Assembly: GCA_029263415.1 (NCBI GenBank)
Contig: JAJCXN010000048.1
Span: 263,169-327,168, forward strand
Direction: 5' to 3'
DNA: 64,000 bases
From: Acidobacteriota bacterium
Lineage (GTDB): Bacteria; Acidobacteriota; Thermoanaerobaculia; Multivoradales; Multivoraceae
The position numbers and the translations under genes are program-made. Below are positions 1 through 64,000 of this stretch, in pieces (the stretch's first letter is position 1; every line of letters begins with the position of its first letter). The notes beneath the pieces were generated by a model, which was given only the letters and a program-made list of their open reading frames with translations, was not told the origin of the DNA and did not search any database.

Positions 1-1
1 A

Positions 2-25
2 GCAGCGACCGCCGTCGGCCGCTGC
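2..25. terminator. possible hairpin terminator downstream of the DUF2911 gene
   Basis: GCAGCG (2-7) is complementary to CGCTGC (20-25), with a GC-rich loop. It lies just beyond the stop codon of the minus-strand gene at 33. No T-run is visible and the window edge cuts the context, so this is only a possible terminator. Confidence 0.25.
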
Positions 26-32
26 GCTCCCC

Positions 33-671
33 TTACTTGGCGAGCTGAAAAGGCAGGACACCAATGTGATCGTCCCAACCGATTGCGAGAGCACCGCCTG
101 CATCTGTGACGTCGGAGAACCAATAGCTCAAGTTGTCGATCGAGTTCTCAATCTTCTCGACCACCATGGGCGCTCGGACCACGTCGTGCTCGACCTTGTA
201 GCCGTAACCACCCCAGGACTTGCCCTCGCCGATGCCAGTCTGAACGTCAGCGCGCGAGGTGACGCGGCCGACATAGGGTTGCTCGGAGAGAATGGCTGTC
301 CAGGAGCCTTCCTTCAGTTCGATCAGGAAGCTGTACTCGCCGGCTGGGACGGTGGTGCCGTTAATCACCAGGTCGGCATCGATCTTGACGCGAGTGTTCG
401 AGTCGGCTCCCGCCCGCCAGACCGGAGCGCCGGCCAGCAGAGTCGTGCCGTAGGAGTCTCCAGAGCCGAAGATGCCCTGGCGACCGCGTAAGACGGGAGC
501 GCTGAAGTCGACCCGAATCCAGTGGTCGCCGATCTGGGTGGCCACTGAGGTTCTAGGACTTGCAGGATTTGGCGGTTGAGCGAACGAGGTACTGACTACT
601 CCGAGCGCAAGGCTGATAGCGGCGATCAAGACTACGGTGCGAAACTGGGCCGTCGGTTGTCGAGGCTTCAT
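33..671 (-). CDS. secreted DUF2911 family protein
   Basis: 212-residue protein with an N-terminal signal peptide (hydrophobic stretch VVLIAAISLALGV followed by an SFAQ-like cleavage site). It then has the DUF2911 pattern: a short lead with RTSV and IRVDFSAP, followed by VPAGEYSFL in the middle. DUF2911 proteins are exported beta-rich proteins of unknown function that are common in Bacteroidota and Acidobacteriota. The start at 671 is chosen because GGAG lies about seven bases upstream; the longer frame beginning at 773 has no such site and would bury the signal peptide. It is divergent from the PadR gene at 983 and probably monocistronic. The family assignment is good; the biochemical role is unknown. 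Confidence 0.85.
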   Translation of the reverse strand: MKPRQPTAQFRTVVLIAAISLALGVVSTSFAQPPNPASPRTSVATQIGDHWIRVDFSAPVLRGRQGIFGSGDSYGTTLLAGAPVWRAGADSNTRVKIDADLVINGTTVPAGEYSFLIELKEGSWTAILSEQPYVGRVTSRADVQTGIGEGKSWGGYGYKVEHDVVRAPMVVEKIENSIDNLSYWFSDVTDAGGALAIGWDDHIGVLPFQLAK

Positions 672-982
672 TCGAATCTCCATTGGGTAGTGAGGAAACC
701 AGTCTATATCTGAGTTGACCGTTCCCACTTCTCGCTGCAGAGACTCAAGAAGGCTCGAATAGCACGCTGCCACCTCAAAAGTCGCGTGTGGTGACAGGAA
801 CAGGCCAACTAGACGCGCGGGATCGAAACGCGGGATAGGAACGCGCCAACCATCTCTCGGTCACCATCTGCAAGCTCTTCGGAAGAGCCGCGCAACCCTG
901 GACGGCGCTCTCCGTAGATACCTTCACAATTGGATATAGTCGACTGCGTCCGGCTACCCACTTCGAAGAGGGCTCTGCATTC
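672..982. other. divergent intergenic region between DUF2911 and PadR genes
   Basis: No convincing gene. It must hold promoters for both flanking genes. The 8-bp palindrome AGTCGACT at 938-945, about 40 bases before the PadR start, is a candidate operator half of the kind a PadR dimer could bind. This is inference from position only. Confidence 0.3.
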
Positions 983-1339
983 ATGTCCCAATCCGATCCT
1001 TCCGCCTATTTGCCGCTACCCCCGCGGACCTTCGCCATGCTCGCCGTGCTCGCCGCTGGCCCGACCCACGGTTACTCAGTCATGCAGCAGGTCAACCAGA
1101 CCCTTGGTCGCACCGCGTTCCTGGGCCCAGGAACGCTGTATCGCGTGCTCAAGGAACTGCGCGACGAAGGCCTGATCGAAGAGTCGGCGGCTCCTGACCC
1201 CGCGGCCGACCAGCGCCGCCGCTACTACCGGCTCACCGCCCTTGGACAAGTGGTCGCGGAAACCGAGGCCGAACGGCTAGGAGGCTTGGTTCACGCCGTC
1301 CAGGCCGGGCTTGCCCGCTCCGACGGTGGCGCCCAATGA
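983..1339 (+). CDS. PadR family transcriptional regulator (module 1)
   Basis: 118 residues, the usual size of a PadR subfamily-2 repressor. The N-terminal winged helix includes the family signature THGYSVMQQV near residues 32-41, then GTLYRVLKEL and a wing ending in RRRYYRLTALG. A short C-terminal helix would serve dimerisation. PadR proteins repress their target until an inducer binds. The stop codon overlaps the start of the downstream ADOP permease (ATGA, 1336-1339), so the two are translationally coupled and this repressor very probably controls its own operon. Its ribosome binding site is weak (GAGGG about 12 bases upstream). Confidence 0.92.
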   Translation: MSQSDPSAYLPLPPRTFAMLAVLAAGPTHGYSVMQQVNQTLGRTAFLGPGTLYRVLKELRDEGLIEESAAPDPAADQRRRYYRLTALGQVVAETEAERLGGLVHAVQAGLARSDGGAQ

Positions 1340-4185
1340 GGCTCAAGAACGGCGACAACCCGGAGATGCATCCGGAAGGACGCAGGAACGGAGCGGGCCG
1401 ATTCGCGAACCGGTTGTACGACGTTCTTCTACTCGTTCTGCCCAGCTGGCTCCGTGAGGAGGCGGGCGAAGAGATGCGGCAGATCTTCCGGGTGCAATGG
1501 CGCGAAACCCAAGGAGTTTGGAGGCGCAGTCTGCTGATCTTGTTGACAGTGCTCGATACCGCACGCACGGCGATCTGGTCGTGGCCGCACTCATACGGAT
1601 CGAGCCCAGTGCCTCAGCGCTCAAAGCGCTTACCCCTTTTCAAAACCCAACTGGAGATCACCATGGGCGACATTCGCCACGCATTCCGCAGCCTGATCAA
1701 GAACCCGGCCTTTTCGCTGATGGCACTGCTCGTTCTTTCGCTCGGAGTCGGTGCCAATGCCACGATCCTCACCTTGGTCGACAGGCTGTTCTTCACTGAC
1801 CCGCCCCACGTGGAAGCGCCAGATCAGCTAGTCAGAGTCATGCGTACCAGCGACAGCGGCTCCGAGGGCGGACTCGCCTATCCCGACTTCCGTCACTACC
1901 GGGACAACAATGAAACGTTCACAGAGCTCGCCGCCTACGACGAGGGTGGATTTGCAGTGACGATTGTGCCCACTTCTGACGGCAAGCCAAGCACTGAGAG
2001 CGGCGCAGCCGCCGGCGAACGGGTGTCAGCAATCGGTTGGTTCGTCACAGACAACTACTTCGCTGCACTCGGCACGCAGCCGCAAGTCGGCCGCTTCTTC
2101 CTAGCGGAAGAGAATGAGGTGCCGGGACGTCAGCCGGTGGCGGTGATCAGCGATCAGCTGTGGACCAACAGCTTTGAGCGCAGCCGAGACGTGCTCGGCA
2201 GCGCGATTCTGCTCAATGGCAACCGGTTCGATGTGATCGGCGTCGCCCCGCGCGGATTCCGCGGCATCAGTCCATTGGAAACCCCACCAGACATCTGGGT
2301 ACCGATCGTCAGCCAGCCGACTCTTGCACCTCTAGGCGCCAACTATGCACTCGAACGCGTCGAAGGAGCGCGATGGGTCTGGTTGCGGGGCGTCGGCCGA
2401 CTAAACGACGGCGAGACAATTGAACACGCGAGCGCCAACCTCGAAGGCCTCGCCACCTATCTCCAGGAGAACTTCGCTGAGTGGAGCGAGGGCTGGGGCG
2501 TTGCTTTGGCACCGCACGCCGGCTTCAACCCGTCCGACCGGGCCGGCCTGCTGTCGGTGACCAGGCTACTTTTCGGCGCGGTTGCGCTATTGCTCCTAAT
2601 CGTCGGGGCGAACATTGCCATTCTGATGTTGGCACGTGGTTCACAGCGAGCACGCGAGACCGGAGTCCGGCTAGCACTCGGAGCCAGCCGTTGGCGGGTG
2701 GCACGTCAGGTCCTGGTCGAGAATCTGCTGCTGGCCTTCGGTGCAGGCTTGCTCGGCGTTGGCATCGCTCGGGTCTGCGCCAATCTCGCCGCGGCTTGGA
2801 TGCCGATGAGTTTTGCGCTCGACTTTGCTCCGGGCCCACGCGTGGTTGTTGCCGGTCTGCTTCTTGCTGCAGTTGTTGCTTTTGGAGCTAGCCTTGCGCC
2901 CGCGCTCCAAGGCTCACGATTCGACCTCAATGCACTCATTCGCAATGACTCCACAGGTAGCAGTCGGCCCTGGATGCGAGGCGGACTCGTGGTGCTGCAA
3001 GTAGCGCTGTCAATGATGCTGGTGGTTGGAGCAGCGCTGTTCGCACGCAGCGTGGCCACCGCACGGGCCGTGGATCTCGGCTTCGAGACCGAGAACCGCG
3101 TGATGGTGAGCGTGAGCCTTCGCAATCATGGCTACAGTCCCGAAGACGGCAAGCTTCTTGTCAGCCGTGCCCTCGAGCGCCTGCGCGCACTACCCGAGGT
3201 GGATTCGGTGACCACCACCATGATGGTGCCCTTTCGTGGAGCCACCATGACCAACTTCTCGCCGATCGAGCGCGCTGCTGGGTCCCGTAGCAACGTTCAA
3301 GGCACCGCCTCAGACGGCGCACAGCAGTCCGGCGACGGTGACGACATGCTCTTCTCTGGCTACAACCAAGTTGGGCCCGACTACTTTGAAACCATGGCGA
3401 TGAACATCGTGCTTGGTCGCGGCATCTCGCGTACCGACGACGACGGAGCACCCGGCGTGATGGTGGTCAACGAACGCCTCGCCGAGACGGCCTGGCCAGG
3501 AGAGGACCCGATCGGCAAGCTAGTGGAGTTCCGTGAGGATTCAGCGCCACTGGAAGTGGTCGGCGTGGCCGCAAACGCCACTTACTATGAACTGGGCGAA
3601 GAGCCCACCAACCAGTTTTGGGTTGCGGCTCAACAAAACTACTCGCAGCGAGTTCGCTTCATGCTGGAGAGCAGAGGCGGCTTGCTCTCGGTGGGCGAGC
3701 GAGCGCGGGCGGTGCTGCTCGATCTTGATGCAAACCTTGCAGTTCCCCCGCCGACGTTGCTCGACGAGTCCTTTCGAACCGAGATTGCCCGCTATCAAAC
3801 GGCGGCACGCCTAGTCAGCCTGTTTGGAATACTCGCGCTTGTACTGGCATCGGTGGGACTGTATGGCGTGCTGACCTACTCCGTTGTGCAGCGGACCCGA
3901 GAGATTGGAATTCGAGTCGCGCTGGGTGCAACGGGCAGCAGGGTCGCATCGACAATCGTGGGGCGCGGCTTGCGGTTGACTGCGATTGGCGCAGCGGTTG
4001 GATTGGTAGGCGCGCTGGTTGGGACTCGGTTCCTGGTCTCGTTTCTTTATGGTGTGGAGCCAACGGATCTGGTGACGTTTGTTTCGGTTCCGATAGCGCT
4101 GCTCGGGGTCGCGAGCCTGGCCTGCTTGATGCCTGCGCGAAGAGCAGCGGAGGTGGATCCGGTGCGGGCAATGAGGGCCGACTAG
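1336..4185 (+). CDS. ADOP family ABC-type permease (module 1)
   Basis: 949 residues. The family (acidobacterial duplicated orphan permease) has two fused MacB-type units, each a periplasmic MacB_PCD domain followed by an FtsX domain, and usually no adjacent ATPase. Here residues about 25-85 form a soluble/amphipathic prefix domain; the first membrane helix is near 125-145; the first FtsX block follows a VVRLALGASRW-like motif near residue 440; a second PCD and FtsX unit ends with REIGIRVALGAT and the PAxRAAxVDPVxAM tail seen in MacB/FtsX proteins. An internal ATG at 1663 has a strong GGAG, so a shorter form lacking the prefix could also be made. It overlaps the PadR gene by 4 nt. The substrate is unknown; MacB relatives act in envelope stress, export or lipoprotein transport. 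Confidence 0.92.
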   Translation: MRLKNGDNPEMHPEGRRNGAGRFANRLYDVLLLVLPSWLREEAGEEMRQIFRVQWRETQGVWRRSLLILLTVLDTARTAIWSWPHSYGSSPVPQRSKRLPLFKTQLEITMGDIRHAFRSLIKNPAFSLMALLVLSLGVGANATILTLVDRLFFTDPPHVEAPDQLVRVMRTSDSGSEGGLAYPDFRHYRDNNETFTELAAYDEGGFAVTIVPTSDGKPSTESGAAAGERVSAIGWFVTDNYFAALGTQPQVGRFFLAEENEVPGRQPVAVISDQLWTNSFERSRDVLGSAILLNGNRFDVIGVAPRGFRGISPLETPPDIWVPIVSQPTLAPLGANYALERVEGARWVWLRGVGRLNDGETIEHASANLEGLATYLQENFAEWSEGWGVALAPHAGFNPSDRAGLLSVTRLLFGAVALLLLIVGANIAILMLARGSQRARETGVRLALGASRWRVARQVLVENLLLAFGAGLLGVGIARVCANLAAAWMPMSFALDFAPGPRVVVAGLLLAAVVAFGASLAPALQGSRFDLNALIRNDSTGSSRPWMRGGLVVLQVALSMMLVVGAALFARSVATARAVDLGFETENRVMVSVSLRNHGYSPEDGKLLVSRALERLRALPEVDSVTTTMMVPFRGATMTNFSPIERAAGSRSNVQGTASDGAQQSGDGDDMLFSGYNQVGPDYFETMAMNIVLGRGISRTDDDGAPGVMVVNERLAETAWPGEDPIGKLVEFREDSAPLEVVGVAANATYYELGEEPTNQFWVAAQQNYSQRVRFMLESRGGLLSVGERARAVLLDLDANLAVPPPTLLDESFRTEIARYQTAARLVSLFGILALVLASVGLYGVLTYSVVQRTREIGIRVALGATGSRVASTIVGRGLRLTAIGAAVGLVGALVGTRFLVSFLYGVEPTDLVTFVSVPIALLGVASLACLMPARRAAEVDPVRAMRAD

Positions 4186-4220
4186 GTAGTTCGCGTCAGG
4201 AGAAGAATGAAGAGAGAAGA

Positions 4221-4248
4221 GGAGGTCACACAGCCTTTGAAGACCTCC
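4221..4248. terminator. inverted repeat between convergent genes
   Basis: GGAGGTC (4221-4227) and GACCTCC (4242-4248) form a 7-bp stem with a 14-base loop between the convergent ADOP and PQQ/esterase genes. There is no clear T-tract. It could act as a weak bidirectional terminator. Confidence 0.35.
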
Positions 4249-4265
4249 ATTTCCAACGATCCCTT

Positions 4266-6839
4266 CTACTTGCTTGACTCCACAAGCCAGCCGTCGAACC
4301 CCACTAAGACATCACCAGCGGTGCCACTCGCGGGAAACATCGCTTCGAGAATCAGGTGGGTGCGGTTGCGCCAGCCGTTCCAGTCCGTGCTGTCCCACAC
4401 CTCGCCGCCAATCAGCTCGTACCCCTCGGCCTCGAAGAGTTCGTAGAGTTCCTTCATGTAGTCGCCCAGCACCAGCCCTTCCAAGCGGCTTCGCATATCC
4501 CAATGCGCCCACTCAAAATAGAACGCCGATGGGCGCGGCGCATTAGCTGCGCGCGCAATCTGCTGGCGGTGCATTGGCAGAGTCGCGTCGATGGCAAACG
4601 GGCTTTGGACCGCTACCTTGCCAAACAACCTGCCCTCCCCCAAGGCGAGAGCAAGCGCAGGAGGCCCGGTATAGAGGGCACCTACCACCGCACGTCCGTC
4701 TGGGTCCGCACGCGTTCGATAGCGCTTGTCCACCTCTGCTAAGACCTCGGGCACGAGGAGGCCGACGCGGCCTCCACCACGGCGTCCGTAGAACCCATCC
4801 GGCGCGTCGATCATGATGCCGATCAGCGGAGCGACCCGGTCTACGACCTCATCGCCGACCACGGCATCAAGCGTGCCCGGCCAATCTCCGAGCGGGATCG
4901 CATAGCGCTCAAGCGCAAAGACTGTGGGATAGCGCACGCCCTCCTCAGCTGAAGAAGCGTCGTATCCGGGCGGCAGCCAGACCGTCACCGGAACGGTCAC
5001 AGTCTGCGCGGCTCCTCCACTGCCGGGCCCTCGCCTGGGTGGTGGTATCTCAACCTCTACGTTGAAGCTCTCGAGTCGCCCACGCTCGCGCTGGGTCTTA
5101 CGAGAGCGAACAGACAACTTGTGGCCGGGCCAATCGGGCATCGCGAACCACGACATCTGCAGCGCTTCATCACCGCGGTGATCGAGATCGGGCCCCATCG
5201 CCGTTGACTCGGCGGTGCGCTGATGTAGCGGGTCGAGCGTGCTTGTGTAGTCAGGGAAATACACGTAGTTGAAGCGTCCACGCCGGTCGAGCGCGAGCTG
5301 CTTCCACCAGAGGTCGGTACCCTCGAGCCGACTCATGGGTTCGTCGTAGCGGAAGCCGAACATGTCACCGGCAACCCCCACTTCTTTAGCTTCGCCTCGC
5401 CACAGAAAAAGCACGCGCTCACCGTCGATGAGCGGACCGTCGAGCTCTTCGAGCAAAGCATCAACTGCGACCCGGGCATCCTGACCTTGCTCGATCTTCT
5501 GGCGTAGCGCTTTGAGTTCGGCAGGAAGAAACTGCGTCTGCTGATCCGTGTTCGTCACCTGGCCGCGAACCACATCGACGCGCGCCATCTCGGTGAGACT
5601 GCGGACATAGAACGCACCGTCCGCGGAGCTCGGCGGCGTCCAGACGAGATCTTCGAACAATGTGACCTGGTCAATCTCTTGCCAACCGTCCGAACTCGCC
5701 TTCCCCAGATGAGCCGTACCGTTGTTCTTGGTGACAACGAACAGGTGTCCCTCGATCGCCATGGAAAAGCCGTCGCCCGGCGCTCGCGAACGCCAGAGTT
5801 CGGTGCCGGTTCTAAGATCAAGAGCACTGAGGAAGCGGCTTGTATAGCCGTAGACGTTTTCGCCCCAGACCGTAGGCGGACTGTAGCTGCGGGTCATTGC
5901 GCGACTCTCGTTCAGAACCTCCACATCGAGCGACTCGTCACTCCTTACCTCGATGTGAAGCAAAGTAGAGCGCTCGTCGTCGTGTTTGACAAACAACCGG
6001 TCATCACCAACCGGCATCGGCGAGGACGACTCAGCCCCGAACCCTCCAACACCCCCATGCTCGTGGTTCCACAGCTCAGCACCATCCGTGGGATCGATGC
6101 CCACCACTTTTGCCGAGCCGATCGCCACCAGCTGAGTGCGACCCGCGAGTTCGGTGACAACAGGAGACTGCGCGTAGTGGCGATCATGAAAACCGCGCCA
6201 GCGAACAGTTCCCGTGCGTGCCTCGAGGCCCACCAGAGCGCCTCCCGAGCCACCAGCCTGCACAACAACAACGTCGCCCGCGACCACGGGCGAGGTCGAG
6301 AATCCGTACACAGGCCGCGCACTCCCGAGGTCCTCAACCAGATGGACCGACCAAAGCAGCTCACCCGAGCGCAAATCAAGAGCGACCAGATTGCCCTGAG
6401 TACTCACCATGAACACCAGACCGTCTCGGATTGCGGGGGTAGAGATCGGCCCGTCTTTCGAGCCGCCCACACCAACCGTCAGCGCACCGAGATCTGCGGT
6501 CCATCGTTCAGCGCCGGTCGCAGGATCGAAGGCCATCACCTGATCGCGCTCCGCGTTGGAGGTCGCCGTCACCGCCATGCTTTCAGCAACAGAAATGCCC
6601 GAGTAACCACTGCCGAGTGTCCTCTGCCACCCGATGCGCAGTTGCAGTTCGCCGTCTCCCGCTGGTAGCCCCGTCAGCAGTTGACCGTTGCCGTTGGGGC
6701 CTCTAAAACCTGGCCAATCTTCCGCGGCGGCAGCACCAGCAGCATGCGATAAGACCAGCAGCGCTGCGAGAAGCCCTGCGGGAATTCGCGAAGCGCGAGC
6801 AGTGAGATGAGCAAAACGGCGAAGCCCGTGTCGGTACAT
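4266..6839 (-). CDS. secreted PQQ-like beta-propeller fused to a degenerate esterase domain
   Basis: 857 residues. A signal peptide (PAGLLAALLVLSHAAGAAAA) is followed by a BamB/PQQ-type propeller from WPGFRGPNGNG to about residue 420, with repeated blocks such as GAERW, GELLWSV, GTVRWRG, GAELWNH and GTELWRS. The C-terminal third has the fold signature of the Esterase-D-like family: VPVTVWLPPGYD, RYPTVFALE, PLIGIMIDAP and EVDKRYRTRADP. The usual GxSxG nucleophile elbow reads VVGALYTGPPAL, with Leu where Ser is expected, and the usual GGHDW histidine motif reads DSTDWNGWR. The catalytic Ser and His therefore both appear to be missing, so this is probably a binding or structural domain. The start at 6839 has GGAG six bases upstream; the longer frame has none. 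Confidence 0.8.
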   Translation of the reverse strand: MYRHGLRRFAHLTARASRIPAGLLAALLVLSHAAGAAAAEDWPGFRGPNGNGQLLTGLPAGDGELQLRIGWQRTLGSGYSGISVAESMAVTATSNAERDQVMAFDPATGAERWTADLGALTVGVGGSKDGPISTPAIRDGLVFMVSTQGNLVALDLRSGELLWSVHLVEDLGSARPVYGFSTSPVVAGDVVVVQAGGSGGALVGLEARTGTVRWRGFHDRHYAQSPVVTELAGRTQLVAIGSAKVVGIDPTDGAELWNHEHGGVGGFGAESSSPMPVGDDRLFVKHDDERSTLLHIEVRSDESLDVEVLNESRAMTRSYSPPTVWGENVYGYTSRFLSALDLRTGTELWRSRAPGDGFSMAIEGHLFVVTKNNGTAHLGKASSDGWQEIDQVTLFEDLVWTPPSSADGAFYVRSLTEMARVDVVRGQVTNTDQQTQFLPAELKALRQKIEQGQDARVAVDALLEELDGPLIDGERVLFLWRGEAKEVGVAGDMFGFRYDEPMSRLEGTDLWWKQLALDRRGRFNYVYFPDYTSTLDPLHQRTAESTAMGPDLDHRGDEALQMSWFAMPDWPGHKLSVRSRKTQRERGRLESFNVEVEIPPPRRGPGSGGAAQTVTVPVTVWLPPGYDASSAEEGVRYPTVFALERYAIPLGDWPGTLDAVVGDEVVDRVAPLIGIMIDAPDGFYGRRGGGRVGLLVPEVLAEVDKRYRTRADPDGRAVVGALYTGPPALALALGEGRLFGKVAVQSPFAIDATLPMHRQQIARAANAPRPSAFYFEWAHWDMRSRLEGLVLGDYMKELYELFEAEGYELIGGEVWDSTDWNGWRNRTHLILEAMFPASGTAGDVLVGFDGWLVESSK

Positions 6840-7020
6840 CGGCATCTCCAGAGTGGGAATGGCGGTGCTGGTGCTCTGCGCCGTCAACCCGCTCGAATTG
6901 GTGAAGCGGCAGCATACCGGGATGCGGGAGGTACGCAAATCGGCACTCATCGGCATTCGTCAGAGCCCTGCACGCTTCTGGCTGGGCGGGCGTGAGACCG
7001 CCGCCACTGACGACCTCCAA

Positions 7021-8640
7021 CTAGTTCCAAGCGCTGGTGTCTCCTGATTCAAACCCATCGGCAAACAGCGACGCGCTGTGAATCAGGATCGCTTGGCCGG
7101 TGTCAGCCCAGAGAGCTCCTCCGCCCGTTGTGTGAGTGCGACCCGGGCTGCCTACCAAGAGAGAATCGCCTCGACCATTGCTCAAAGGCGCCGCAGCCAG
7201 GGCCGCTCCGAACTCATCGCCGGGCTCCAAACCGCTAAAGAAGATCATGTCGAAGATCTGGAGTCCAGTCACTTGCAGACCGAGTGTGCCACCGTAGAGC
7301 ACCGTGACTTCGCCCGAGTTGCCCACACCCAACGAATTGTCGAGGGGCGCACCGACCGCTAGATCGCCATGGCCATCGTTATTGAAGTCACCTGCTGCGA
7401 GTACCTCACCGAAGCGATCGAAGCTTCCGGTTCCAGCCCCACCCCCGTCGATGACCGACTCATAGAGCACTTGTTGTCCGACGTCCGAAAGGCTATTGCC
7501 TTCACCGTAGAGAACGGTGACCGAACCGGCCTCGGTGGCTACGCTTAGATCATCGTCGCCTGGGGCACCGACGGCAAGGTCGATGAGCCCATCTCCGTTG
7601 AAATCTGCTGCCGCGAGTGCGGCGCCGAACTCGTCACCGGGCTCGGCGGTCCCCAGCAGATCCCAGTGGGGGCCGTCATAGATCGGAGGGGAAAGCTGAG
7701 CCAATAGCCCGGTTTGGCTTCCGAAGACGAACACCGAACCACTTCCCTGTTCTCCCGGCGCCCCGACCGCAAGTTCTTGATCTGGATAGAGTTCCGATTG
7801 CCAGAAGTCACCTACAACTAGAGAGCTTCCAAAGAGATCGTCGGTGCCTGGCTCAATGTCATAGGCACTGATCAGCCCTTGATGCTCGTAGATATTGTCT
7901 GCGGTGGCCAGGCCGCCTGGAGTGGCCACAATCACATGAAACGCCCCAGCATCAACGGAGACCGCGCCACGGGAGTTGTTCACGTCTTTCCCCGGAGAGC
8001 CAACCACGAGTTCGTCCATCCCGTCGCCGGTGAGATCACCTGCGGCAAGCACCTGTCCGAACCGGTCTCCATCTTCCGCACTACCCTGCAGGAACGTTGT
8101 GTCAAACCGAGCCCGTGCGTAGGGCTCCGAGGCTCCACCGTAGATGATGCAAACTGCCCCAGCCGATACCGGCCCGACGGTCGAGAATGGCATACCGACC
8201 GCGAGGTCTGCAAACTGATCTGAGTCGAAATGCCCGAAGGCGAGCGAAGTCCCAAACTGAAAGCCGGACCCAAGATCTCCATTGGCTTCGCAACTCGAAA
8301 TCACCGTCGTCAGGTAGCTTGAATCACCACTCGAAAGATGAACGGCCACGGCACCTGAATTCGGCAGTGCTCCATCGTCGTAGGCTGGCATCCCAACGGC
8401 CAGATCCATACGACCGTCTCCGTTGAGATCTCCGAGGGCCACCGCGGTCCCGTATCGTGGCGCACCGTCCACAATCCAAGAGAAGGCGAGCCATCCGGGC
8501 AGGCCTAGTTTCGCCGTCGCTGCTGAGGCAACGAGAATTGGCCCTGCGATGCAGAGACCTATGCCAACGGCACCAAGCCTTCTGCCGAGTCTCACTCCCG
8601 CTCCGAGGATGCACTGCGATTGGTGACGTGCCTGACTCAT
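7021..8640 (-). CDS. secreted FG-GAP (integrin alpha-like) repeat protein with C-terminal DGFESG tag
   Basis: 539 residues. The signal peptide is RLGAVGIGLCIAGPILVASA. About seven FG-GAP repeats follow, each with a DxNxDGxxDLAVGxP calcium-binding pattern, for example LGDLNGDGRMDLAVGMP, AGDLTGDGMDELVVGSP, AADFNGDGLIDLAVGAP and AGDFNNDGHGDLAVGAP. Such repeats fold into one extracellular beta-propeller. The protein ends in FADGFESGDTSAWN, the C-terminal tag seen on several secreted proteins here. The ATG at 8640 is preceded by GGAG at six bases, which rules out the TTG four codons upstream. It shares strand and orientation with the esterase-like gene but is separated from it by 181 bp. The role is probably surface adhesion or ligand binding; the ligand is unknown. 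Confidence 0.87.
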   Translation of the reverse strand: MSQARHQSQCILGAGVRLGRRLGAVGIGLCIAGPILVASAATAKLGLPGWLAFSWIVDGAPRYGTAVALGDLNGDGRMDLAVGMPAYDDGALPNSGAVAVHLSSGDSSYLTTVISSCEANGDLGSGFQFGTSLAFGHFDSDQFADLAVGMPFSTVGPVSAGAVCIIYGGASEPYARARFDTTFLQGSAEDGDRFGQVLAAGDLTGDGMDELVVGSPGKDVNNSRGAVSVDAGAFHVIVATPGGLATADNIYEHQGLISAYDIEPGTDDLFGSSLVVGDFWQSELYPDQELAVGAPGEQGSGSVFVFGSQTGLLAQLSPPIYDGPHWDLLGTAEPGDEFGAALAAADFNGDGLIDLAVGAPGDDDLSVATEAGSVTVLYGEGNSLSDVGQQVLYESVIDGGGAGTGSFDRFGEVLAAGDFNNDGHGDLAVGAPLDNSLGVGNSGEVTVLYGGTLGLQVTGLQIFDMIFFSGLEPGDEFGAALAAAPLSNGRGDSLLVGSPGRTHTTGGGALWADTGQAILIHSASLFADGFESGDTSAWN

Positions 8641-9237
8641 TGTGTACTCCAAGGTAGATCGGTCAACAGAAACTAGTGTCGACAGACGCCAACGGGGTGA
8701 TCCTCAAGGACAGGGCCCACCCCGAAAGCGCTCCGTACCCTAAGAGTCGCAAAAGAGGTGCAAACTCCGACATCTTTGAGATAGCCCCCTTGTTGCAAGA
8801 GGAAAGCAGGTTCGAGAGAAAGCAATGTACCGCCCAGAAGGCAACTACAACGCGCACTCATCGAGTGCTCGGCAAGCCCCCCGCGAAGCTTGAGATGTCA
8901 GCCGGTCTGGGCCAGCGAATGCACACGGCGCATGATGTTCAGCGCACTGCTGACGACCAAGCACGGGTGGCGCCGGTTCCAAACCCATCGGCGGAGAGAC
9001 GGCGACCGTTTTGAGTAGACGGTCCCGGTGCGGTGACGTCGAGATTCCTGTTCCCTCTTCATACCGGCACAATAACCTGCATTGCAGTATAAACTGCCTG
9101 AGCACGGACTCAGCCACAGGTAAGAGTTCTGTTTGCGTGATTCGAGAACCTCCCGGAACAACCAGAAGCCGCTCGAATCGACCGCGCAAGACCCTTGCGC
9201 ACCCAGAAGCTTCTCGACCGCAAGGAGACTCGCACCG
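8641..9237. other. 597-bp intergenic region between divergent genes
   Basis: Apart from the FG-GAP tail remnant at 8890-9040, I see no intact gene. Short ORFs on both strands lack ribosome binding sites and recognisable motifs. Promoters for the FG-GAP gene (minus) and the serine hydrolase (plus) must lie here, but no clear -35/-10 pair stands out. Confidence 0.4.
8890..9040 (-). pseudogene. remnant of an FG-GAP protein C-terminus
   Basis: Read on the minus strand, this stretch gives GTVYSK in one frame and then, after a frameshift, LSADGFGTGATRAWSSAVR followed by a stop at 8939-8941. That is the GTVYSxR...GFExGxTxAWSSAV ending of the neighbouring FG-GAP family. The DNA is recognisably similar to 13321-13470, including the shared blocks CACTGCTGACGACCAAGCAC and TAGACGGTCCCGGTG. 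No upstream FG-GAP repeats survive, so this is the tail of a deleted paralogue. Confidence 0.65.
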
Positions 9238-10368
9238 ATGACAGAGAACACTCGATCCAAAGACAGCGCGCACCGGCTTTTGGGCCTCGCTGCCACACTA
9301 CTCGCCATCACAGCTGGACCTGCCTGCGCACTGCCCGCCAAACCAGCGCTGGCCGAGAGCTGGGAGCGCGCAACGGCACACGACGTCGGTCTTCGTGCCG
9401 ACCTTCTCGAGGCGTTTCTTCAGGAGGTCCGCGAAGGGGATTATCCGGGTGTGACAAGCCTGCTCGTCGTGCGCGGCGGTCGCCTTGCTGTGGAGGAATA
9501 CTTCGGAGGCAACGACGGTCACCGTCTTCACACCATGCAGTCAGTGAGCAAGAGCTTCTCCTCTGCGATCCTGGGTATCGCGATCGCTGAGGGGGTCATC
9601 GGCAGCACCAACGATCGAGTCCTCGGCTACTTCCCTGACCAGGAGATCCGTAACCGCGACGCGTTCAAGGAAGCCCTCACTATTGAGGACTTGCTGACCA
9701 TGCGAAGCGGCACCGACTACCACGAAAGGGGAAGTGGCTCGCCACACAGTCAGCTCAACCGGCTAGCCACTGGATGGAGCAGCTTCTACCTCGACCGACC
9801 GATGGTCACCGAACCGGGTTCACAATTCGTCTACGACTCGGGCGCCGTGATTCTCTCGTCAGCCCTGATCCAAGCGCGGACCGGAATGCATGCCGATAAA
9901 TACGCCCGAGATCGTCTCTTCGGTCAGCTCGGCATCGAATCGCATCGCTGGCATGGCAACAGCGAAGGCCACCCTCATATGGGTGGCGGACTGTACCTAC
10001 GCCCCACCGACATGGCACGTTTCGGCCAGATGTTTCTAGACGATGGCCGCTGGAACGGGACGCAGGTGATCAGCAAGCAGTGGGTCAAGGCTTCCTTCGA
10101 GCAGCACGTGGACCTCGCTGGGAAGTCTCACCAACATGTCATTGGATATGGCTACTGGTGGTGGATCTTCGAACCTGCAACAGAGATCGGCGCAACACTC
10201 CCCTTCTATGCAGCCTACGGCGCCAACGGTCAATTCATCTTCGTGGTGCCAGAGTTCGATCTGGTTGTGGTGGTGACCGGGAAGACCTCGTCTTATCGAA
10301 ACGAGTCCGCTCCCATGCGGTTCATGTACACCCACATCTTGCCTGCCGTCGAGCGCCCCTCAGGCTGA
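9238..10368 (+). CDS. serine hydrolase, beta-lactamase/penicillin-binding family (class C-like)
   Basis: 376 residues with a signal peptide (LLGLAATLLAITAGPACA). The Beta-lactamase (PF00144) fold is shown by the SVSK motif (Ser102 nucleophile to Lys105), preceded by HTMQ and followed by SFSSAILGIAIAEG. The second motif is YDS (Tyr199-Ser201) in FVYDSGAVILSSALI. The third region is the glycine-rich GANGQFIFVVPEFDLVVVV strand. Other family hallmarks are DLLTMRSG and GGGLYLRPTDMARFGQMF. Family members include esterases, DD-peptidases and EstB-like hydrolases, so substrate cannot be called. The ATG at 9238 has AAGGAG about ten bases upstream; the longer frame would precede the signal peptide. A perfect hairpin overlaps the stop codon. 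Confidence 0.9.
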   Translation: MTENTRSKDSAHRLLGLAATLLAITAGPACALPAKPALAESWERATAHDVGLRADLLEAFLQEVREGDYPGVTSLLVVRGGRLAVEEYFGGNDGHRLHTMQSVSKSFSSAILGIAIAEGVIGSTNDRVLGYFPDQEIRNRDAFKEALTIEDLLTMRSGTDYHERGSGSPHSQLNRLATGWSSFYLDRPMVTEPGSQFVYDSGAVILSSALIQARTGMHADKYARDRLFGQLGIESHRWHGNSEGHPHMGGGLYLRPTDMARFGQMFLDDGRWNGTQVISKQWVKASFEQHVDLAGKSHQHVIGYGYWWWIFEPATEIGATLPFYAAYGANGQFIFVVPEFDLVVVVTGKTSSYRNESAPMRFMYTHILPAVERPSG

Positions 10369-10390
10369 CCAGTCCAAAGACTGGTCAGCC
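10363..10390. terminator. perfect 12-bp hairpin at the stop codon of the serine hydrolase
   Basis: GGCTGACCAGTC (10363-10374), loop CAAA, GACTGGTCAGCC (10379-10390): twelve uninterrupted base pairs. The TGA stop lies inside the left arm. No T-run follows on the plus strand, so it may act as a factor-dependent or bidirectional terminator, or as a 3' mRNA stabiliser. Confidence 0.65.
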
Positions 10391-10497
10391 GCAAACCAAG
10401 CAGAGGGGGCGGAGGTTCCCCAAGAATCGTGACGCCAAGTGTTACGAAAGCTGCTCTCTTCTCTCCCGCTTCGGCAGGTCTGCAACTGGTCGCGTGA

Positions 10498-11925
10498 TTA
10501 GGAGTTCGTCGGCAGGTGGCAGTTGTGGCAGGCAGTCGGAACCTCCACTTTCGGTTCGCCCTCGCAAGCTGGCGGGACATCAAAGGTTCCGGCCGGCGCA
10601 ATCGATCCGGGCTCCCACTCATAGTAATCAGCCAGGTTGAGTCCCGTTCCGGCGGTGGGGCTTGAGTTGGTCTGCATGAACACCACGGGAGAACCCTCGT
10701 CCGAGTACCAGGTCCAAAACACCTGTTGGGCCGAAAGATCGGTGGGGCACCACATGATCTTAGTCGGCACAGTCGAAGGATTCAGGATCGTCCCGGGGGC
10801 GATCTGGGCTCGACATTGACACCCATCTACGGAGTTCCAATCGGGAACCTGCGGCCCGGGTAGCGCCTGTTGGCACATCGTCACATCCCCCGCTTTGTCT
10901 TCGATCCGAATGTAGCCGGTGTCGCCGGTCAACAGCGCCACCTGGACATCGTCTCCCGTCGGCTCGGTTGGCGGCGGGTAGTAGTACAGAGAGGTGTTCT
11001 GCGCCTTCTGTTCCCAGTCGTAGAACACCCGCGTGGGGAATGGATTTGGATCAAAGCTCACGGCTGTCATAAAAACGGTCCCCTGAACCTGCTCAGGCCA
11101 TGGGGGTGGCAAATCCGAGGGAGAAGAACACTCGCTCAAACCAGGAACGGCATTCTGGAACTTCGCAGCCGAGGCCGTATCCGGCTGAGGATAGGTACCA
11201 GCCTCCGCCAGAGTAGCGATGTCGCCCAGGTCCCACTGCTCAAACTGTGTCGTAGCGGTGCTCTGCTCACAAAGAGCAACTAGCTCGCCCAGATTGGTGC
11301 CGCTGACCTCAGAGAACGAAGGGTAGTAGTTGAAGGTGAAGTGTTCATAGATCGGCGCCGGATCGGAGAGCGGTTCGTCCTCGTAGTACATCGTTCGAAA
11401 GGGAAGGTTGTTGTCAGTGTTGAACCAGACCCAATCTGCGCCTTGATCGCGTGGGGTTTTCCACCACGCCAGGTCCTGTTCGAGGATCGGAGCCTCGCCC
11501 ACGCACAGACCTTGTTGATCGACCCAGTTTCTCGAAGGCACGGTGAACGGGGACTCATCGGTCACGTGGGAACAAGATGTTTGACCGTCTTCGAGAAGAT
11601 ATAGACGGCGGTCGCTAGTAACCAAGAAATCCGCGTCGATGCCGTAACGGCTGGCCAGGGAAAACTCGAAGGCCTCAGCGCTCTCGTCGTAGGTGAACTC
11701 TGCAGCCACCATGAATGGAAGCACGAAGTCCTGCATCAGGGCAGTTGCCGTCCATTTTGCAGGCAGGGTCGGCACGATCGTGGACTGGCATTGCTCAAAT
11801 TCAGGAAGCGGCAGAAGGTCAGACGCTTCGACGGTCACAGGTTCCGTAGCCTGGCAACCCGATAGCAGTAGGCCGATCGCGCAGCCCGAGAGACTCACGT
11901 GGATCCAACTGTTCGCTGACTTCAT
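10498..11925 (-). CDS. secreted lipoprotein with a terminal CxxCH motif, function unknown
   Basis: 475 residues. The N-terminus (MKSANSWIHVSLSGCAIG, then LLLSGC) has a lipobox, so the mature protein should be lipid-anchored at Cys. I recognise no domain. It is rich in Trp, Tyr, Pro and acidic residues and has scattered cysteines. The last 12 residues include CHNCH, a formal CxxCH haem c attachment motif, only six residues from the end; ordinary cytochrome c domains need about 60 more residues for an axial ligand. GGAGG lies seven bases before the ATG at 11925. It follows the propeller gene by 26 bp on the same strand, so the two probably form an operon and may act together outside the cytoplasm. 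Confidence 0.75.
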   Translation of the reverse strand: MKSANSWIHVSLSGCAIGLLLSGCQATEPVTVEASDLLPLPEFEQCQSTIVPTLPAKWTATALMQDFVLPFMVAAEFTYDESAEAFEFSLASRYGIDADFLVTSDRRLYLLEDGQTSCSHVTDESPFTVPSRNWVDQQGLCVGEAPILEQDLAWWKTPRDQGADWVWFNTDNNLPFRTMYYEDEPLSDPAPIYEHFTFNYYPSFSEVSGTNLGELVALCEQSTATTQFEQWDLGDIATLAEAGTYPQPDTASAAKFQNAVPGLSECSSPSDLPPPWPEQVQGTVFMTAVSFDPNPFPTRVFYDWEQKAQNTSLYYYPPPTEPTGDDVQVALLTGDTGYIRIEDKAGDVTMCQQALPGPQVPDWNSVDGCQCRAQIAPGTILNPSTVPTKIMWCPTDLSAQQVFWTWYSDEGSPVVFMQTNSSPTAGTGLNLADYYEWEPGSIAPAGTFDVPPACEGEPKVEVPTACHNCHLPTNS

Positions 11926-11951
11926 TCTTCTTCCTCCAGTCATTTGGGGGT

Positions 11952-13019
11952 TCACTGAGTCCCAGTGGTAGTCCACTTCTGGGGAGGCAAGTCTCCCCCT
12001 AATTCCGCTAAGTAGAGAGATCGTCCATCGCGGCTCACGCTTGCCGAGTGCAGCATCGCGGTTTCGGGCGTCGAGCCAAGCTCGATCTGCCACTGTGCCA
12101 GTGGTGAACACGCAAATGAGATCAGCTCGGAACACACCGTGGGCACCGCGAAGAGCGAGACCCAGCCGCCGCCGCCATCGGTGGGGCTGCTAGTGACAAA
12201 CAACGTACTTCCGCCGCCCATCGACCCCGCCATGCTGATGCCGTAGACGCCGTTCTGGCCAAAGCACGAAAGCTGTCCGAGGAAATCCCCAACCCCGGAC
12301 ATCACCTGGACTCTGTGGTTGAGCGCATCAGCTACCCATACGCGATCGCAATCGTCCACCACCACCGCGTGAGGCAGGTCAAACTCCAACGGACCGCTGC
12401 CAGGTTGGTTGTCTGGAGCGCTCCACACCGCGAGTACTTCACCGGTGGGCCCAAGTTTGAGCAAACGGTTGTTGAGTCCATCCAGGTCACCATCGGTGAC
12501 CAAGAGGTTGCCTAACGAATCGAAAGCAACGTCGGTCACCTTGTCGAATTGCAGCGGGTTCAGGTCCGTGCCGCCCGAGTCGGCTGCACAGGTCCCGATC
12601 GAACCGAGGTAGTCCCCATCCACCGTGAAGCGCTTGAGACAGTGACCGAACCCGGGACCAGCCGGCTGGGGAGGAGCCATGTCGGTAATCCACAGCACTT
12701 GGCTACCGTCGGGTAGACGTTGCAGGCTCAAGGAGTGCGGATCACCCAGCTCCTCGGTCGTCCAGGAACTCAGCAGTGCTCCGGCTGGCGAAAAGACAGC
12801 GACGGCGGGCTGAGATCGTTGAAGAACGTAAATTGTGGACTCGATCGGATCGACGTCTACCCAGGACACCTCACCAAAGCGAAGGCTGGTTTGAGGCCAC
12901 TCTTTGTCTAGCTGCCACTCTTTGTCTGGCTGGTAGTGGATGCTTTGGGCTGCACTAGCGACTTCTGCGGACAGGCCGAGGATCACAAGGAGAAACCGAC
13001 CGATCAGTCGCGTATTCAC
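11952..13019 (-). CDS. secreted NHL/six-bladed beta-propeller protein
   Basis: 355 residues with a signal peptide (IGRFLLVILGLSAEVASA). NHL-type blades are visible: WVDVDPIESTIYVLQR, QFDKVTDVAFDSLGNLLVTD, FDLPHAVVVDDCDRVWVAD followed by ALNHRVQVM, and SVSRDGRSLYLAEL. The pattern resembles peptidylglycine-lyase-like and TRIM-NHL propellers, which bind ligands or proteins. The start is probably GTG at 13019 because AGGAGG lies eight bases upstream; the GTG at 13028 overlaps that site. It is the first gene of a likely two-gene operon with the CxxCH lipoprotein. Confidence 0.82.
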   Translation of the reverse strand: MNTRLIGRFLLVILGLSAEVASAAQSIHYQPDKEWQLDKEWPQTSLRFGEVSWVDVDPIESTIYVLQRSQPAVAVFSPAGALLSSWTTEELGDPHSLSLQRLPDGSQVLWITDMAPPQPAGPGFGHCLKRFTVDGDYLGSIGTCAADSGGTDLNPLQFDKVTDVAFDSLGNLLVTDGDLDGLNNRLLKLGPTGEVLAVWSAPDNQPGSGPLEFDLPHAVVVDDCDRVWVADALNHRVQVMSGVGDFLGQLSCFGQNGVYGISMAGSMGGGSTLFVTSSPTDGGGGWVSLFAVPTVCSELISFACSPLAQWQIELGSTPETAMLHSASVSRDGRSLYLAELGGDLPPQKWTTTGTQ

Positions 13020-13188
13020 TGCTGCCACCTCCTGACGTTGACCACCATCGGTGACGCCCCCACTCTGGGCCGAAGCTAGCTGCTTCTTGCAGAACTGCCA
13101 CCTAGGTTTCAGTCACGGTAGCAACATTGCAAAACACAAGTCCGATAATTCCCCGATAATTGCGAACACGCTGGCCGGAAAAGTTTAT
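13020..13188. promoter_or_regulatory. direct repeat upstream of the propeller-lipoprotein operon
   Basis: CCGATAATT occurs at 13142-13150 and again at 13153-13161, an 11-bp period or about one helical turn, roughly 125 bases upstream of the propeller start. This spacing is typical of tandem activator sites bound on one face of DNA. The binding protein is unknown. The rest of the interval shows nothing clear. Confidence 0.35.
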
Positions 13189-13790
13189 CTAGGACAAGGG
13201 GAGGGATAATCTGGCCGAACCTCTGTGGGAGACGAAAGAAACATCTCGCTTGAAGGGATCAAACAACTCTGAGAGAGAAGAGCACACAATCCCGGCGCTC
13301 GGCGAGGATCTCATCGCAGAGTTTGAGGTGTCAGCCCAGCTTGGCAACAGGTACTCATCGGCGTGTGATGCCAAGGGCACTGCTGACGACCAAGCACCGG
13401 TGGTGCCGGCCTCAAAGCCGCCGAGGAAAGGAAAAGGTGCCCGTGCTGAATAGACGGTCCCGGTGTTGACGGCACCGGAGAATCCCACTCGGCCAGGCGC
13501 CCCAATAGCCAAGGCCTCTGTACCGGCCGGATGAAAGAAGCGCCCGGCCGCCATTGCAAAGCCAAATTCTTCGCTGCCCTGCAAGGGCTGTCCTGCATCC
13601 TCCACATCGATTGCGTAGGTGCCCGAGAGATTCACACCCTCGGGCGACTATTGAGGATTTGAATGCGCCTCACGTTGACCAAGCCGTTCTTGTAATCCAA
13701 CCGACCTGCGACCGCGAGATCGTCGATCCCGTCGAGGTCGAAATCGCCCACCGGCGTCGAAGTCGCCTGCAACCGCCACGCGTCGGCTTC
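13189..13790 (-). pseudogene. decayed FG-GAP repeat protein
   Basis: On the minus strand, pieces of one FG-GAP gene appear in successive frames. VAVAGDFDAGG is followed by a second frame with GDFDLDGIDDLAVAGRLDY and a stop near 13636. A third frame then begins NLSGTYAIDVEDAG and continues through FGFAMAAGRFF, ALAIGAPGRVGFSGAVNTG and GTVYSARAPF to GFEAGTTGAWSSAVP. At least two frameshifts are needed to join them. The final part keeps a 148-codon open frame but begins mid-domain. It abuts the broken nucleotidyltransferase gene, which suggests deletion and fusion of two dead genes. Confidence 0.75.
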
Positions 13791-14111
13791 TGCTCAGCTC
13801 CCCGGGAACGCTCTCGCCAACGTGGAAATCGATCTTGATCAACAACTCCAGATGCAAGGCTTGGAACATCCCACCGCGTGCGGTTGCGTTCCGAGCGCTT
13901 GCCAGATCGAAAAGGAACTCGGGTGCCAACGGCTCGGCCAGCAGGGGCAAGCTCGACGGTTGAAGTCGAACTACTAGGTCTATGTCTTGGGTAAACCGTG
14001 GTTCACCGTAATAGGACGAGGCAAGGTCCGCCCGTGACGTGGTACTCAACTCCAACTCGGTCGAGGACCGCGCTTGTGCTGCTTAGAACCGTTCGAGTTC
14101 TGCGGCTTCAT
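13791..14111 (-). pseudogene. broken nucleotidyltransferase (AbiEii/MNT-like)
   Basis: The conserved core of a minimal nucleotidyltransferase can be read only by changing frame. One frame gives VLDRVGVEYHVTGG; the next gives LASSYYGEPRFTQDIDLVV, which contains the DxD-type metal site (DID) of the family. The frame then runs through FLFDLASARNATARGG and LLIKIDFHVGE into FG-GAP sequence at about 13790, so the C-terminus is lost. The original ATG at 14109-14111 overlaps the stop of the upstream small gene (ATGA), but its frame ends after about 18 codons. Related intact proteins are toxin or modifier components. This copy looks dead. Confidence 0.65.
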
Positions 14112-14386
14112 GCATCAACCAACGAGAGCAGTCTCTGCGTCTCGGGATCGCTGCGATAAAGGGACCGTGCGACCTCCAATCTCAGAGTCCTACTATCCGC
14201 CGATGGGTTTCTGACCCGAGCCTTGTGGAGCAGCATGGCGTGCATTTGACTGAAGAGCGACGCCGAGCGCTCGACTCGCTTCTGTGGCGTCCATTGGCCC
14301 ACGGCCCTTCGATACGTCGTTTCAACGCTGTCCCTGATCCGAAGAATACCAGTTCGAACGTAGACATACGGTGCCGGGTCGTTCAC
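14108..14386 (-). CDS. small conserved protein, likely partner of a nucleotidyltransferase
   Basis: 92 residues, GTG start at 14386, no obvious ribosome binding site. The C-terminal 70 residues resemble the short helical protein often encoded just before an AbiEii-like nucleotidyltransferase: TYRRAVGQWTPQKRVERSAS, then LFSQMHAMLLHKARVRNP, then LRLEVARSLYRSDPETQRLL. The N-terminus is uncertain. Its TGA overlaps the start of the broken nucleotidyltransferase, the expected arrangement for a coupled two-gene unit. With the partner destroyed, this gene may be on its way to decay. A toxin-antitoxin role is only inferred from the gene pairing. Confidence 0.5.
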   Translation of the reverse strand: MNDPAPYVYVRTGILRIRDSVETTYRRAVGQWTPQKRVERSASLFSQMHAMLLHKARVRNPSADSRTLRLEVARSLYRSDPETQRLLSLVDA

Positions 14387-14519
14387 GAGAAGACCAGTCC
14401 CGTTCGGAGATTCGAGGGCGCCACCAGCTCAGGTGCTGCTGCCCCTCGTACGTCCTTTTGTCCTAAGCTCCTCGGAACCTATTCAAAGATCCGCAAGATC
14501 GCCCTTGAGGAGAGAGTTC

Positions 14520-16391
14520 GTGAAGAAGTCTGACCGGCAGCTTGGCATGAGCAGAGACATCACAAGGCGCGATTTCGTCTACGGTGTCGGAGCGGCCGCT
14601 ATCGGCGTAGGGGTGGCCTGCGGCTCCCCGGAATTGCAAAGAGAGCCATTCTCGGAACGCCACTACCCGCCCACCCTCACAGGTTTGCGAGGGTCTCACG
14701 ACGGTTCCTTCGATGTGGCGCACGCGCTGGCGCGCCAGGGTGAGGCCTTCGATCGGGGAATCGATCTCGACGAGAGCTACGACCTCGTGGTGGTCGGCGG
14801 TGGCATTAGCGGACTCGCCGCAGCCCACTACTTTCGTAAGCTCAATGGGCCGCATAGCCGCATTCTCATTCTCGACAACCACGACGATTTCGGCGGCCAC
14901 GCCAAGCGCAACGAGTTCCACCAGGGCGGGCAGATGCGCCTGGCTTGGGGAGGCGTCTTCAACCTCGAGTACCCGATGTTCAGCGACACGGTCAACGAGC
15001 TGCTCGACGAACTCGGAGTGAATATCGAACGGTTGCTCGAGAACTCTGACTTTCACTACGGCGACGATGGCGCTCTTGGTCCCGCGACCTACTTCGACGC
15101 GGAGACCTATGGCAACGACGTTCTGATTCCTGGATTCGGCTTCCGCGGAGGGGACTACGCGACGATCGCAAACCAACTCGACCAGGTGCCACTGAGCGCG
15201 CAGTCGCGTCAGTCGTTGAAGCGCTTTTACACAACCGAGACTGATGTCCTGGCCGGTATGACTGCTCAAGAGCGGGATCAGGCTCTGCGCCAGATGAGCT
15301 ACATCGACTTCCTACGGCAGCACGGAGGACTCACCGAAGAAGCGGCCGGCCTCTTCGTGCAGACCACCCACGGATATTCGGGTGTTGGGGCTGACAGCCT
15401 CTCGGTCGCGGAGTGCGTAGATGCCGGACTACCGATTGGGCATCTACTCGGGGAAGGCATCCCAGAACCGGTTCCGGGCAAGGTGGGCGGTGAAGTTGCG
15501 ATGTTTCCTGACGGCAACGCATCGATCGCTCGGCTCCTGGTTCGTTCGCTGATTCCTGGTGTGGCTCCGGGTCAGGATGCAGACGATGTCGTCACCGCAA
15601 AGTTTGACTACTCCAAGCTCGATCGCCCTGAGTCGAAAGTCCGCATCCGGCTCAACTCCACGGTTGTCAATGTAGACGAACGCGACGGCTCGGTGGCGGT
15701 GCGCTACGTCCGCGACGGGCAAACCTCGGTGGTCAAGGGGCGACACTCTGTGCTCGCTTGCTGGCACTCGATCATCCCTCACCTCTGTCCTCAACTCCCG
15801 GAAGCCCAGAAGGAAGCGATGCGTTCACAGGTCAAGCGACCGCTGCTGCTGACCAATGTGCTGCTACGAAGCGGTGCTGCGGCAGACAAGCTTGGCATCT
15901 CGGGCGCATATTGCCCCGGCAGATTGCACGGTGCGACTTGGCTGGTCAAGGGCATCAATGCTGGCGACTATTCTCACGAGTGGAGCGATCCTGATTCCGT
16001 GGTGATGCAGTTCTGGGGTTCGCTGGCACCGCGCAGGCAAGGCCTCGAGCCGCGTCAACAGCACCGGTTGGCAAGGCAGCGACTTTTGGCGATGTCGTTC
16101 GAGGACTTCGAACGGGAAGTTCGCACTGTTCTCGACGGCATGCTCGGCCCCGCCGGCTTCAACGCCGCCGAGGACATCCTGGCCATCATCGTCAATCGCT
16201 GGCCGCATGGCTACTCTTACGACTATCTAGACCTCTGGGATCCTGAGCACGCGCCCGGGCAAGCGCCGCACGAGATCGCCCGCCTGCGCTTCGGCAAGCT
16301 CGCCTTCGCCAACGCCGATGCCGGCGCGAACGCCTACACCCACGTCGCTATCGACGAGGCGTGGCGGGCAGTCAACGACTTGGTCAGCTGA
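14520..16391 (+). CDS. Tat-exported FAD-dependent amine oxidoreductase, spermidine dehydrogenase-like
   Basis: 623 residues. The start is GTG at 14520, with GAGGAG about seven bases upstream; an ATG nine codons later has no good site. A twin-arginine signal TRRDFVYGVGAAAIG lies at residues 15-29. The motif YPPTLTGLRGSHDGSFDVAHA precedes the Rossmann FAD site VVVGGGISGLAAAHYFR (GGGISG at 93-98), then LILDNHDDFGGHAKRNEF. This combination and length match the SpdH-like family of exported flavoproteins, which oxidise polyamines or related amines in the periplasm. A central substrate domain and a C-terminal segment (LRFGKLAFANADAGA) that completes the FAD domain follow. It has no co-directional partner apart from the PadR gene 138 bp downstream. 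The substrate is not proven. Confidence 0.82.
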   Translation: MKKSDRQLGMSRDITRRDFVYGVGAAAIGVGVACGSPELQREPFSERHYPPTLTGLRGSHDGSFDVAHALARQGEAFDRGIDLDESYDLVVVGGGISGLAAAHYFRKLNGPHSRILILDNHDDFGGHAKRNEFHQGGQMRLAWGGVFNLEYPMFSDTVNELLDELGVNIERLLENSDFHYGDDGALGPATYFDAETYGNDVLIPGFGFRGGDYATIANQLDQVPLSAQSRQSLKRFYTTETDVLAGMTAQERDQALRQMSYIDFLRQHGGLTEEAAGLFVQTTHGYSGVGADSLSVAECVDAGLPIGHLLGEGIPEPVPGKVGGEVAMFPDGNASIARLLVRSLIPGVAPGQDADDVVTAKFDYSKLDRPESKVRIRLNSTVVNVDERDGSVAVRYVRDGQTSVVKGRHSVLACWHSIIPHLCPQLPEAQKEAMRSQVKRPLLLTNVLLRSGAAADKLGISGAYCPGRLHGATWLVKGINAGDYSHEWSDPDSVVMQFWGSLAPRRQGLEPRQQHRLARQRLLAMSFEDFEREVRTVLDGMLGPAGFNAAEDILAIIVNRWPHGYSYDYLDLWDPEHAPGQAPHEIARLRFGKLAFANADAGANAYTHVAIDEAWRAVNDLVS

Positions 16392-16529
16392 CAGGTCCGC
16401 ATCAGCTAACCAGGCCACCAAGCGCGATGAATGAGTCACACCGCCCAGAAACTCGCATCCACCGGAAACCTTTTCGGCTAGGCAGCGTCTTCCTTTAATA
16501 TTCATTTGTAGTTTTAATGGAGACCAGCA

Positions 16530-16886
16530 ATGCCTAGCGCGCAATCCGACGGAAAGTCCGGCCAGTTCCTACCCGAGTTTGAGCTCTATGTAGCGCTAGC
16601 CATTAGCCAGCTCGGCGACAATGCTTACGGCACCTCGATACGTAAGGAAATCGACGAACGCACCGCGCGACCGGTCTCGGTGGGCGCCCTTTACACAACT
16701 CTCGCCCGGCTCGCGGAGAAGGGCTTGGTGGTGCAAGAACCAAGGGACAAGCAGCAGTCGCAGCGCGGTCGCCCCCGCAAGTACTGTCGGCTCACCCGCG
16801 CAGGAGAAAGCGCGCTTGCCCACTCCACTCAGATGCTCGGCAGGATGATGGAAGGCCTATCGCTTGCAGGAGGCGCAAACTCATGA
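16530..16886 (+). CDS. PadR family transcriptional regulator (module 2)
   Basis: 118 residues with a winged helix: ELYVALAISQLGDNAYGTSI, then GALYTTLARLAEKGLV, then a basic wing RGRPRKYCRLTRAGE. Compared with module 1 it carries the (Q)RGRPRKYY-type wing typical of PadR genes paired with ADOP permeases. GGAG lies seven bases before the ATG. An AT-rich segment just upstream (16494-16517) could hold the -10 region. The stop overlaps the next start by 4 nt (ATGA at 16883-16886), so it is coupled to the permease and probably represses the pair. Confidence 0.92.
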   Translation: MPSAQSDGKSGQFLPEFELYVALAISQLGDNAYGTSIRKEIDERTARPVSVGALYTTLARLAEKGLVVQEPRDKQQSQRGRPRKYCRLTRAGESALAHSTQMLGRMMEGLSLAGGANS

Positions 16887-19666
16887 GCGCCAAGACCCCA
16901 AAGCCGCCTGCCCTCTATCGCAGCTTGCTCGCACTGACTTGCGCCGGCGAGGATCGGCGATTCCTGCTGGCCGATCTTGAAGAAGAGTTCGAAGACCGGG
17001 TCCAGAGTTCAGGCCTGCGTAGCGCGCGCTCTTGGTACCGCCGTCAGGCTCTGACCTCGGTTGCGCCCAACCTGCGCGGTCGCCGCGTCTGGAGTCGAAT
17101 CCGTCAGCGTAACGTTGCTAGCTGGCTAGGTGACAGAGCGACTCGGCAAGGCGGAGTATCTAGCGCAGTGGAGGGCTTAGCAGGCGACCTTCGCTACTCC
17201 GTGCGCGCCCTGTTCAAGCGCCCGTTGTTTTTCGTCGTGGTCGCCGGGTCTCTCGGACTTGGCATCGGGGCCGTCACCTCCACCTTCACTCTGATGAACG
17301 GCGTGCTCATCCAAGCTCCAGTCGGGCTACACAAGCCGGAAGAATTGGTTACGGTCTACACCAATCAACCTGGAGAACGCCCTCACGGCACCACTTCCTT
17401 CCTCGACTACCAGGACATCAAGGACAAGGTGCCTGCCCTGATTGATACGGCTGCAATCTCGCTGCGGCCCGTAACCATCGGCCGAGAGAACGCGCGGAAC
17501 GGTTTCGTGGAAGCCGTTTCCGCCAACTTCTTCGAGGTCACTGGCATTAGACCCGTCATCGGCCGGCCCTTTGCCGCTGAGGAAAGCACCCCCAAGGCGC
17601 CTGCGCAAGTCACCGTGCTCGGTCACGAGTACTGGACCAACAACTATCAAGCGAGCGAAGACGTGCTTGGCGAGACCATCGTGCTCGATCGCGAAGAGTT
17701 CACAATCATCGGGGTGGCTCCGCCCGGGATCGTGAGCCGCCGAGGACCGATCCGTCCGGATCTCTGGTTGCCGATCGGATCCCTCAAGACGCCCACTGAG
17801 TTCTTGGAAGATCGCAGTCATCGTCCTTTCCTGGTGCTGGGCCGACTCACGTCCTCTGCCAGCCTGGTGCAGCTCGAAGCGCAACTACAGGGACTCAGCC
17901 AAGGACTGCTCGAGAACCACGCAGCATGGCGCGACGCCAACGATCGAGAACGCAGCCTCTTCGCCGTGAGTGAGCGCAACTCACGACTGAATCCCCATGC
18001 GCGCAAAGTGCTATCCGCCATCAGCGCATTCCTATTGGGGATGACGTCGTTGGTCTTGCTCATCGCCTGCTCCAACGTGGCAAGCCTGCTCATGGCGCGC
18101 ACCGCTCAGCGCCGCAAAGAGCTGGCACTGCGAGCATCCCTTGGCGCCAGTAGAGCACGCATGGTGACCATGATCTTGATGGAAGGTCTTCTGCCCGGGC
18201 TTGCAGCCGCTGGGATCGGCCTACTCGTCGCCAAGGTGGCAGCACATGCCATCAACTCCATCGACCCACCAGCCACCATCCCCATCAGGCCCCACGTTGA
18301 AGTCGACCTCCGGGTTACCTTTTTCGCCCTCGGCACCGCCATGATCTCCTGGATGATTTTCGGTCTGCTACCCGCACTCAAGGGCACCAGGCTCAACCTC
18401 GTGGGGGTTCTACGCGGCACCACTGACCTGGTCAAGACGCGTTGGCTAAACCCACGCAATGCCATGGTGATCATTCAGTGTGCAGCGTCGCTAGTCCTGA
18501 TCGTCGGCGCTTCCTTGTTCCTGCGTTCTTTAGATGCCACCAGCGATCTCGACCTCGGTCTGAACGGCGACGGCGTGGCCATCGCCTCCAAGACCTTGCA
18601 CGCTGACAGCTACAGCGATCAGGAACGCATCAACTACCTCGAGGATCTTCGCGGTCGGCTGGAAGTGAGACCCGAGGTCGAGGCGGTAGCTTTCTCGCGC
18701 AACATCGAACTCACCTTTGCGCTACATCCCGTCACCGGTCCGGTCACCGTCACCGGCTACCAACCAACGTTGGACGAAGAACCTCCCATGCACAACGCGG
18801 TCTCGCCAGGCTACTTGGAGATTCTGGGAATCCCAGTCTTATCGGGACGCACGATCCAAAGCACCGACAACTTCGACGCGGCGAAGGTCGCAGTAGTCAA
18901 CCAGTCCTTCGCCGATCGCTACTGGCCGGGGCTTGATCCCATCGGGCGTTCCTTCAAACTCGCGGGCCAGGCAGGCACCTCTGGGATCGCAAGCACTAGC
19001 GACACCGCAGAACCAAGCACGACTCAGAGCGTCACCGTTGTCGGCCTCACCCGCGACGGCAAATACCTAGATTTCGACGACATCGCCACCCCGTACTTTT
19101 GGACCTCGCTCTACCAACAACCAAGTCAACACGTGGGCGTTGCGGTCCGCGGGTCCGCTTCGGACGAGGCGCTGGTCCAGCTATTGGCGCAAGAAATTGC
19201 TGTCGAGGCGGGCGAAGTACAACTGGTAGCGCCGTCGCTGCTCAGCGATCACCTAGCCACCCAGTTCATGCACTTGCGACTCGCTTCGCGAGTCCTAGGA
19301 GCAGGCGGCGTCTTCGGTCTCGTCCTGGCTCTCGCAGGCATCTACGGACTCGCTTCTCTCGCAGTCTCGGAGCGACGCAAAGAGATGGCCATCAGGATCG
19401 CCGTCGGCGCAAACCGGGCCGACATTTTCCGTGCGATCCTGCTGGAAGGTACGCGTTCCGCAGCCTTCGGTCTTGCTCTCGGACTGCTCATCGCTCTGCC
19501 TGCCGCCCGCCTCCTTGACAGTGTGCTAGCGGAGGTCTCAGCGGGTGACCCTCTAGCGTTTGCGGGAGCTTCGGTCCTGCTGATCGCTGCCTCGATAGCC
19601 GCCAGCGCTATCCCTGCCAGGCGACTCCTCGGCATGGATCCCATCCAACCTTTGCGAGACAGCTAA
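16883..19666 (+). CDS. ADOP family ABC-type permease (module 2)
   Basis: 927 residues. Residues about 8-65 form a prefix domain with CAGEDRRFLLADLEEEFEDR, different from the prefixes of modules 3 and 4. The first membrane helix is near 112-136 (VVVAGSLGLGIGAVTSTFTL). The first FtsX block carries RRKELALRASLGASRARM; the second carries RRKEMAIRIAVGANRADIF. The protein ends with PARRLLGMDPIQPLRDS. Two PCD domains each contain the FFEVTGIRPVIGRPF / YLEILGIPVLSGRTI motif. It follows its PadR repressor with a 4-nt overlap and has no ATPase in the operon. Codon use looks like its surroundings. Confidence 0.92.
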   Translation: MSAKTPKPPALYRSLLALTCAGEDRRFLLADLEEEFEDRVQSSGLRSARSWYRRQALTSVAPNLRGRRVWSRIRQRNVASWLGDRATRQGGVSSAVEGLAGDLRYSVRALFKRPLFFVVVAGSLGLGIGAVTSTFTLMNGVLIQAPVGLHKPEELVTVYTNQPGERPHGTTSFLDYQDIKDKVPALIDTAAISLRPVTIGRENARNGFVEAVSANFFEVTGIRPVIGRPFAAEESTPKAPAQVTVLGHEYWTNNYQASEDVLGETIVLDREEFTIIGVAPPGIVSRRGPIRPDLWLPIGSLKTPTEFLEDRSHRPFLVLGRLTSSASLVQLEAQLQGLSQGLLENHAAWRDANDRERSLFAVSERNSRLNPHARKVLSAISAFLLGMTSLVLLIACSNVASLLMARTAQRRKELALRASLGASRARMVTMILMEGLLPGLAAAGIGLLVAKVAAHAINSIDPPATIPIRPHVEVDLRVTFFALGTAMISWMIFGLLPALKGTRLNLVGVLRGTTDLVKTRWLNPRNAMVIIQCAASLVLIVGASLFLRSLDATSDLDLGLNGDGVAIASKTLHADSYSDQERINYLEDLRGRLEVRPEVEAVAFSRNIELTFALHPVTGPVTVTGYQPTLDEEPPMHNAVSPGYLEILGIPVLSGRTIQSTDNFDAAKVAVVNQSFADRYWPGLDPIGRSFKLAGQAGTSGIASTSDTAEPSTTQSVTVVGLTRDGKYLDFDDIATPYFWTSLYQQPSQHVGVAVRGSASDEALVQLLAQEIAVEAGEVQLVAPSLLSDHLATQFMHLRLASRVLGAGGVFGLVLALAGIYGLASLAVSERRKEMAIRIAVGANRADIFRAILLEGTRSAAFGLALGLLIALPAARLLDSVLAEVSAGDPLAFAGASVLLIAASIAASAIPARRLLGMDPIQPLRDS

Positions 19667-19882
19667 GGCCAGACGTGCTCGCGCACTAGGAAGTGGCTCC
19701 TGCGGATGGCCGATCGTCAAACTCTCAGTCGGGCTTTGGGATTCAGAGCGCTTGCTCCAAGCTAGTCTGAAGGTCTTGGAGGCCCGCACTGTCGTTCGAG
19801 CTGTCCCAAGCGCTCAACCGACTCCGCTACACTGGCACCTCCCACCGAAGCACCACCGACAGTCAATACCTCTTGTGAACAT

Positions 19883-21061
19883 TTGATCATCGACGCCCTG
19901 CAGCCAACCGCTGACGACCGCTTCACCTTTGGCTTGTGGACCGTCGGCAACCCAGGCAGTGACCCCTTCGGTCTGGCCGTGCGAGCGAGCATGACGCCGA
20001 CTCACATCGTCGCGAAGCTGGCCGAGTGCGGAGCCTGGGGGGTCAACCTGCACGACAACGACCTAGTGCCCTTCGGCGCCAGCGCCGCCGAGCGTGACGC
20101 GATCGTGAGCGAGTTCAAGGCTGCACTCAAAGTGCACGGCATGGTCGTTCCCATGGCGACCACCAACCTGTTCTCGCACCCCTGCTTCAAAGACGGAGCG
20201 TTCACCGCGGACGACCCGCGGGTACGCGCCTTTGCTCTGCGCAAGGCGATGGACGGCATCGACCTAGGAGCAGAACTCGGCGCCGCGACCTACGTCTTCT
20301 GGGGCGGACGCGAGGGCACCGAGGTCGATGCCAGTCGTGACCCGCGCACAGCGATTGGGCGTATGCGCGATGCGATCGACTTTCTGTGCGACTACGTCAA
20401 GGACCGGGGTTACGCCATGCGTTTCGCACTTGAGGCCAAGCCCAACGAGCCGCGCGGGGACCTCTACCTCGCGACCACTGGCCACATGCTGCACTTCATC
20501 TCCACGCTTCGCAACGAGGCTATGGTCGGAGTGAATCCCGAGGTAGCGCACGAGACCATGGCAGGGCTCTCGATGACTCATGCGGTGGGCCAAGCGATGG
20601 AGGCCGGCAAGTTGTTCCACATCGACTTGAACGGCCAGAAGGCCGGCCGCTTCGACCAGGACCTGCGCTTCGGTTCCGAGGACCTCAAGCAAGCATTCCT
20701 GCTGGTGCGCCTGCTCGAGGGCAGTGCGGGCGGGGCTCGTTACGACGGTCCACGACACTTCGACGCTCATGCCTACCGCACCGAGGACGAAGACGGCGTG
20801 TGGGAGTTCGCGCGTGGTTGTATGCGCACCTACAAGTTGCTCGCAGCACGCGCGGCGGCGTTCGACGCTGACCCCGAAGTGCAGGACCTAATCGCCGAAC
20901 GCACCGACCCGCAGCTCGATCCACTGCTCGCCGACTACAGCCCACAGAAAGCCGCGGCCCTGCGAGCCGTGACGCTCGACCCCGAAGCGATCGGGCAACG
21001 GGGTCTGCAACGCGAGCGCCTGGACCAGATCATGACCGAGTACCTGCTCGGGGCGCGTTGA
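19883..21061 (+). CDS. xylA: xylose isomerase (class I, actinobacterial type)
   Basis: 392 residues, close to the 385-395 of Streptomyces-type enzymes. It converts D-xylose to D-xylulose in the cytoplasm with two divalent metals. Visible landmarks are [11 protein letters not shown], the catalytic His loop [22 protein letters not shown], the metal/catalytic segment [25 protein letters not shown] and the metal-binding [23 protein letters not shown] replaces the usual EPK; the Glu and Lys are kept. The only near start in frame is TTG at 19883, without a clear ribosome binding site. xylB follows after 20 bp. Third-position G/C looks higher than in the flanking ADOP genes, which would fit acquisition from an actinobacterium; this is an impression, not a measurement. 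Confidence 0.95.
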
Positions 21062-21081
21062 AATGAAGGGGCCCGCCTAGA

Positions 21082-22575
21082 ATGAGGACGCGGGCACTCC
21101 ACCTAGGCCTCGACGTCGGAACCCAGAGCACCAAGGGTCTGGTGGTCGACGCAGAAACCTCGACCGTCGTGGCGCGCGCCGCAAGCAGCTACGATCTGCT
21201 CGAGGGTCTGCCCGTGGGCGCAGCCGAGCAACACCCGAACACCTGGCTCGAAGCCGTTGAGAGCGTCGCACGTGAACTGTGGCAGAAGCTAGAGCCTGAG
21301 CCCGGAGAGCTGCGAGGCATCGGTGTGAGCGGGCAGCAGCACGGCCTGGTCATCCTCGGCGAAGGCGACCGAGTTCTGCGTGCATCCAAGCTGTGGTGCG
21401 ACACAACTACGACCGCGGAGGCCGAAGAGCTCTCCGAGCGGTGGGGTCGGTCGGTTCCGGCGGGCTTCAGCGCCTCGAAGGTCCTGTGGCTGGCTCGCCA
21501 CGAACCTGAACTCTGGGAGCGTACACAGCGCGTGTGCCTGCCGCACGACTTCTTGAACCTGCGCCTAACCGGCGAGTTCACGGCCGAGTGCGGCGACGCG
21601 TCGGGGACCGGCTGGTTCGACGCCACCACGCGCACCTGGGACTCAACAGCGGTGGACACGCTGGTGCCCGAGTTCAAGCGACGCCTGGCGCCCCTGATCG
21701 ACTCAGGCTCACAGGCCGGCAGGCTCACACCTGCCGGCGCTCGAATCCTGGGCCTCGACGAGGCACACGCGGGCGTCTCGGTCGCATCAGGGGGCGGCGA
21801 CAACATGATGAGCGCGATCGGCGCCGGCGCCACGCGCGAGGGCGTGTGCGTGCTCAGCCTGGGCACCTCGGCCACCGTCTCTGTCCGTTCGGAGACTCCC
21901 GTCGTCGACCCTTCAGGTGCGATCGCGGCCTTCTGCGACTCCGCAGGCGGGTGGTTGCCGCTCCTGTGCGTGATGAACGCGACCGGCGTGCTCTCCGAAG
22001 TGGCGGAGGCCTTCGGAGCGACCCTCAACGAACTCACCCACGCCGCACGCAAAGTCGAGGTCGGTGCGCGTGGAGTCGAGTTTCTACCTTTCCTCGCGGG
22101 CGAACGGGTCCCTGACCTGCCAGGTGCCACAGGTTCCATCGGCGGCCTGCGCGCAGGTAGCCTCCGCCCAGCCGTCATCTTCCGCGCGGCGCTCGAGGGC
22201 GTCTCACTCAACCTGGCCTGGGGTGTCGCGCGCATGCGGACTCTGGGACTAGCAGTGGACCGCGTGCGCCTGGTCGGCGGCGGCGCGCGTAACTCGCTAT
22301 GGGCGACGATCCTGGCCGACACTCTAAACGTGCGCGTCGAGCCCTGCAAAGAGCTCGAGAGCGCGGCCCTAGGTGCGGCCTTGCAGTCCTTGTGGGCCTG
22401 CACACGTGCTTCAGATAGAGAGGCCGACCTCACCGACCTGGCGGCCCCATTCGTTTCGCTAGAGCAAGCACTCGTGCCAGATCCTGATCGCGTACGCCTC
22501 TACGAAGAGCTCCAGGAGAGCTTCCGCGCCTCCGTCGCCCAACTCTACGGCGCCAACCTCCAAAACCTCTCGTAG
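21082..22575 (+). CDS. xylB: xylulokinase
   Basis: 497 residues, normal length for the FGGY sugar-kinase family. It phosphorylates D-xylulose to xylulose 5-phosphate. The N-terminal phosphate loop LGLDVGTQSTKGLVVD, the substrate segment GIGVSGQQHGLVIL, SKLWCDTTT, LPHDFLNLRLTGEF, SGGGDNMMSAIGAG and the adenine-site motif VRLVGGGARNSLWATILAD are all present. It lies 20 bp downstream of xylA, with GAAGGGG ahead of the ATG, so the pair is one operon. No xylose transporter or XylR-type regulator accompanies them. Xylose import must be encoded elsewhere, or the pair may serve intracellular xylose from oligosaccharides. Confidence 0.95.
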   Translation: MRTRALHLGLDVGTQSTKGLVVDAETSTVVARAASSYDLLEGLPVGAAEQHPNTWLEAVESVARELWQKLEPEPGELRGIGVSGQQHGLVILGEGDRVLRASKLWCDTTTTAEAEELSERWGRSVPAGFSASKVLWLARHEPELWERTQRVCLPHDFLNLRLTGEFTAECGDASGTGWFDATTRTWDSTAVDTLVPEFKRRLAPLIDSGSQAGRLTPAGARILGLDEAHAGVSVASGGGDNMMSAIGAGATREGVCVLSLGTSATVSVRSETPVVDPSGAIAAFCDSAGGWLPLLCVMNATGVLSEVAEAFGATLNELTHAARKVEVGARGVEFLPFLAGERVPDLPGATGSIGGLRAGSLRPAVIFRAALEGVSLNLAWGVARMRTLGLAVDRVRLVGGGARNSLWATILADTLNVRVEPCKELESAALGAALQSLWACTRASDREADLTDLAAPFVSLEQALVPDPDRVRLYEELQESFRASVAQLYGANLQNLS

Positions 22576-22671
22576 TCAACTACACAAAGAGAAGCAGGCC
22601 GGCTCACCTGTACCCACTCGGCCAAGACGAAGGTCCAATTTTTCTAGCCCACCGTGCGCTATTGTGAATCA

Positions 22672-23436
22672 ATGACCCTAGCCGTAAAGACCACAGCACT
22701 CAGACGGACCTTCGGCGACTTCGTGGCCGTCGACGACATCGACCTTGAAGTTCCAATCGGTAGCTTCTTCGGCTTCCTAGGACTGAACGGAGCGGGCAAG
22801 TCCACCACCATCAAGTGTCTCAACGGGCTGCTTCGACCAACGGCAGGTGAGATCAGCATTCTCGGTGTCGACGCCCTTGCCGACCCAATTGCTGTTCGTC
22901 GCCAGGTCGGTGTGGTTCCTGAAGACCTGGCACTCTTCGATCGGTTGTCAGCCACTGAGAACCTGACGTTCGTCGGTCGCGCGCATGGGCTCTCGGCATC
23001 CATCATGCGTGAACGAATCGGCGAGCTGCTGCAGATCATGGAACTCGACAGCGCGGGCAAGCTTGTGACCGACTACTCACACGGCATGCGCAAGAAACTC
23101 TCACTAGCGTGTGCACTACTGCCAAGCCCGCAGCTGCTGTTCTTGGACGAGCCATTCGAAGGAGTTGACGCGGCGGCCTCTCGCCATCTGCGCCAGCTGC
23201 TGCAGAGGTTTGTCGAGCGAGGCGGCACGGTCTTCTTGACCTCTCATGTACTCACGATCGTTGAACATCTGTGTGATCACGTGGGGGTGATCCACAACGG
23301 GCAGTTGGTTGCACAGGCCCCTTTCGAGGACCTGCGCCGAGGCGGAGAGGGTGCTGGACGAAGCCTCGAAGAACTCTTTTTGGACTTGGTCGGAGCCGAC
23401 GAAGACGACCGCTCGCTTGAGTGGCTCGGTTCGTGA
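22672..23436 (+). CDS. ABC transporter ATP-binding protein
   Basis: 254 residues. Walker A GLNGAGKST is at 37-45, Walker B LLFLDEP at 155-161, and the switch histidine is in FLTSHVLTIVEH. The signature motif is degenerate, YSHGMRKK at 135-142 in place of LSGGQ, as is common in ABC-2-type exporters. The ATG at 22672 is preferred over the upstream GTG at 22654; neither has a clear ribosome binding site, and TATTGT just before the ATG raises the possibility of a leaderless transcript. The end overlaps the permease gene, so the two form one exporter. Confidence 0.9.
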   Translation: MTLAVKTTALRRTFGDFVAVDDIDLEVPIGSFFGFLGLNGAGKSTTIKCLNGLLRPTAGEISILGVDALADPIAVRRQVGVVPEDLALFDRLSATENLTFVGRAHGLSASIMRERIGELLQIMELDSAGKLVTDYSHGMRKKLSLACALLPSPQLLFLDEPFEGVDAAASRHLRQLLQRFVERGGTVFLTSHVLTIVEHLCDHVGVIHNGQLVAQAPFEDLRRGGEGAGRSLEELFLDLVGADEDDRSLEWLGS

Positions 23437-25262
23437 TTCGCTTCGCTCGCCTGTTTCTCTGGCTACGATGGAAACTCCTTCGTGGATACCTCAAAGAGGT
23501 CCAATCCAAGGGCGCGCTCTCTTCTGCGAGCGCCGCGCTCAGCGCGTTGCTCTTCGTTCTCGCTGGCATCGTGCTTGTCTTGGTTGCGGGCGCACTAGCA
23601 TTCGGCGCTGCTGAGGTCGCCTCCGGTCTGACCGATACAGGGGAAGAATCTACCGTCGCTGCCGCCATCCTACGGATCGCCCTCGCTGCGATGTTTGTGG
23701 TCCTCCTGCTGTTGCCTGCAGTGCGGGCCGGCCGGGGTTCTTTCGGCAGGGGCTCTTCTGGGATAGGACGACTTCTCCTACTCCCAATCTCGCGAGCCCA
23801 TCTACATAGCCTCGAAGTTCTAGGAAGCCTGTCGGATCCCCTCTTGCTCGCAGGCTTGCCCGCACTCGCCGTGTTGGGGGTGACCGTAGCGCTCCACACA
23901 AGCCTGCTGGCGTCCGCCGTCGTGCTCATCACCGTGACTGTGATGTTTTTTGCACTGATGACCTGGTCGGCTCTCATCGGCATCGCGATGCAACTCTTGT
24001 TTCGCGACCGTCGACGCGCGGAACTAGCGTTGCTGTTGACGTTCACCGTGACCATCGGCCTATCGCTTTTTCCCGCACTGCTGAGTGTGGATCAGGCGGA
24101 TCAGACAGCGAAGACCTCGGCTACGGTGATCGGCGACGCTGATGTGATCCAGCAGGACGACGACTCCGAGTCGACACTCGAGAGCGTCGCAACTGATCTG
24201 CCAGACAATCACGATTCTGAAGTTGAACAGCGATGGGTGACTGCGGACATCGTCAGGCTGCTCGACACCTTCCCCGTGTACCTACAGTGGATTCCCTCAG
24301 AGTCATTCTCACGCACCATCAAACTCGCCGCTCAGGGACGCGGGCTCGGCGCACTGCCCAGCCTCTTGTCGCTGGCGGCATTTGCAGCGGCATGCTGGTT
24401 ACTTTCACTCCGACTGTGGGATCGGTTGCTGAGGTCTCCTGTTGGCGGTCAACGACGAGTACCGCTCACGGAAACGCGATTGCGCTCTTGGGATCTCCCG
24501 CTGATCTCAAAACACGCAAGTACTGTGGCCTACGCCACCGCCCGCGGTTTCTTGCGCACCGTGCGCGGCAAGCTGGCGCTGGTTACGGTACCGATGATGA
24601 CCCTGCTGCTGGGCTTGATGTTTAGGTCCGGACAAATCCTTACCGACATCGGCGGTGCCCTAGGGAATCTGCTCGGCGGCTCCGGGTTTTTGGTCTCTTT
24701 CGCCCTACTGATGAGCCTACTCAATGCCCTTCCGTTGCTGGCCAACGTGTTCGCAACGGATGGTGCTGGCTTCACCCTGCAGGCGCTGTCTCCAATTCCA
24801 ACGCGCCAACTCATCTGGGGGAAAGTTGCAGGGACATTCACGATCTACCTGGTCTGTCTACTGCCTTCTCTCGCTCTGGCAACGCTGCTAACTCGATCCG
24901 GGCTCTCCACTCTCCTGGACGCTTTCATCCGCGGGTTCGGAGCATTTGCCGTTGCAATTGCCGTGGGGGTCTGGAGTTCGCTGTTGTTTCCAAAGGCTGT
25001 TGAACTCAGTTCACTCAACAACAAAGGCAACCCACACCCACTCGCGCAGGTGGCGTCGATGCTCGCAGTTGGCTTGGCCATGTTGCTCGGCTCGCTCGGG
25101 GGCCTCCTGGGCACTCTGTTCCTAGGCGGCGGAGCGGGTCGCCTGATCGGAACATCCTTGGCGGCCATCGTCCTCTGCCTCATTGCCTGGCCGACGCTCG
25201 AAGCCGCCGCTCGGGGTCTCGAGGAGCGCTGGGAGTCGGTGGTGGTTGCGGCTTCGGGCTAG
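23421..25262 (+). CDS. ABC-2-like transporter permease
   Basis: 613 residues with roughly 10-12 hydrophobic segments in two blocks (about residues 35-220 and 300-600), separated by an acidic, low-hydrophobicity loop (DADVIQQDDDSESTLESV) that probably lies outside the bilayer. The length fits a fused or large ABC-2 permease. It overlaps the ATPase gene by 16 nt; a second possible start, GTG at 23433, would give the tight GTGA overlap. The partner ATPase and absence of a binding protein suggest export, but the substrate is not visible. The last codons lie inside a 20-bp tandem repeat. Confidence 0.82.
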   Translation: MARFVIRFARLFLWLRWKLLRGYLKEVQSKGALSSASAALSALLFVLAGIVLVLVAGALAFGAAEVASGLTDTGEESTVAAAILRIALAAMFVVLLLLPAVRAGRGSFGRGSSGIGRLLLLPISRAHLHSLEVLGSLSDPLLLAGLPALAVLGVTVALHTSLLASAVVLITVTVMFFALMTWSALIGIAMQLLFRDRRRAELALLLTFTVTIGLSLFPALLSVDQADQTAKTSATVIGDADVIQQDDDSESTLESVATDLPDNHDSEVEQRWVTADIVRLLDTFPVYLQWIPSESFSRTIKLAAQGRGLGALPSLLSLAAFAAACWLLSLRLWDRLLRSPVGGQRRVPLTETRLRSWDLPLISKHASTVAYATARGFLRTVRGKLALVTVPMMTLLLGLMFRSGQILTDIGGALGNLLGGSGFLVSFALLMSLLNALPLLANVFATDGAGFTLQALSPIPTRQLIWGKVAGTFTIYLVCLLPSLALATLLTRSGLSTLLDAFIRGFGAFAVAIAVGVWSSLLFPKAVELSSLNNKGNPHPLAQVASMLAVGLAMLLGSLGGLLGTLFLGGGAGRLIGTSLAAIVLCLIAWPTLEAAARGLEERWESVVVAASG

Positions 25263-25281
25263 TGGTTGCGGCTTCAGGTTA
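25242..25281. repeat. 20-bp tandem duplication spanning a stop codon
   Basis: GTGGTTGCGGCTTCGGGCTA at 25242-25261 is followed directly by GTGGTTGCGGCTTCAGGTTA at 25262-25281 (18 of 20 identical), and a weaker third start GTCCTTGCCGCT follows. The TAG stop of the ABC permease is at the junction. This is a likely slippage duplication at the gene end. Confidence 0.75.
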
Positions 25282-25704
25282 GTCCTTGCCGCTCTGGTCC
25301 CTGCCCCGAGAGGTCTTCTGTCTTTGGACTCTCCCCCATACAGAGTCATCGCTACAGCCTAGACAAGCTACCACTTGTGGCTCGAGGCACCGAGTCGTCG
25401 CATCGAGTCAAGACTCACAGCCAAAACCCCACTGCCATCTCCATTGATGTCCGTGCGGCTACAGCGCGACCCGCAGCAAGCACCATTCGAGACAACGGAG
25501 AGCCTCTCGGCACCGGCTCAGCCTAGCTGCGATCGCCCCTTGCACCCACCGCACAATGCACAGTCGTCCACCGCAGGGAGCTGCTGAAAATCACTGAGCT
25601 CGATGAAACCTCCCCACCCAGACCGCCGTACCCGTAGCCACTCACCTCACAAAGTGAGGGGAGCTTCAAAGGCTCACTGATTGCAAACGACTACGGGACT
25701 GAAT
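25263..25704. promoter_or_regulatory. intergenic region with overlapping inverted repeats upstream of PadR module 3
   Basis: Apart from the tandem repeat, no gene is supported in this 440 bp. Near its right end, CCTCAC (25645-25650) pairs with GTGAGG (25654-25659), and AGTGAG (25653-25658) also pairs with CTCACT (25672-25677). These nested palindromes lie 28-60 bases before the PadR start and are candidate autoregulatory operators. The binding protein is inferred. Confidence 0.4.
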
Positions 25705-26052
25705 ATGGGCAAGCGCATGACTAGCGGAGTCCTTCCGGGGACGGTTGACCTCGTTATCCTAAGGGCAGTATCCGAGGGACCATTGCATGGCTTCGGTATC
25801 TCACGGCGACTGCGAGAGAAGTCTAGAGGCGTCGTTGAACTGCAAGACGCCGCTCTTTATCAAGCACTACATCGTCTCTCCCGCCAAGGCTTGCTGACCG
25901 CCACATGGGGTCTGTCTGAAAGCAACCGGCGCGCGCGGTTCTATGAACTAACACCTCAAGGCAACCAGCAGTTGGTACGCGAAGAGACATTCTTTCGCGA
26001 CTACGTCGAAGGGGTTATGCGCATCTTGGCGCCGGAGCCTGCCAGTGCCTAG
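25705..26052 (+). CDS. PadR family transcriptional regulator (module 3)
   Basis: 115 residues from the ATG at 25705; a TTG eight codons upstream (25681) and an ATG four codons later are alternatives, and none has a strong ribosome binding site. The winged helix reads LPGTVDLVILRAVSEGPLHG, FGISRRLREKS and AALYQALHRLSRQGLL, with the wing ESNRRARFYELTPQG. This ESNRRARFY wing is shared with module 4 and differs from modules 1 and 2, which suggests two PadR sublineages. The end overlaps the permease start by 8 nt. Confidence 0.9.
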   Translation: MGKRMTSGVLPGTVDLVILRAVSEGPLHGFGISRRLREKSRGVVELQDAALYQALHRLSRQGLLTATWGLSESNRRARFYELTPQGNQQLVREETFFRDYVEGVMRILAPEPASA

Positions 26053-28735
26053 TTCGACACCCCACGCAACACACCCGAAGCGCTTGTTCCGAACCCAAGT
26101 GCTGTCGAAGTCGCAAGCGCGTTCTGATGTAGACGCCGAGTTGGCCCACCACCTCGAACTCTGCGGAGAAGAACTGGTGGCTAGCGGTTGGTCCGAAACG
26201 GAGGCCGCGGCAGAAGCTGAACGGCGCTTCGGCGACCTCAAATTGACCAAAGCCTATTGCGCTCGAGAGACCTCTCGGGCGATGTCACGAGAAAGACGAA
26301 CCATGTGGATTGACGACGCCCGACAAGACTTCAAGTTTGGACTAAGAACCCTGGTCAAGAGCCCCACCTACTCAATGGTAGTGATCGCCGCGCTTGCTAT
26401 TGGGATTGGTGCTAACACTACGATCTTCTCGCTCATGAACCCGTACCTGTTCAGGCCACTCCCGTTCGCCGAAGCGCACCAGCTGCTTCAACTCGACGGC
26501 GACAACACGCGCGAGCAGACCAGTGCAGGTCGGTTCTCAGCGGCCCAGGTAGCAGACCTAGCTTCCGATTCGGAGGCCTTCGAAGCTCTTGGTTACTACT
26601 ACTACGGAACAACTAACCTCACCGGCAACGGAGCAGCCCAACGGCTCAATGTTGGCTACCTGTCCGGCAACCTCTTCAGCATCTTAGGAACGCCCCCTCT
26701 GCGCGGTCGATATCTAACTGTTGAAGACGGCACTAGCGGTGCACCGGTCGTGGTCATCGGCGAAAAGTTGTGGCGATCGCGCTTTGACTCCGATCCAACC
26801 GCCGTTGGCAGCACGATGCAACTGGACGGCGTGGCACGCACAATCGTTGGAGTCATGCCGCAACGGTTCGCTTTTCCTTTCAGGGACCTCTACTTGTGGC
26901 TCCCAACCAACGAGCTTTCGGCTCGTACCCAACGAGGATCCATGAGCGTCCTGCCTATCGGCCGGCTCAGTGCAAACTGGTCGAAAGAGCAAGCCGAGGC
27001 GGAGCTCAATACTGCTCACAAACAACTTGCGGAACGCCATCCTGATCTAGATGGACGGTACGACGCAATTTCAACGCGGCCCCTGCGCGAGGCGCTGAAC
27101 TTCGCATGGAGTGTGTTGAATATCGGCTTCTTCCTCTTACTCGGCGCGGTGGGTTTCGTGCTGGTCATGGCCTGCTTGAACGTTGCCTCGATCACTCTAG
27201 CTCGGGCTCGCAGTCGCACCCGCGAAGTGGCGATCCGTTCGGCCGCAGGCGCGCAGCGCTCTCGGTTGGTCCGACAGTTTGTGACTGAGAGCTTCATATT
27301 GGCAATCGCCGGTGGCGCGGTCGGAGTCGGCCTGAGCTTCCTGGCTACACGATTCCTCAATCGAGTCATTCCAGACGATCTATTCCGGGTCGGGGAAGTT
27401 GCAGTGGACGGCAGGGTTCTGGCCTTCTCGGCGCTAGTGACTCTGCTCACGCCCATCTTGTTCGGGCTGGCGCCGGCGTTAGGTCTTGCTCGACCGGCCC
27501 TAATGTCGTCACTAAGAACAGGGGGCAACTCGGGCGGCGGCCGTCAGGCAGTTCGCGGTCGCAAAGCACTCGTCTTTTCACAAGTCACGCTGGCGATCGT
27601 CTTGGTCACCGGCACCGGCCTAATGATCAGAAGCCTGCAGGCAGTCGCCAAAGTCGATCTCGGGTTCGACGCCGAGCAGATCCTCACCGCAAGCGTCACG
27701 CCCAAAGCCGAGCGCTACCGATCGCCCGAGGGTCTCAACGGCTATTTCCAACAAGTCAAACAGAGATTGGGAGCACTTCCCGGCGTCGAATCGGTGGCGT
27801 CCGCTTCGCATCTGCCGCTGAATCACGAATCGGTTGGCGTCCGATACCAAGCCGGCCAAGGTGTCGCCGAGTCCATCGACGAGTGGCCATCGGCACTCAC
27901 CAGTCGCGTCGACGGCGAATACTTCGAAGCAATGGGCATACCACTGCTGACAGGCCGCAGCTTCACCGCTGCTGACTTCAGCGAAGGGCAATCGGTGGTC
28001 ATCACCAGAGACCTAGCCGAGCGGCTCTACGCAAACCAGCAAAGTGCAGTCGGGCAAACGCTTCGCTACGGTAACGCCACGGGATCGGAACCCTCTACTG
28101 GCGTTGTGGTCGGCGTGGTTGAAGAAGTCAGGTACTCCGATCTAACGACGGAGGCAGAAAGACCACATTTGTATCGCCCGCTAGAAGGTTCTTCAGTCAA
28201 GCGCAGGTTCCTGGTCGCGAAGACGAACCGCGACACGGCAGCCCTCGCCCCGACCTTCACAAAGGCGATCGAGCTGGTTGATCCAGACGTACCTGCAACC
28301 ATCCGCGCCTACTCGGAAGTGGTCAAGGAGAGCACTTTGCTGTGGACCATGAGCTCATTCTTCTTGGGCATCTTTGGTTTGGTCGCGATCCTGCTCGCAG
28401 CGCTAGGGATCTACGGACTCATGGCTTTCACCGTTTCACAGCGGCGTAAGGAAATGGGCCTCCGCATTGCGCTAGGCGCAGAGAGTGGCGTCATCCAACG
28501 AGGGGTTGTCATCGGAGCAATGAAGCTAGTAACGCTCGGGCTCGTGGTGGGTCTAAGCATCGCCTTACTTGGCGCCAACGCTGCTCGCAACGTACTGTTC
28601 GGTGTCTCGGCGATGGACCCAACCACCCTGGGAGGCGTGTTAGTCCTGTTCTTGATGATCGCCCTCGTCGCTGCCGCGATCCCGGCCAGGCGAGCAGCAC
28701 GAGTGGATCCGCTTCAGGTGCTTCGTAGCGACTAA
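26045..28735 (+). CDS. ADOP family ABC-type permease (module 3)
   Basis: 896 residues from GTG at 26045. The N-terminal prefix (DVDAELAHHLELCGEELVAS, then EAERRFGD) is the short helical domain found at the N-terminus of many ADOP proteins and matches that of module 4. The first membrane helix is near 110-130 (VVIAALAIGIGANTTIFSLM). FtsX signatures are RTREVAIRSAAGAQRSRL and RRKEMGLRIALGAESGVI; the end is PARRAARVDPLQVLRSD. PCD motifs LFSILGTPPLRGRYL and YFEAMGIPLLTGRSF mark both halves. It overlaps its PadR gene by 8 nt, and a possible hairpin terminator lies 22 bp downstream. Confidence 0.92.
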   Translation: MPSSTPHATHPKRLFRTQVLSKSQARSDVDAELAHHLELCGEELVASGWSETEAAAEAERRFGDLKLTKAYCARETSRAMSRERRTMWIDDARQDFKFGLRTLVKSPTYSMVVIAALAIGIGANTTIFSLMNPYLFRPLPFAEAHQLLQLDGDNTREQTSAGRFSAAQVADLASDSEAFEALGYYYYGTTNLTGNGAAQRLNVGYLSGNLFSILGTPPLRGRYLTVEDGTSGAPVVVIGEKLWRSRFDSDPTAVGSTMQLDGVARTIVGVMPQRFAFPFRDLYLWLPTNELSARTQRGSMSVLPIGRLSANWSKEQAEAELNTAHKQLAERHPDLDGRYDAISTRPLREALNFAWSVLNIGFFLLLGAVGFVLVMACLNVASITLARARSRTREVAIRSAAGAQRSRLVRQFVTESFILAIAGGAVGVGLSFLATRFLNRVIPDDLFRVGEVAVDGRVLAFSALVTLLTPILFGLAPALGLARPALMSSLRTGGNSGGGRQAVRGRKALVFSQVTLAIVLVTGTGLMIRSLQAVAKVDLGFDAEQILTASVTPKAERYRSPEGLNGYFQQVKQRLGALPGVESVASASHLPLNHESVGVRYQAGQGVAESIDEWPSALTSRVDGEYFEAMGIPLLTGRSFTAADFSEGQSVVITRDLAERLYANQQSAVGQTLRYGNATGSEPSTGVVVGVVEEVRYSDLTTEAERPHLYRPLEGSSVKRRFLVAKTNRDTAALAPTFTKAIELVDPDVPATIRAYSEVVKESTLLWTMSSFFLGIFGLVAILLAALGIYGLMAFTVSQRRKEMGLRIALGAESGVIQRGVVIGAMKLVTLGLVVGLSIALLGANAARNVLFGVSAMDPTTLGGVLVLFLMIALVAAAIPARRAARVDPLQVLRSD

Positions 28736-28756
28736 GGGGGCGGAACCTAGGTCCAC

Positions 28757-28779
28757 AGTCGGGGCACCTGGTCCCGACT
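28757..28779. terminator. hairpin downstream of ADOP module 3
   Basis: AGTCGGG (28757-28763) pairs with CCCGACT (28773-28779) around a 9-base loop, 22 bp after the permease stop. It is followed by TCCCCC, not a T-run. It is a plausible but unproven terminator. Confidence 0.4.
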
Positions 28780-29141
28780 TCCCCCGGTTGCGCTGCCCGC
28801 CACCTGCTAGCTCGCTCACACAGTCCCCTTGCGATTCACTATCGCAATGGGAGCGAGCAGTAGCTCCGAGCTATCTCACTAGCCTCGAAGGCTCTGTTCT
28901 ACTCACCAGTCCAACGCCCGCCGTCCCTCTGGTTCGATTCCTGAGGTGATCTGGGCTTGCTTCCCGTTTCTTGGGGCGAACCAGGAGAAATCCATCTCCT
29001 TGACCACCGAGAGGGACAGCGGAATGAGTCAACAGCAATCCAACCACTACAGCAAATCGAGTAGGCGACAAAGGATCGCCCGGACAACCGGAGGGTAGAA
29101 GACGATCGAAGCGAACCACTTGCATCAGCGGGCTGGTCTTC
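28780..29141. other. intergenic region containing a possible displaced N-terminus
   Basis: No complete gene is supported. A 24-codon ORF begins at ATG 29024 behind GAGAGGGACAGCGGA and ends at 29096-29098. It may be the true N-terminus of the next gene, separated from it by a frameshift (see the following entry). Confidence 0.35.
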
Positions 29142-31319
29142 TTGTCTCTGTTCCTGATTGCTACCGCCTCAGCAGCGCGAATGGACCTGCCGCCCGGCAA
29201 GTGCGCCGCCCTCGAGCCAACCAGCGCGGACTTCATTCTCGCGAGCATCGGAACTGAGGATCGCAGAAACCCAGACACCGCCACTGCTAGCAATGGCGAC
29301 AGTATCGTCGTCTGGGAAGCCCTCCGAAGCTCGTTCGGCACCGATAGCGATCGGTACGCTATTCACGCGCGCCTCTTCGCAGAGGACGGAACTCCGAAGG
29401 GTCCGCAGTTCCAGGTCAATACGACCACAGCTGACGAGCAGCGCTTCCCGACGGTCTCGACGGCTCCTGATGGTCGTTTCGTCATCGCCTGGCGCAGCGG
29501 GAAGGATACCAGCGGCCTCAAAGAAGTGCGGGCTCGGATCTTCCGTGCCAACGCGACACCGGTGGCAACAGACTTCAAGGTGAATACGGTGGCACCCAAT
29601 GCCAATCGAAACTCCAGGCAGATTTATCCACGAGCCGCGATGGCGTCCAACGGAACCGTTCTAGTGACCTGGGAGTCCGACGCCAGTTTCGGCGGCGACC
29701 AAAGCGACGCCAGCATCCAAGGGCGCCTGTTCAACTTTCAAGGAGCGGCTCTGGGCCCACAGTTTCAGATCAACTCCATTACCCCGGGAGCTCAAGAGAG
29801 GCCGAACCTGAGCGTCGCTCCTAACGGTACCTACGTGGTGGTCTGGCAGAGCCTCGCTTCGGGCGGCTCGGACAACAACTCACACAGCGTGCAAGCGCGT
29901 CGCGTCGGCGCCAACGGCATGCCGACCGGTACGCAATTCCAGGTGAACGATTTCACCCAAGGCTCACAAAGCCGACCAGCAGTGGCGTCCGGGCCCGGCG
30001 GGCAAAGTCTCGTCGTCTGGCAAAGCCGTGGGTCTCGGGGCTCCGACAATGACGGCGAGAGCATCCAAGCCCGAGCCATCGCGGCGGGCGGTGGCGTCAC
30101 CGGGCCAGAGTTCCAAGTCAATCAAACCATCACCGGAGCGCAGCTCGTGCCGAAAGTCGCCGCTGGGTTAGCCGGTGACTTCGTGGTGGTGTGGCAAAGC
30201 GACTCTTCTCCGGGCAACGATCAGGGGACCCGTTCAATCCTGGCCCGGCACATCGCCTCCCCCGGCCGCTTCTTTGATGTGGAGTTTCAGGTGAACACCA
30301 CGATCCAGTCTGACCAGGAGTTTCCGGCAGTTTCAGTTGGCCCCAACAATGCAATGGTGGTCTTCTTCAGCGACAGCTTCGGAGGCGCGTTGACCTTCGA
30401 CAGCCTCGGTCAAGTCCTTGAGGGCGTCGTCTCGCCCAACAGCCTCTGCCTCAGTCAGCGCCGATTCCTGGTTCAGGTCGAGTGGGAAACGCGCGAAGGC
30501 ACAACCGGCGAAGGAGCAGTGGTCTCCGGCGGCTCTGACGACTCTGGCCTCTTCTGGTTCTTCAACGAAAGCAACTGGGAGATGCTGGTCAAGGTGCTCG
30601 ACGCGTGCTCGTTCAACGGTCGCTTCTGGGTCTTCGCAGCCGCAACTACGGACGTTCAATACGAACTGCGGGTGACTGACCTCTTCACCGGGGATCAAGT
30701 GGAGTACAGCAACCCACTGGGCAACGCCGCCGCAGCCATCACCGATACCGAGGCCTTCGCCGGCTGTGACGCCGGTAGCGGTGTCAGCACCGACGATACT
30801 GCCGGAGCGGAGCGATCTCTTCGCATGGTGAATGCTTCCGCTCCGCCTGCCGGACTCAACACCATCCCTCTGCTCAACGAACCTGAGCCTGACTGGTTGC
30901 CCAGCTGGACCACGACGGAAGAGATGTCAACCACTTCATCCTCGTTGACCGGTACGGTCGAAAGCCAGTGTGCTCCTGGAAACCAGTCGCTTTGCCTGCA
31001 GCAAAGCAGGTTCGAAGTGACCGTTGACTATCGCACTGCACAGGGCACATCAGGAAACGCAAAGCGCGTTCCCTACGGGTCCGCGGACTCTGGGCTGTTC
31101 TGGTTCTTCGACCCCAACAACTGGGAGATGTTGGTCAAAGTGATCGACGCCTGTTCCTTCAACGGGCACTTCTGGGTGTTTGCGGCGGCCACCACCGATG
31201 TGGAGTACACGCTCACGGTCAAAGACACGGTCACGAATGAGGAGGTTGAGTACTTCAACCCACTCGGAACTGCTTCGCAGGTCATCACCGACACCAGCGC
31301 CCTCGCTACCTGCCAGTAG
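29142..31319 (+). CDS. large secreted beta-repeat protein with duplicated C-terminal domain
   Basis: The open frame from TTG 29142 gives 725 residues. Six or seven repeats of about 55 residues follow, each built around FQVN(T/D)...P.V...G.FVVVWQS (for example GPQFQVNTTTADEQRFPTVS and GTYVVVWQSLASGGSDN), probably a beta-propeller or beta-solenoid. Two copies of a domain of about 110 residues close the protein. Each copy has CL...RF.V.V.(Y/W)....G..G..., SGLFWFF, NWEMLVKV, DACSFNG, FWVFAAATTDV and a final DT.A...C. These occur at about residues 430-545 and 610-725. The frame upstream of 29142 encodes a convincing signal peptide (KRTTCISGLVFLSLFLIATA) but has no ATG, GTG or TTG start, so the real start is uncertain or frameshifted. 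Surface-exposed; function unknown. Confidence 0.75.
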   Translation: MSLFLIATASAARMDLPPGKCAALEPTSADFILASIGTEDRRNPDTATASNGDSIVVWEALRSSFGTDSDRYAIHARLFAEDGTPKGPQFQVNTTTADEQRFPTVSTAPDGRFVIAWRSGKDTSGLKEVRARIFRANATPVATDFKVNTVAPNANRNSRQIYPRAAMASNGTVLVTWESDASFGGDQSDASIQGRLFNFQGAALGPQFQINSITPGAQERPNLSVAPNGTYVVVWQSLASGGSDNNSHSVQARRVGANGMPTGTQFQVNDFTQGSQSRPAVASGPGGQSLVVWQSRGSRGSDNDGESIQARAIAAGGGVTGPEFQVNQTITGAQLVPKVAAGLAGDFVVVWQSDSSPGNDQGTRSILARHIASPGRFFDVEFQVNTTIQSDQEFPAVSVGPNNAMVVFFSDSFGGALTFDSLGQVLEGVVSPNSLCLSQRRFLVQVEWETREGTTGEGAVVSGGSDDSGLFWFFNESNWEMLVKVLDACSFNGRFWVFAAATTDVQYELRVTDLFTGDQVEYSNPLGNAAAAITDTEAFAGCDAGSGVSTDDTAGAERSLRMVNASAPPAGLNTIPLLNEPEPDWLPSWTTTEEMSTTSSSLTGTVESQCAPGNQSLCLQQSRFEVTVDYRTAQGTSGNAKRVPYGSADSGLFWFFDPNNWEMLVKVIDACSFNGHFWVFAAATTDVEYTLTVKDTVTNEEVEYFNPLGTASQVITDTSALATCQ

Positions 31320-31328
31320 GAGACGCGT

Positions 31329-31574
31329 CTAATCAGCCGGCTTGTCGCCTCGTTCGAGAGCGGCAAGCCGGTTCTCAATCTCTCGGACGATCTCGTCGGC
31401 CGGCTCGATCGCCCCGTGGGCCCTCAGGATCGTCTCAGGATTGATCAGCCGGAGAGTGTCTGTTTTGTTGAGTTCACGTTGGCTCAAGATCGCACGCACC
31501 CGTTCCATTTCACCCCACGCCGCGGAGTCACCGAGGATAGCTTGGCAGGCGAGCCGCGACACCCCAGCGACCAA
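31329..31574 (-). CDS. short hypothetical protein or C-terminal gene fragment
   Basis: An 81-codon frame from TTG 31574 with coding-like composition: CQAILGDSAAWGEMERVRAI, then DTLRLINPETILRAHG and IEPADEIVREIENRLAALER. The same frame continues upstream as GDHAWTLVAGVSRL until a stop near 31590. A different frame carries NIQQRAVVNYANLGAITPGR, so an upstream part may have been lost by frameshift. I recognise no family. It lies between the repeat protein and the ECF sigma gene, on the sigma gene's strand. Most likely a fragment. Confidence 0.4.
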   Translation of the reverse strand: MVAGVSRLACQAILGDSAAWGEMERVRAILSQRELNKTDTLRLINPETILRAHGAIEPADEIVREIENRLAALERGDKPAD

Positions 31575-31939
31575 CGTCCAGGCGTGATCGCCCCGAGATT
31601 AGCGTAGTTCACTACCGCCCGCTGTTGGATGTTGAGCACAAGCCCACACTGACCCGCTCCCCAAGACGGCTCCAGCGTGCGCAAACAACACGCTCCCTCT
31701 GCGCCAGCTGCCTTAGGCCGCGGATTGCAGTCCCAGTCGAAGTCCACTATCGACGTTCGAGGCGCACCGATCGAGTTCAAGATCGGAAACGCTCGCTTGC
31801 AGCAGCTAGTCAAGTCGAACCAAACTTCAGGGTCGAGGTCAGAAGGAAAGGTCGATCTTTCTCAGGTCGAGATCGAGTTCAAGATCCAACGCAGCTAGCG
31901 CTTCAACCTCGACTAGATCTGTTCGAGTTTGATCTTCGC
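31575..31939. other. degenerate stretch, no gene supported
   Basis: Short frames on the minus strand are interrupted by stops. ATCGAGTTCAAGATC occurs twice (about 31769 and 31870), encoding LDLELD-like acidic stretches on the minus strand. It looks like decayed coding sequence downstream of the sigma factor gene, but nothing identifiable remains. Confidence 0.3.
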
Positions 31940-32509
31940 TCACGCGACCAGTCGATCGTGCAGCCAAGCCCGCGCCTTGACCCACGAGCGCTGCACCGTG
32001 CTAACCGAGATATTGAGTGCAGCAGAGATCTCCTGCTCCGACATCCCCGCAAAGAAACGACACTCAACAACCCGTACGAGCCTTGGGTCGATCGACTCGA
32101 GTCGCTCCAGCGACCTGTCAAGCGCGAGTAACGTTGCGGCTTCAGTGCTGGCGCTCGCACTGTCCGCTACCACCAGCTCCACTCGGTCGAGCGAAACTTT
32201 GTGCACGTCTCCGCCGCGCTTGTCGGCCTGGTGCGATCGGGCATGGTCGATGAGGATCTGACGCATCGCTCGCGCGCTGAGGGAGAAAAAGTGCACCCGA
32301 TCCTGAAAACCCAGTTGTTTGCCGTCGAGCTTGAGATAGGCCTCGTGTACCAGCGCGGTGGTGTCGAGCGTCTCGCCCGAACGCAAACGTCCCAACATGC
32401 GGCGAGCGATCCGACGCAGTTCAGGATATACAGCATCCAACAGCTCCGCATCGGCACCATCCTGTCCGCCCGTGTAGGCGCGCAGAAGCCCGGTCAAATC
32501 GTGTTCCAA
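31940..32509 (-). CDS. ECF-subfamily RNA polymerase sigma factor
   Basis: 189 residues, full length for the ECF group found next to Ser/Thr kinase genes (the 'Sig-70_X6' type). Region 2 carries ELRRIARRMLGRL and TTALVHEAYLKL, followed by FFSLSARAMRQILIDHAR. Region 4 carries ERLESIDPRLVRVVECRFF and the helix-turn-helix GMSEQEISAALNISVSTVQR followed by SWVKARAWL. The start is TTG at 32509 with GGAG seven bases upstream. No zinc-binding anti-sigma gene is adjacent. In related genomes such sigma genes pair with a kinase-TPR gene, and the one upstream here is frameshifted. The sigma factor itself looks intact. Confidence 0.9.
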   Translation of the reverse strand: MEHDLTGLLRAYTGGQDGADAELLDAVYPELRRIARRMLGRLRSGETLDTTALVHEAYLKLDGKQLGFQDRVHFFSLSARAMRQILIDHARSHQADKRGGDVHKVSLDRVELVVADSASASTEAATLLALDRSLERLESIDPRLVRVVECRFFAGMSEQEISAALNISVSTVQRSWVKARAWLHDRLVA

Positions 32510-32545
32510 GGCTCAGCTCCAGCTCGCTGCTTCCTTTGAAGCGAT

Positions 32546-32695
32546 CTAGGCCCCAAAACGGGTGCCCTTCAAATCAAGGATACCGAACTTGACCAGCGAA
32601 GCCACCGCCAGAAGCAGGCTAAGCACAGCCGCCTGCAGTGCAGCGGGGGTGCCACCCTTTACAGGGTCGTGGCCGGGGCGGTCGAGGAAGGCTAC
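32546..32695 (-). pseudogene. fragment encoding a lone membrane helix
   Basis: A 49-codon minus-strand frame with no start codon, bounded by a stop at 32696-32698. It reads FLDRPGHDPVKGGTPAALQA and then a clear membrane helix VLSLLLAVASLVKFGILDLK before a stop at 32546. It resembles the C-terminal end of a membrane protein and is too short to be functional by itself. No family was recognised. Confidence 0.35.
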
Positions 32696-32877
32696 CTAGA
32701 CCTAACCTCAAGCCAAAGAGACCGCCGGTCTGGCTTCCCTTGAGGGTTCTTTTCAGGGGCAGCTCTTCGGTTACAAAGGACGAATCGAGCCACGGTCGCA
32801 ATCGCATCACCTTCACAAAGGCCCTCGAGTTCATCGAACCTGACGGGCCTCCGCCCCATCGGCCAATCCAAAGGTGG

Positions 32878-32989
32878 TCAAGGGGTCGACAGTGACCAGG
32901 CTTCAACGTTGCCTGACTCGAACCCGTCGGCGAAGATAGCCCCTCGTCGACCGGGTTGACCAATGTCACAGCATCGACCGGAGCGACAG
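32878..32989 (-). pseudogene. orphan DGFESG C-terminal tag
   Basis: The minus-strand frame ends DIGQPGRRGAIFADGFESGN and then VEAWSLSTP before the stop at 32878. IFADGFESG is the terminal tag of the secreted FG-GAP protein at 7021, yet there is no secreted protein in front of it. Upstream in the same frame it runs antisense-like through the kinase-TPR remnant. The tag is probably the last piece of a deleted exported-protein gene. Confidence 0.55.
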
Positions 32990-35798
32990 CTAGTCCGGGT
33001 TCGCGGTGCTGAGCTCGAAGCGACGCAAATGCCCTTCACGCTCTTCGTCCCAAGCATCGCCGGCCCCGGCTTTAGCCCGACGCGCGAGTTCGAGCGCAAG
33101 CAGGGGATCGCCCTGTTTGTCGGCGAGCAGAGCTGAGACGATCAAGACATCAGGGTCATTCGCACCGTAGTGCTCCGCGGCGACGATCAAGCTACTGGCA
33201 GCCTCTTCGAGTTCGTCGACCAACAGGCCGAGGTAGGCGTGGTTGTAGGCGAGGAGGCCTCGGGTGGTGGCCGAGTCGGTTTCTTTCGAAAGCTCCATCG
33301 CACGGGCACTGACTTGAAACGCCTGCTGCCAGTCCTCAGTCCTCGTCAGGGCCACAGAGAGATTGCTCAGCGTGTGTGCCGAGCGTTGCCTCGCGCCTAC
33401 CTCTTCGCACAATTCCACCGCTCGCTCAAAGTGCGCCTGGGCGCGATCGGCATCACCCTTCGCGTCGTGGAGGATGCCCAGACTATTGTTCGTCATTCCG
33501 CCGAGGTATCGAAAGCCATGCTCGGTTTCGAGCGCGAGCGCTTCGTTCAACAGACGTTCGGCCTCGCTTGGATCGTCGCGTTCCTCAGCCAAAGCACCCA
33601 GAGTATGCAGCGAGTGGGCTTCGGCCATCCTGTCGCCCAGTTCGCGGCGGAGTGCCAATGCCGCGTCGTAGTGGGCGGAAGCAGCACCAAAGTTACGCGG
33701 ACCACGTTCGGCATCGCCGATCATCACCAGCGCCGACGCCTCTTCCTCCCGACAGCCGGCCTCACGGCTTGGAGTCAGCACCTGCTGCGCAACGTTGTGT
33801 GCCTCCGCCATGGAGCCTTGTTGATAGGCGATTGTGGCGGAACTGCGCAAGGCCGCGACTTCGAGTTTGGGGTCGTCCGATTCCGTTGCCCGCGCCAGCA
33901 CCTCCGCAGTCAACTTCTTGGCCTTGATCAAACTCCGCGAGCTCGACATGCGCGGTGGCCAGCCGCACTCCGTGCCCAATCCACTTGCGGGTCAAGGTCG
34001 AGCACCTACAGGAAGTAGGGCTTCGCGTCCTCGACGCCATCGGTCCGCAGCTGATCGATGCCGTTTGCGTACGGTCGGTTAACCACAGGGTCCGGCGAGA
34101 AGCGATCAAAGAGGTCGCGAAACTCCGCCTCGGGGCGCAGTCGCAGAATGACACTCGCACCGAGATCGTGGGCCAGAGCCGTGGGTTCCATCCCTGACAT
34201 TTGCCATCGACTGTTCGATCCGTTGACGTTGACGGCACGCACCCGCAACAGGAACTTGTCGCCTCTGGCCTCGAGAACCGGATGGATGGTGAGCTCGGCG
34301 CCGACCGCACCGTTCAGTCCACGCAGACGCTCTAGGCTGAGCGAGCTCATCTCGTGCCAGTCCCTCGTCCATCAAGTGATCCACGGTCTCCAGCGAAACT
34401 GTCTCGATGCCTTCGGTGTCGTCGAGGGTTTGCAAGACCATTGCCCACAGCCCTCGTTCCACCCAGTCGAGCTCGGACTTCCCAGTTGCGTTGGCGATCG
34501 GCAAGAGCAAGGCACGGCCCCGCTGTTCGGCGGTGAGCAACGGATCGGCTTGAATACGAGCACCCCACCAAGAGGCGACGGCGAGCAGGCCCAAGACCGC
34601 AAGCGCCGCGGCGACAGTGAGTCTGCGACGGCGCCGGCGGATCGGCTTGTCGCGGTAGTGCGCCAGCGATTGCGCAACCTCGAGAGCCGCGAGTCGTTGA
34701 GTCGGGTCTTCCCGCTGGAGAGTCTGGATCAGTGCCGCGAGTTCTGGCGGCGCGCTCAAGATCGCCAGGGTTTTCCCCGCGCCTTGCGCGGCGAAGCACC
34801 TGTTCGGCGGTGTCACCAACGTAGGGACCCGCCCGCTCCTGGAGCACCAGCCCGAGCGAGTACATGTCGCTCGCGGTGGTGACCGGTTCGCCGCGCGCTT
34901 GCTCCGGGCTCATGTAGCTGAGAGTGCCCAGCGTGCTACCGACACGGGTCAAGACTGTGCCAGGCGCTGAACGCCCCGGCAACGTGCCCTCTTGGTCGCT
35001 CGCTTCTTCAGGAGCTAGCGCGACCGTTAGCTCCCGATCAAAACTTGTCGAACTCACTTGAGACCTTGCGCCTTCAGGTCTAGCGACCCCGAAGTCAAGG
35101 ACCTTGAGGCTGCCGTCCTCGAGCAACATGAAGTTCTCGGGCTTGATATCGCGATGCACGATGCCCTCGTCGTGCGCCGCCACCAAGGCGGCCGTCATCG
35201 CCTCGGCAATCTCGAGGCGGCTGTGATCGCCAATTTGCGGCAGTGCCTCGCGCAGGTTGACACCATCTAGGTACTCGATCATCAGGCATTGCCCGTGCTC
35301 CGTTTCAAGCAGTCCATACACTCGACAGATGTTCGGGTGGTCGAGCTGTGACAGCAGGCGTGCCTCACGGGCAAGTCGGCCGCGCGCCTCGTCACTCGCG
35401 AGGATCTCCCGGCGAATCATCTTGAGCGCGACCGGTCGCTGCAGGGCGCTGTCCCAACCCCGGTAGACGTCGCCCATGCCGCCCGAGCCGATGAGCTTGT
35501 CCACCTTGATGGTGTCTAACATCTCTCCGACCAAACTCGAAGAGTGTTGCGGTAGAGGCACGGTCTGCGTTGCGCCCACAGCGTCTCCGCGTTCAGACTC
35601 GTTCAACGCTGCTACGCGCTGTTCGAGTTTTTCAATCCAGGCCTGCGCATCGTCGTGATCCAGGAGCACTCGCAGTTCGCGACCCGACTCTGGATCGGCA
35701 GCGCTCACGTCGTCCAGGAAGCCCCTCCTCCTACCCTCTTGTAGGTCCGCGAACTCGTTGAAGAGCTCTTTGAGCCGACGAAACTGATCAGGGTGCAT
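32990..35798 (-). pseudogene. Ser/Thr protein kinase with TPR domain, multiply frameshifted
   Basis: The ATG at 35798 opens an intact kinase N-terminus: IGSGGMGDVYRG, the Lys in VALKMIRRE, IVHRDIKPENFML, LDFGVARPEG and GTLSYMSPEQARGE. The frame is then lost near 34790. A second frame has the end of the kinase lobe (ELAALIQTLQREDPTQRLAA), a basic stretch, a membrane helix (LTVAAALAVLGLLAVASWWG) and the start of a TolB-like domain. A third, from about 34350, continues that domain (GAVGAELTIHPVLEARGDK) to an in-frame TAG at 34006. VLDLDPQVDWARSA, then LATAHVELAEFDQ, then the 32990-33930 TPR frame (KKLTAEVLARATES onward) need two more shifts. At least four lesions make a functional product very unlikely. 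The intact relative would be a transmembrane kinase with an extracytoplasmic sensor, partnered with the ECF sigma gene. Confidence 0.85.
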
Positions 35799-36097
35799 CG
35801 CACCTCACCTCAATCGGACCGACAACGATGGCAGAGCACTACAGAGCGTGGGTATGAGAAGTCCTGCGACAAACCACGCAGCTTCCTGCGTCACATTACG
35901 TCGCAGACGAGAACAGTGTAGCCAACGCGACGCCCCCTCTGTATGCAACCTTGATCTACTTCGACCTAGACGCGGGGCTGCAAGCGAGCGGCGGGCGCTT
36001 TCAACAGAACCCCTTCACCGCCAGCCGTGTTGACCAGCAGGATGTCGGCGAAGAGGCACTCGGCCGTCCCGAGCCACCGCCTCGCTCGCTCAGGTTG

Positions 36098-36670
36098 CTA
36101 CGAACCAGTCTGGTGCCCCTGATCAATGCGGTCATGGAGACTCTCACTAACGTTGTTCGAGCCCAGCTCTGCGAGAGAGCCAACAGCAATAGCCAGTTGG
36201 TCCGTCTCGGTCAAGCGGTAGCGCAGGTATACCGGACCATCGGGTCCTTGTTCCTCGAACGTCGCAGAAGCAGGAGAGGTGCCGATCAAGGCAAACGTGC
36301 GAGGGCCAGTCTGGTTACGATCTTCGTAGGTCACGTAGTCGTTCTCGAAGTGCTTGAATCGACAAACAACACCATCTTCGGTCTGCTGAATGATGAAGAA
36401 GTAGGAAACCAGCGTTGCCCCCTCGCGAGTCCGGCGCTGCAGGCCGACGACGGTGCCGCCGGCCGGGGGAAGAAACACTTGCTCAACGTACATTCCGTCC
36501 GTGGTTCGCGTCCAATGCCCGGTGAGGAAGTCAAGCTGGCTTAGCTCCAACGACTCTTGTGCTTTGGCAGAAGCAACCACTACGAAGAGTACGCTCAGCA
36601 CACTGAGGGCGCAGGCCCAAAGGCCTCTGAATCTCCGCGGACCTCGACGTTCAGCGCGCCGAGACTTCAA
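36098..36670 (-). CDS. secreted DUF6265-like protein
   Basis: 190 residues with an arginine-rich n-region and signal peptide (ALSVLSVLFVVVASAKA). The body carries the DUF6265 signature LDFLTGHWT, then MYVEQVFLPPAGGTVVGLQR, FFIIQQTEDGVVCRFKHF and LRYRLTETDQLAIAV. The family is exported and of unknown function, predicted to be a small beta-barrel like lipocalins. The start is TTG at 36670, overlapping the stop of the propeller lipoprotein gene by 4 nt (TTGA), so translation is coupled. The C-terminal 25 residues are hydrophilic and less family-like. Confidence 0.72.
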   Translation of the reverse strand: MKSRRAERRGPRRFRGLWACALSVLSVLFVVVASAKAQESLELSQLDFLTGHWTRTTDGMYVEQVFLPPAGGTVVGLQRRTREGATLVSYFFIIQQTEDGVVCRFKHFENDYVTYEDRNQTGPRTFALIGTSPASATFEEQGPDGPVYLRYRLTETDQLAIAVGSLAELGSNNVSESLHDRIDQGHQTGS

Positions 36671-37557
36671 GGTAAGCCCCGAGGGGGTTGGTTGGTCAGT
36701 TGCATTTGATTCGAACCGTCAAGGTCCATCAGGAAAAGCTCTTCGCGCCCTGTTCGCCAAGAGGTAAACAAGATCTTCTTCCCATCGGGCGAGAACGACG
36801 GTGGACAGTCATCCTTTTCACCCATGGTTATCCTCCTCTGGTCGGTACCGTCTGGCTTCATGAGATAGATGTCCATCGCCTCTCCACCGTGATCTCGCGA
36901 TGAGCAAACCGCAAGTAAGTCTCCGCTTGGAGACCAATCGAGCAAGAAGTCCGGATCTGACTTGCGACTAATCCGCTCAGTCGCAAGCGTCTCGAGATCG
37001 AGTCGGTAGATTCCGAGGTACCCCCCAGGCTCTCCGTCGCAGTATGCAAGCTGACTCCCATCGGGAGAGTAAACCGCATGGTCTCCCTGAACTAGCCGCT
37101 GGAGTTCACTGCCGTCAGCGCGCACACGATACAGCTCGCGCACACCCGAGCCTCTGATGCCCGAGTCAAACACAACGTACTTGCTGTCCGGCGACCAGGC
37201 CGAACCGTCAGCGAAGCCCGCTCCTCGCGGCAGCGCCCGTACCCCTTTGCCGTTCACGTCCATCACAAAGATCCGCCTCTCGCCGTCGCGCGCTGAATTG
37301 AACGAGATATGCCGACCATCCGGCGAGTATCGGGGAAGACCGTCGCCACCTGGGCTGTGGGTGAGCCGTAGGAGATCGGTGCCGTCGGAACTCATCGTAA
37401 AGACCTCGAAGTCGCCGTCGACTTCTCGCTCGAAGACGATCCTCGATCCGTCCGGCGACCAACTGCCGTACCTAGATCGGTCGGAACTAGTCGCCGGACT
37501 AGCCGAGGTGCAGGCGAGTGTGAGTAGCAAGAAACTGCCACAGAGTAGCTTCCTCAA
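36667..37557 (-). CDS. TolB-type (PD40) beta-propeller lipoprotein
   Basis: 296 residues. The lipoprotein signal MRKLLCGSFLLLTLAC ends in a lipobox with Cys at position 16. Six PD40 repeats follow, seen as WSPDGSRIVFERE, YSPDGRHISFNS, WSPDSKYVVFDS, YSPDGSQLAYCD, WSPSGDLLAVCS and FSPDGKKILFTS. It is a periplasmic or outer-membrane-anchored propeller, a family that mostly mediates protein contacts. The TTG start at 37557 has AAGGAG seven bases upstream. It leads a coupled two-gene unit with the DUF6265-like gene and follows a winged-helix/propeller regulator of similar repeat type. Confidence 0.85.
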   Translation of the reverse strand: MRKLLCGSFLLLTLACTSASPATSSDRSRYGSWSPDGSRIVFEREVDGDFEVFTMSSDGTDLLRLTHSPGGDGLPRYSPDGRHISFNSARDGERRIFVMDVNGKGVRALPRGAGFADGSAWSPDSKYVVFDSGIRGSGVRELYRVRADGSELQRLVQGDHAVYSPDGSQLAYCDGEPGGYLGIYRLDLETLATERISRKSDPDFLLDWSPSGDLLAVCSSRDHGGEAMDIYLMKPDGTDQRRITMGEKDDCPPSFSPDGKKILFTSWRTGREELFLMDLDGSNQMQLTNQPPRGLP

Positions 37558-37745
37558 AGTGATTCTCCTTGACGATGACGAACGTGGGCGCTCCCTTTCC
37601 CAGGGGAGCTAGAAGGTCGGCCCTGACATTGCCTACAAGAGCTAGACCCTGTCGCTGTCCGCAACCTGACTTATCTTGACCCAAACCGACGCCACCCAAC
37701 AGCGCCCCTGCGTGCAGAGTCGAACGAGCTGGGTAGAGCCCCACA

Positions 37746-39410
37746 TCAGCTTCGAAAAAGGATGACCTCATCGTCGTCTGAGAGATCTCGAACGTAGATA
37801 TTCCTGCCTGCTCCTTCTTTCACGTGGAACATGAGCCGGCGGCCGTCCGGAGACCAGGAGGGCTGGTGAACACTTCGTCCATCGGCCACCAAACTCCGAT
37901 ACTCACCCGTATCGACGTTGAGCAGGTATAGGTCCGTATCTCCTCTTCGATCTTCGCTCTTGAAAACCAAAGTGCCCCCGTCGGGAGACCATCTGGGGTT
38001 ACTTGCGCGTGCGACGCTCGGGGTAACGAGGCGCGTCTCCTGCTTCTCGAGGTCCATCACATAGACGGCCCATCCACCCTCGGCAGACCGATCCGAGCTA
38101 AACGCGATCAGCGCGCCATCCGGAGAAACCGAGGCCTCGAGATTTCTGCTGGCGCTCCGCGTAACACTGCGTGGCTCACCTCCCGACACCTGAATTCGGA
38201 ATAGGTCAATGCCTTCATTTCGGCTTGAAGAGAAGATGAGTTCCTTCCCGTCGGGCATCCACGCAGGCTGAAAGTCTGGTCCGGGGTGGCTGGTTACCCG
38301 TCTAAGATTCTCCCTCTCAACGCCTACCTGGAAGACAAAGACGTCTCTGTTCCCCGCCAGAGCCCCTGAAAAGGCTAGGGCGCTGCCGTCGGGGGACCAT
38401 GTTGGGTCTTCTGGATCACTTAGAGCTGAAGGCAATGGGACAAGTCTAGGTTCACCCTCCTCGGCAACGAAAAGTTGATTCTTACCAAGCCGATCAGAAA
38501 TGAACGCTACCGATCGGCCATCCGGGGACCAACTCGGTTGATAGTCGCTCACACCTGCAAAGGCCAGAACTTCACCGATGGAACCACTGCCCGGTTCTCC
38601 ATTCGGCACTGGCCAGCCAGGCAGCACAGGTCGCGCACCACCCTGAGGCAGCTTCAGCTGATCCGCTAGTCGACTGACTAGGGTCTCAGCCGTCGCCTCC
38701 GCAGTACCGCTGCGCACTTCCCGCCGGGTTGCCCAAAGGTACCGTCCAGTGGCCGAATCTACGGCGCGAACCGCTAGTTGGAGGGCGTCGCCGTTTCGGA
38801 AGAGACTTCCCTCAACGGTTATGTCCCGGGATCTCCTCCGCTCGCCACCGCGTTCCGCTCCCGAGATCAGCCCCGGGCTCCTTGTCGCGAGATCCGTCCT
38901 GATGACCTCGTTGATGAGGCTGGCGAGATCACAGTCGTCGCGACGTGAGCTCATACAACCAAAGTCGTCCACCGCGACGACAGTGTTTTCAGTAGGGCCT
39001 ACAACGCCGCTCCAGGCGACTCCGATAACGATCGCTAAGGTTGTCAGTGCGCACAGAGCGAGCATCACACCACCTGTGGGAGGCGTGCCCCGTCTCATCA
39101 CAACCAACTCGTAACCCAGCCCTCGAGTCGTCTGAATCGTGTCGGTCCCAAGAGCACGGCGAATATTCTTGATCGCCTTGGTCACAACATCGTCAGAGAC
39201 GAAGAGGCCGTCCCAGACCTCCTTGATCAACTCCTCCTTCGAGACCACCTGTCCGGGACGCTTAGCAAGGAACGAAAGTACCTCGAAGGATCTCCTGTCA
39301 AGGACCAGTCGTTGCTTCCCTCGCGACACGGAGCGGTCGGATGGATCGAACCGAAGAGAGAGTCTCGCACCACCGAGTCCTCGAAAACTAAGATGTTTTT
39401 CGCCTCTCAT
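37746..39410 (-). CDS. membrane-anchored winged-helix regulator with PD40 propeller (CadC-like architecture)
   Basis: 554 residues. Residues about 20-105 form an OmpR/PhoB-type winged helix: RSFEVLSFLAKRPGQVVSKE, ELIKEVWDGLFVSDDVVTKA and the wing TIQTTRGLGYELV. One membrane helix (about 113-137, MLALCALTTLAIVIGVAWSG) follows. Then comes a TolB/FlgO-like segment (VVAVDDFGCMS to ATRREVRSGTAEA) and a C-terminal PD40 propeller with WSPDGRSVAF, WSPDGSALAF, WMPDGKELIF, VSPDGALIAF, WSPDGGTLVF and WSPDGRRLMF. This arrangement suits a one-component sensor with the DNA-binding domain inside and the propeller outside the membrane. It is divergent from a second winged-helix gene at 39627 across 216 bp, where the two may regulate each other. 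Confidence 0.88.
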   Translation of the reverse strand: MRGEKHLSFRGLGGARLSLRFDPSDRSVSRGKQRLVLDRRSFEVLSFLAKRPGQVVSKEELIKEVWDGLFVSDDVVTKAIKNIRRALGTDTIQTTRGLGYELVVMRRGTPPTGGVMLALCALTTLAIVIGVAWSGVVGPTENTVVAVDDFGCMSSRRDDCDLASLINEVIRTDLATRSPGLISGAERGGERRRSRDITVEGSLFRNGDALQLAVRAVDSATGRYLWATRREVRSGTAEATAETLVSRLADQLKLPQGGARPVLPGWPVPNGEPGSGSIGEVLAFAGVSDYQPSWSPDGRSVAFISDRLGKNQLFVAEEGEPRLVPLPSALSDPEDPTWSPDGSALAFSGALAGNRDVFVFQVGVERENLRRVTSHPGPDFQPAWMPDGKELIFSSSRNEGIDLFRIQVSGGEPRSVTRSASRNLEASVSPDGALIAFSSDRSAEGGWAVYVMDLEKQETRLVTPSVARASNPRWSPDGGTLVFKSEDRRGDTDLYLLNVDTGEYRSLVADGRSVHQPSWSPDGRRLMFHVKEGAGRNIYVRDLSDDDEVILFRS

Positions 39411-39626
39411 GTATCGAGCTTAGCCTAAGGCTCATGGGCTCGCTGCGGCGCGCCGGTCAGTACTAGTCGCCAGGCCACCCGGTTCCCTCAGTCCATCGTC
39501 CCGGAAAACACGCGGCCACCAATCAGCCCGGCCGAGCCAAACGCCAGCGCTCGGCATAGACGGTAGCAAACGCCAAGTTCAAGCGGACGAACCGGTGCTC
39601 AGCGGGATGCTGGTATAACTGGAACG

Positions 39627-41473
39627 ATGTCGTCGCTCGAATCAACAGACCCACGCACAGTGCATCGATTCGATGCTTTCACCTTCGATCCGCAGAGCGA
39701 AGAACTGTCAAAGGACGGAAAGCTGCTGCCACTTTCGCTCCAACCGTGCCGGATTCTGGGCCTTCTGTTGAGCCGAGCGGGCCATACCGTTTCGCGGGAG
39801 GAAATCCAGAGGCACGTTTGGGGAGACGATCACGTAGCAGCGGAACTCGGCATCAACTCGTGCCTCAAGAAAATCCGATCGCAACTTGGCGACGACCCAC
39901 GTGCGCCCACCTTCGTCATGACGGTACCGCGCCGCGGCTATCGGTTCATTGGGCTCTTGGAGCCAAGCGAAACTGTCGCGAATGGCTCCGAAAATGCTGT
40001 GCCTGGTGGATCACGCAATCTCTTGTTGGTCGCCTCAGTCATCATCGCGACCCTAGCGTTGTGGGCACTGACGCTTCGCGGCGATCCTGATCTGCCGCCG
40101 CCGCTGCCTGCAACGCCCAGTGTCGCGATCGTGCCCTTCACGAACCTTTCGAACAATCAAGAATCTGACTACCTTGCTGCCGGCCTGACCGACGAGACCA
40201 TCGCTCGACTTGCTCGGCTGGACCCCGAACATCTGCGGGTCATCGCAGGCTCCTCCACCGCCGGCTTCAAGCTCTCGGATCAGTCGGTTGGCGATGTTGC
40301 GGCAGCCACCAATGCACAATTCGTGGTAACCGGCAGTTGGCAGACAGACACCGAGCATGCTCGAGCCACCGTCCAACTGGTCGACGGCAAGAGCGGCCTC
40401 GTTCTCGCAACCGAGGTCTACGATGCCATCGACCAACATTCGCTGATCGCACGCGGCCAGTTGGCAGCCAGCATCGCGCAGTGGCTCGCCAAAGAAATAG
40501 TCCCGGACCGCCCACCCTTTTCCTCACCGCAAGATCCGATTGCCCCCGACGTCTACGAGCTGTACCTGCTCGGACTCCACCATCTGCAGAGAGCCACTGC
40601 TGGTGACTACCGACTCGCACGCAATTACTTTCAAAGGGTGACCGAGAAGGAAGCTGGGTACGCGCCGGGCTGGCCGAAAGCGAGCTTTGGCTGCGTTGGT
40701 TCGGCAGTGACGACCCTGACAAAGCAACCCAACGCGCTCGGACCGCAGCAGCGCGCGCAATTGCACTAGACGCAGACAGCGGGGCACCGCACTGGCTGCT
40801 TGGGTACGCCGCCCTGTATATCGATTTCGACTTCAAGGCGGCCGACCATCACTTTTCGGTTGGCATCCAGAAACAGCCAGGGTCGGCCCGCGGGCAGGCC
40901 TGGTATGCCGCGCTGCTGTCAGCGACCGGCCAGCATGACGAGGCGGTGCGCCGAGCACAGCTGGCTCGCCAGCTCGACCCGCTGACCATGGCGACGCGAG
41001 CGGATCTGTGTTGGTTGCTCAACTATGCAGGTCGCTTTGAAGAGGCAGTGACCGCTTGTACCAACGCACTCAATCTCACCCCGGGTCATCTCTGGACAAC
41101 CCTCGGAAAGGTCGAAGCTCTCAGGCACTTGGGCCGAGCCAAGGAAGCCTTGACCAGCTTCTCTTCGGTGGCACCCGAGGGTTCTCAAGGGCCCGTCGCA
41201 TCCACCTGGATGGCCCAGCAAGACCCTGCCGTCGGGCTCAACGACGCATGGTCCTGGCTAAGGTCAGTGGTTTCAGAAGGGAGGCAACCTCTAGCGGCCG
41301 CCTCACTCGCAGCAATCCTCGGTGAGCAAGAGCGAGCCATGCGCTTACTCGAGGTCTCGTGGGACTCGCGATCGATGTTGATCGCGTTTCTTGCCGTTGA
41401 CCCTCGCTTCGAACGGCTCCGGGGCACCCCTCGTTTTGAGTCGTTGCTCTCCCGAATTGGGCTTCGTTCCTGA
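39627..41473 (+). pseudogene. winged-helix/TolB/TPR membrane regulator split by one frameshift
   Basis: Codons from ATG 39627 encode a winged helix (about 12-110: LLLSRAGHTVSREEIQRHVW, wing FVMTVPRRGYRFIG), a membrane helix (LLLVASVIIATLALWAL), a TolB-like domain (VAIVPFTNLSNNQESDYLAA, TGSWQTDTEHARATVQLVDG) and the first TPR. Near 40665 the sense switches frame: the original frame ends at 40769, while the other continues as AGLAESELWLRWFGSDDPDK, HWLLGYAALYIDFDFKAADH and TPRs to ELWL-like repeats ending at 41473. A single one-base indel would restore a full-length protein of about 615 residues. It is therefore either a recent pseudogene, a sequencing error, or two polypeptides. Confidence 0.8.
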
Positions 41474-41662
41474 GCGGTGCTTGAGCAGTTCTTGCACAAC
41501 TCCTGAGTAATTCCGGGACGCTTGCAGCACGATCAGACCTTAGTCATAGAACAGTCACGCGAAGTCACAAACGCTTTCGGTGTTGCTCCGTAGTCGGTTC
41601 CAGCGCGAGCGACCTGCCCGCGCGCAAGCACACTACGACCAACCCCGTCCGGGAGACAATCG

Positions 41663-42514
41663 ATGCTGTTCAAGACCCTATGCGCCCTACTCACCGTCTC
41701 AATCCTCGCAACCCCAACACGGGCCGCTGAAGAGATTCCACCACTCCCAAAGAACCTGCCGGTTCTACTGGCCGGCCACCCAGACGTCACAGGAAGCGGG
41801 CTAAGTCCCTACACCGCTACCTTCTCGATGGGACGCAGCGGAAAGGCCGAGGGGCTCGGTTTCGGTGAGGAGATCAAGGCCGGCGCCAACCAAAGCCGTG
41901 TGTTCGAGTTGGCCACGCGCGACGGAAAGAAGGTGCTTCGCCGCTCCTCTGAGCTTCGCCGAACGGGTGCAGACCAGGTGATTGGGCGTTCCAGCATTGA
42001 CGTCGACCCCGTGACCCTCCTGCCGCTCTACGCCGAGACCGAGCGAGGCGGCAACCTGACCATCTTCACGTACGACTGGACCAAGTTCTTGATCACCAAG
42101 ACCGCGGGCGACACCACCACCGAGATCGCTCTGGATCTTCCAATGCTCGAGGTCGGCGCTCACGACATCTGGGTCGGCGCGCTGCCCCTGAAGGAGGGCT
42201 TCAGCGCACGGCTCGCAGCGGTCTTTGCTGCCACCGGCACCAAGTACTGGGCGGTTCCTAGAGTTGTGGGTTCCGAGGCGGTCGACATCGGTGACGGAAC
42301 GAAGAGAAGCGTGTGGGTCGTCGAACTCGACTGGTGGGGTATGGGCGCTCAAAACACCGCAGAGAACTACACACCAGGCAACGGTAAGAACAACTCAGCA
42401 GGCGCAGGAGGCAAGTACTGGGTGCTGAAGATTCAGGAACCAGGACTGCCTCGCGTAGTTCGTATCCGGACTGAGATCGATGCTGACAACGAGTCAGTGA
42501 TCCAACTCCAGTAG
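41663..42514 (+). CDS. secreted DUF3108-like protein
   Basis: 283 residues with a signal peptide (LFKTLCALLTVSILATPTRA). The middle (TLLPLYAETERGGNLTIFTY and the downstream hydrophobic strands) resembles DUF3108-type exported beta-rich proteins, but the match is by pattern only. The C-terminus is rich in Trp and Gly (VVELDWWGMGAQ, GKYWVLKIQ). GGGAG lies eight bases before the ATG. It has no operon partner: a frameshifted regulator precedes it and a perfect 14-bp hairpin ends it before the convergent PIG-L gene. No cysteine-rich or metal motif was seen. Function unknown. Confidence 0.65.
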   Translation: MLFKTLCALLTVSILATPTRAAEEIPPLPKNLPVLLAGHPDVTGSGLSPYTATFSMGRSGKAEGLGFGEEIKAGANQSRVFELATRDGKKVLRRSSELRRTGADQVIGRSSIDVDPVTLLPLYAETERGGNLTIFTYDWTKFLITKTAGDTTTEIALDLPMLEVGAHDIWVGALPLKEGFSARLAAVFAATGTKYWAVPRVVGSEAVDIGDGTKRSVWVVELDWWGMGAQNTAENYTPGNGKNNSAGAGGKYWVLKIQEPGLPRVVRIRTEIDADNESVIQLQ

Positions 42515-42528
42515 TCGTGCACAAACTG

Positions 42529-42562
42529 CTGCAGTACCTGCTGGCTGTAGCAGGTACTGCAG
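42529..42562. terminator. perfect 14-bp hairpin between convergent genes
   Basis: CTGCAGTACCTGCT (42529-42542), loop GGCTGT, AGCAGGTACTGCAG (42549-42562). It lies 15 bp after the plus-strand stop and 49 bp from the minus-strand stop. Neither side has a long T-run. Position and perfection make a bidirectional terminator likely. Confidence 0.7.
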
Positions 42563-42610
42563 ATTACCCCCGGGCCAGTTACCCCGTCACCCTGGTCTTG
42601 ACGGAGCCCG

Positions 42611-45130
42611 TCAGTCCCCAGTTCCAGAGGCTCTGGCCGACAGCATGTTGACGAACAGTCGATAAGCGCCAGGCACGCCAGCGGGCAGTTCACGGAAGAA
42701 CGAATAACCGGTGTAGATGTAGACGCCCTTACCGTGCTCGGCATAGAGCAGCCCACCAGCAAGATCCGGCTCGCCCGGGTCGTGCGAGGCGATCGGCGCG
42801 GAATAGCGATCGTCCCACTCGTTGGGAAAGTAGAGCCCACGCTCCTGCACCCATCCGTCAAAATCGGCGGCTGTGATGCGGTTCGGTGTCGTCAGCAACG
42901 GATGCTCCGGGAGCAGGAGCGAGACCGGTGCATCCTCAACCGAAACGCGGTCGCGCGAGACCCGAAAGGGGAACGGACCGTAGGTGATCGGCGGCCCCTG
43001 ACGGCGTCTCGAGACGGTGTTGTACTGACCGATCAACGTACCGCCGGCCTCGACATATGCGAGCAGACGATGGTTGTTCTCAAGCACCACTGGCCTGGCG
43101 TTGTACGCGCGAATCCCGAGGACGATCGCGTCATAGCCACTCAGGTCTCCGGAAATGAGATCGTCGTCGGACAGCAAAGCAACGCGGTAGCCGATCTGTC
43201 GCAACGCCTCGGGCACGGCGTCACCGGCTCCATGAACATAGCCGACGAGATCGCCTCGGCGCTCAAGCTCGACACGGACGAGCCGGGCCTCAGACGGTCG
43301 CAATACGGTCTGTACCGGGATGTGCCGGTACTCGATGGTCGTCTTCGAAGAAGAGTAGGAGCCTCCAGAAGAGGTCCTCACCTCGGCCACCAGCGTCCCG
43401 GTGCTCGCATCGCTGGGCGGATGAACCGCGAACGAAACGTCTTGCGAAGGACCACTCGAGCTGACAAGGGGAACCACAATAGGGTCAGCCCTCCAGCCTG
43501 ACGGTAGGCGAAGACTCACTTCTCCTTGGGTCTCGGGTTCGGCTCCGCTGACGCTCACCGTGACCAGCTTCGGACTATCATCCGCGAACACCTCGACGGC
43601 GCTAGCGAGCTTCACGTCAATCTGAGGAACCACCCCGAAGACCCGGTAGCGCTCGCCCTCAACCCGGTCGGTCCAACGGTACAAGAGTGGCAGTGGTACC
43701 TCGATCTCACTGCCCTCGACAACCAGGGTCACTCGCGCCTGCAACGAGTGACTCTCGGGCAGACCGATCTTCGTCGAGTCGGCGACCCTGTACACAGCTC
43801 CGTCCGGCGGCGATTCCAACCAATAGGGCTGCGTTGTTTCGGTCTTCGGTGGGACTACAACCGAGAAGCGTTGCTCCCATGCCTCGTTGTTCGGCAGTGG
43901 AACCGCAAGCTCATGTCGGGCAACTTCGAACGGCAAGCGAGCGGCTGTCAGTTCAACGCTTATCGGTGAACGATTGATGGCCCGCAACCGAAGTTCTACC
44001 GTACCTCCTTCGCTTGCCTCCGGCGTTGCCGCGGTCGCTTCGAGCCAGACACCACAAGCTGAAAGGAGAACTCGGTCGAGTTCAACAATCTTGTGCCGGG
44101 TCCACACCGAGCTCCCGAGCTTCTGCAATTTTGACCTCGCCTCGAGGAGCTTAGGAACAACGAGATGCGGAGTTCGAGGCTCAAACGTGGTGGCAACCTG
44201 GGCAAGCAGCTCACCAACTGCCTCACCGCCAACGCGAGCCCAGCTGGTGTCGACGCCGTCGAAAAGACCATTCACAGCCCTTTCACCTTTGCGGTGCTCA
44301 AGCATATTGGCGCTTGCCCCGCGCGCCCCGGCAGCGCCGAACCCCTGACTCTGGTGCATGCTCCGGCTCTTGGCCGAGACCTCAGTGAACGACTGTCCGA
44401 GCAGAGGACTGTAGGCGCCAATGTCGACAGAAATGCCGTCCTCGGCCGTCTGTCCGCCGCCGAAGAACCGAGCTGCGTCCCAGAGGAGACGCGTAGCTTG
44501 CCAGGGTGCAACAGCACCGTCACCCCGCAGCTGCTCGGGGAACCGTTGCGGGTCGGCTGCCGCGTCGAATGCCTCCGTTGCCAGAACGGCCGATGCTGTG
44601 TGCTGTCCATGCCCACCCCGGCCGTCACCCGGGAAGCGCATCACGATCACGTCGGGTTGGAGCGTACGAATGGCGCGCACCACATCGGCAAGCGCCTCGT
44701 CGCCCCAAACCTGCAGTGTCTCATCGACGCTCTTGGTGTAACCGAAGTCGATCGCGCGGGTGAAGCGTTGCTCTGCGCCGTCGCGGTGGCGGGCCTCCAA
44801 CAACTCCTGAGTGCGGATCAGGCCAAGGAGGTCCCCTAGTTCGGTACCGATCAGATTCTGCCCGCCATCGCCGCGGGTTACCGACAGGTACGTTGTACGC
44901 GCCAGCTGCCCACGAGACAAGAATGCGAGAAGAGACGTGTTCTCGTCGTCAGGGTGTGCAGCGACGTAGAGCACGCTCCCCAGAAACTGAAGCTTCTCGA
45001 TCGCGACGGCTAGGTCACTGGAACTCAGCGTCTCCGGCTCAACAACCGCGAGCGATGTCGTGGAGGTCGCGAACAATGATGCGACCGCGATCGCCAGGAT
45101 TTGTTGAGTTTGCCTCAAGCGTCTTTTCAC
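42611..45130 (-). CDS. secreted PIG-L family deacetylase with C-terminal ThuA/GATase-like domain
   Basis: 839 residues from GTG 45130, chosen for GGAG six bases upstream and the signal peptide (QQILAIAVASLFATSTTSLA). The longer open frame to 45586 would precede the signal. The PIG-L (LmbE) zinc hydrolase domain starts with VLYVAAHPDDENTSLLAFLS (AHPDDE at 58-63), followed by RGDGGQNLIGTELG, RTQELLEARHRDGA and the GDGRGGHGQHTASA metal site. This family removes N-acetyl groups from sugars such as GlcNAc derivatives. Residues about 420-660 look like beta-sandwich domains. The C-terminus (YDAIVLGIRAYNARP, YVEAGGTLIGQYNTV, FPNEWDDRYSAPIA, GVYIYTGYSFFRELPAGVPG) resembles a class I amidotransferase-like or ThuA-like fold. 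Confidence 0.87.
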   Translation of the reverse strand: MKRRLRQTQQILAIAVASLFATSTTSLAVVEPETLSSSDLAVAIEKLQFLGSVLYVAAHPDDENTSLLAFLSRGQLARTTYLSVTRGDGGQNLIGTELGDLLGLIRTQELLEARHRDGAEQRFTRAIDFGYTKSVDETLQVWGDEALADVVRAIRTLQPDVIVMRFPGDGRGGHGQHTASAVLATEAFDAAADPQRFPEQLRGDGAVAPWQATRLLWDAARFFGGGQTAEDGISVDIGAYSPLLGQSFTEVSAKSRSMHQSQGFGAAGARGASANMLEHRKGERAVNGLFDGVDTSWARVGGEAVGELLAQVATTFEPRTPHLVVPKLLEARSKLQKLGSSVWTRHKIVELDRVLLSACGVWLEATAATPEASEGGTVELRLRAINRSPISVELTAARLPFEVARHELAVPLPNNEAWEQRFSVVVPPKTETTQPYWLESPPDGAVYRVADSTKIGLPESHSLQARVTLVVEGSEIEVPLPLLYRWTDRVEGERYRVFGVVPQIDVKLASAVEVFADDSPKLVTVSVSGAEPETQGEVSLRLPSGWRADPIVVPLVSSSGPSQDVSFAVHPPSDASTGTLVAEVRTSSGGSYSSSKTTIEYRHIPVQTVLRPSEARLVRVELERRGDLVGYVHGAGDAVPEALRQIGYRVALLSDDDLISGDLSGYDAIVLGIRAYNARPVVLENNHRLLAYVEAGGTLIGQYNTVSRRRQGPPITYGPFPFRVSRDRVSVEDAPVSLLLPEHPLLTTPNRITAADFDGWVQERGLYFPNEWDDRYSAPIASHDPGEPDLAGGLLYAEHGKGVYIYTGYSFFRELPAGVPGAYRLFVNMLSARASGTGD

Positions 45131-45464
45131 TACTTGCTCCGGCGGCCAAGGGCCCGTTGATGTGAACGCAAATCTACACGACCCAAAGGAGCATCTACGC
45201 AGATGCCTGTCGCGATCTGTCGCGCAAAGAGCGCCCAGCGTGTTGAATACTGCGCGCCGGAATACCCACAAGCACAGCGCGCGGTACGCGCTGGTGGAAC
45301 TGGTTGTTGGAAGATAGCCGGGCTCGAGTGGGCACAGTGGAGCCTTGACTAGAAGTCGCAATCGCGCCAGTTGCGGACCATCTATGAGTTCACTATTGAC
45401 CGCGTATTCCGCCAAACGACCAGCTACTACCGCAGCAACAGACAACACGTCACGCTGGGGAAAC
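45131..45464. promoter_or_regulatory. divergent regulatory region between PIG-L and GT39 genes
   Basis: Both flanking genes start from this 334-bp interval. It holds the inverted repeat GCATCT-ACGC-AGATGC (45191-45206) and a direct repeat CTGTCGCG (45207-45214 and 45217-45224), about 60-95 bases upstream of the PIG-L start. These could be operators. The open frames crossing the interval in both directions are extensions without ribosome binding sites. Confidence 0.35.
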
Positions 45465-47060
45465 ATGCGCTGCAATCTCAGCGTAAGCCCTAACTCGCAC
45501 CCCACCACCCGAGAGGAAGCACCGATCCGCCACTTCAACCCCTTGCTTTGGATCCCGCTGGCGAAGTTCATCTTCCACATGGTCACCTACCGTGGATACG
45601 GACTTTTTCGCGACGAGTACTACTACCTAGCCTGCTCGCATCGGCTGGCTTGGGGATACGTGGATCATCCGCCGCTATCGATCGGCCTGCTGTGGTTGCA
45701 CCGCTCGCTCTTCGGCGAGTCTGCGCTGGCTCTTCGGCTTCTCCCAGCGTTGGCAGGTGGCGCAACTGTCTACGTGGTCGGCTGCATCGCCAGACAGGCT
45801 GGCGGCGGCCGTTGGGCCCAGAGCCTGGCGATGCTGGCCGTAGCCACAACCTATCTCTCCGTGTTCCACAGTTTTTCGATGAACGCCTTTGACGTGCTGT
45901 GTTGGTCGCTCGTCGCGCTCTTAATCCAACGCATTGTCAAAGCCGATTCTCTCCGCGAACGAGCTCAGGACTCAGAACCCCGCGCGCTAAAGCTTTGGAC
46001 AGTGCTAGGCGTCGTCCTCGGCCTGGGACTCCTGAACAAGCTAAGTGTGCTTTGGCTGGGCGCTGGGCTCGCCCTCGGATTGTTGTGCACCCCTCAGCGG
46101 CGTTTGTTGAGCACGCGAGGGCCGTGGGTGGCAGGCATAGTGGCCATCGCGCTCTTCATCCCCCATCTCGTTTGGCAGTTCGCTAACGACTTTCCCACGC
46201 TGGAGTTCATTGAGAACGCAACCTCCGAAAAGATGGTGGCGGTCAGTCCGTGGCAGTTCCTTTCAGGCCAGATCGAATCCACGCTGGTGATGTTGCCGCT
46301 GCTGGTGGCCGCAGCCGTTGCGTTGTCCTTTGGTCACTTGCGTCGTTTCCGCATCCTGGGCTGGGTCTACGTCGGGGTGTTCACGATCCTTCTGTTCAGC
46401 GGCGCGAGCCGGGCCGGGTATCTAGCGCCCGCCTATACATGGTTGCTGGCCCTAGGCGCCGTCTCCTGGGAGAGTTGGGGGCGTCGGTATCCCAGGCTTG
46501 CGCTGGTAGGTGCAGGATCCGTGTTGGCATTGAGCATTGCCGTCGCTCCTTTGAGTATGCCGCTGCTGAGCGTAGACCGTTATGTTGCGTATGCAGAATC
46601 TCTCGGAGAGGCGCCTTCGACCGAGGAACGCAAGAGCCTCGGCGTCTTGCCCCAAAACTTCGCAGATCGTTTCGGTTGGGAAGAGCTGGCTATCGGCGTG
46701 GAGCAAGCAATCGAGAGCTTGCCAAAGAGCGAACGCGCTGGCATCGCTGTGTTTTCTCCCAACTACGGCAATGCCGGGGCGATTGAGTACTTCGCCCGTC
46801 GACGCGGGCAATCGATAGAGAGCTTGAGCGGACACAACAACTACTGGCTTTGGGGACCAGGCAACGGCACACACAATGTTCTCTTGGTTGTGGGATCCAG
46901 TAGAGAGCGGCTAGAACAACGCTTCGCGGATGTGCGTCTGGCCAGCACGGTTCGCTGCGACCTATGCATGCCATACGAAAGCGAAAGGAACATCTGGATT
47001 GCTCGCGGGCCGAGATCAAGTCTCGAGAACTTGTGGTCAGAGCTCAAGCACTATGACTAG
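45465..47060 (+). CDS. GT39-type integral membrane glycosyltransferase
   Basis: 531 residues from ATG 45465 (GGGG five bases upstream); the frame is open earlier but without signals. The dolichyl-phosphate-mannose-mannosyltransferase/ArnT-like family is indicated by LFRDEYYYLACSHRLAWGYV and DHPPLSIGLLWL; the acidic DE after the first helix is the conserved catalytic site. About nine to eleven membrane helices follow, then a C-terminal soluble part (about 400-531) with GNAGAIEYFARRRG and NYWLWGPGNG. Members transfer a sugar from a polyprenyl-phosphate donor to lipid or protein at the outer face of the membrane. The divergent secreted deacetylase suggests a glycan-related pair, but this is inference. 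Confidence 0.85.
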   Translation: MRCNLSVSPNSHPTTREEAPIRHFNPLLWIPLAKFIFHMVTYRGYGLFRDEYYYLACSHRLAWGYVDHPPLSIGLLWLHRSLFGESALALRLLPALAGGATVYVVGCIARQAGGGRWAQSLAMLAVATTYLSVFHSFSMNAFDVLCWSLVALLIQRIVKADSLRERAQDSEPRALKLWTVLGVVLGLGLLNKLSVLWLGAGLALGLLCTPQRRLLSTRGPWVAGIVAIALFIPHLVWQFANDFPTLEFIENATSEKMVAVSPWQFLSGQIESTLVMLPLLVAAAVALSFGHLRRFRILGWVYVGVFTILLFSGASRAGYLAPAYTWLLALGAVSWESWGRRYPRLALVGAGSVLALSIAVAPLSMPLLSVDRYVAYAESLGEAPSTEERKSLGVLPQNFADRFGWEELAIGVEQAIESLPKSERAGIAVFSPNYGNAGAIEYFARRRGQSIESLSGHNNYWLWGPGNGTHNVLLVVGSSRERLEQRFADVRLASTVRCDLCMPYESERNIWIARGPRSSLENLWSELKHYD

Positions 47061-47070
47061 GCCCTAGTAA

Positions 47071-47112
47071 GCGATTGAGTCTGAGCGATTGAGTCTGAGC
47101 GACTGAGTCGAG
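47071..47112. repeat. three 14-bp tandem repeats
   Basis: GCGATTGAGTCTGA at 47071-47084 is repeated exactly at 47085-47098, and a diverged copy GCGACTGAGTCGAG fills 47099-47112. The block begins 10 bp after the GT39 stop. There are no spacers, so it is not CRISPR. A slippage-prone site. Confidence 0.8.
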
Positions 47113-47223
47113 CTCAACTGGAGTTTTTCGCAAGCGCGAGAACCGGCGATCTCGATCGGCGCTCGAGCGACGCCGTGTGATGCGCCACCGACTCGGTCGG
47201 ATGCGCTCGGTCGCCGCCACTGG

Positions 47224-47592
47224 TCAGGCTCCGTCGAGCTTCGCAAGCAGAGTCTTCGGCACCTGGAGGCGGTAACTTTCTTCCATCCAACGCTCGAGCA
47301 GGCCCTCGGGCGGGGTCTCGCCAGGATCGAACTTGAGCATCGCCCAGCCTCCTTTACCAACGCTCCACTTTCCCAAACGTTCAGCAGCGAGCACGGAAGC
47401 TTCCGCCAAGGATGGCCCCAACTTGACCATCACGTTGTACTCATCCTGCTTCTCTCCAAGGTAGAGAAATCCCTTCTTGCGAGCCTTGAAGGCTCGTTTC
47501 ACACAGGAATCTCCTTCAACGACCTCGGGGAAACCGAGCGCTAGTGACCGGAGGTGGCGGATGACGGGATGGTCGAACTTTTCGGCGAGCAT
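47224..47592 (-). CDS. MmcQ/YjbR family protein
   Basis: 122 residues, typical length. The family pattern is present: LRSLALGFPEVVEGDS, FKARKKGFLYLGEKQDEYNV, MVKLGPSLAEASVLAAERLG and KWSVGKGGWAMLKFDPGE, ending with a helical WMEESYRLQVPKTLLAKL. YjbR-like proteins have a CyaY-like fold with suggested DNA-binding or cytoplasmic roles; the function is not settled. The ATG at 47592 has only a distant GGAG (about 17 bases), so the start is slightly uncertain. It is isolated between the GT39 gene and the MaoC-like gene. Confidence 0.82.
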   Translation of the reverse strand: MLAEKFDHPVIRHLRSLALGFPEVVEGDSCVKRAFKARKKGFLYLGEKQDEYNVMVKLGPSLAEASVLAAERLGKWSVGKGGWAMLKFDPGETPPEGLLERWMEESYRLQVPKTLLAKLDGA

Positions 47593-47877
47593 CTAGTGGC
47601 GTTTGCACTCCGATGAGAAAAGGTGTTCAGGAGTTAAGACGTCCTGAGAATAGCCGATCTGGGCCACCCTGAGGCTCGCTTCCGAGAGCTTGACGCCCAC
47701 CCGTGTTCTTCGATGCCGCGGCATGGCGACAGTTCTCTTGCACCTGCGACAACGAGGTCGCTTGTAGCACCCAACCATCAGCCGCCGTGCTTGATGACGA
47801 AGGATCTGCCAGCCGCGGCACCACCAGCCACTCAACAAACCCTGGCCACGGTAGTCTGCAAGGAGAGGAGACAATCG

Positions 47878-48768
47878 ATGCAAGAAGCGAATCCCATCTT
47901 TCATCACGACATCGCGCCAACCAGTGAGAGCGCCGAAAACTGGCACGAGCCCGTCGAAGGGTTTCAGCTCAAGCGAGAGACACTTTCGGTCCCGCAGTCT
48001 TTCCAGGAAGACAAACTGCGCACGACCGGGATCGACCCGGCTCTCTTTTCGAACACGGTCGATCCGTCGCTCTTCGTTGGCATCGGTATCGAGTCGGGCA
48101 TCCGCAGTGGGATCAGCGCTGAGGGTAATCTGAACATGGTCCAGCGACTGGTTCAGCACCGCCCCGTGCAGCTGGGCGAAGTACTCACGGTGCAAGGCCA
48201 GATCGACCACGTACATGAAGTGCCGCGCGGGCACACCGTCGAAACCACGGTGACGTTTCAAGACCAATCGGGCACCATCGTCATCGATGCTTCTCGCAAG
48301 TCCTTGAAACCAAACCCCGACGCGGGCGCCCGTCGCGGAGCGGGCGAGCGACCACCACCTGTGATTCCTGATCCGAGCCTGGCCGCAGTGATCTGTGAAC
48401 ACCAGCTTTCTCCTGAAAGAGTCACACGCTACTTAGCGGACGCCAACAGCATCCACTACGACGAGGAGGCTGCTCAGAAGGCTGGATTCCGCGCTCCCAT
48501 GATCGCGGGAGGTATGGGTGTGCATTTTCTCACTGCGTTGCTTTGGTCCACCCCCACTCCTCACGCATTCGACCTCGACATCTACTTCAGACGGCCAATC
48601 TTCTGGGACGAGCGTTTTGTAACCGCAGTTCTCGGACCGCCAGAGACAAAGTCGAGCTGGTCTGGACTCTGCTTGCTTCGGGATGAAGAAGCGGCTGGCC
48701 TGAAGGTTCTGACGGAAGCGCGCATCAGGTTTCTCAAGTGTCCTGCCAGCGAAGTCCGCCAACACTAG
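47878..48768 (+). CDS. MaoC-like double hot-dog dehydratase
   Basis: 296 residues. The ATG at 47878 is preceded by GGAGAGGAGACAATCG, a strong site that rules out the longer frame from 47713. The N-terminal half has a hot-dog fold region (LNMVQRLVQHRPVQLGEVLT, VPRGHTVETTVTFQDQSG). The C-terminal half has the MaoC signature with the catalytic Asp and His: VTRYLADANSIHYDEEAAQK, then AGFRAPMIAGGMGVHFLTAL. Such proteins hydrate enoyl-CoA or related thioesters in fatty-acid or polyketide metabolism. There is no co-operonic CoA ligase or dehydrogenase, so the pathway is unknown. Confidence 0.85.
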   Translation: MQEANPIFHHDIAPTSESAENWHEPVEGFQLKRETLSVPQSFQEDKLRTTGIDPALFSNTVDPSLFVGIGIESGIRSGISAEGNLNMVQRLVQHRPVQLGEVLTVQGQIDHVHEVPRGHTVETTVTFQDQSGTIVIDASRKSLKPNPDAGARRGAGERPPPVIPDPSLAAVICEHQLSPERVTRYLADANSIHYDEEAAQKAGFRAPMIAGGMGVHFLTALLWSTPTPHAFDLDIYFRRPIFWDERFVTAVLGPPETKSSWSGLCLLRDEEAAGLKVLTEARIRFLKCPASEVRQH

Positions 48769-48993
48769 CTGGTAAACAAGTCACCATCTCCCTGGGAACT
48801 AGCAGCTTGCTGCGAGGTTCATCGCCCACGAGAGAGTCAGAGGGATGAGGCGATCCCGGTAGCTATCGACCTGTCAAAAGCCTGAGAATTGGATCTTCAA
48901 CAGCTATGAGTGCAGAATCGTGATCTCGCCAGGCAACGTGCTTGACCAAGGGTATGTCTTCAACCGTCCTTTCGAAGCTTTCAGGAGTCCAAA

Positions 48994-50775
48994 GTGGCGT
49001 TTCGCCTTGTCTATCGCTTAGAGGATCGGATCCAGCGCAGGCTCCTCTCCCGCGGAGAAAACGTCGTCGGTGCAAAGAGCGGATGCGACATTGTTATCGA
49101 CCACGCCTCGGTCTCTCGCCACCACGCCACTCTCCTGGTGACCAGCAATGCAGCGGACGCGGGAGCGAATGAGGCGGCGGACATGCTCACAGTCGCCGAC
49201 CTCAATTCACGCAATGGCACCCGCCTCGACGATCATCGGTTGCGGGGCAATGTAGAAGTCCGAGCCGGTCAACGCCTGACCTTTGGTTCAATTGAAACCA
49301 CAGTCGAAGAAGTTCTGGAAGACGACGCAGTGCCGGCGATCACTTCGCCACCCAAACGCCATTCGCCGCTCGAGAACGACCCTACAAACACCACTGCGGA
49401 GTCAAAGCCCGCCGATCGCCGCACCACCGCTGCACCACTCACGGCACACACCACGGCTTCCGTCGGTCCGCTTTCGGTATTTGTACTCGGCTACCTGCCA
49501 TCCTTGACTTCAGAGTTGGCAGCTGGCACGACCGCGACCCGGCTAGCTCAACGAGCGGGTGCGGCTCTGCTGGAAGCCCTACCTTGCCGCTCAGTCAGCA
49601 TTGAGCGCGACCACGGTAGGCACACCACACAGCTTTTTGAAGGCCAGAAGGATCGACCAGGTGATGTGACCGCGACCGCCATATCGAATGAGATCAAGGT
49701 AACTGCGTACCTGTCGAACTCTGATAACCAGGCGCTGCTAGAGCCGTTACTAGCGACGGTTGCCGATCTTATCTGCGCTGCCGATCAGCACACGAGAACG
49801 AGCTCCAAGAAGAATCGTTCACGTTCAGCCCGAACGGGCGCACAACCGCCCGATCCTCTGAGCGTGGAATCGAACGTCAAGGACCTCTACGACCGAGCTT
49901 TAAAGGTGGCCCCCAGTGATGTCAACGTACTCATCCTGGGAGAGTCTGGCACTGGCAAGGAGCTGCTTGCCCGGTTCATCCATGCAGCGTCCGATCGCTG
50001 CGCCGGACCGTTCGTTGCGATGAACTGCGCCGCGCTCCCGCAAGACCTTCAAGAATCCGAACTATTCGGAATCGAACGCGGCGTGGCCACCGGGGTTGAC
50101 GCGCGCGCCGGGCTGTTCGAGCAGGCACATGGCGGGACCCTTTTCCTAGACGAGATTGGTGACATGGAACTGGGCGTGCAAGCCAAGATCCTGCGCGTAC
50201 TCCAGCAACAGCAGGTCCTACGTCTGGGCGCCAATAGCTCGCGTCCAGCCGACGTTAGGGTCTTGTCGGCCACTCACAGGGACGTGCGCGCAATGCTCAA
50301 GAACGAGACCTTCCGCACTGATCTCTTTCACCGAATCGCGGACTTCGAAGCCACGTTGCCAGCGCTGAGGCAGCGGCCGGGAGACATCGCTAACCTAGCG
50401 GTCTACTTCCTTGATCAAGCGGTGTGTGATCGCGATTCCAAACCACTCGGCTTCTCCAAGGGAGCTCTCGCAGCACTGCGAAATTTTCATTGGCCCGGGA
50501 ACATTCGACAGCTCGAACGAGAGGTCCTCAAGGCCGCGTTATTCGTCGAAGACGGAGAACTGCTCGACACCACGTGCCTGTCTCCAGATGTCGCAGCAGC
50601 GCTTTCTGCGGAAAGTCCGCTGGCTCTCAAGACACAGATCGAAGAGGCAGAGCGCCTAGCGATCCAAGCGGCCTTGGATCGTCAGGAAGGCCAGGTTCCA
50701 GCTGCTGCCGCTGACTTGGAGGTCCCTTCCTCAACGCTTTATCGGAAGATCAAGACCCTTGGTCTAAACGCCTAG
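48994..50775 (+). CDS. FHA-domain sigma-54-type transcriptional activator with altered GAFTGA loop
   Basis: 593 residues from GTG 48994 (GGAG six bases upstream). An FHA domain at about 20-100 (VVGAKSGCDIVIDHASVSRH, DLNSRNGTRLDD) binds phosphothreonine peptides. A GAF-like region of about 150-260 follows. The AAA+ domain has Walker A GESGTGKE at 316-323, MNCAALPQDLQESELFG, Walker B GGTLFLDEIGDM near 380-391 and FRTDLFHRIADFEATLPALR. The sigma-54-contacting loop, normally GAFTGA, reads GVATGV (363-368). A Fis-type helix-turn-helix (AAADLEVPSSTLYRKIKTLG) ends the protein. It converges on a Ser/Thr kinase gene; FHA binding to a kinase-phosphorylated Thr is an attractive but unproved link. Confidence 0.9.
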   Translation: MAFRLVYRLEDRIQRRLLSRGENVVGAKSGCDIVIDHASVSRHHATLLVTSNAADAGANEAADMLTVADLNSRNGTRLDDHRLRGNVEVRAGQRLTFGSIETTVEEVLEDDAVPAITSPPKRHSPLENDPTNTTAESKPADRRTTAAPLTAHTTASVGPLSVFVLGYLPSLTSELAAGTTATRLAQRAGAALLEALPCRSVSIERDHGRHTTQLFEGQKDRPGDVTATAISNEIKVTAYLSNSDNQALLEPLLATVADLICAADQHTRTSSKKNRSRSARTGAQPPDPLSVESNVKDLYDRALKVAPSDVNVLILGESGTGKELLARFIHAASDRCAGPFVAMNCAALPQDLQESELFGIERGVATGVDARAGLFEQAHGGTLFLDEIGDMELGVQAKILRVLQQQQVLRLGANSSRPADVRVLSATHRDVRAMLKNETFRTDLFHRIADFEATLPALRQRPGDIANLAVYFLDQAVCDRDSKPLGFSKGALAALRNFHWPGNIRQLEREVLKAALFVEDGELLDTTCLSPDVAAALSAESPLALKTQIEEAERLAIQAALDRQEGQVPAAAADLEVPSSTLYRKIKTLGLNA

Positions 50776-50848
50776 CCCGCCGGTCAGCAGTTAGATCAAA
50801 GCAGTAAAGACTGAGCGCCAGGAGGCTCGGTATGAGGAGGCGGAGACC

Positions 50849-53800
50849 TCAGGAACCCCCGCTCGAAACCAACACGCTCTCGGCCCGTCTCTGCCCGATC
50901 TGGGCTGCAGCGATCCCGGGCGACAGCCGCAGCGTCTGCCGATAGGCCTCGAGGGCCTCAGTCGCCTTTGTCCGGGCAGCGCTCTCATCCAGCATGTCTC
51001 CATCAGCCAGGAACAAAGCGTACTCTGCGCGCAGGAACCAAGCTTGGTAGTCCTTCGGATTACGTTCGATCAACACGTCGATCAACTGCTTGCCCTCGTC
51101 CAGGAGGTCCTTTGCATGCGCGCCATCGCTCGTCGACCGAAGAAATCTTCCGCGCTCCAATAGCAGCCGGGCACGATCCCGCATGCACGTTCTACTTTCA
51201 CCCACCCGTTTCAGCATGGTCTCGGTCCTAGCCAATCCTCGGTCGATCGCCGACTTCGGTGTCCGCTTACGCAGGACGTCGATGCGCGCTTGATACCAAT
51301 CGCTCTTCGCCAGCGAACACCCGAACTCGTCCGGGTCCAGCGCGGCGGCTTGTTCCAAGGCTTCGCGGTGGTTCTCGTAGGCCTCCTCAGGGGAGCCCTC
51401 CGCAAGTTCGAACTCCACTGCTGTCAACCAGAGTTCGGAGAGATTGGACAAGGAAACGACGTGTTGAGGCCGCAACTCCAAGGCGCGGTTGATCGCCGTT
51501 TGACCCGCCGCGACTTCCTCCCGGGGATCGAGGCCCGTCCGCTGATAGTGCCCCGCCATCGTCAGATGCGCTACGCCCAGCGCGCCTACCGGTACAACGT
51601 TGCGCGGCTCCAGATCGATCGCCTTGTGCAATGCGGCCTTGGCTGCATCGCTATAGGAACGCGGATCCTGTCCCAACGATTCCGACTGCACCACCGCAAA
51701 CCAATCGAGCAAGTTGCCATAGCTCGAGTAGGTGCGGCCCACCTCCGGCGCAAGTTCAATCGCGCGCTCAAAGTGACGTTTCCCTGCAGCCACCGCTTGC
51801 GACGGATCGATCCCCACCTCGGCTTGCTCACGTGCTAACGCATAGTGCGTCTGACCCAACACAAATGGTGCCCACACACTCTCGGGATCGAGTTCCAACG
51901 CTCTCCTCGCGTGATCAGCTGCCGCTTGCGCTGGGACAACACGATCTGCGCTGTCGTGCCAACTACGAAGGTTGAGTTCCAACAAGTATTGAGTCGCCAT
52001 CAACACTTGCAGCCCGGCCTCGTCGGGAGCCAAAGTCATCGCGTGTTCCAAGTGCTCACGCGCAGCTGCTAGATCGGCTAGGTACTCATCGCCACGCCGC
52101 GCCTTGGTCAGGGCCAAGCGTTGAAGCAGACCAGCGCGTGCTCGATAAGGGCCTGGGTCCAGTGGCGCCAGGTCGATGCCGCGTTGGCAAGCTGAGCTCA
52201 GCTCCTCAGGGTCGTCTAGCGACTCGCGCAACGATTGATAGACCAAAGCTTCTTTGGTCATGCAGAGCTCTTGAAACACCTTCGGGTCGCTGCGACCGAC
52301 TTGCGCAGCTCGCGCAAATGCGGCTTCTGCCTCTTCAAGCAGAGGGCGCACCGCGTCGAGATCACCAGCGAGTTCCTGCAAGACTGACTGCGACCGGGCA
52401 CTGTACCCCTCAAGCAGGAGCGCCTCATAGCGAAACGGTTCTTGCTGACTCGCGAGTTCCACAAGGGGCTTCAGATCCTCGTGACGATCCTCGAGGAACG
52501 CTGCAAGAGCGTTGAGATACGCCATGTCTGTTCGGCTCTTCGGATCGACCTGAGCGAGGCCAGCTTCGAGCCGTTCCAGCGCTGGCGTCAAGAACGTCTT
52601 GTGGAGTTGGTCTTGACGCAACCTGCGCACCGTGGCCGACAGGTAGTAGAGCGTCCTTTGTTCTTCGGCATAGCGACGCGCCATCGACTCGGCAAGTCCT
52701 AGAGCAACATCTGGCCCTCGCGACCCAGCACTCCAGGCGTTTTCAAAGTGTCGAACTGCAATTTCCACTTGCCCCATCCTAAGGTTCGCGAATCCAAGGG
52801 CACTCTCTCCAGGACCCACAGCGATAGTGCCAAGTTCCCTTGCGCTCTTTGCAAGTTTGTTCATCTCCCGCTCAACGACGTCGCGAACCGGCCCCAGGTC
52901 ACCGGTCCCCGATAGGTGTGCCAGCTGCATGCGCGACCCGAGTTGTTCAGCGCGAGCGCCGAAGTCACGCGCCAGCTGGCTCTGGCGCTGAGCCTGTGCC
53001 CGGCCCCGCAAAGCGAACAGGCCCAACACCAGCCCAGCCACGACGAGACCCACCACAGCGAGCACTGCCACTGGGTTCCGACGGACAAACTTGGTCGTCA
53101 GATAGCGCCGGGTCTGAGGCAAGACCGAAACGGGTCGCTCGGCCAGCGCGCGCTCCAGGTCGTCGGCCAACGCGAGCGCGGACGAATAGCGCCGGCCCGG
53201 AACCTTCTCGAGACAGCGAAAGACAATCGCATCCAGTTCCTTCGAAATGTCGGACCTTAGCGCCCGCAGTCGAGGAGGGTCCTTCTGCAACACCATCTTC
53301 AGCAACTCAATCGGATGCTCCGCCTCGAATGGTGGCTTGCCACTCAACAGGTAATGCAGCAATCCACCCAACGCGTAGACATCCACGGCCCGATCGACCG
53401 ATTCGGGGCCACCTCGCACTTGCTCTGGTGCCATATACGCCGGCGTCCCAGAGGAACTGTTCTGCTGGTCTTCACCGGGCTCCAGTTCGACCTGAGCAAT
53501 GCCAAAGTCGACCACGCGTGGAACCAGAAAACCTGGTTCTTCGAGCAGCACATTCTGCGGCTTCAGATCCCGATGCACCAGCCCCTGCAGGTGCCCGGCG
53601 TGCACCGCAAGAGCCACATCCCTCATCAGTCCGACAACCTGGTCAATGGGCAGCGCTGGCACGTCCGCCAAGGACGGGCCACCGATCAACTCTGACGCGA
53701 TGTAAGCCTTACCGTCCTGACGACCCACGTCGAATACTTTGCATAGGTTTGGATGAGAAACCAGAGCCTGTGCGCGAGCCTCCTGCAGAGCTCGGTCGAG

Positions 53801-53944
53801 CATGTCTGCGCTTCTTTCACGCAAGAGCTTGAGCGCAACAGGGCGCCTCAGAACGTTGTCCCAAGCGCGATATACCTGGCCAGTGCCGCCAGCTCCCAAA
53901 AACTCCTCGATCCGGTAGCGCTGGGCGTCTGGTGGGTTGCTCAT
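50849..53944 (-). CDS. transmembrane Ser/Thr protein kinase with C-terminal TPR array
   Basis: 1031 residues from the ATG at 53944; the frame is open upstream but the kinase fold starts here. Glycine loop LGAGGTGQV (16-24), Lys39 (VALK), HRDLKPQN (124-131), DFG (146-148) and MAPEQ (161-165) are all intact, so it should be active. One membrane helix lies at about 281-302 (VAVLAVVGLVVAGLVLGLF). The remaining 700 residues are TPR-like helical repeats, for example ARRALELDPESVWAPFVLGQ, HFERAIELAPEVGRTYSSYG and TAINRALELRPQHVVSLSNL. In this orientation the TPR array is extracytoplasmic and may sense envelope ligands. No good ribosome binding site is seen. It is divergent from PadR/ADOP module 4. 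Confidence 0.9.
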   Translation of the reverse strand: MSNPPDAQRYRIEEFLGAGGTGQVYRAWDNVLRRPVALKLLRERSADMLDRALQEARAQALVSHPNLCKVFDVGRQDGKAYIASELIGGPSLADVPALPIDQVVGLMRDVALAVHAGHLQGLVHRDLKPQNVLLEEPGFLVPRVVDFGIAQVELEPGEDQQNSSSGTPAYMAPEQVRGGPESVDRAVDVYALGGLLHYLLSGKPPFEAEHPIELLKMVLQKDPPRLRALRSDISKELDAIVFRCLEKVPGRRYSSALALADDLERALAERPVSVLPQTRRYLTTKFVRRNPVAVLAVVGLVVAGLVLGLFALRGRAQAQRQSQLARDFGARAEQLGSRMQLAHLSGTGDLGPVRDVVEREMNKLAKSARELGTIAVGPGESALGFANLRMGQVEIAVRHFENAWSAGSRGPDVALGLAESMARRYAEEQRTLYYLSATVRRLRQDQLHKTFLTPALERLEAGLAQVDPKSRTDMAYLNALAAFLEDRHEDLKPLVELASQQEPFRYEALLLEGYSARSQSVLQELAGDLDAVRPLLEEAEAAFARAAQVGRSDPKVFQELCMTKEALVYQSLRESLDDPEELSSACQRGIDLAPLDPGPYRARAGLLQRLALTKARRGDEYLADLAAAREHLEHAMTLAPDEAGLQVLMATQYLLELNLRSWHDSADRVVPAQAAADHARRALELDPESVWAPFVLGQTHYALAREQAEVGIDPSQAVAAGKRHFERAIELAPEVGRTYSSYGNLLDWFAVVQSESLGQDPRSYSDAAKAALHKAIDLEPRNVVPVGALGVAHLTMAGHYQRTGLDPREEVAAGQTAINRALELRPQHVVSLSNLSELWLTAVEFELAEGSPEEAYENHREALEQAAALDPDEFGCSLAKSDWYQARIDVLRKRTPKSAIDRGLARTETMLKRVGESRTCMRDRARLLLERGRFLRSTSDGAHAKDLLDEGKQLIDVLIERNPKDYQAWFLRAEYALFLADGDMLDESAARTKATEALEAYRQTLRLSPGIAAAQIGQRRAESVLVSSGGS

Positions 53945-54063
53945 TCGCTGATTATGTCGAAGCGCTGTGCAACTACCCCACCCACCTCGCTCGCTGCATC
54001 GTCGATCACTGCGGCCCTCTGCCACTGCCACACTCGGGCTGTAAGGACGTAGTTCCACCCATT

Positions 54064-54115
54064 CCCCTTGACCGCTTAGGGAAGCTGCGCTATCGTCCCC
54101 TAAACGATTAAGGGG
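54064..54115 (+). promoter_or_regulatory. PadR/ADOP module 4 promoter with two palindromic operators
   Basis: TTGACC (54068-54073), a 17-bp spacer and TATCGT (54091-54096) form a good sigma-70-type promoter. Two related palindromes flank it: CCCCTTGACCGCTTAGGG (54064-54081) overlaps the -35, and CCCCTAAACGATTAAGGGG (54097-54115) sits just after the -10. Centres are about 33 bp apart. This geometry fits repression by the PadR encoded 11 bp downstream, though the binding is inferred. Confidence 0.6.
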
Positions 54116-54125
54116 AGACAGCCAG

Positions 54126-54473
54126 ATGCCTGCTCGACCGCTAGAACTTATGCAGGGGACCCTCGACATGCTCGTGCTCAAAGCACTGGCGTGGGAACCG
54201 CGGCACGGCTACGCCATCATGCGTTGGATCCGTGACACATCAGGAGAGGATCTGCAGATTGAAGAGGGTGCGCTCTATCCTGCCCTGCACCGGATGCACG
54301 CAAGGGGTTGGATCAAGGCCGATTGGGGGCGTTCGGAGAACAACCGTCGCGCCAAGTTCTACTCGCTAAGCGCGGACGGGAAGAGTCACCTCTTGAATGT
54401 CACCACGGGTTGGCAACGCTATTCGCGAGCAGTCGGGCGAGTGCTAGAAGCTACCCAGAGCACTGCGCCATGA
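54126..54473 (+). CDS. PadR family transcriptional regulator (module 4)
   Basis: 115 residues. The winged helix has ELMQGTLDMLVLKALAWEPR, HGYAIMRWIRD and EGALYPALHRMHARGWIKAD, with the wing SENNRRAKFYSLSADGKSHL. This ENNRRAKFY wing is the form most often seen in PadR genes upstream of ADOP permeases. A GGGGAG site lies eight bases before the ATG and is part of the second palindrome, so a bound repressor would also hide the ribosome binding site's DNA. It overlaps the permease start by 4 nt (ATGA at 54470-54473). Confidence 0.93.
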   Translation: MPARPLELMQGTLDMLVLKALAWEPRHGYAIMRWIRDTSGEDLQIEEGALYPALHRMHARGWIKADWGRSENNRRAKFYSLSADGKSHLLNVTTGWQRYSRAVGRVLEATQSTAP

Positions 54474-57124
54474 GCGGCCTCAAACGGGTGCGTCGGTTCG
54501 GCAATGGTCGCGCGGTTCATGAGCAAGAACTCGGCGAAGAAATGGAACTGCATATCGCTAGCCTGGCAGAAGAGTTCGAACAAGCCGGCCTCCCTCCTGC
54601 GGTAGCACCTGCCAAGGCCGAGAAACAGTTCGGCGACCCAGCCGGATACCAACATGTCTGCTCGACCATCGATAGGAGGGAGCAAGTGGTCCGGCATTGG
54701 TGGTCAGGCATCGCCGGCCTGCGATTTGATCTTTCAACCGCTGTCAACAGCATCCTCGCGCGACCCGTCTACGCGGCCACCGTGGTCCTCACTCTTGCTC
54801 TAGCGATCGGCATGTGCACAACGATCTACTCGGTGGTCGACGTCGTCATGCTCAAGCCTCTAGATCTGCCCGCGCCCAACAAGCTCTTAATGGTCCGTGA
54901 GATCGAGCGCGACACAGGTAGCTTCAACTCCGTTGCGCCGGCGAACTTTACAGATTGGCGAGATCAAAGCAGTAGCTTTTCTGCCATCGCCGCTATCGAA
55001 CAGCGAGAACCGACTCTTGGCGGCATAGACGAGCCGATAAGACTGCAAGCAGCGGCCGTGACTGAGGACTTCTTTGTTGCCGTTGGCGTGCCACCGATCC
55101 ACGGACGGGTCTTCGATCACTCTGAACACTCGAACCTCGATGCGCGGGTCGCGCTGCTATCGCACCGCATGTTCAAGGAAAGGTATTCCTCCGATCCAAC
55201 CATCATCAATTCGATCATTACGTTGGACGGCGAGAACATCGAGGTGATTGGCGTCATGCCGCCGAGCCTAGATATTCCCCTCGATACAGATCTGTGGGTA
55301 CCCCTAGTCTTCGATTTCGACGTGATGGGAGCCCGCGGCGCACACTACCTATCGGCAATCGGACGGCTCAATGACAACACCAAGTTCACTGAAGCGACGG
55401 CTGAGATGGACACCATTGCACAGCGACTCGAATCTGCGTATCCGGACACAAACACCAACTCGGGCATCGACCTGACTCCCGTGGTCGACATGCAAACCGG
55501 ATCGCTACAGCCAGTCCTGTGGTCACTCGCAGCCGCCGTGGCTATCGTGCTCTTGATTGCCTGCGCCAACGTTGCAGGCCTGGCACTGGCGCGCGCCAGC
55601 GACCGCGAGAACGAAATGGCGCTGCGGGCCGCCCTTGGCGCAGATCGCGGCCGACTCACCCGGCTATTACTTAGCGAAGCATCGCTTCTAGCGATCGCGG
55701 GCGGCATCGGCGGAATGCTCTTCGCCTGGCTCGCAGTGACCCTTCTCGTGCCGCAACTTCCGTTTGATCTGCCGCGAACGGAGCAGATTGCACCTGACGC
55801 AAGAATGTTCGCGTTTGCGTGCGCGACCACTGCGATCTGCACCCTCCTGTTTGGCATCGCTCCAGCACGCCGATTGTCAAAAGTTCCTGTGGAACGCATG
55901 CTGCGTGAAGGCAAGACGGCCAGCGCCGGTGTCGGCGGCAAACTACGGCTTCGTCAAGGCCTCGTCTCTTTTGAACTCGCCCTAGCCATAGTCCTTCTCT
56001 CGGCATGTGGACTGCTGACCCGCAGTCTCGCGGAGCTCAGCGCAGTAAATCTCGGTTTTGAGACTGCGGAAATCCTGACGCTCGAACTGGATCTTCCTGA
56101 AAACCGGTACGACGAAGGTCGCGAGGTTGCCTTCTACGAACAGTTGATCGATCGACTGCAGGCCGTGCCCGGAATCGAATCAACCGCCGTTGCACCCTGG
56201 CTCCCTCTAACTTCCGGCTGGTACTTCTCGTTTCAGATTGTCGGTGACGATGAGCCCGCTGAAGGCAGCCGCCAAGGTGCCAACCTGCGCATGATCAACG
56301 ACGACTACTTCGAGACTCTTGGAATCCAGGTCCACAAGGGTCGCGTCTTCGAGCAAACCGATCATGCCGAAAGTCAGTCGGTCGTCGTCGTGAATCAGGC
56401 GCTTGTGGATCGTTACTTCCCCAACAGAGATCCAATCGGCGAGGAACTCGAACTCGGCTACGGCCGTTCAGACAGCCCCGAAATACAAAGACGCATAGTA
56501 GGTGTGGTCAGCGACGTTCGCCACTTCGGACCTGCGGGCCCGGCTTTGCCCACCGTGTACGCCTCACATCGGCAGATCCCGTTCTCCGCGATGGCAATCG
56601 CGATCCGTACTAGCGGCGACCCACTGGCGCTTGCACCGCAGGCCCGGGCTGTAGTGAACAATCTGGATCCGAGCCTCGCGGTCAATCGCCTTCAGACCAT
56701 GGAACAACGCTACGCCGAGCGGCTGGCACTGCGCCGGTTTGTCCCGGCACTCCTCGGCCTCTTTGCGGCGGTGGCCGTAGTACTCACGGCGCTTGGTCTT
56801 TACGGAGTGCTCTCTCAACTGGTCGCTAGAAGCAAACCAGAATTCGGTGTTCGACGCGCGCTTGGCGCTACCAGCCCGACCATCATGAAACTAGTTCTGG
56901 GCCGTGTCGCGATCCTACTGGTGGTCGGTCTCGGCTTCGGCCTAGCCGGCGCTTGGGTCTCCGCACGGCTGTTTGAGAGCCTGTTGTTCCGCGTAGAACC
57001 GGGCGATCCGATCACCATGGCAAGCGTAATTCTGGTCCTGGCCTTGGCCGCGATCGCGGCGAGCCTCGGGCCCGCCATGTACGCAAGTCGCGTCGATCCG
57101 GCCCGCGCGTTGCGTGAGCAGTAG
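54470..57124 (+). CDS. ADOP family ABC-type permease (module 4)
   Basis: 884 residues from the ATG overlapping the PadR stop; the earlier in-frame start at 54308 lies inside the PadR gene and is not used. The helical prefix (HEQELGEEMELHIASLAEEF, AKAEKQFGD) matches module 3. The first membrane helix is near 100-120 (VVLTLALAIGMCTTIYSVVD). FtsX signatures are RENEMALRAALGADRGRL and the diverged SKPEFGVRRALGATSPTI. PCD motifs are FFVAVGVPPIHGRVF and YFETLGIQVHKGRVF. The tail is YASRVDPARALREQ, without the usual PARRA. A short hairpin overlaps the stop. The substrate is unknown. Confidence 0.92.
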   Translation: MSGLKRVRRFGNGRAVHEQELGEEMELHIASLAEEFEQAGLPPAVAPAKAEKQFGDPAGYQHVCSTIDRREQVVRHWWSGIAGLRFDLSTAVNSILARPVYAATVVLTLALAIGMCTTIYSVVDVVMLKPLDLPAPNKLLMVREIERDTGSFNSVAPANFTDWRDQSSSFSAIAAIEQREPTLGGIDEPIRLQAAAVTEDFFVAVGVPPIHGRVFDHSEHSNLDARVALLSHRMFKERYSSDPTIINSIITLDGENIEVIGVMPPSLDIPLDTDLWVPLVFDFDVMGARGAHYLSAIGRLNDNTKFTEATAEMDTIAQRLESAYPDTNTNSGIDLTPVVDMQTGSLQPVLWSLAAAVAIVLLIACANVAGLALARASDRENEMALRAALGADRGRLTRLLLSEASLLAIAGGIGGMLFAWLAVTLLVPQLPFDLPRTEQIAPDARMFAFACATTAICTLLFGIAPARRLSKVPVERMLREGKTASAGVGGKLRLRQGLVSFELALAIVLLSACGLLTRSLAELSAVNLGFETAEILTLELDLPENRYDEGREVAFYEQLIDRLQAVPGIESTAVAPWLPLTSGWYFSFQIVGDDEPAEGSRQGANLRMINDDYFETLGIQVHKGRVFEQTDHAESQSVVVVNQALVDRYFPNRDPIGEELELGYGRSDSPEIQRRIVGVVSDVRHFGPAGPALPTVYASHRQIPFSAMAIAIRTSGDPLALAPQARAVVNNLDPSLAVNRLQTMEQRYAERLALRRFVPALLGLFAAVAVVLTALGLYGVLSQLVARSKPEFGVRRALGATSPTIMKLVLGRVAILLVVGLGFGLAGAWVSARLFESLLFRVEPGDPITMASVILVLALAAIAASLGPAMYASRVDPARALREQ

Positions 57125-57141
57125 CTAGGCTCAGCCTAGCT
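57123..57141. terminator. short hairpin at the stop of ADOP module 4
   Basis: AGCTAGG (57123-57129), loop CTCAG, CCTAGCT (57135-57141): a 7-bp perfect stem overlapping the TAG stop and followed by TG, then TCCC. It is weak as an intrinsic terminator but is well placed. Confidence 0.45.
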
Positions 57142-57539
57142 TGTCCCATCCAATTCTGAGTAAGACGATCGCCGGTGTCGACGGCTCCGCTTGGTTCGCC
57201 CCGCCGTATCGAGGGGTGGATCCGCTAGCCGGATCCAAAGAACGATCGGCAAGGACAGAGGCGCTCACCCAGACCTGCGTCGCGCGAGGGATACCGCGAG
57301 ACTTGTCCACCTTGTCCACCTTGTCCGGCCGTCGTCTTCGGGCGCTACCACCGGAGCCGACGGGCCTCACTGAACCCAGTCGGGGTTGCGACGACCGCCA
57401 GACCGGCTTATGCTGTGAGAAACCCCTCTTCAGTCTTGCCTGGCAAGTTGGTCCAATTGCCATCCGGCTCTGACCGAGCGATCGGCACGTTGATCGACGG
57501 CGGCGCGGCTGTATCCACATCTACCAAGGAGGCACAATC
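57142..57539. other. intergenic region with 9-bp triple repeat
   Basis: No gene is supported. CTTGTCCAC occurs at 57302-57310 and 57311-57319, followed by CTTGTCCGG at 57320-57328. The right end supplies the AAGGAGG ribosome binding site of the membrane-protein gene. Small ORFs on both strands lack signals. Confidence 0.5.
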
Positions 57540-57950
57540 ATGAACTCGAAGACGCTTCTCGCGGGCATCATCGGCGGCATCGCATTCACCATGGTCAACT
57601 GGTTGATCCACGGCTTTGTCATCGGATCGGTCTACACCGAACACGATCAAGTGTTCGTCCAAGAGCAGGGAAATCCGCTGTGGCACTTCCTAGTGGGTAT
57701 CGTCGTCGCAATCGCAGCTGCCTACCTGTTCAAGCGCACACGCAGCAACTGGCCAGACGGCCTCGTCGGGGGTGCCTGTTTTGGGGCGTGCGTCGGCGCA
57801 ATCGTGGGCTTCACGAATTTCAACTGGCCAATGATCTTCGATGGCTATCCCTACTACCTATCCTGGTACTGGCTAGCGATCGATCTCGTTGCCTACTCGG
57901 TCTTGGGCGGCGTGCTCGCGATATTCGTCAAGCCCGATCAGACGGCCTGA
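57540..57950 (+). CDS. small integral membrane protein, function unknown
   Basis: 136 residues with four predicted membrane helices at about 5-27 (LLAGIIGGIAFTMVNWLIHG), 48-65 (FLVGIVVAIAAAYLF), 74-95 (LVGGACFGACVGAIVGF) and 108-130 (WYWLAIDLVAYSVLGGVLAI). Helix connections contain GYPYYLSWYW. The strong AAGGAGG seven bases before the ATG marks the start clearly. It has no operon partner. I do not recognise the family, although small four-helix proteins of this shape occur widely as uncharacterised DUF members. Confidence 0.75.
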   Translation: MNSKTLLAGIIGGIAFTMVNWLIHGFVIGSVYTEHDQVFVQEQGNPLWHFLVGIVVAIAAAYLFKRTRSNWPDGLVGGACFGACVGAIVGFTNFNWPMIFDGYPYYLSWYWLAIDLVAYSVLGGVLAIFVKPDQTA

Positions 57951-57992
57951 CCAGCGGCACGAGCGCGAACCACGAGAAGGGAGAGGAGAAGG

Positions 57993-58024
57993 CTCAGCCG
58001 AATCACAGCTCAGCCGAATCACAG
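57993..58024. repeat. two 16-bp tandem repeats
   Basis: CTCAGCCGAATCACAG occurs at 57993-58008 and again exactly at 58009-58024. It lies between the membrane-protein gene and the convergent amidohydrolase gene. It is too short and too few copies for a CRISPR; likely slippage. Confidence 0.8.
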
Positions 58025-58187
58025 AGGATTGCTGAAACCCACGAGCTGCACCTACTGCGCCGCCTGCAGCTATCGGGTATCGAAATCGGAATGAGACGAG
58101 CGCTTGACCATCGTTCACCAATTCTGCTTCTGATGGCCGACGAGTTCCGCCCTATTCATTCTCCGCGCTTTAGGAGTTCCGGGCCGC

Positions 58188-59576
58188 TCAGCGGTCTTCG
58201 AGGCCGACCAATATCTCGTCCAGAAGCGCTCGGTCTAAGAGCTTGCCCCGCAAGATGACGGCTTCGATGCTGTCGAGGGCGCCAAGATCTTCGAAGGCAT
58301 TCTCTCGAAGGAGAACCAGATCGGCCGGTGAACCCTCCACCAGTTGCCCCTGCAGCGGGTCGCCGCCAGCACGTACTCCTGGCCCGCGACTAGACGCCCG
58401 CAGGGCCTCCGCGGGACTGAGCCCTGCTTGGATTAGGAGCCGTATCTCGGCGTGAAGATCGAAGCCTGGAAGCAGACCTCCCGCTGCCAGGTCCGTTCCC
58501 GCTCCGATCGGAGCACCCTGTGCGTGTAGGAGCCGCACGAACTCGAGTCCAGAATCGACAAGACTCTGACGAATCGTGATTACCGGTTTCATGCGATCCG
58601 CGGCGGAGGGCGCGAAGCCGGCGGGCCAGATCTCTGCGTCGGCCCCTAGATAGCGCTGCCTCGGGTCCGGGTTATCAAACGCCTCTGCCCGATGAGCCCG
58701 GAGTTGGTAAGCACGAAGGGTGGGCACGAAGAGCGTCTTGTGTTTGGCGAAGCATTTGGCCAACTCCAACGCTTCGGTTCTGATCCATTCGGGAAAGGAT
58801 TGGAAGGCCTGCATCTCGTTGGCAAAAGCAGCAAGGTACGTACCTTCGAAAATGGTTGCAATGTGCTCGATCGACGCCTGCCCCGCCTCACACGCTTCCA
58901 CCGGCGACACCGTGGTCGGAATGTGCCCAGCGACCGTCAGACCGGCTTCAGCGGCTGCTTCGATCAGCGCGAAGTAGGTCCTACGATCGGTTGCGTTGTG
59001 CGTTTTGAGTAGATCCATCCCGGCATTTCTCAGTTCGTCAACCGCCTGCCGCGCAGCTTGGGGCGAATCGATCACTCGATGGTGAGCGCCGTTTGCAGCT
59101 CCGTTGAGCGTCGGACCCGCTCGGACAATCCGGGGTCCCAGCAGGGCGCCCTCTTCAACGCGGCGACGAAGAGCCTCGATCTCTTCCGGGATTGAACCAA
59201 GCTCTCGGACCCCCGTAACGCCCTGGGTCACCAGCAGCGGAAGCGCCTTCTCGTTGCCTAGATGAATCAAGTGCGTATGCAGATCCCACAGGCCCGGGAT
59301 GAGGAACAGGCCGGCCGCGTCGATGACGTTGGCTTCCTCAGGCACCTCGAAGAGCGCGTCTGGCTTCACCGCAACGATGCGGTCACCAGCGATGACAACG
59401 GTCGACGGGGTGCTCGGAGTGGCGAGCATGGGATCCAACAGGACGACTCCTCGCAGCACCAACGAGAAATCCGACTGTTGCCCGTGTGCGACTGTAGGTA
59501 GAAATGGGGCGGATAGGAGCAGGGCCGACAGCACCCACAAGCGACACAGAGGACTTCTGCAGTTCTGGATACTCAC
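58188..59576 (-). CDS. secreted amidohydrolase family protein
   Basis: 462 residues from GTG 59576, preceded by GGAG at six bases; the longer frame from 59657 would sit before the signal peptide (RLWVLSALLLSAPFLPTVAHG). It has the imidazolonepropionase/prolidase-like fold: VVIAGDRIVAV, the HxH metal site FLIPGLWDLHTHLIHLG (His100, His102), a probable bridging Lys in DLLKTHNATD, AGHIPTTVSP, ASIEHIATI and the catalytic Asp in GAGTDLAAGG. The end has the usual composite beta-domain (GQLVEGSPADLVLL). Substrates of secreted relatives include dipeptides and cyclic amides; this one cannot be assigned. Divergent from the envelope cluster at 59863. Confidence 0.88.
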   Translation of the reverse strand: MSIQNCRSPLCRLWVLSALLLSAPFLPTVAHGQQSDFSLVLRGVVLLDPMLATPSTPSTVVIAGDRIVAVKPDALFEVPEEANVIDAAGLFLIPGLWDLHTHLIHLGNEKALPLLVTQGVTGVRELGSIPEEIEALRRRVEEGALLGPRIVRAGPTLNGAANGAHHRVIDSPQAARQAVDELRNAGMDLLKTHNATDRRTYFALIEAAAEAGLTVAGHIPTTVSPVEACEAGQASIEHIATIFEGTYLAAFANEMQAFQSFPEWIRTEALELAKCFAKHKTLFVPTLRAYQLRAHRAEAFDNPDPRQRYLGADAEIWPAGFAPSAADRMKPVITIRQSLVDSGLEFVRLLHAQGAPIGAGTDLAAGGLLPGFDLHAEIRLLIQAGLSPAEALRASSRGPGVRAGGDPLQGQLVEGSPADLVLLRENAFEDLGALDSIEAVILRGKLLDRALLDEILVGLEDR

Positions 59577-59862
59577 GTTGATCTCCAAACACTGTGGCGT
59601 CTTGCGCGCTGCGCGAGCCATTGAGTGGTGAGTAGTTCTACGGTCAAGGCCATACACAAAGACTGTCTAGGTATCGATCCACAGTACGCAAGAATGAGTT
59701 CAACGGTTGCGCGGAAGTGACAGGAAGCGATGCCTATTCACGCGTTCAACCGCTCGCCTGCCCTGCTGTCACCTCTCGCCGAAACCTCTGGCGGTGTCCG
59801 TCTAAACCTTCGCACTACGTAGAAACAAATGGATTCCACCTAACAACTTTGGGAGTTCAACG

Positions 59863-60219
59863 ATGGCAGATCCGGCGATTCGTAGCGTGCCTGACCAGGC
59901 CAAGGTAGTTGTCCGCCGTGGCGCCGCTGAGACTGGGTATCGAATGGACGCCGAGTTGCGTTCTTTTGGCAAACTGCTCAAACGATGGCGCCACCAAGAA
60001 ATCGGCGACGCGAGGCGATCGAGACGACTATCCAAGGCCGATCGGGCCTACACGGTAGCGGTAGACGTGGTGTTCACCACCGCCACTGAGAAGACAGCTA
60101 CCTTCATCGTGGAAGTGATTGAGTCAAACGGATCTTCTTTCGCAAAGAAGCAGGTCGTTCGCAAAGGCAAGAAACCCGAGACAGCCAGCGGGGTTGTTCG
60201 CATTTCGATGAAATCGTGA
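59863..60219 (+). CDS. small basic protein of unknown function, first gene of envelope cluster
   Basis: 118 residues; GGAG lies seven bases before the ATG. No signal peptide or membrane helix is seen, so it is probably cytoplasmic. The N-terminal half is helical and rich in Arg and Lys (FGKLLKRWRHQEIGDARRSR). The C-terminal half looks like alternating beta-strands (YTVAVDVVFTT, ATFIVEVIES, KKQVVRKGKK, GVVRISMKS). I recognise no family. Its stop overlaps a GTG (GTGA) and lies 11 bp before the most likely start of the outer-membrane gene, so the two are probably co-transcribed and coupled. Confidence 0.65.
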   Translation: MADPAIRSVPDQAKVVVRRGAAETGYRMDAELRSFGKLLKRWRHQEIGDARRSRRLSKADRAYTVAVDVVFTTATEKTATFIVEVIESNGSSFAKKQVVRKGKKPETASGVVRISMKS

Positions 60220-60230
60220 AGGGGATGACC

Positions 60231-61772
60231 ATGCGTTCGCTCCTATCGCCAACGGTCATTCTCGGTCTTGCTTGCGTCTTCTCGATGATGCCCGCAAGCG
60301 CGCAGCTCGTACCCAACGATGTCTGCAAACTCAGCGACACCGTCGATGAGTGCGAGACAAAGGTGCAAGAGGCGCTGGATTTCGCGAGCGAAGCGAACGT
60401 CGTCGCCGAAGCCTGGGCTGAGATCACCAAGAAGAACACCGGCACCGGTAGCAGCGTCGGCACGGCGCGTGGAGTTCTGGACTACCTACTGAAGCTTGCG
60501 ATCGACGCGAACAGTGGCGGCCTCGGTGACGACCAGGAGACCGTAACTCTAGAACTCAACGAGTTCCTCGGCCTTCCCACTCAGCATGGCTACAAACTCA
60601 CCGCACAACTGGAACAGGCCACGGTTTCAGACAAGCTCCTAGCTGCCTTTCCCGAAGCAACGCGAGCCGCAAAAAAGGAGGAGCTAGCCAAGACGCTAGA
60701 CGACCTCGACAACGCCACCTTGGCTCTCAGCTGGAGCCCACAGAATCGTCGCTACGGTCGCGACCCGGACCAACAAGCCGACCTCTGGAACGCACTGTTT
60801 GCAACTGCTAAGCGGAGGGTCGAGAACCTGACTCAGGCGTCCGGAGCGGCCGCCAATCAACAAGACGACCTGCTCCAGCACATGATGGAGATCCCCGATT
60901 TGAAGGCACTGATGGACGCAGACGCACCCGACGAGAGCAAAACGGTGACCTTCCAACAGATCGCCAACGACCCGACCATCAAGAGCCAGCATCCCACCTT
61001 GGTTCAAGAACTGCTCATAGCAACGGTTCGGTCGCAGGAGGCTTGGACTGAGCGGGTTGAGGGCTTCGACGCTGCAGCCGCAGAGTTGAGTCTGGCAGGC
61101 CTAGCAGACCTCATCGACAACCAGCCGCAGCTCGAAGTGAAGTTGCAGCGCACCGAGCGAAACGAACTCGTTGGCGCCAATGAGAGCAGCGTTGCACTCA
61201 CCTATCAGCACGGGTTCGTCAACGTGAATCGCCTCCGCAACCGCCTTGACGGCTGCGGGGTCACTGCGGCCAACATCAAAGCGGTGGATCTTGGAACCGC
61301 AGACACAAGCACTGTAGACACCTTCTCGGAGTGCTACCGCGATCTCATGAGCACCTTCGATTCTCCCGCCCAGCGCTCGGGCCAGCGATTCACCGTGTCC
61401 TTGGACTATCGCAGTATTGACTCGATCGGTCTCGACCTTGGCGAGGGCATCCGTTTCGACTTGCCTTCCGACGACAAGGTTGTGGGCAGCCTCGCCTGGG
61501 GTCGCTACCTAAGTTTCGACGGCAAGGGCGTTGGTCAGTCGAGGATCGATCTGTCTTGGGCCTATGAGTGGACCGAGACCGCAGAAATGCGAAACCGTCG
61601 TTCGGTGGCTGAGCTGAGCTATGCCCAACGTGTTTCAGGCGACCTAGTGATGTCGGCTGGGTTCGTCTGGGCCAACAAGCCCGAGTTCATCACCGACGTG
61701 CAACAGGACCTCAGCGTTCAAGTCGGCCTAAAGTACAAGCTCTTCAGCAAGAGTGATTTCGGTACGAAGTAG
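60231..61772 (+). CDS. exported protein with probable C-terminal beta-barrel
   Basis: 513 residues from ATG 60231 with AAGGGG six bases upstream; ATG 60225 and GTG 60216 are alternatives. A signal peptide (LLSPTVILGLACVFSMMPASA) is followed by a helical region to about residue 310, rich in Ala, Asp, Glu and Gln (for example NDVCKLSDTVDECETKVQEA). The C-terminal third alternates polar and aromatic residues, as in outer-membrane strands: RFTVSLDYRSIDSIGLDLG, GSLAWGRYLSFDG, RIDLSWAYEWTETA, SVAELSYAQRVSG, LVMSAGFVWANK and DLSVQVGLKYKLF. A helical periplasmic part plus a barrel is plausible, though the final residue is Lys, not Phe. No family recognised. Part of the cluster with 59863 and 61851. 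Confidence 0.65.
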   Translation: MRSLLSPTVILGLACVFSMMPASAQLVPNDVCKLSDTVDECETKVQEALDFASEANVVAEAWAEITKKNTGTGSSVGTARGVLDYLLKLAIDANSGGLGDDQETVTLELNEFLGLPTQHGYKLTAQLEQATVSDKLLAAFPEATRAAKKEELAKTLDDLDNATLALSWSPQNRRYGRDPDQQADLWNALFATAKRRVENLTQASGAAANQQDDLLQHMMEIPDLKALMDADAPDESKTVTFQQIANDPTIKSQHPTLVQELLIATVRSQEAWTERVEGFDAAAAELSLAGLADLIDNQPQLEVKLQRTERNELVGANESSVALTYQHGFVNVNRLRNRLDGCGVTAANIKAVDLGTADTSTVDTFSECYRDLMSTFDSPAQRSGQRFTVSLDYRSIDSIGLDLGEGIRFDLPSDDKVVGSLAWGRYLSFDGKGVGQSRIDLSWAYEWTETAEMRNRRSVAELSYAQRVSGDLVMSAGFVWANKPEFITDVQQDLSVQVGLKYKLFSKSDFGTK

Positions 61773-61850
61773 CTGTCAGTAGCCAGATGTTGCTCGGACT
61801 AAAGTGCGAGCCGTCAACACAGCTCAGTCTCTCGACATTGAGGAGAAACG

Positions 61851-64000
61851 ATGAACTTGGAAGTGCAAACCTCGCAAGCAACGCGTTGGCGTCAGTGCTT
61901 GGTCCTCGTCATCAGCTGTGTTGGGCTGGTTTCGCAACTGGCGAAACCGGCAGCGGCGCAAACGGATCCCGAACGGGAGGAGACACAGAACTCATCTGCG
62001 TCTCCGTGTCAGCAGGCTGAGAGCCTGGCTGCGGCAGGCCTCTTGGATCAAGCAATCGCAGAATTCTCGAACGCTTCTTCCGAGCAATTGCTTTCCTCGA
62101 AGTGCAGCTGCGCACGAGAAAGCGTGACAGCAAAGCTCGCCGCCAACGCCACTGCTCTCCTTAAGGTCGGCCAGCTGACGGAGGCGCAAGAGGCACTGAA
62201 CAAGGGACTCACGCTCGAACCCAGCAGTGCCTGGCTGCTCCGCATCGCGAACCAGATCAGTGGACTAGAACTCGCCAAGAGCATCGCCCACGTGAGACGG
62301 CTTCGATCGGTGGGTAAACCTCAAGAAGCGAGAACTGCACTGAGCGTCCTCAATGAGAAACACCCCAACGCCACGGCGCTCTTGCAGCCGGATCTACTTC
62401 GCCTCGCATCTGGGCCAGGCTGGTGGCGCAGCATCCGAGGCTTTGCGCTGACCAACTGGATCTGGTTGCTGGAACTGCTGCTCGTATCCTTCGTGGCATG
62501 GCTGCTCCTCCGACGTTTCTGGACCAGGTTGCCGGCCGTACTGCGCTACTTCTTGCCTGGCGAGAAACTACTGCTCGAAGTTGCCGAAATGCCGGAAGAC
62601 TCGCCGCTTTCCAAAGGCGAACTCACCTCGGTCTTGGCCTCGGCCGTTCATCGGCTTGGACAGGCGCAGGACAGCTCCCGTGTCCGGCTGGTGATTGGAT
62701 CCCTGGACGAGCTGCCGGTACCCGAACTAGTCGAATCGGCGGGTCTGACCACCGGGTTGTGGACCGGCTTGGGCAAACTCCTCCAAGCCTTGTTGCCGAA
62801 ACCACTTGCAATCAACGTGCAAGCGATTCGTGCAGGCCATCAAGGGCCAGGACTAGTGCTACAGATCGCGCGAGGCAAGGCCGTGGTCGCTAGCCGATCC
62901 TTTGGAGCAAAGGAGATTCTTGGCAAAAACCACGCGCTTGTGCCAATCGATGCTTGGCTTCGGGTTGTTGAAGCCGCCGCTGTGTGGATGATCTTCACGC
63001 TCAACGAGCGTGCCGGCAAGCTCAAGAGGACCGTGGCCGGACTGGGATCGAGCGACTGGTGGGTCATTGCTCATCACCGCCTGGGAGTCATCAGCTTCGA
63101 TACCGAACCTGCCGACGACCGCAAACAGTCTAGATTCCATTTTGGTGAAGCGCTTGAGATCGAAAGTGACTACCGCCCAAGCCGGATCAACCTCGCCCGC
63201 GTCCTGCATCGCAGCGCCCCAGATGAAGCGATCCTCCAACTGGAACACGCGCTCGACTGCCACAACGACAAGGTCTATCTACCTCAGATTCCGCCCCCTA
63301 ACTCCGGCACCGTGTTTGCCAAGCTAAAAGCGATCTCAACAACCGATCTTGCAAACATGAAGCGCTGGCTTGGAGGAGAACCGTCGAAGCTGGACAAGCT
63401 CTCCGAGAAAGAGGCGCTGTTTAAGGGGCTCTACAACCTCTCCAACTTCACACTCGACCGATCGCTGGGAGAGCTCATTGAATCGAAGGTAGTACCCAAA
63501 CGGCCCCACCTTCCTGACGACGTCCGACTCGCCATCAAAGCCCTCGACCGATTGGCGGACCGAATGATGGAGGCGACTCACTACCTTGAGACGAGGCGTA
63601 CGTCCTTGTGGACCCGCATCACCGGCGAGTCCAAAGCCCGCCGAAACTTTCAACGATTCGTTCGCGAGTTTGCGCCCAAGGCACAAGCCGTGGCCGCAGC
63701 CGTTCAGCAACTCGAGGGTACCGATGACACCCAGCTCGACCAACTCGAGCAGCAAGCCACCGCCTCGGCTTCCGCGATTGAACTGGCCAATCTCTCGGTC
63801 GCCCGCTCCTTGTCCGCCTATCTCCAGGAGGACGCAACACTAAGAGACAACGAAGCTGTGGCAGCACTGGCGCTCTTAGAGCGCGCCGCTGCGGTAGGCG
63901 CCTGGGTCCTAGGCTGGGCAGCTCAAGAACCGTACTTCGCCTGGCTATCCGGAGACCGCGTCGGCCAAGCGGTCCGCGATCGAGCAGGTAACGTGCTCGC
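61851..64000 (+). CDS. large membrane-anchored protein of unknown function (runs off the window)
   Basis: The ATG at 61851 (TTGAGGAG site seven bases upstream) opens a frame that is still open at 64000, giving at least 716 residues. It has an N-terminal export signal (QCLVLVISCVGLVSQLAKPA), then a periplasmic helical region with TPR-like pairs (AGLLDQAIAEFSNA, VGQLTEAQEALNKGLTLEPS). One membrane helix lies at about 203-220 (WIWLLELLLVSFVAWLLL). The remainder is predicted cytoplasmic, with a regular alternating hydrophobic pattern (LVIGSLDELPVPELVESAG, LVLQIARGKAVVASRSFG, WWVIAHHRLGVISFDT, VARSLSAYLQEDATLRDN). I found no known domain. It follows the barrel gene by 78 bp, so the three genes probably form an operon. 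The end is unseen. Confidence 0.72.
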   Translation, partial: MNLEVQTSQATRWRQCLVLVISCVGLVSQLAKPAAAQTDPEREETQNSSASPCQQAESLAAAGLLDQAIAEFSNASSEQLLSSKCSCARESVTAKLAANATALLKVGQLTEAQEALNKGLTLEPSSAWLLRIANQISGLELAKSIAHVRRLRSVGKPQEARTALSVLNEKHPNATALLQPDLLRLASGPGWWRSIRGFALTNWIWLLELLLVSFVAWLLLRRFWTRLPAVLRYFLPGEKLLLEVAEMPEDSPLSKGELTSVLASAVHRLGQAQDSSRVRLVIGSLDELPVPELVESAGLTTGLWTGLGKLLQALLPKPLAINVQAIRAGHQGPGLVLQIARGKAVVASRSFGAKEILGKNHALVPIDAWLRVVEAAAVWMIFTLNERAGKLKRTVAGLGSSDWWVIAHHRLGVISFDTEPADDRKQSRFHFGEALEIESDYRPSRINLARVLHRSAPDEAILQLEHALDCHNDKVYLPQIPPPNSGTVFAKLKAISTTDLANMKRWLGGEPSKLDKLSEKEALFKGLYNLSNFTLDRSLGELIESKVVPKRPHLPDDVRLAIKALDRLADRMMEATHYLETRRTSLWTRITGESKARRNFQRFVREFAPKAQAVAAAVQQLEGTDDTQLDQLEQQATASASAIELANLSVARSLSAYLQEDATLRDNEAVAALALLERAAAVGAWVLGWAAQEPYFAWLSGDRVGQAVRDRAGNVL

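Follow-up and report, generated by a model that had tools for sequence, protein, structure and literature searches.

Based on analysis of a stretch of 64,000 nucleotides (the window; contig 48, 263169-327168, of a 6.9 Mb genome), the adjacent genes P1 and P2 belong to a conserved, usually overlapping gene pair in Acidobacteriota. Downstream of them in the window lies P3, which encodes a separate membrane protein and is not conserved in this position. As judged by family libraries alone, the families of P1 and P2 are without a name. The pair has been kept together in one order, in another order of the same class (genome G304), and in another class of the phylum (G168). The original prediction was of a single, undescribed envelope system of three genes. 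The conserved unit turned out to be P1-P2, of which P3 is not a part, and a conserved pair of unnamed families is a weaker result than a trans-envelope system of three genes. Our preferred reading, to which we give a probability of roughly 45%, is that P1 is a co-translated, cytosolic partner dedicated to a channel formed by P2, and that P3 is an unrelated neighbour.

Gene layout and conservation of the P1-P2 pair

P1, P2 and P3 are open reading frames on the + strand at the positions originally given for them (Table 1), with intergenic gaps of 11 bp (P1/P2) and 78 bp (P2/P3). The unit is bounded on both sides by oppositely oriented genes. Upstream of P1 there is an amidohydrolase-like gene (by eye; 58188-59657, - strand), and the next plausible gene downstream is at L002:6063-6662, also on the - strand. 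Extension beyond position 64000 showed that P3 finishes at 64433 and is the last gene, with no additional one in the unit. No terminator-like site was found in either gap, and no sigma-70-type promoter-like site in L002:700-6300, although this consensus says little for Acidobacteriota.

Table 1. Coordinates of the three genes and of features within them (positions are those of the window unless marked otherwise).
Feature	Position	Strand	Extent	Basis or remark
P1	59863-60219	+	118 aa	ORF; first gene of the P1-P2 pair
Possible alternative P2 start (in-frame GTG in GTGA)	60216-60219	+		Sequence; overlaps the P1 stop
P2	60231-61772	+	513 aa	ORF
P2 signal peptide, ASA/Q	60231-60302	+	Residues 1-24	Hydrophobic segment; AxA by eye
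P2 barrel, 12 predicted strands	60495-61736	+	Residues 89-502	DSSP and pLDDT of the model
P2 predicted helical insertion, strands 4/5	60741-61127	+	Residues 171-299	Model, pLDDT about 46-78
P2 second predicted helical insertion	61215-61385	+	Residues 329-385	Model; contains Cys342/Cys368
P3	61851-64433 (in window to 64000; L002:3020-5602)	+	860 aa	ORF
P3 periplasmic TPR-like region	61959-62444	+	Residues about 37-198	TPR_14 E 0.001, below cut-off
P3 transmembrane helix	62454-62510	+	Residues 202-220	Hydropathy
P3 cytoplasmic conserved region	62523-63230	+	Residues about 225-460	Ends TPR-like; TPR matches in PDB sequence search

Of 72 genomes of the order, 11, including the window's own, had a match in a protein search with P2 (E<=0.01). 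One of these, in G032 (E 0.006, with a stop inside), was dropped, leaving 10 genomes; a class-wide profile search at E<=1e-5 did not recover it. With a profile of nine members, P2 was found in 12 of 148 genomes of the class, namely the same 10 together with G304 and G452. Searches of a phylum sample, which scored two or four candidates per genome and thus give lower bounds, found P2 in at least 6 of 396 genomes, adding G168 and G373; when two candidates were scored, the window's own genome alone was recovered. In total, P2 is represented by 14 loci, that of the window and those of 13 other genomes, all of the phylum Acidobacteriota. Scanning of contigs with short exact peptide patterns, which may miss relatives elsewhere, returned five loci that were already known (G043, G049, G052, G059, G036). 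There was no match to P2 in viral contigs, nor to P2 of G043 in plasmids.

The relatives of P2 share 20-29% identity with the protein of the window. Two cysteine pairs, Cys32/41 and Cys342/368 (numbering of the window protein), are invariant in the nine aligned members of the order, and both are retained in 11 of the 14 members (these nine, G304 and G168, where they are spread over the two pieces of P2). The first pair alone is present in P2 of G452, and neither is present in P2 of G373 or in the truncated P2 of G047. Cys342 and Cys368 may form a disulfide.

In 10 of the 14 loci a P1-like gene lies immediately upstream of P2 (G000, G002, G027, G059, G049, G052, G043, G037, G304 and G168). In eight of these pairs the two genes share 1 or 4 nt; in the other two, among them that of the window, they are separated by 11 nt. 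Given this pairing and overlap, translational coupling of P1 and P2 is probable. P1 was not found beside P2 in G036, G047 (where P2 is truncated) and G452, and P2 can therefore do without it; the call of presence did not extend to G373, in which P2 sits 192 bases from the contig end. A search of the 72 genomes of the order with the P1 profile identified eight genomes, each at a known P2 locus, and no copy elsewhere. Co-occurrence in these genomes (P1 in 8, P2 in 10) gives a Fisher p=4e-9, a value that is too favourable, since neighbours of P2 served to build the P1 model and the genomes are related.

Since the relatives of P1 are just 9-17% identical to P1 of the window, their relatedness was tested by leave-one-out profiles, covering 3 of the 10 P1 proteins (those of the window, G168 and G304). 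The profile built from the nine others recovered P1 of the window at E=5.8e-7 among 1673 sequences. Of the 1662 sequences that were not relatives (ORFs and 500 shuffles), a shuffle scored best, at an E of 0.2. P1 of G168 was likewise recovered, at E 6.8e-10. For G304 the test failed (E 0.87), so that its P1, unrecognised by sequence without itself, owes its membership to position.

All three proteins had been thought to match no known family. This holds for P1 and P2 of the window, which gave no match above cut-off in Pfam or NCBIfam and none in PHROGs at E<=1, but only in part for P3, which has TPR-like and DUF4332-like regions. None of the PADLOC families (anti-phage defence) matched P1, P2 or P3 at E<=1. 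Over all members, the best Pfam match had an E of 0.029 for P1 (10 members) and 0.0036 for P2 (14 members; BBP2, in one member), which amounts to no match of P2 to a known porin family. A PDB sequence search returned nothing for P2 at E<=1 and three chance-level matches for P1 (E 0.52-0.94). Two candidate assignments were rejected: BREX PglW (NCBIfam) for P2 is a chance match, at 17 bits against a cut-off of 990 and in 1 of 14 members, and a ribbon-helix-helix protein for P1 (Pfam E 0.06) is contradicted by the beta model described below.

P3 and its relation to the pair

The topology first proposed for P3, with an export signal, a periplasmic TPR-like part, one transmembrane helix and a long cytoplasmic part, was borne out. 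Cys53 and Cys87 are conserved in all three members of the family. At the C-terminus, beyond the end of the window, there is a DUF4332 (PF14229) region; this family matches the tail of P3 in 3/3 members at E<=0.1 (best E 2.9e-16), with P3 of the window scoring 22.5 bits, under the curated cut-off of 23.2. In at least 28 further genomes of the 145 of the class, the P3 profile matches nothing but the tail (positions 666 and up). There, the matched stretch is mostly in short open frames, whereas in P3 it forms the cytosolic end of a membrane protein with TPR-like regions. DUF4332-like regions are, by the P3 profile, widespread in the class (e.g., L007:8787-9689). A literature search for DUF4332 led to a paper on heliorhodopsin.

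Full-length P3 is present in at least 3 of 145 genomes of the class, a lower bound as six candidates were scored per genome: that of the window, G037 (25-27% identity to P3 of the window) and G051 (26%). Short exact peptide patterns for P3 returned no locus in the contig scan, and P3 of the window and of G051 had no match in plasmids. In G037 the gene is on a different contig from P1-P2. In G051 it lies between oppositely oriented genes, and the search of the order found no P2 in that genome. Since its full-length relatives are away from P1-P2, P3 is placed outside the conserved pair; for this gene, the conserved synteny on which the original prediction depended was not found. P2 is present in two of the three P3 genomes of the order, which is slightly above chance (p=0.049) and too few to decide.

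These observations bear on the idea of a single trans-envelope machine made up of P1, P2 and P3, in which the periplasmic part of P3 contacts P2. Such a machine would account for three genes on the same strand, closely spaced without a terminator-like site and isolated between oppositely oriented genes, and G037 does carry both P2 and P3. Moreover, P3 of G037 is preceded by a gene for another exported protein, which is barrel-like by eye. However, comparison with hhalign gave no support for a relation of that protein to P2 (probability 0.3%), P3 is not beside P1-P2 in either G037 or G051, and no full-length P3 was found in the eight other P2-bearing genomes of the order. A three-gene machine is thus considered unlikely. 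According to the preferred reading, P3 would be an inner-membrane protein in its own right, TPR-like on the periplasmic side and with TPR/DUF4332 regions on the cytosolic side. In the window it may share the transcript of P1-P2 and could touch the periplasmic part of P2, an arrangement that is not conserved.

Predicted structures and possible working of the pair

The model of P2, based on 14 sequences, is of moderate confidence (mean pLDDT 69.8, pTM 0.62). P2 is predicted from it to be an outer-membrane beta-barrel with a porin-like fold, in agreement with the signal and barrel that had been expected for this protein. By hydropathy, a hydrophobic N-terminus reaches the threshold in 9 of 12 P2 proteins, including that of the window. 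Strands one and two (89-95 and 103-110) are of low confidence, with a pLDDT of about 39-65. Strand alternation, with both ends of the barrel in the periplasm, would place both long helical insertions on the periplasmic side.

When the P2 model was compared with known structures by VIA, CymA ranked first (Z 11.9, 5.9 A over 210 residues), followed by many porins at about Z 11, and 498 of 984 aligned chains had a Z>=8. Foldseek gave FapF as top match and as the sole one at E<=0.001 (E 7.9e-4, probability 1.00), with a poor alignment (TM 0.21/0.36). Like the porin-type barrels (VIA Z 10-12) CymA, OmpG and Omp32 and also FapF, P2 is predicted to form a barrel, for which the model gives an even number of strands, two of them at low confidence, and it has an N-terminal signal. 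It differs from them in having no sequence family match, in the two long helical insertions predicted between strands, in the two cysteine pairs of most members, and in its small partner, which is probably co-translated.

P1 was modelled (AlphaFold2, 10 sequences) as a seven-stranded beta-sandwich, with a pLDDT of 86.3 and a pTM of 0.78. In VIA, entries of DUF4425 came first (4qey, Z 7.6, 3.7 A over 103 residues; 3u6g, Z 7.5), followed by two NMR structures, both of Bacteroidales proteins (Z 6.8 and 6.1), and, from Z 5.6 downward, a mixed set that includes 5-lipoxygenase (Z 5.5). As these values are below 8, the likeness may perhaps reflect a common arrangement alone. Foldseek also placed 3u6g first (E 0.018), and there was no match to the P1 model at E<=0.001, either in Foldseek or in the viral structure library. 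DUF4425, which we take to be a PLAT/C2-like family of calcium-binding lipoproteins with an extracytoplasmic fold, aligns with the P1 model across 103-107 residues at 8-13% identity. P1, by contrast, has neither signal peptide nor lipobox and shows no sign of export as a lipoprotein, and hydropathy revealed no hydrophobic segment or export signal in any of the 10 P1 proteins. P1 had been described as a small, basic, cytoplasmic-looking protein. The lack of an export signal agrees with the last of these terms, but basic charge is not a trait of the family, whose members range in pI from 4.4 to 10.6.

Under the preferred reading, translation of P1 would feed straight into that of P2, so that both proteins are made together. 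P1 would stay in the cytosol, where it might handle the P2 precursor before export or control P2 output, and P2 would be a channel that is gated or scaffolded by its predicted periplasmic helical part. The overlap of a gene for a leaderless protein with one for an exported barrel raises the question of how a cytosolic protein could serve one of the outer membrane; indeed, it argues against a partnership that P1 and mature P2 would occupy different compartments. Should P1 act on the P2 precursor, it would join the few known aids that are specific to a single outer-membrane client.

Alternatively, P2 might be a channel for secretion across the outer membrane, with P1 as the small protein that passes through it and the periplasmic helices gating the channel as in FapF. 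The tight pairing of the two genes would fit such an arrangement, as would the extracytoplasmic nature of the fold nearest to P1 and the rank in Foldseek of FapF, a secretion barrel for functional amyloid. Yet the alignment with FapF is poor, VIA puts ordinary porins first, and FapF is not among its 50 best matches to the P2 model. P1, being devoid of a recognisable export signal in all of its members, would have to leave the cell by an unrecognised route, and a paired inner-membrane exporter was not noticed among the neighbouring genes, which were mostly read by eye. We regard this alternative as quite improbable. A more specific proposal is that Acidobacteriota have in P1-P2 a minimal pair for secretion or surface display, of a kind not yet described, leaderless P1 being co-translated with its own FapF-like gated barrel and exiting through it; this is very unlikely to be correct.

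Protease-type neighbours and surroundings of the locus

A gene with a CHAT, caspase or papain domain is located near P2 in 5 of the 14 loci. CHAT genes are found at distances of 5.2 kb in G000, 0.4 kb in G049 (NACHT-CHAT) and 0.6 kb in G047 (TPR-CHAT). In G002 there is a caspase-domain gene (Pfam E 1.3e-7) 0.9 kb from P2, and P1-P2 of G168 has a papain-family (C1) gene 0.14 kb downstream in the same orientation (L061:3-842). Three loci with CHAT within 8 kb compare with 0.57 expected (p=0.02; post hoc and uncorrected). Peptidase-like genes of other types are near P2 in G059, G304 and G452, which makes the grouping of CHAT, caspase and papain an arbitrary one. Nearness to such genes is only a lead, not a result. 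A literature search for Thermoanaerobaculia together with CHAT returned nothing.

It is highly improbable that protease-type conflict systems have P1-P2 as their effector or target, for instance as a pore opened by cleavage. Orientation and protease type vary among loci, and none of the three types was seen at the other nine, where neighbours were mostly read by eye and a single gene was scanned with Pfam in G027 and in G037. A genome can hold as many as 44 CHAT matches, and a genome-wide search at E<=1e-5 missed the caspase domain of G002. P1-P3 have no PADLOC match, and P2 is exported whereas the proteases of CHAT, caspase and papain conflict systems are normally cytosolic.

Convergent to P3 is a - strand cluster at L002:6063-11304 (64894-70135 in window numbering). 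It encodes a small protein that is papain-like by eye and has no Pfam match (L002:6611-7216), a protein of 314 aa, and a CHAT-domain protein (E 4e-46); an ORF that overlaps the CHAT gene in another frame has weak TPR matches. Near this cluster, at L002:11977-13881, a sigma-70-like gene (below cut-off) is immediately followed by a gene for a zf-HC2 protein (anti-sigma type). On the other side of P1-P2, positions 54308-57124 of the window hold a large ORF that resembles, by eye, an ABC-transporter permease, presumably of the duplicated orphan type common in Acidobacteriota.
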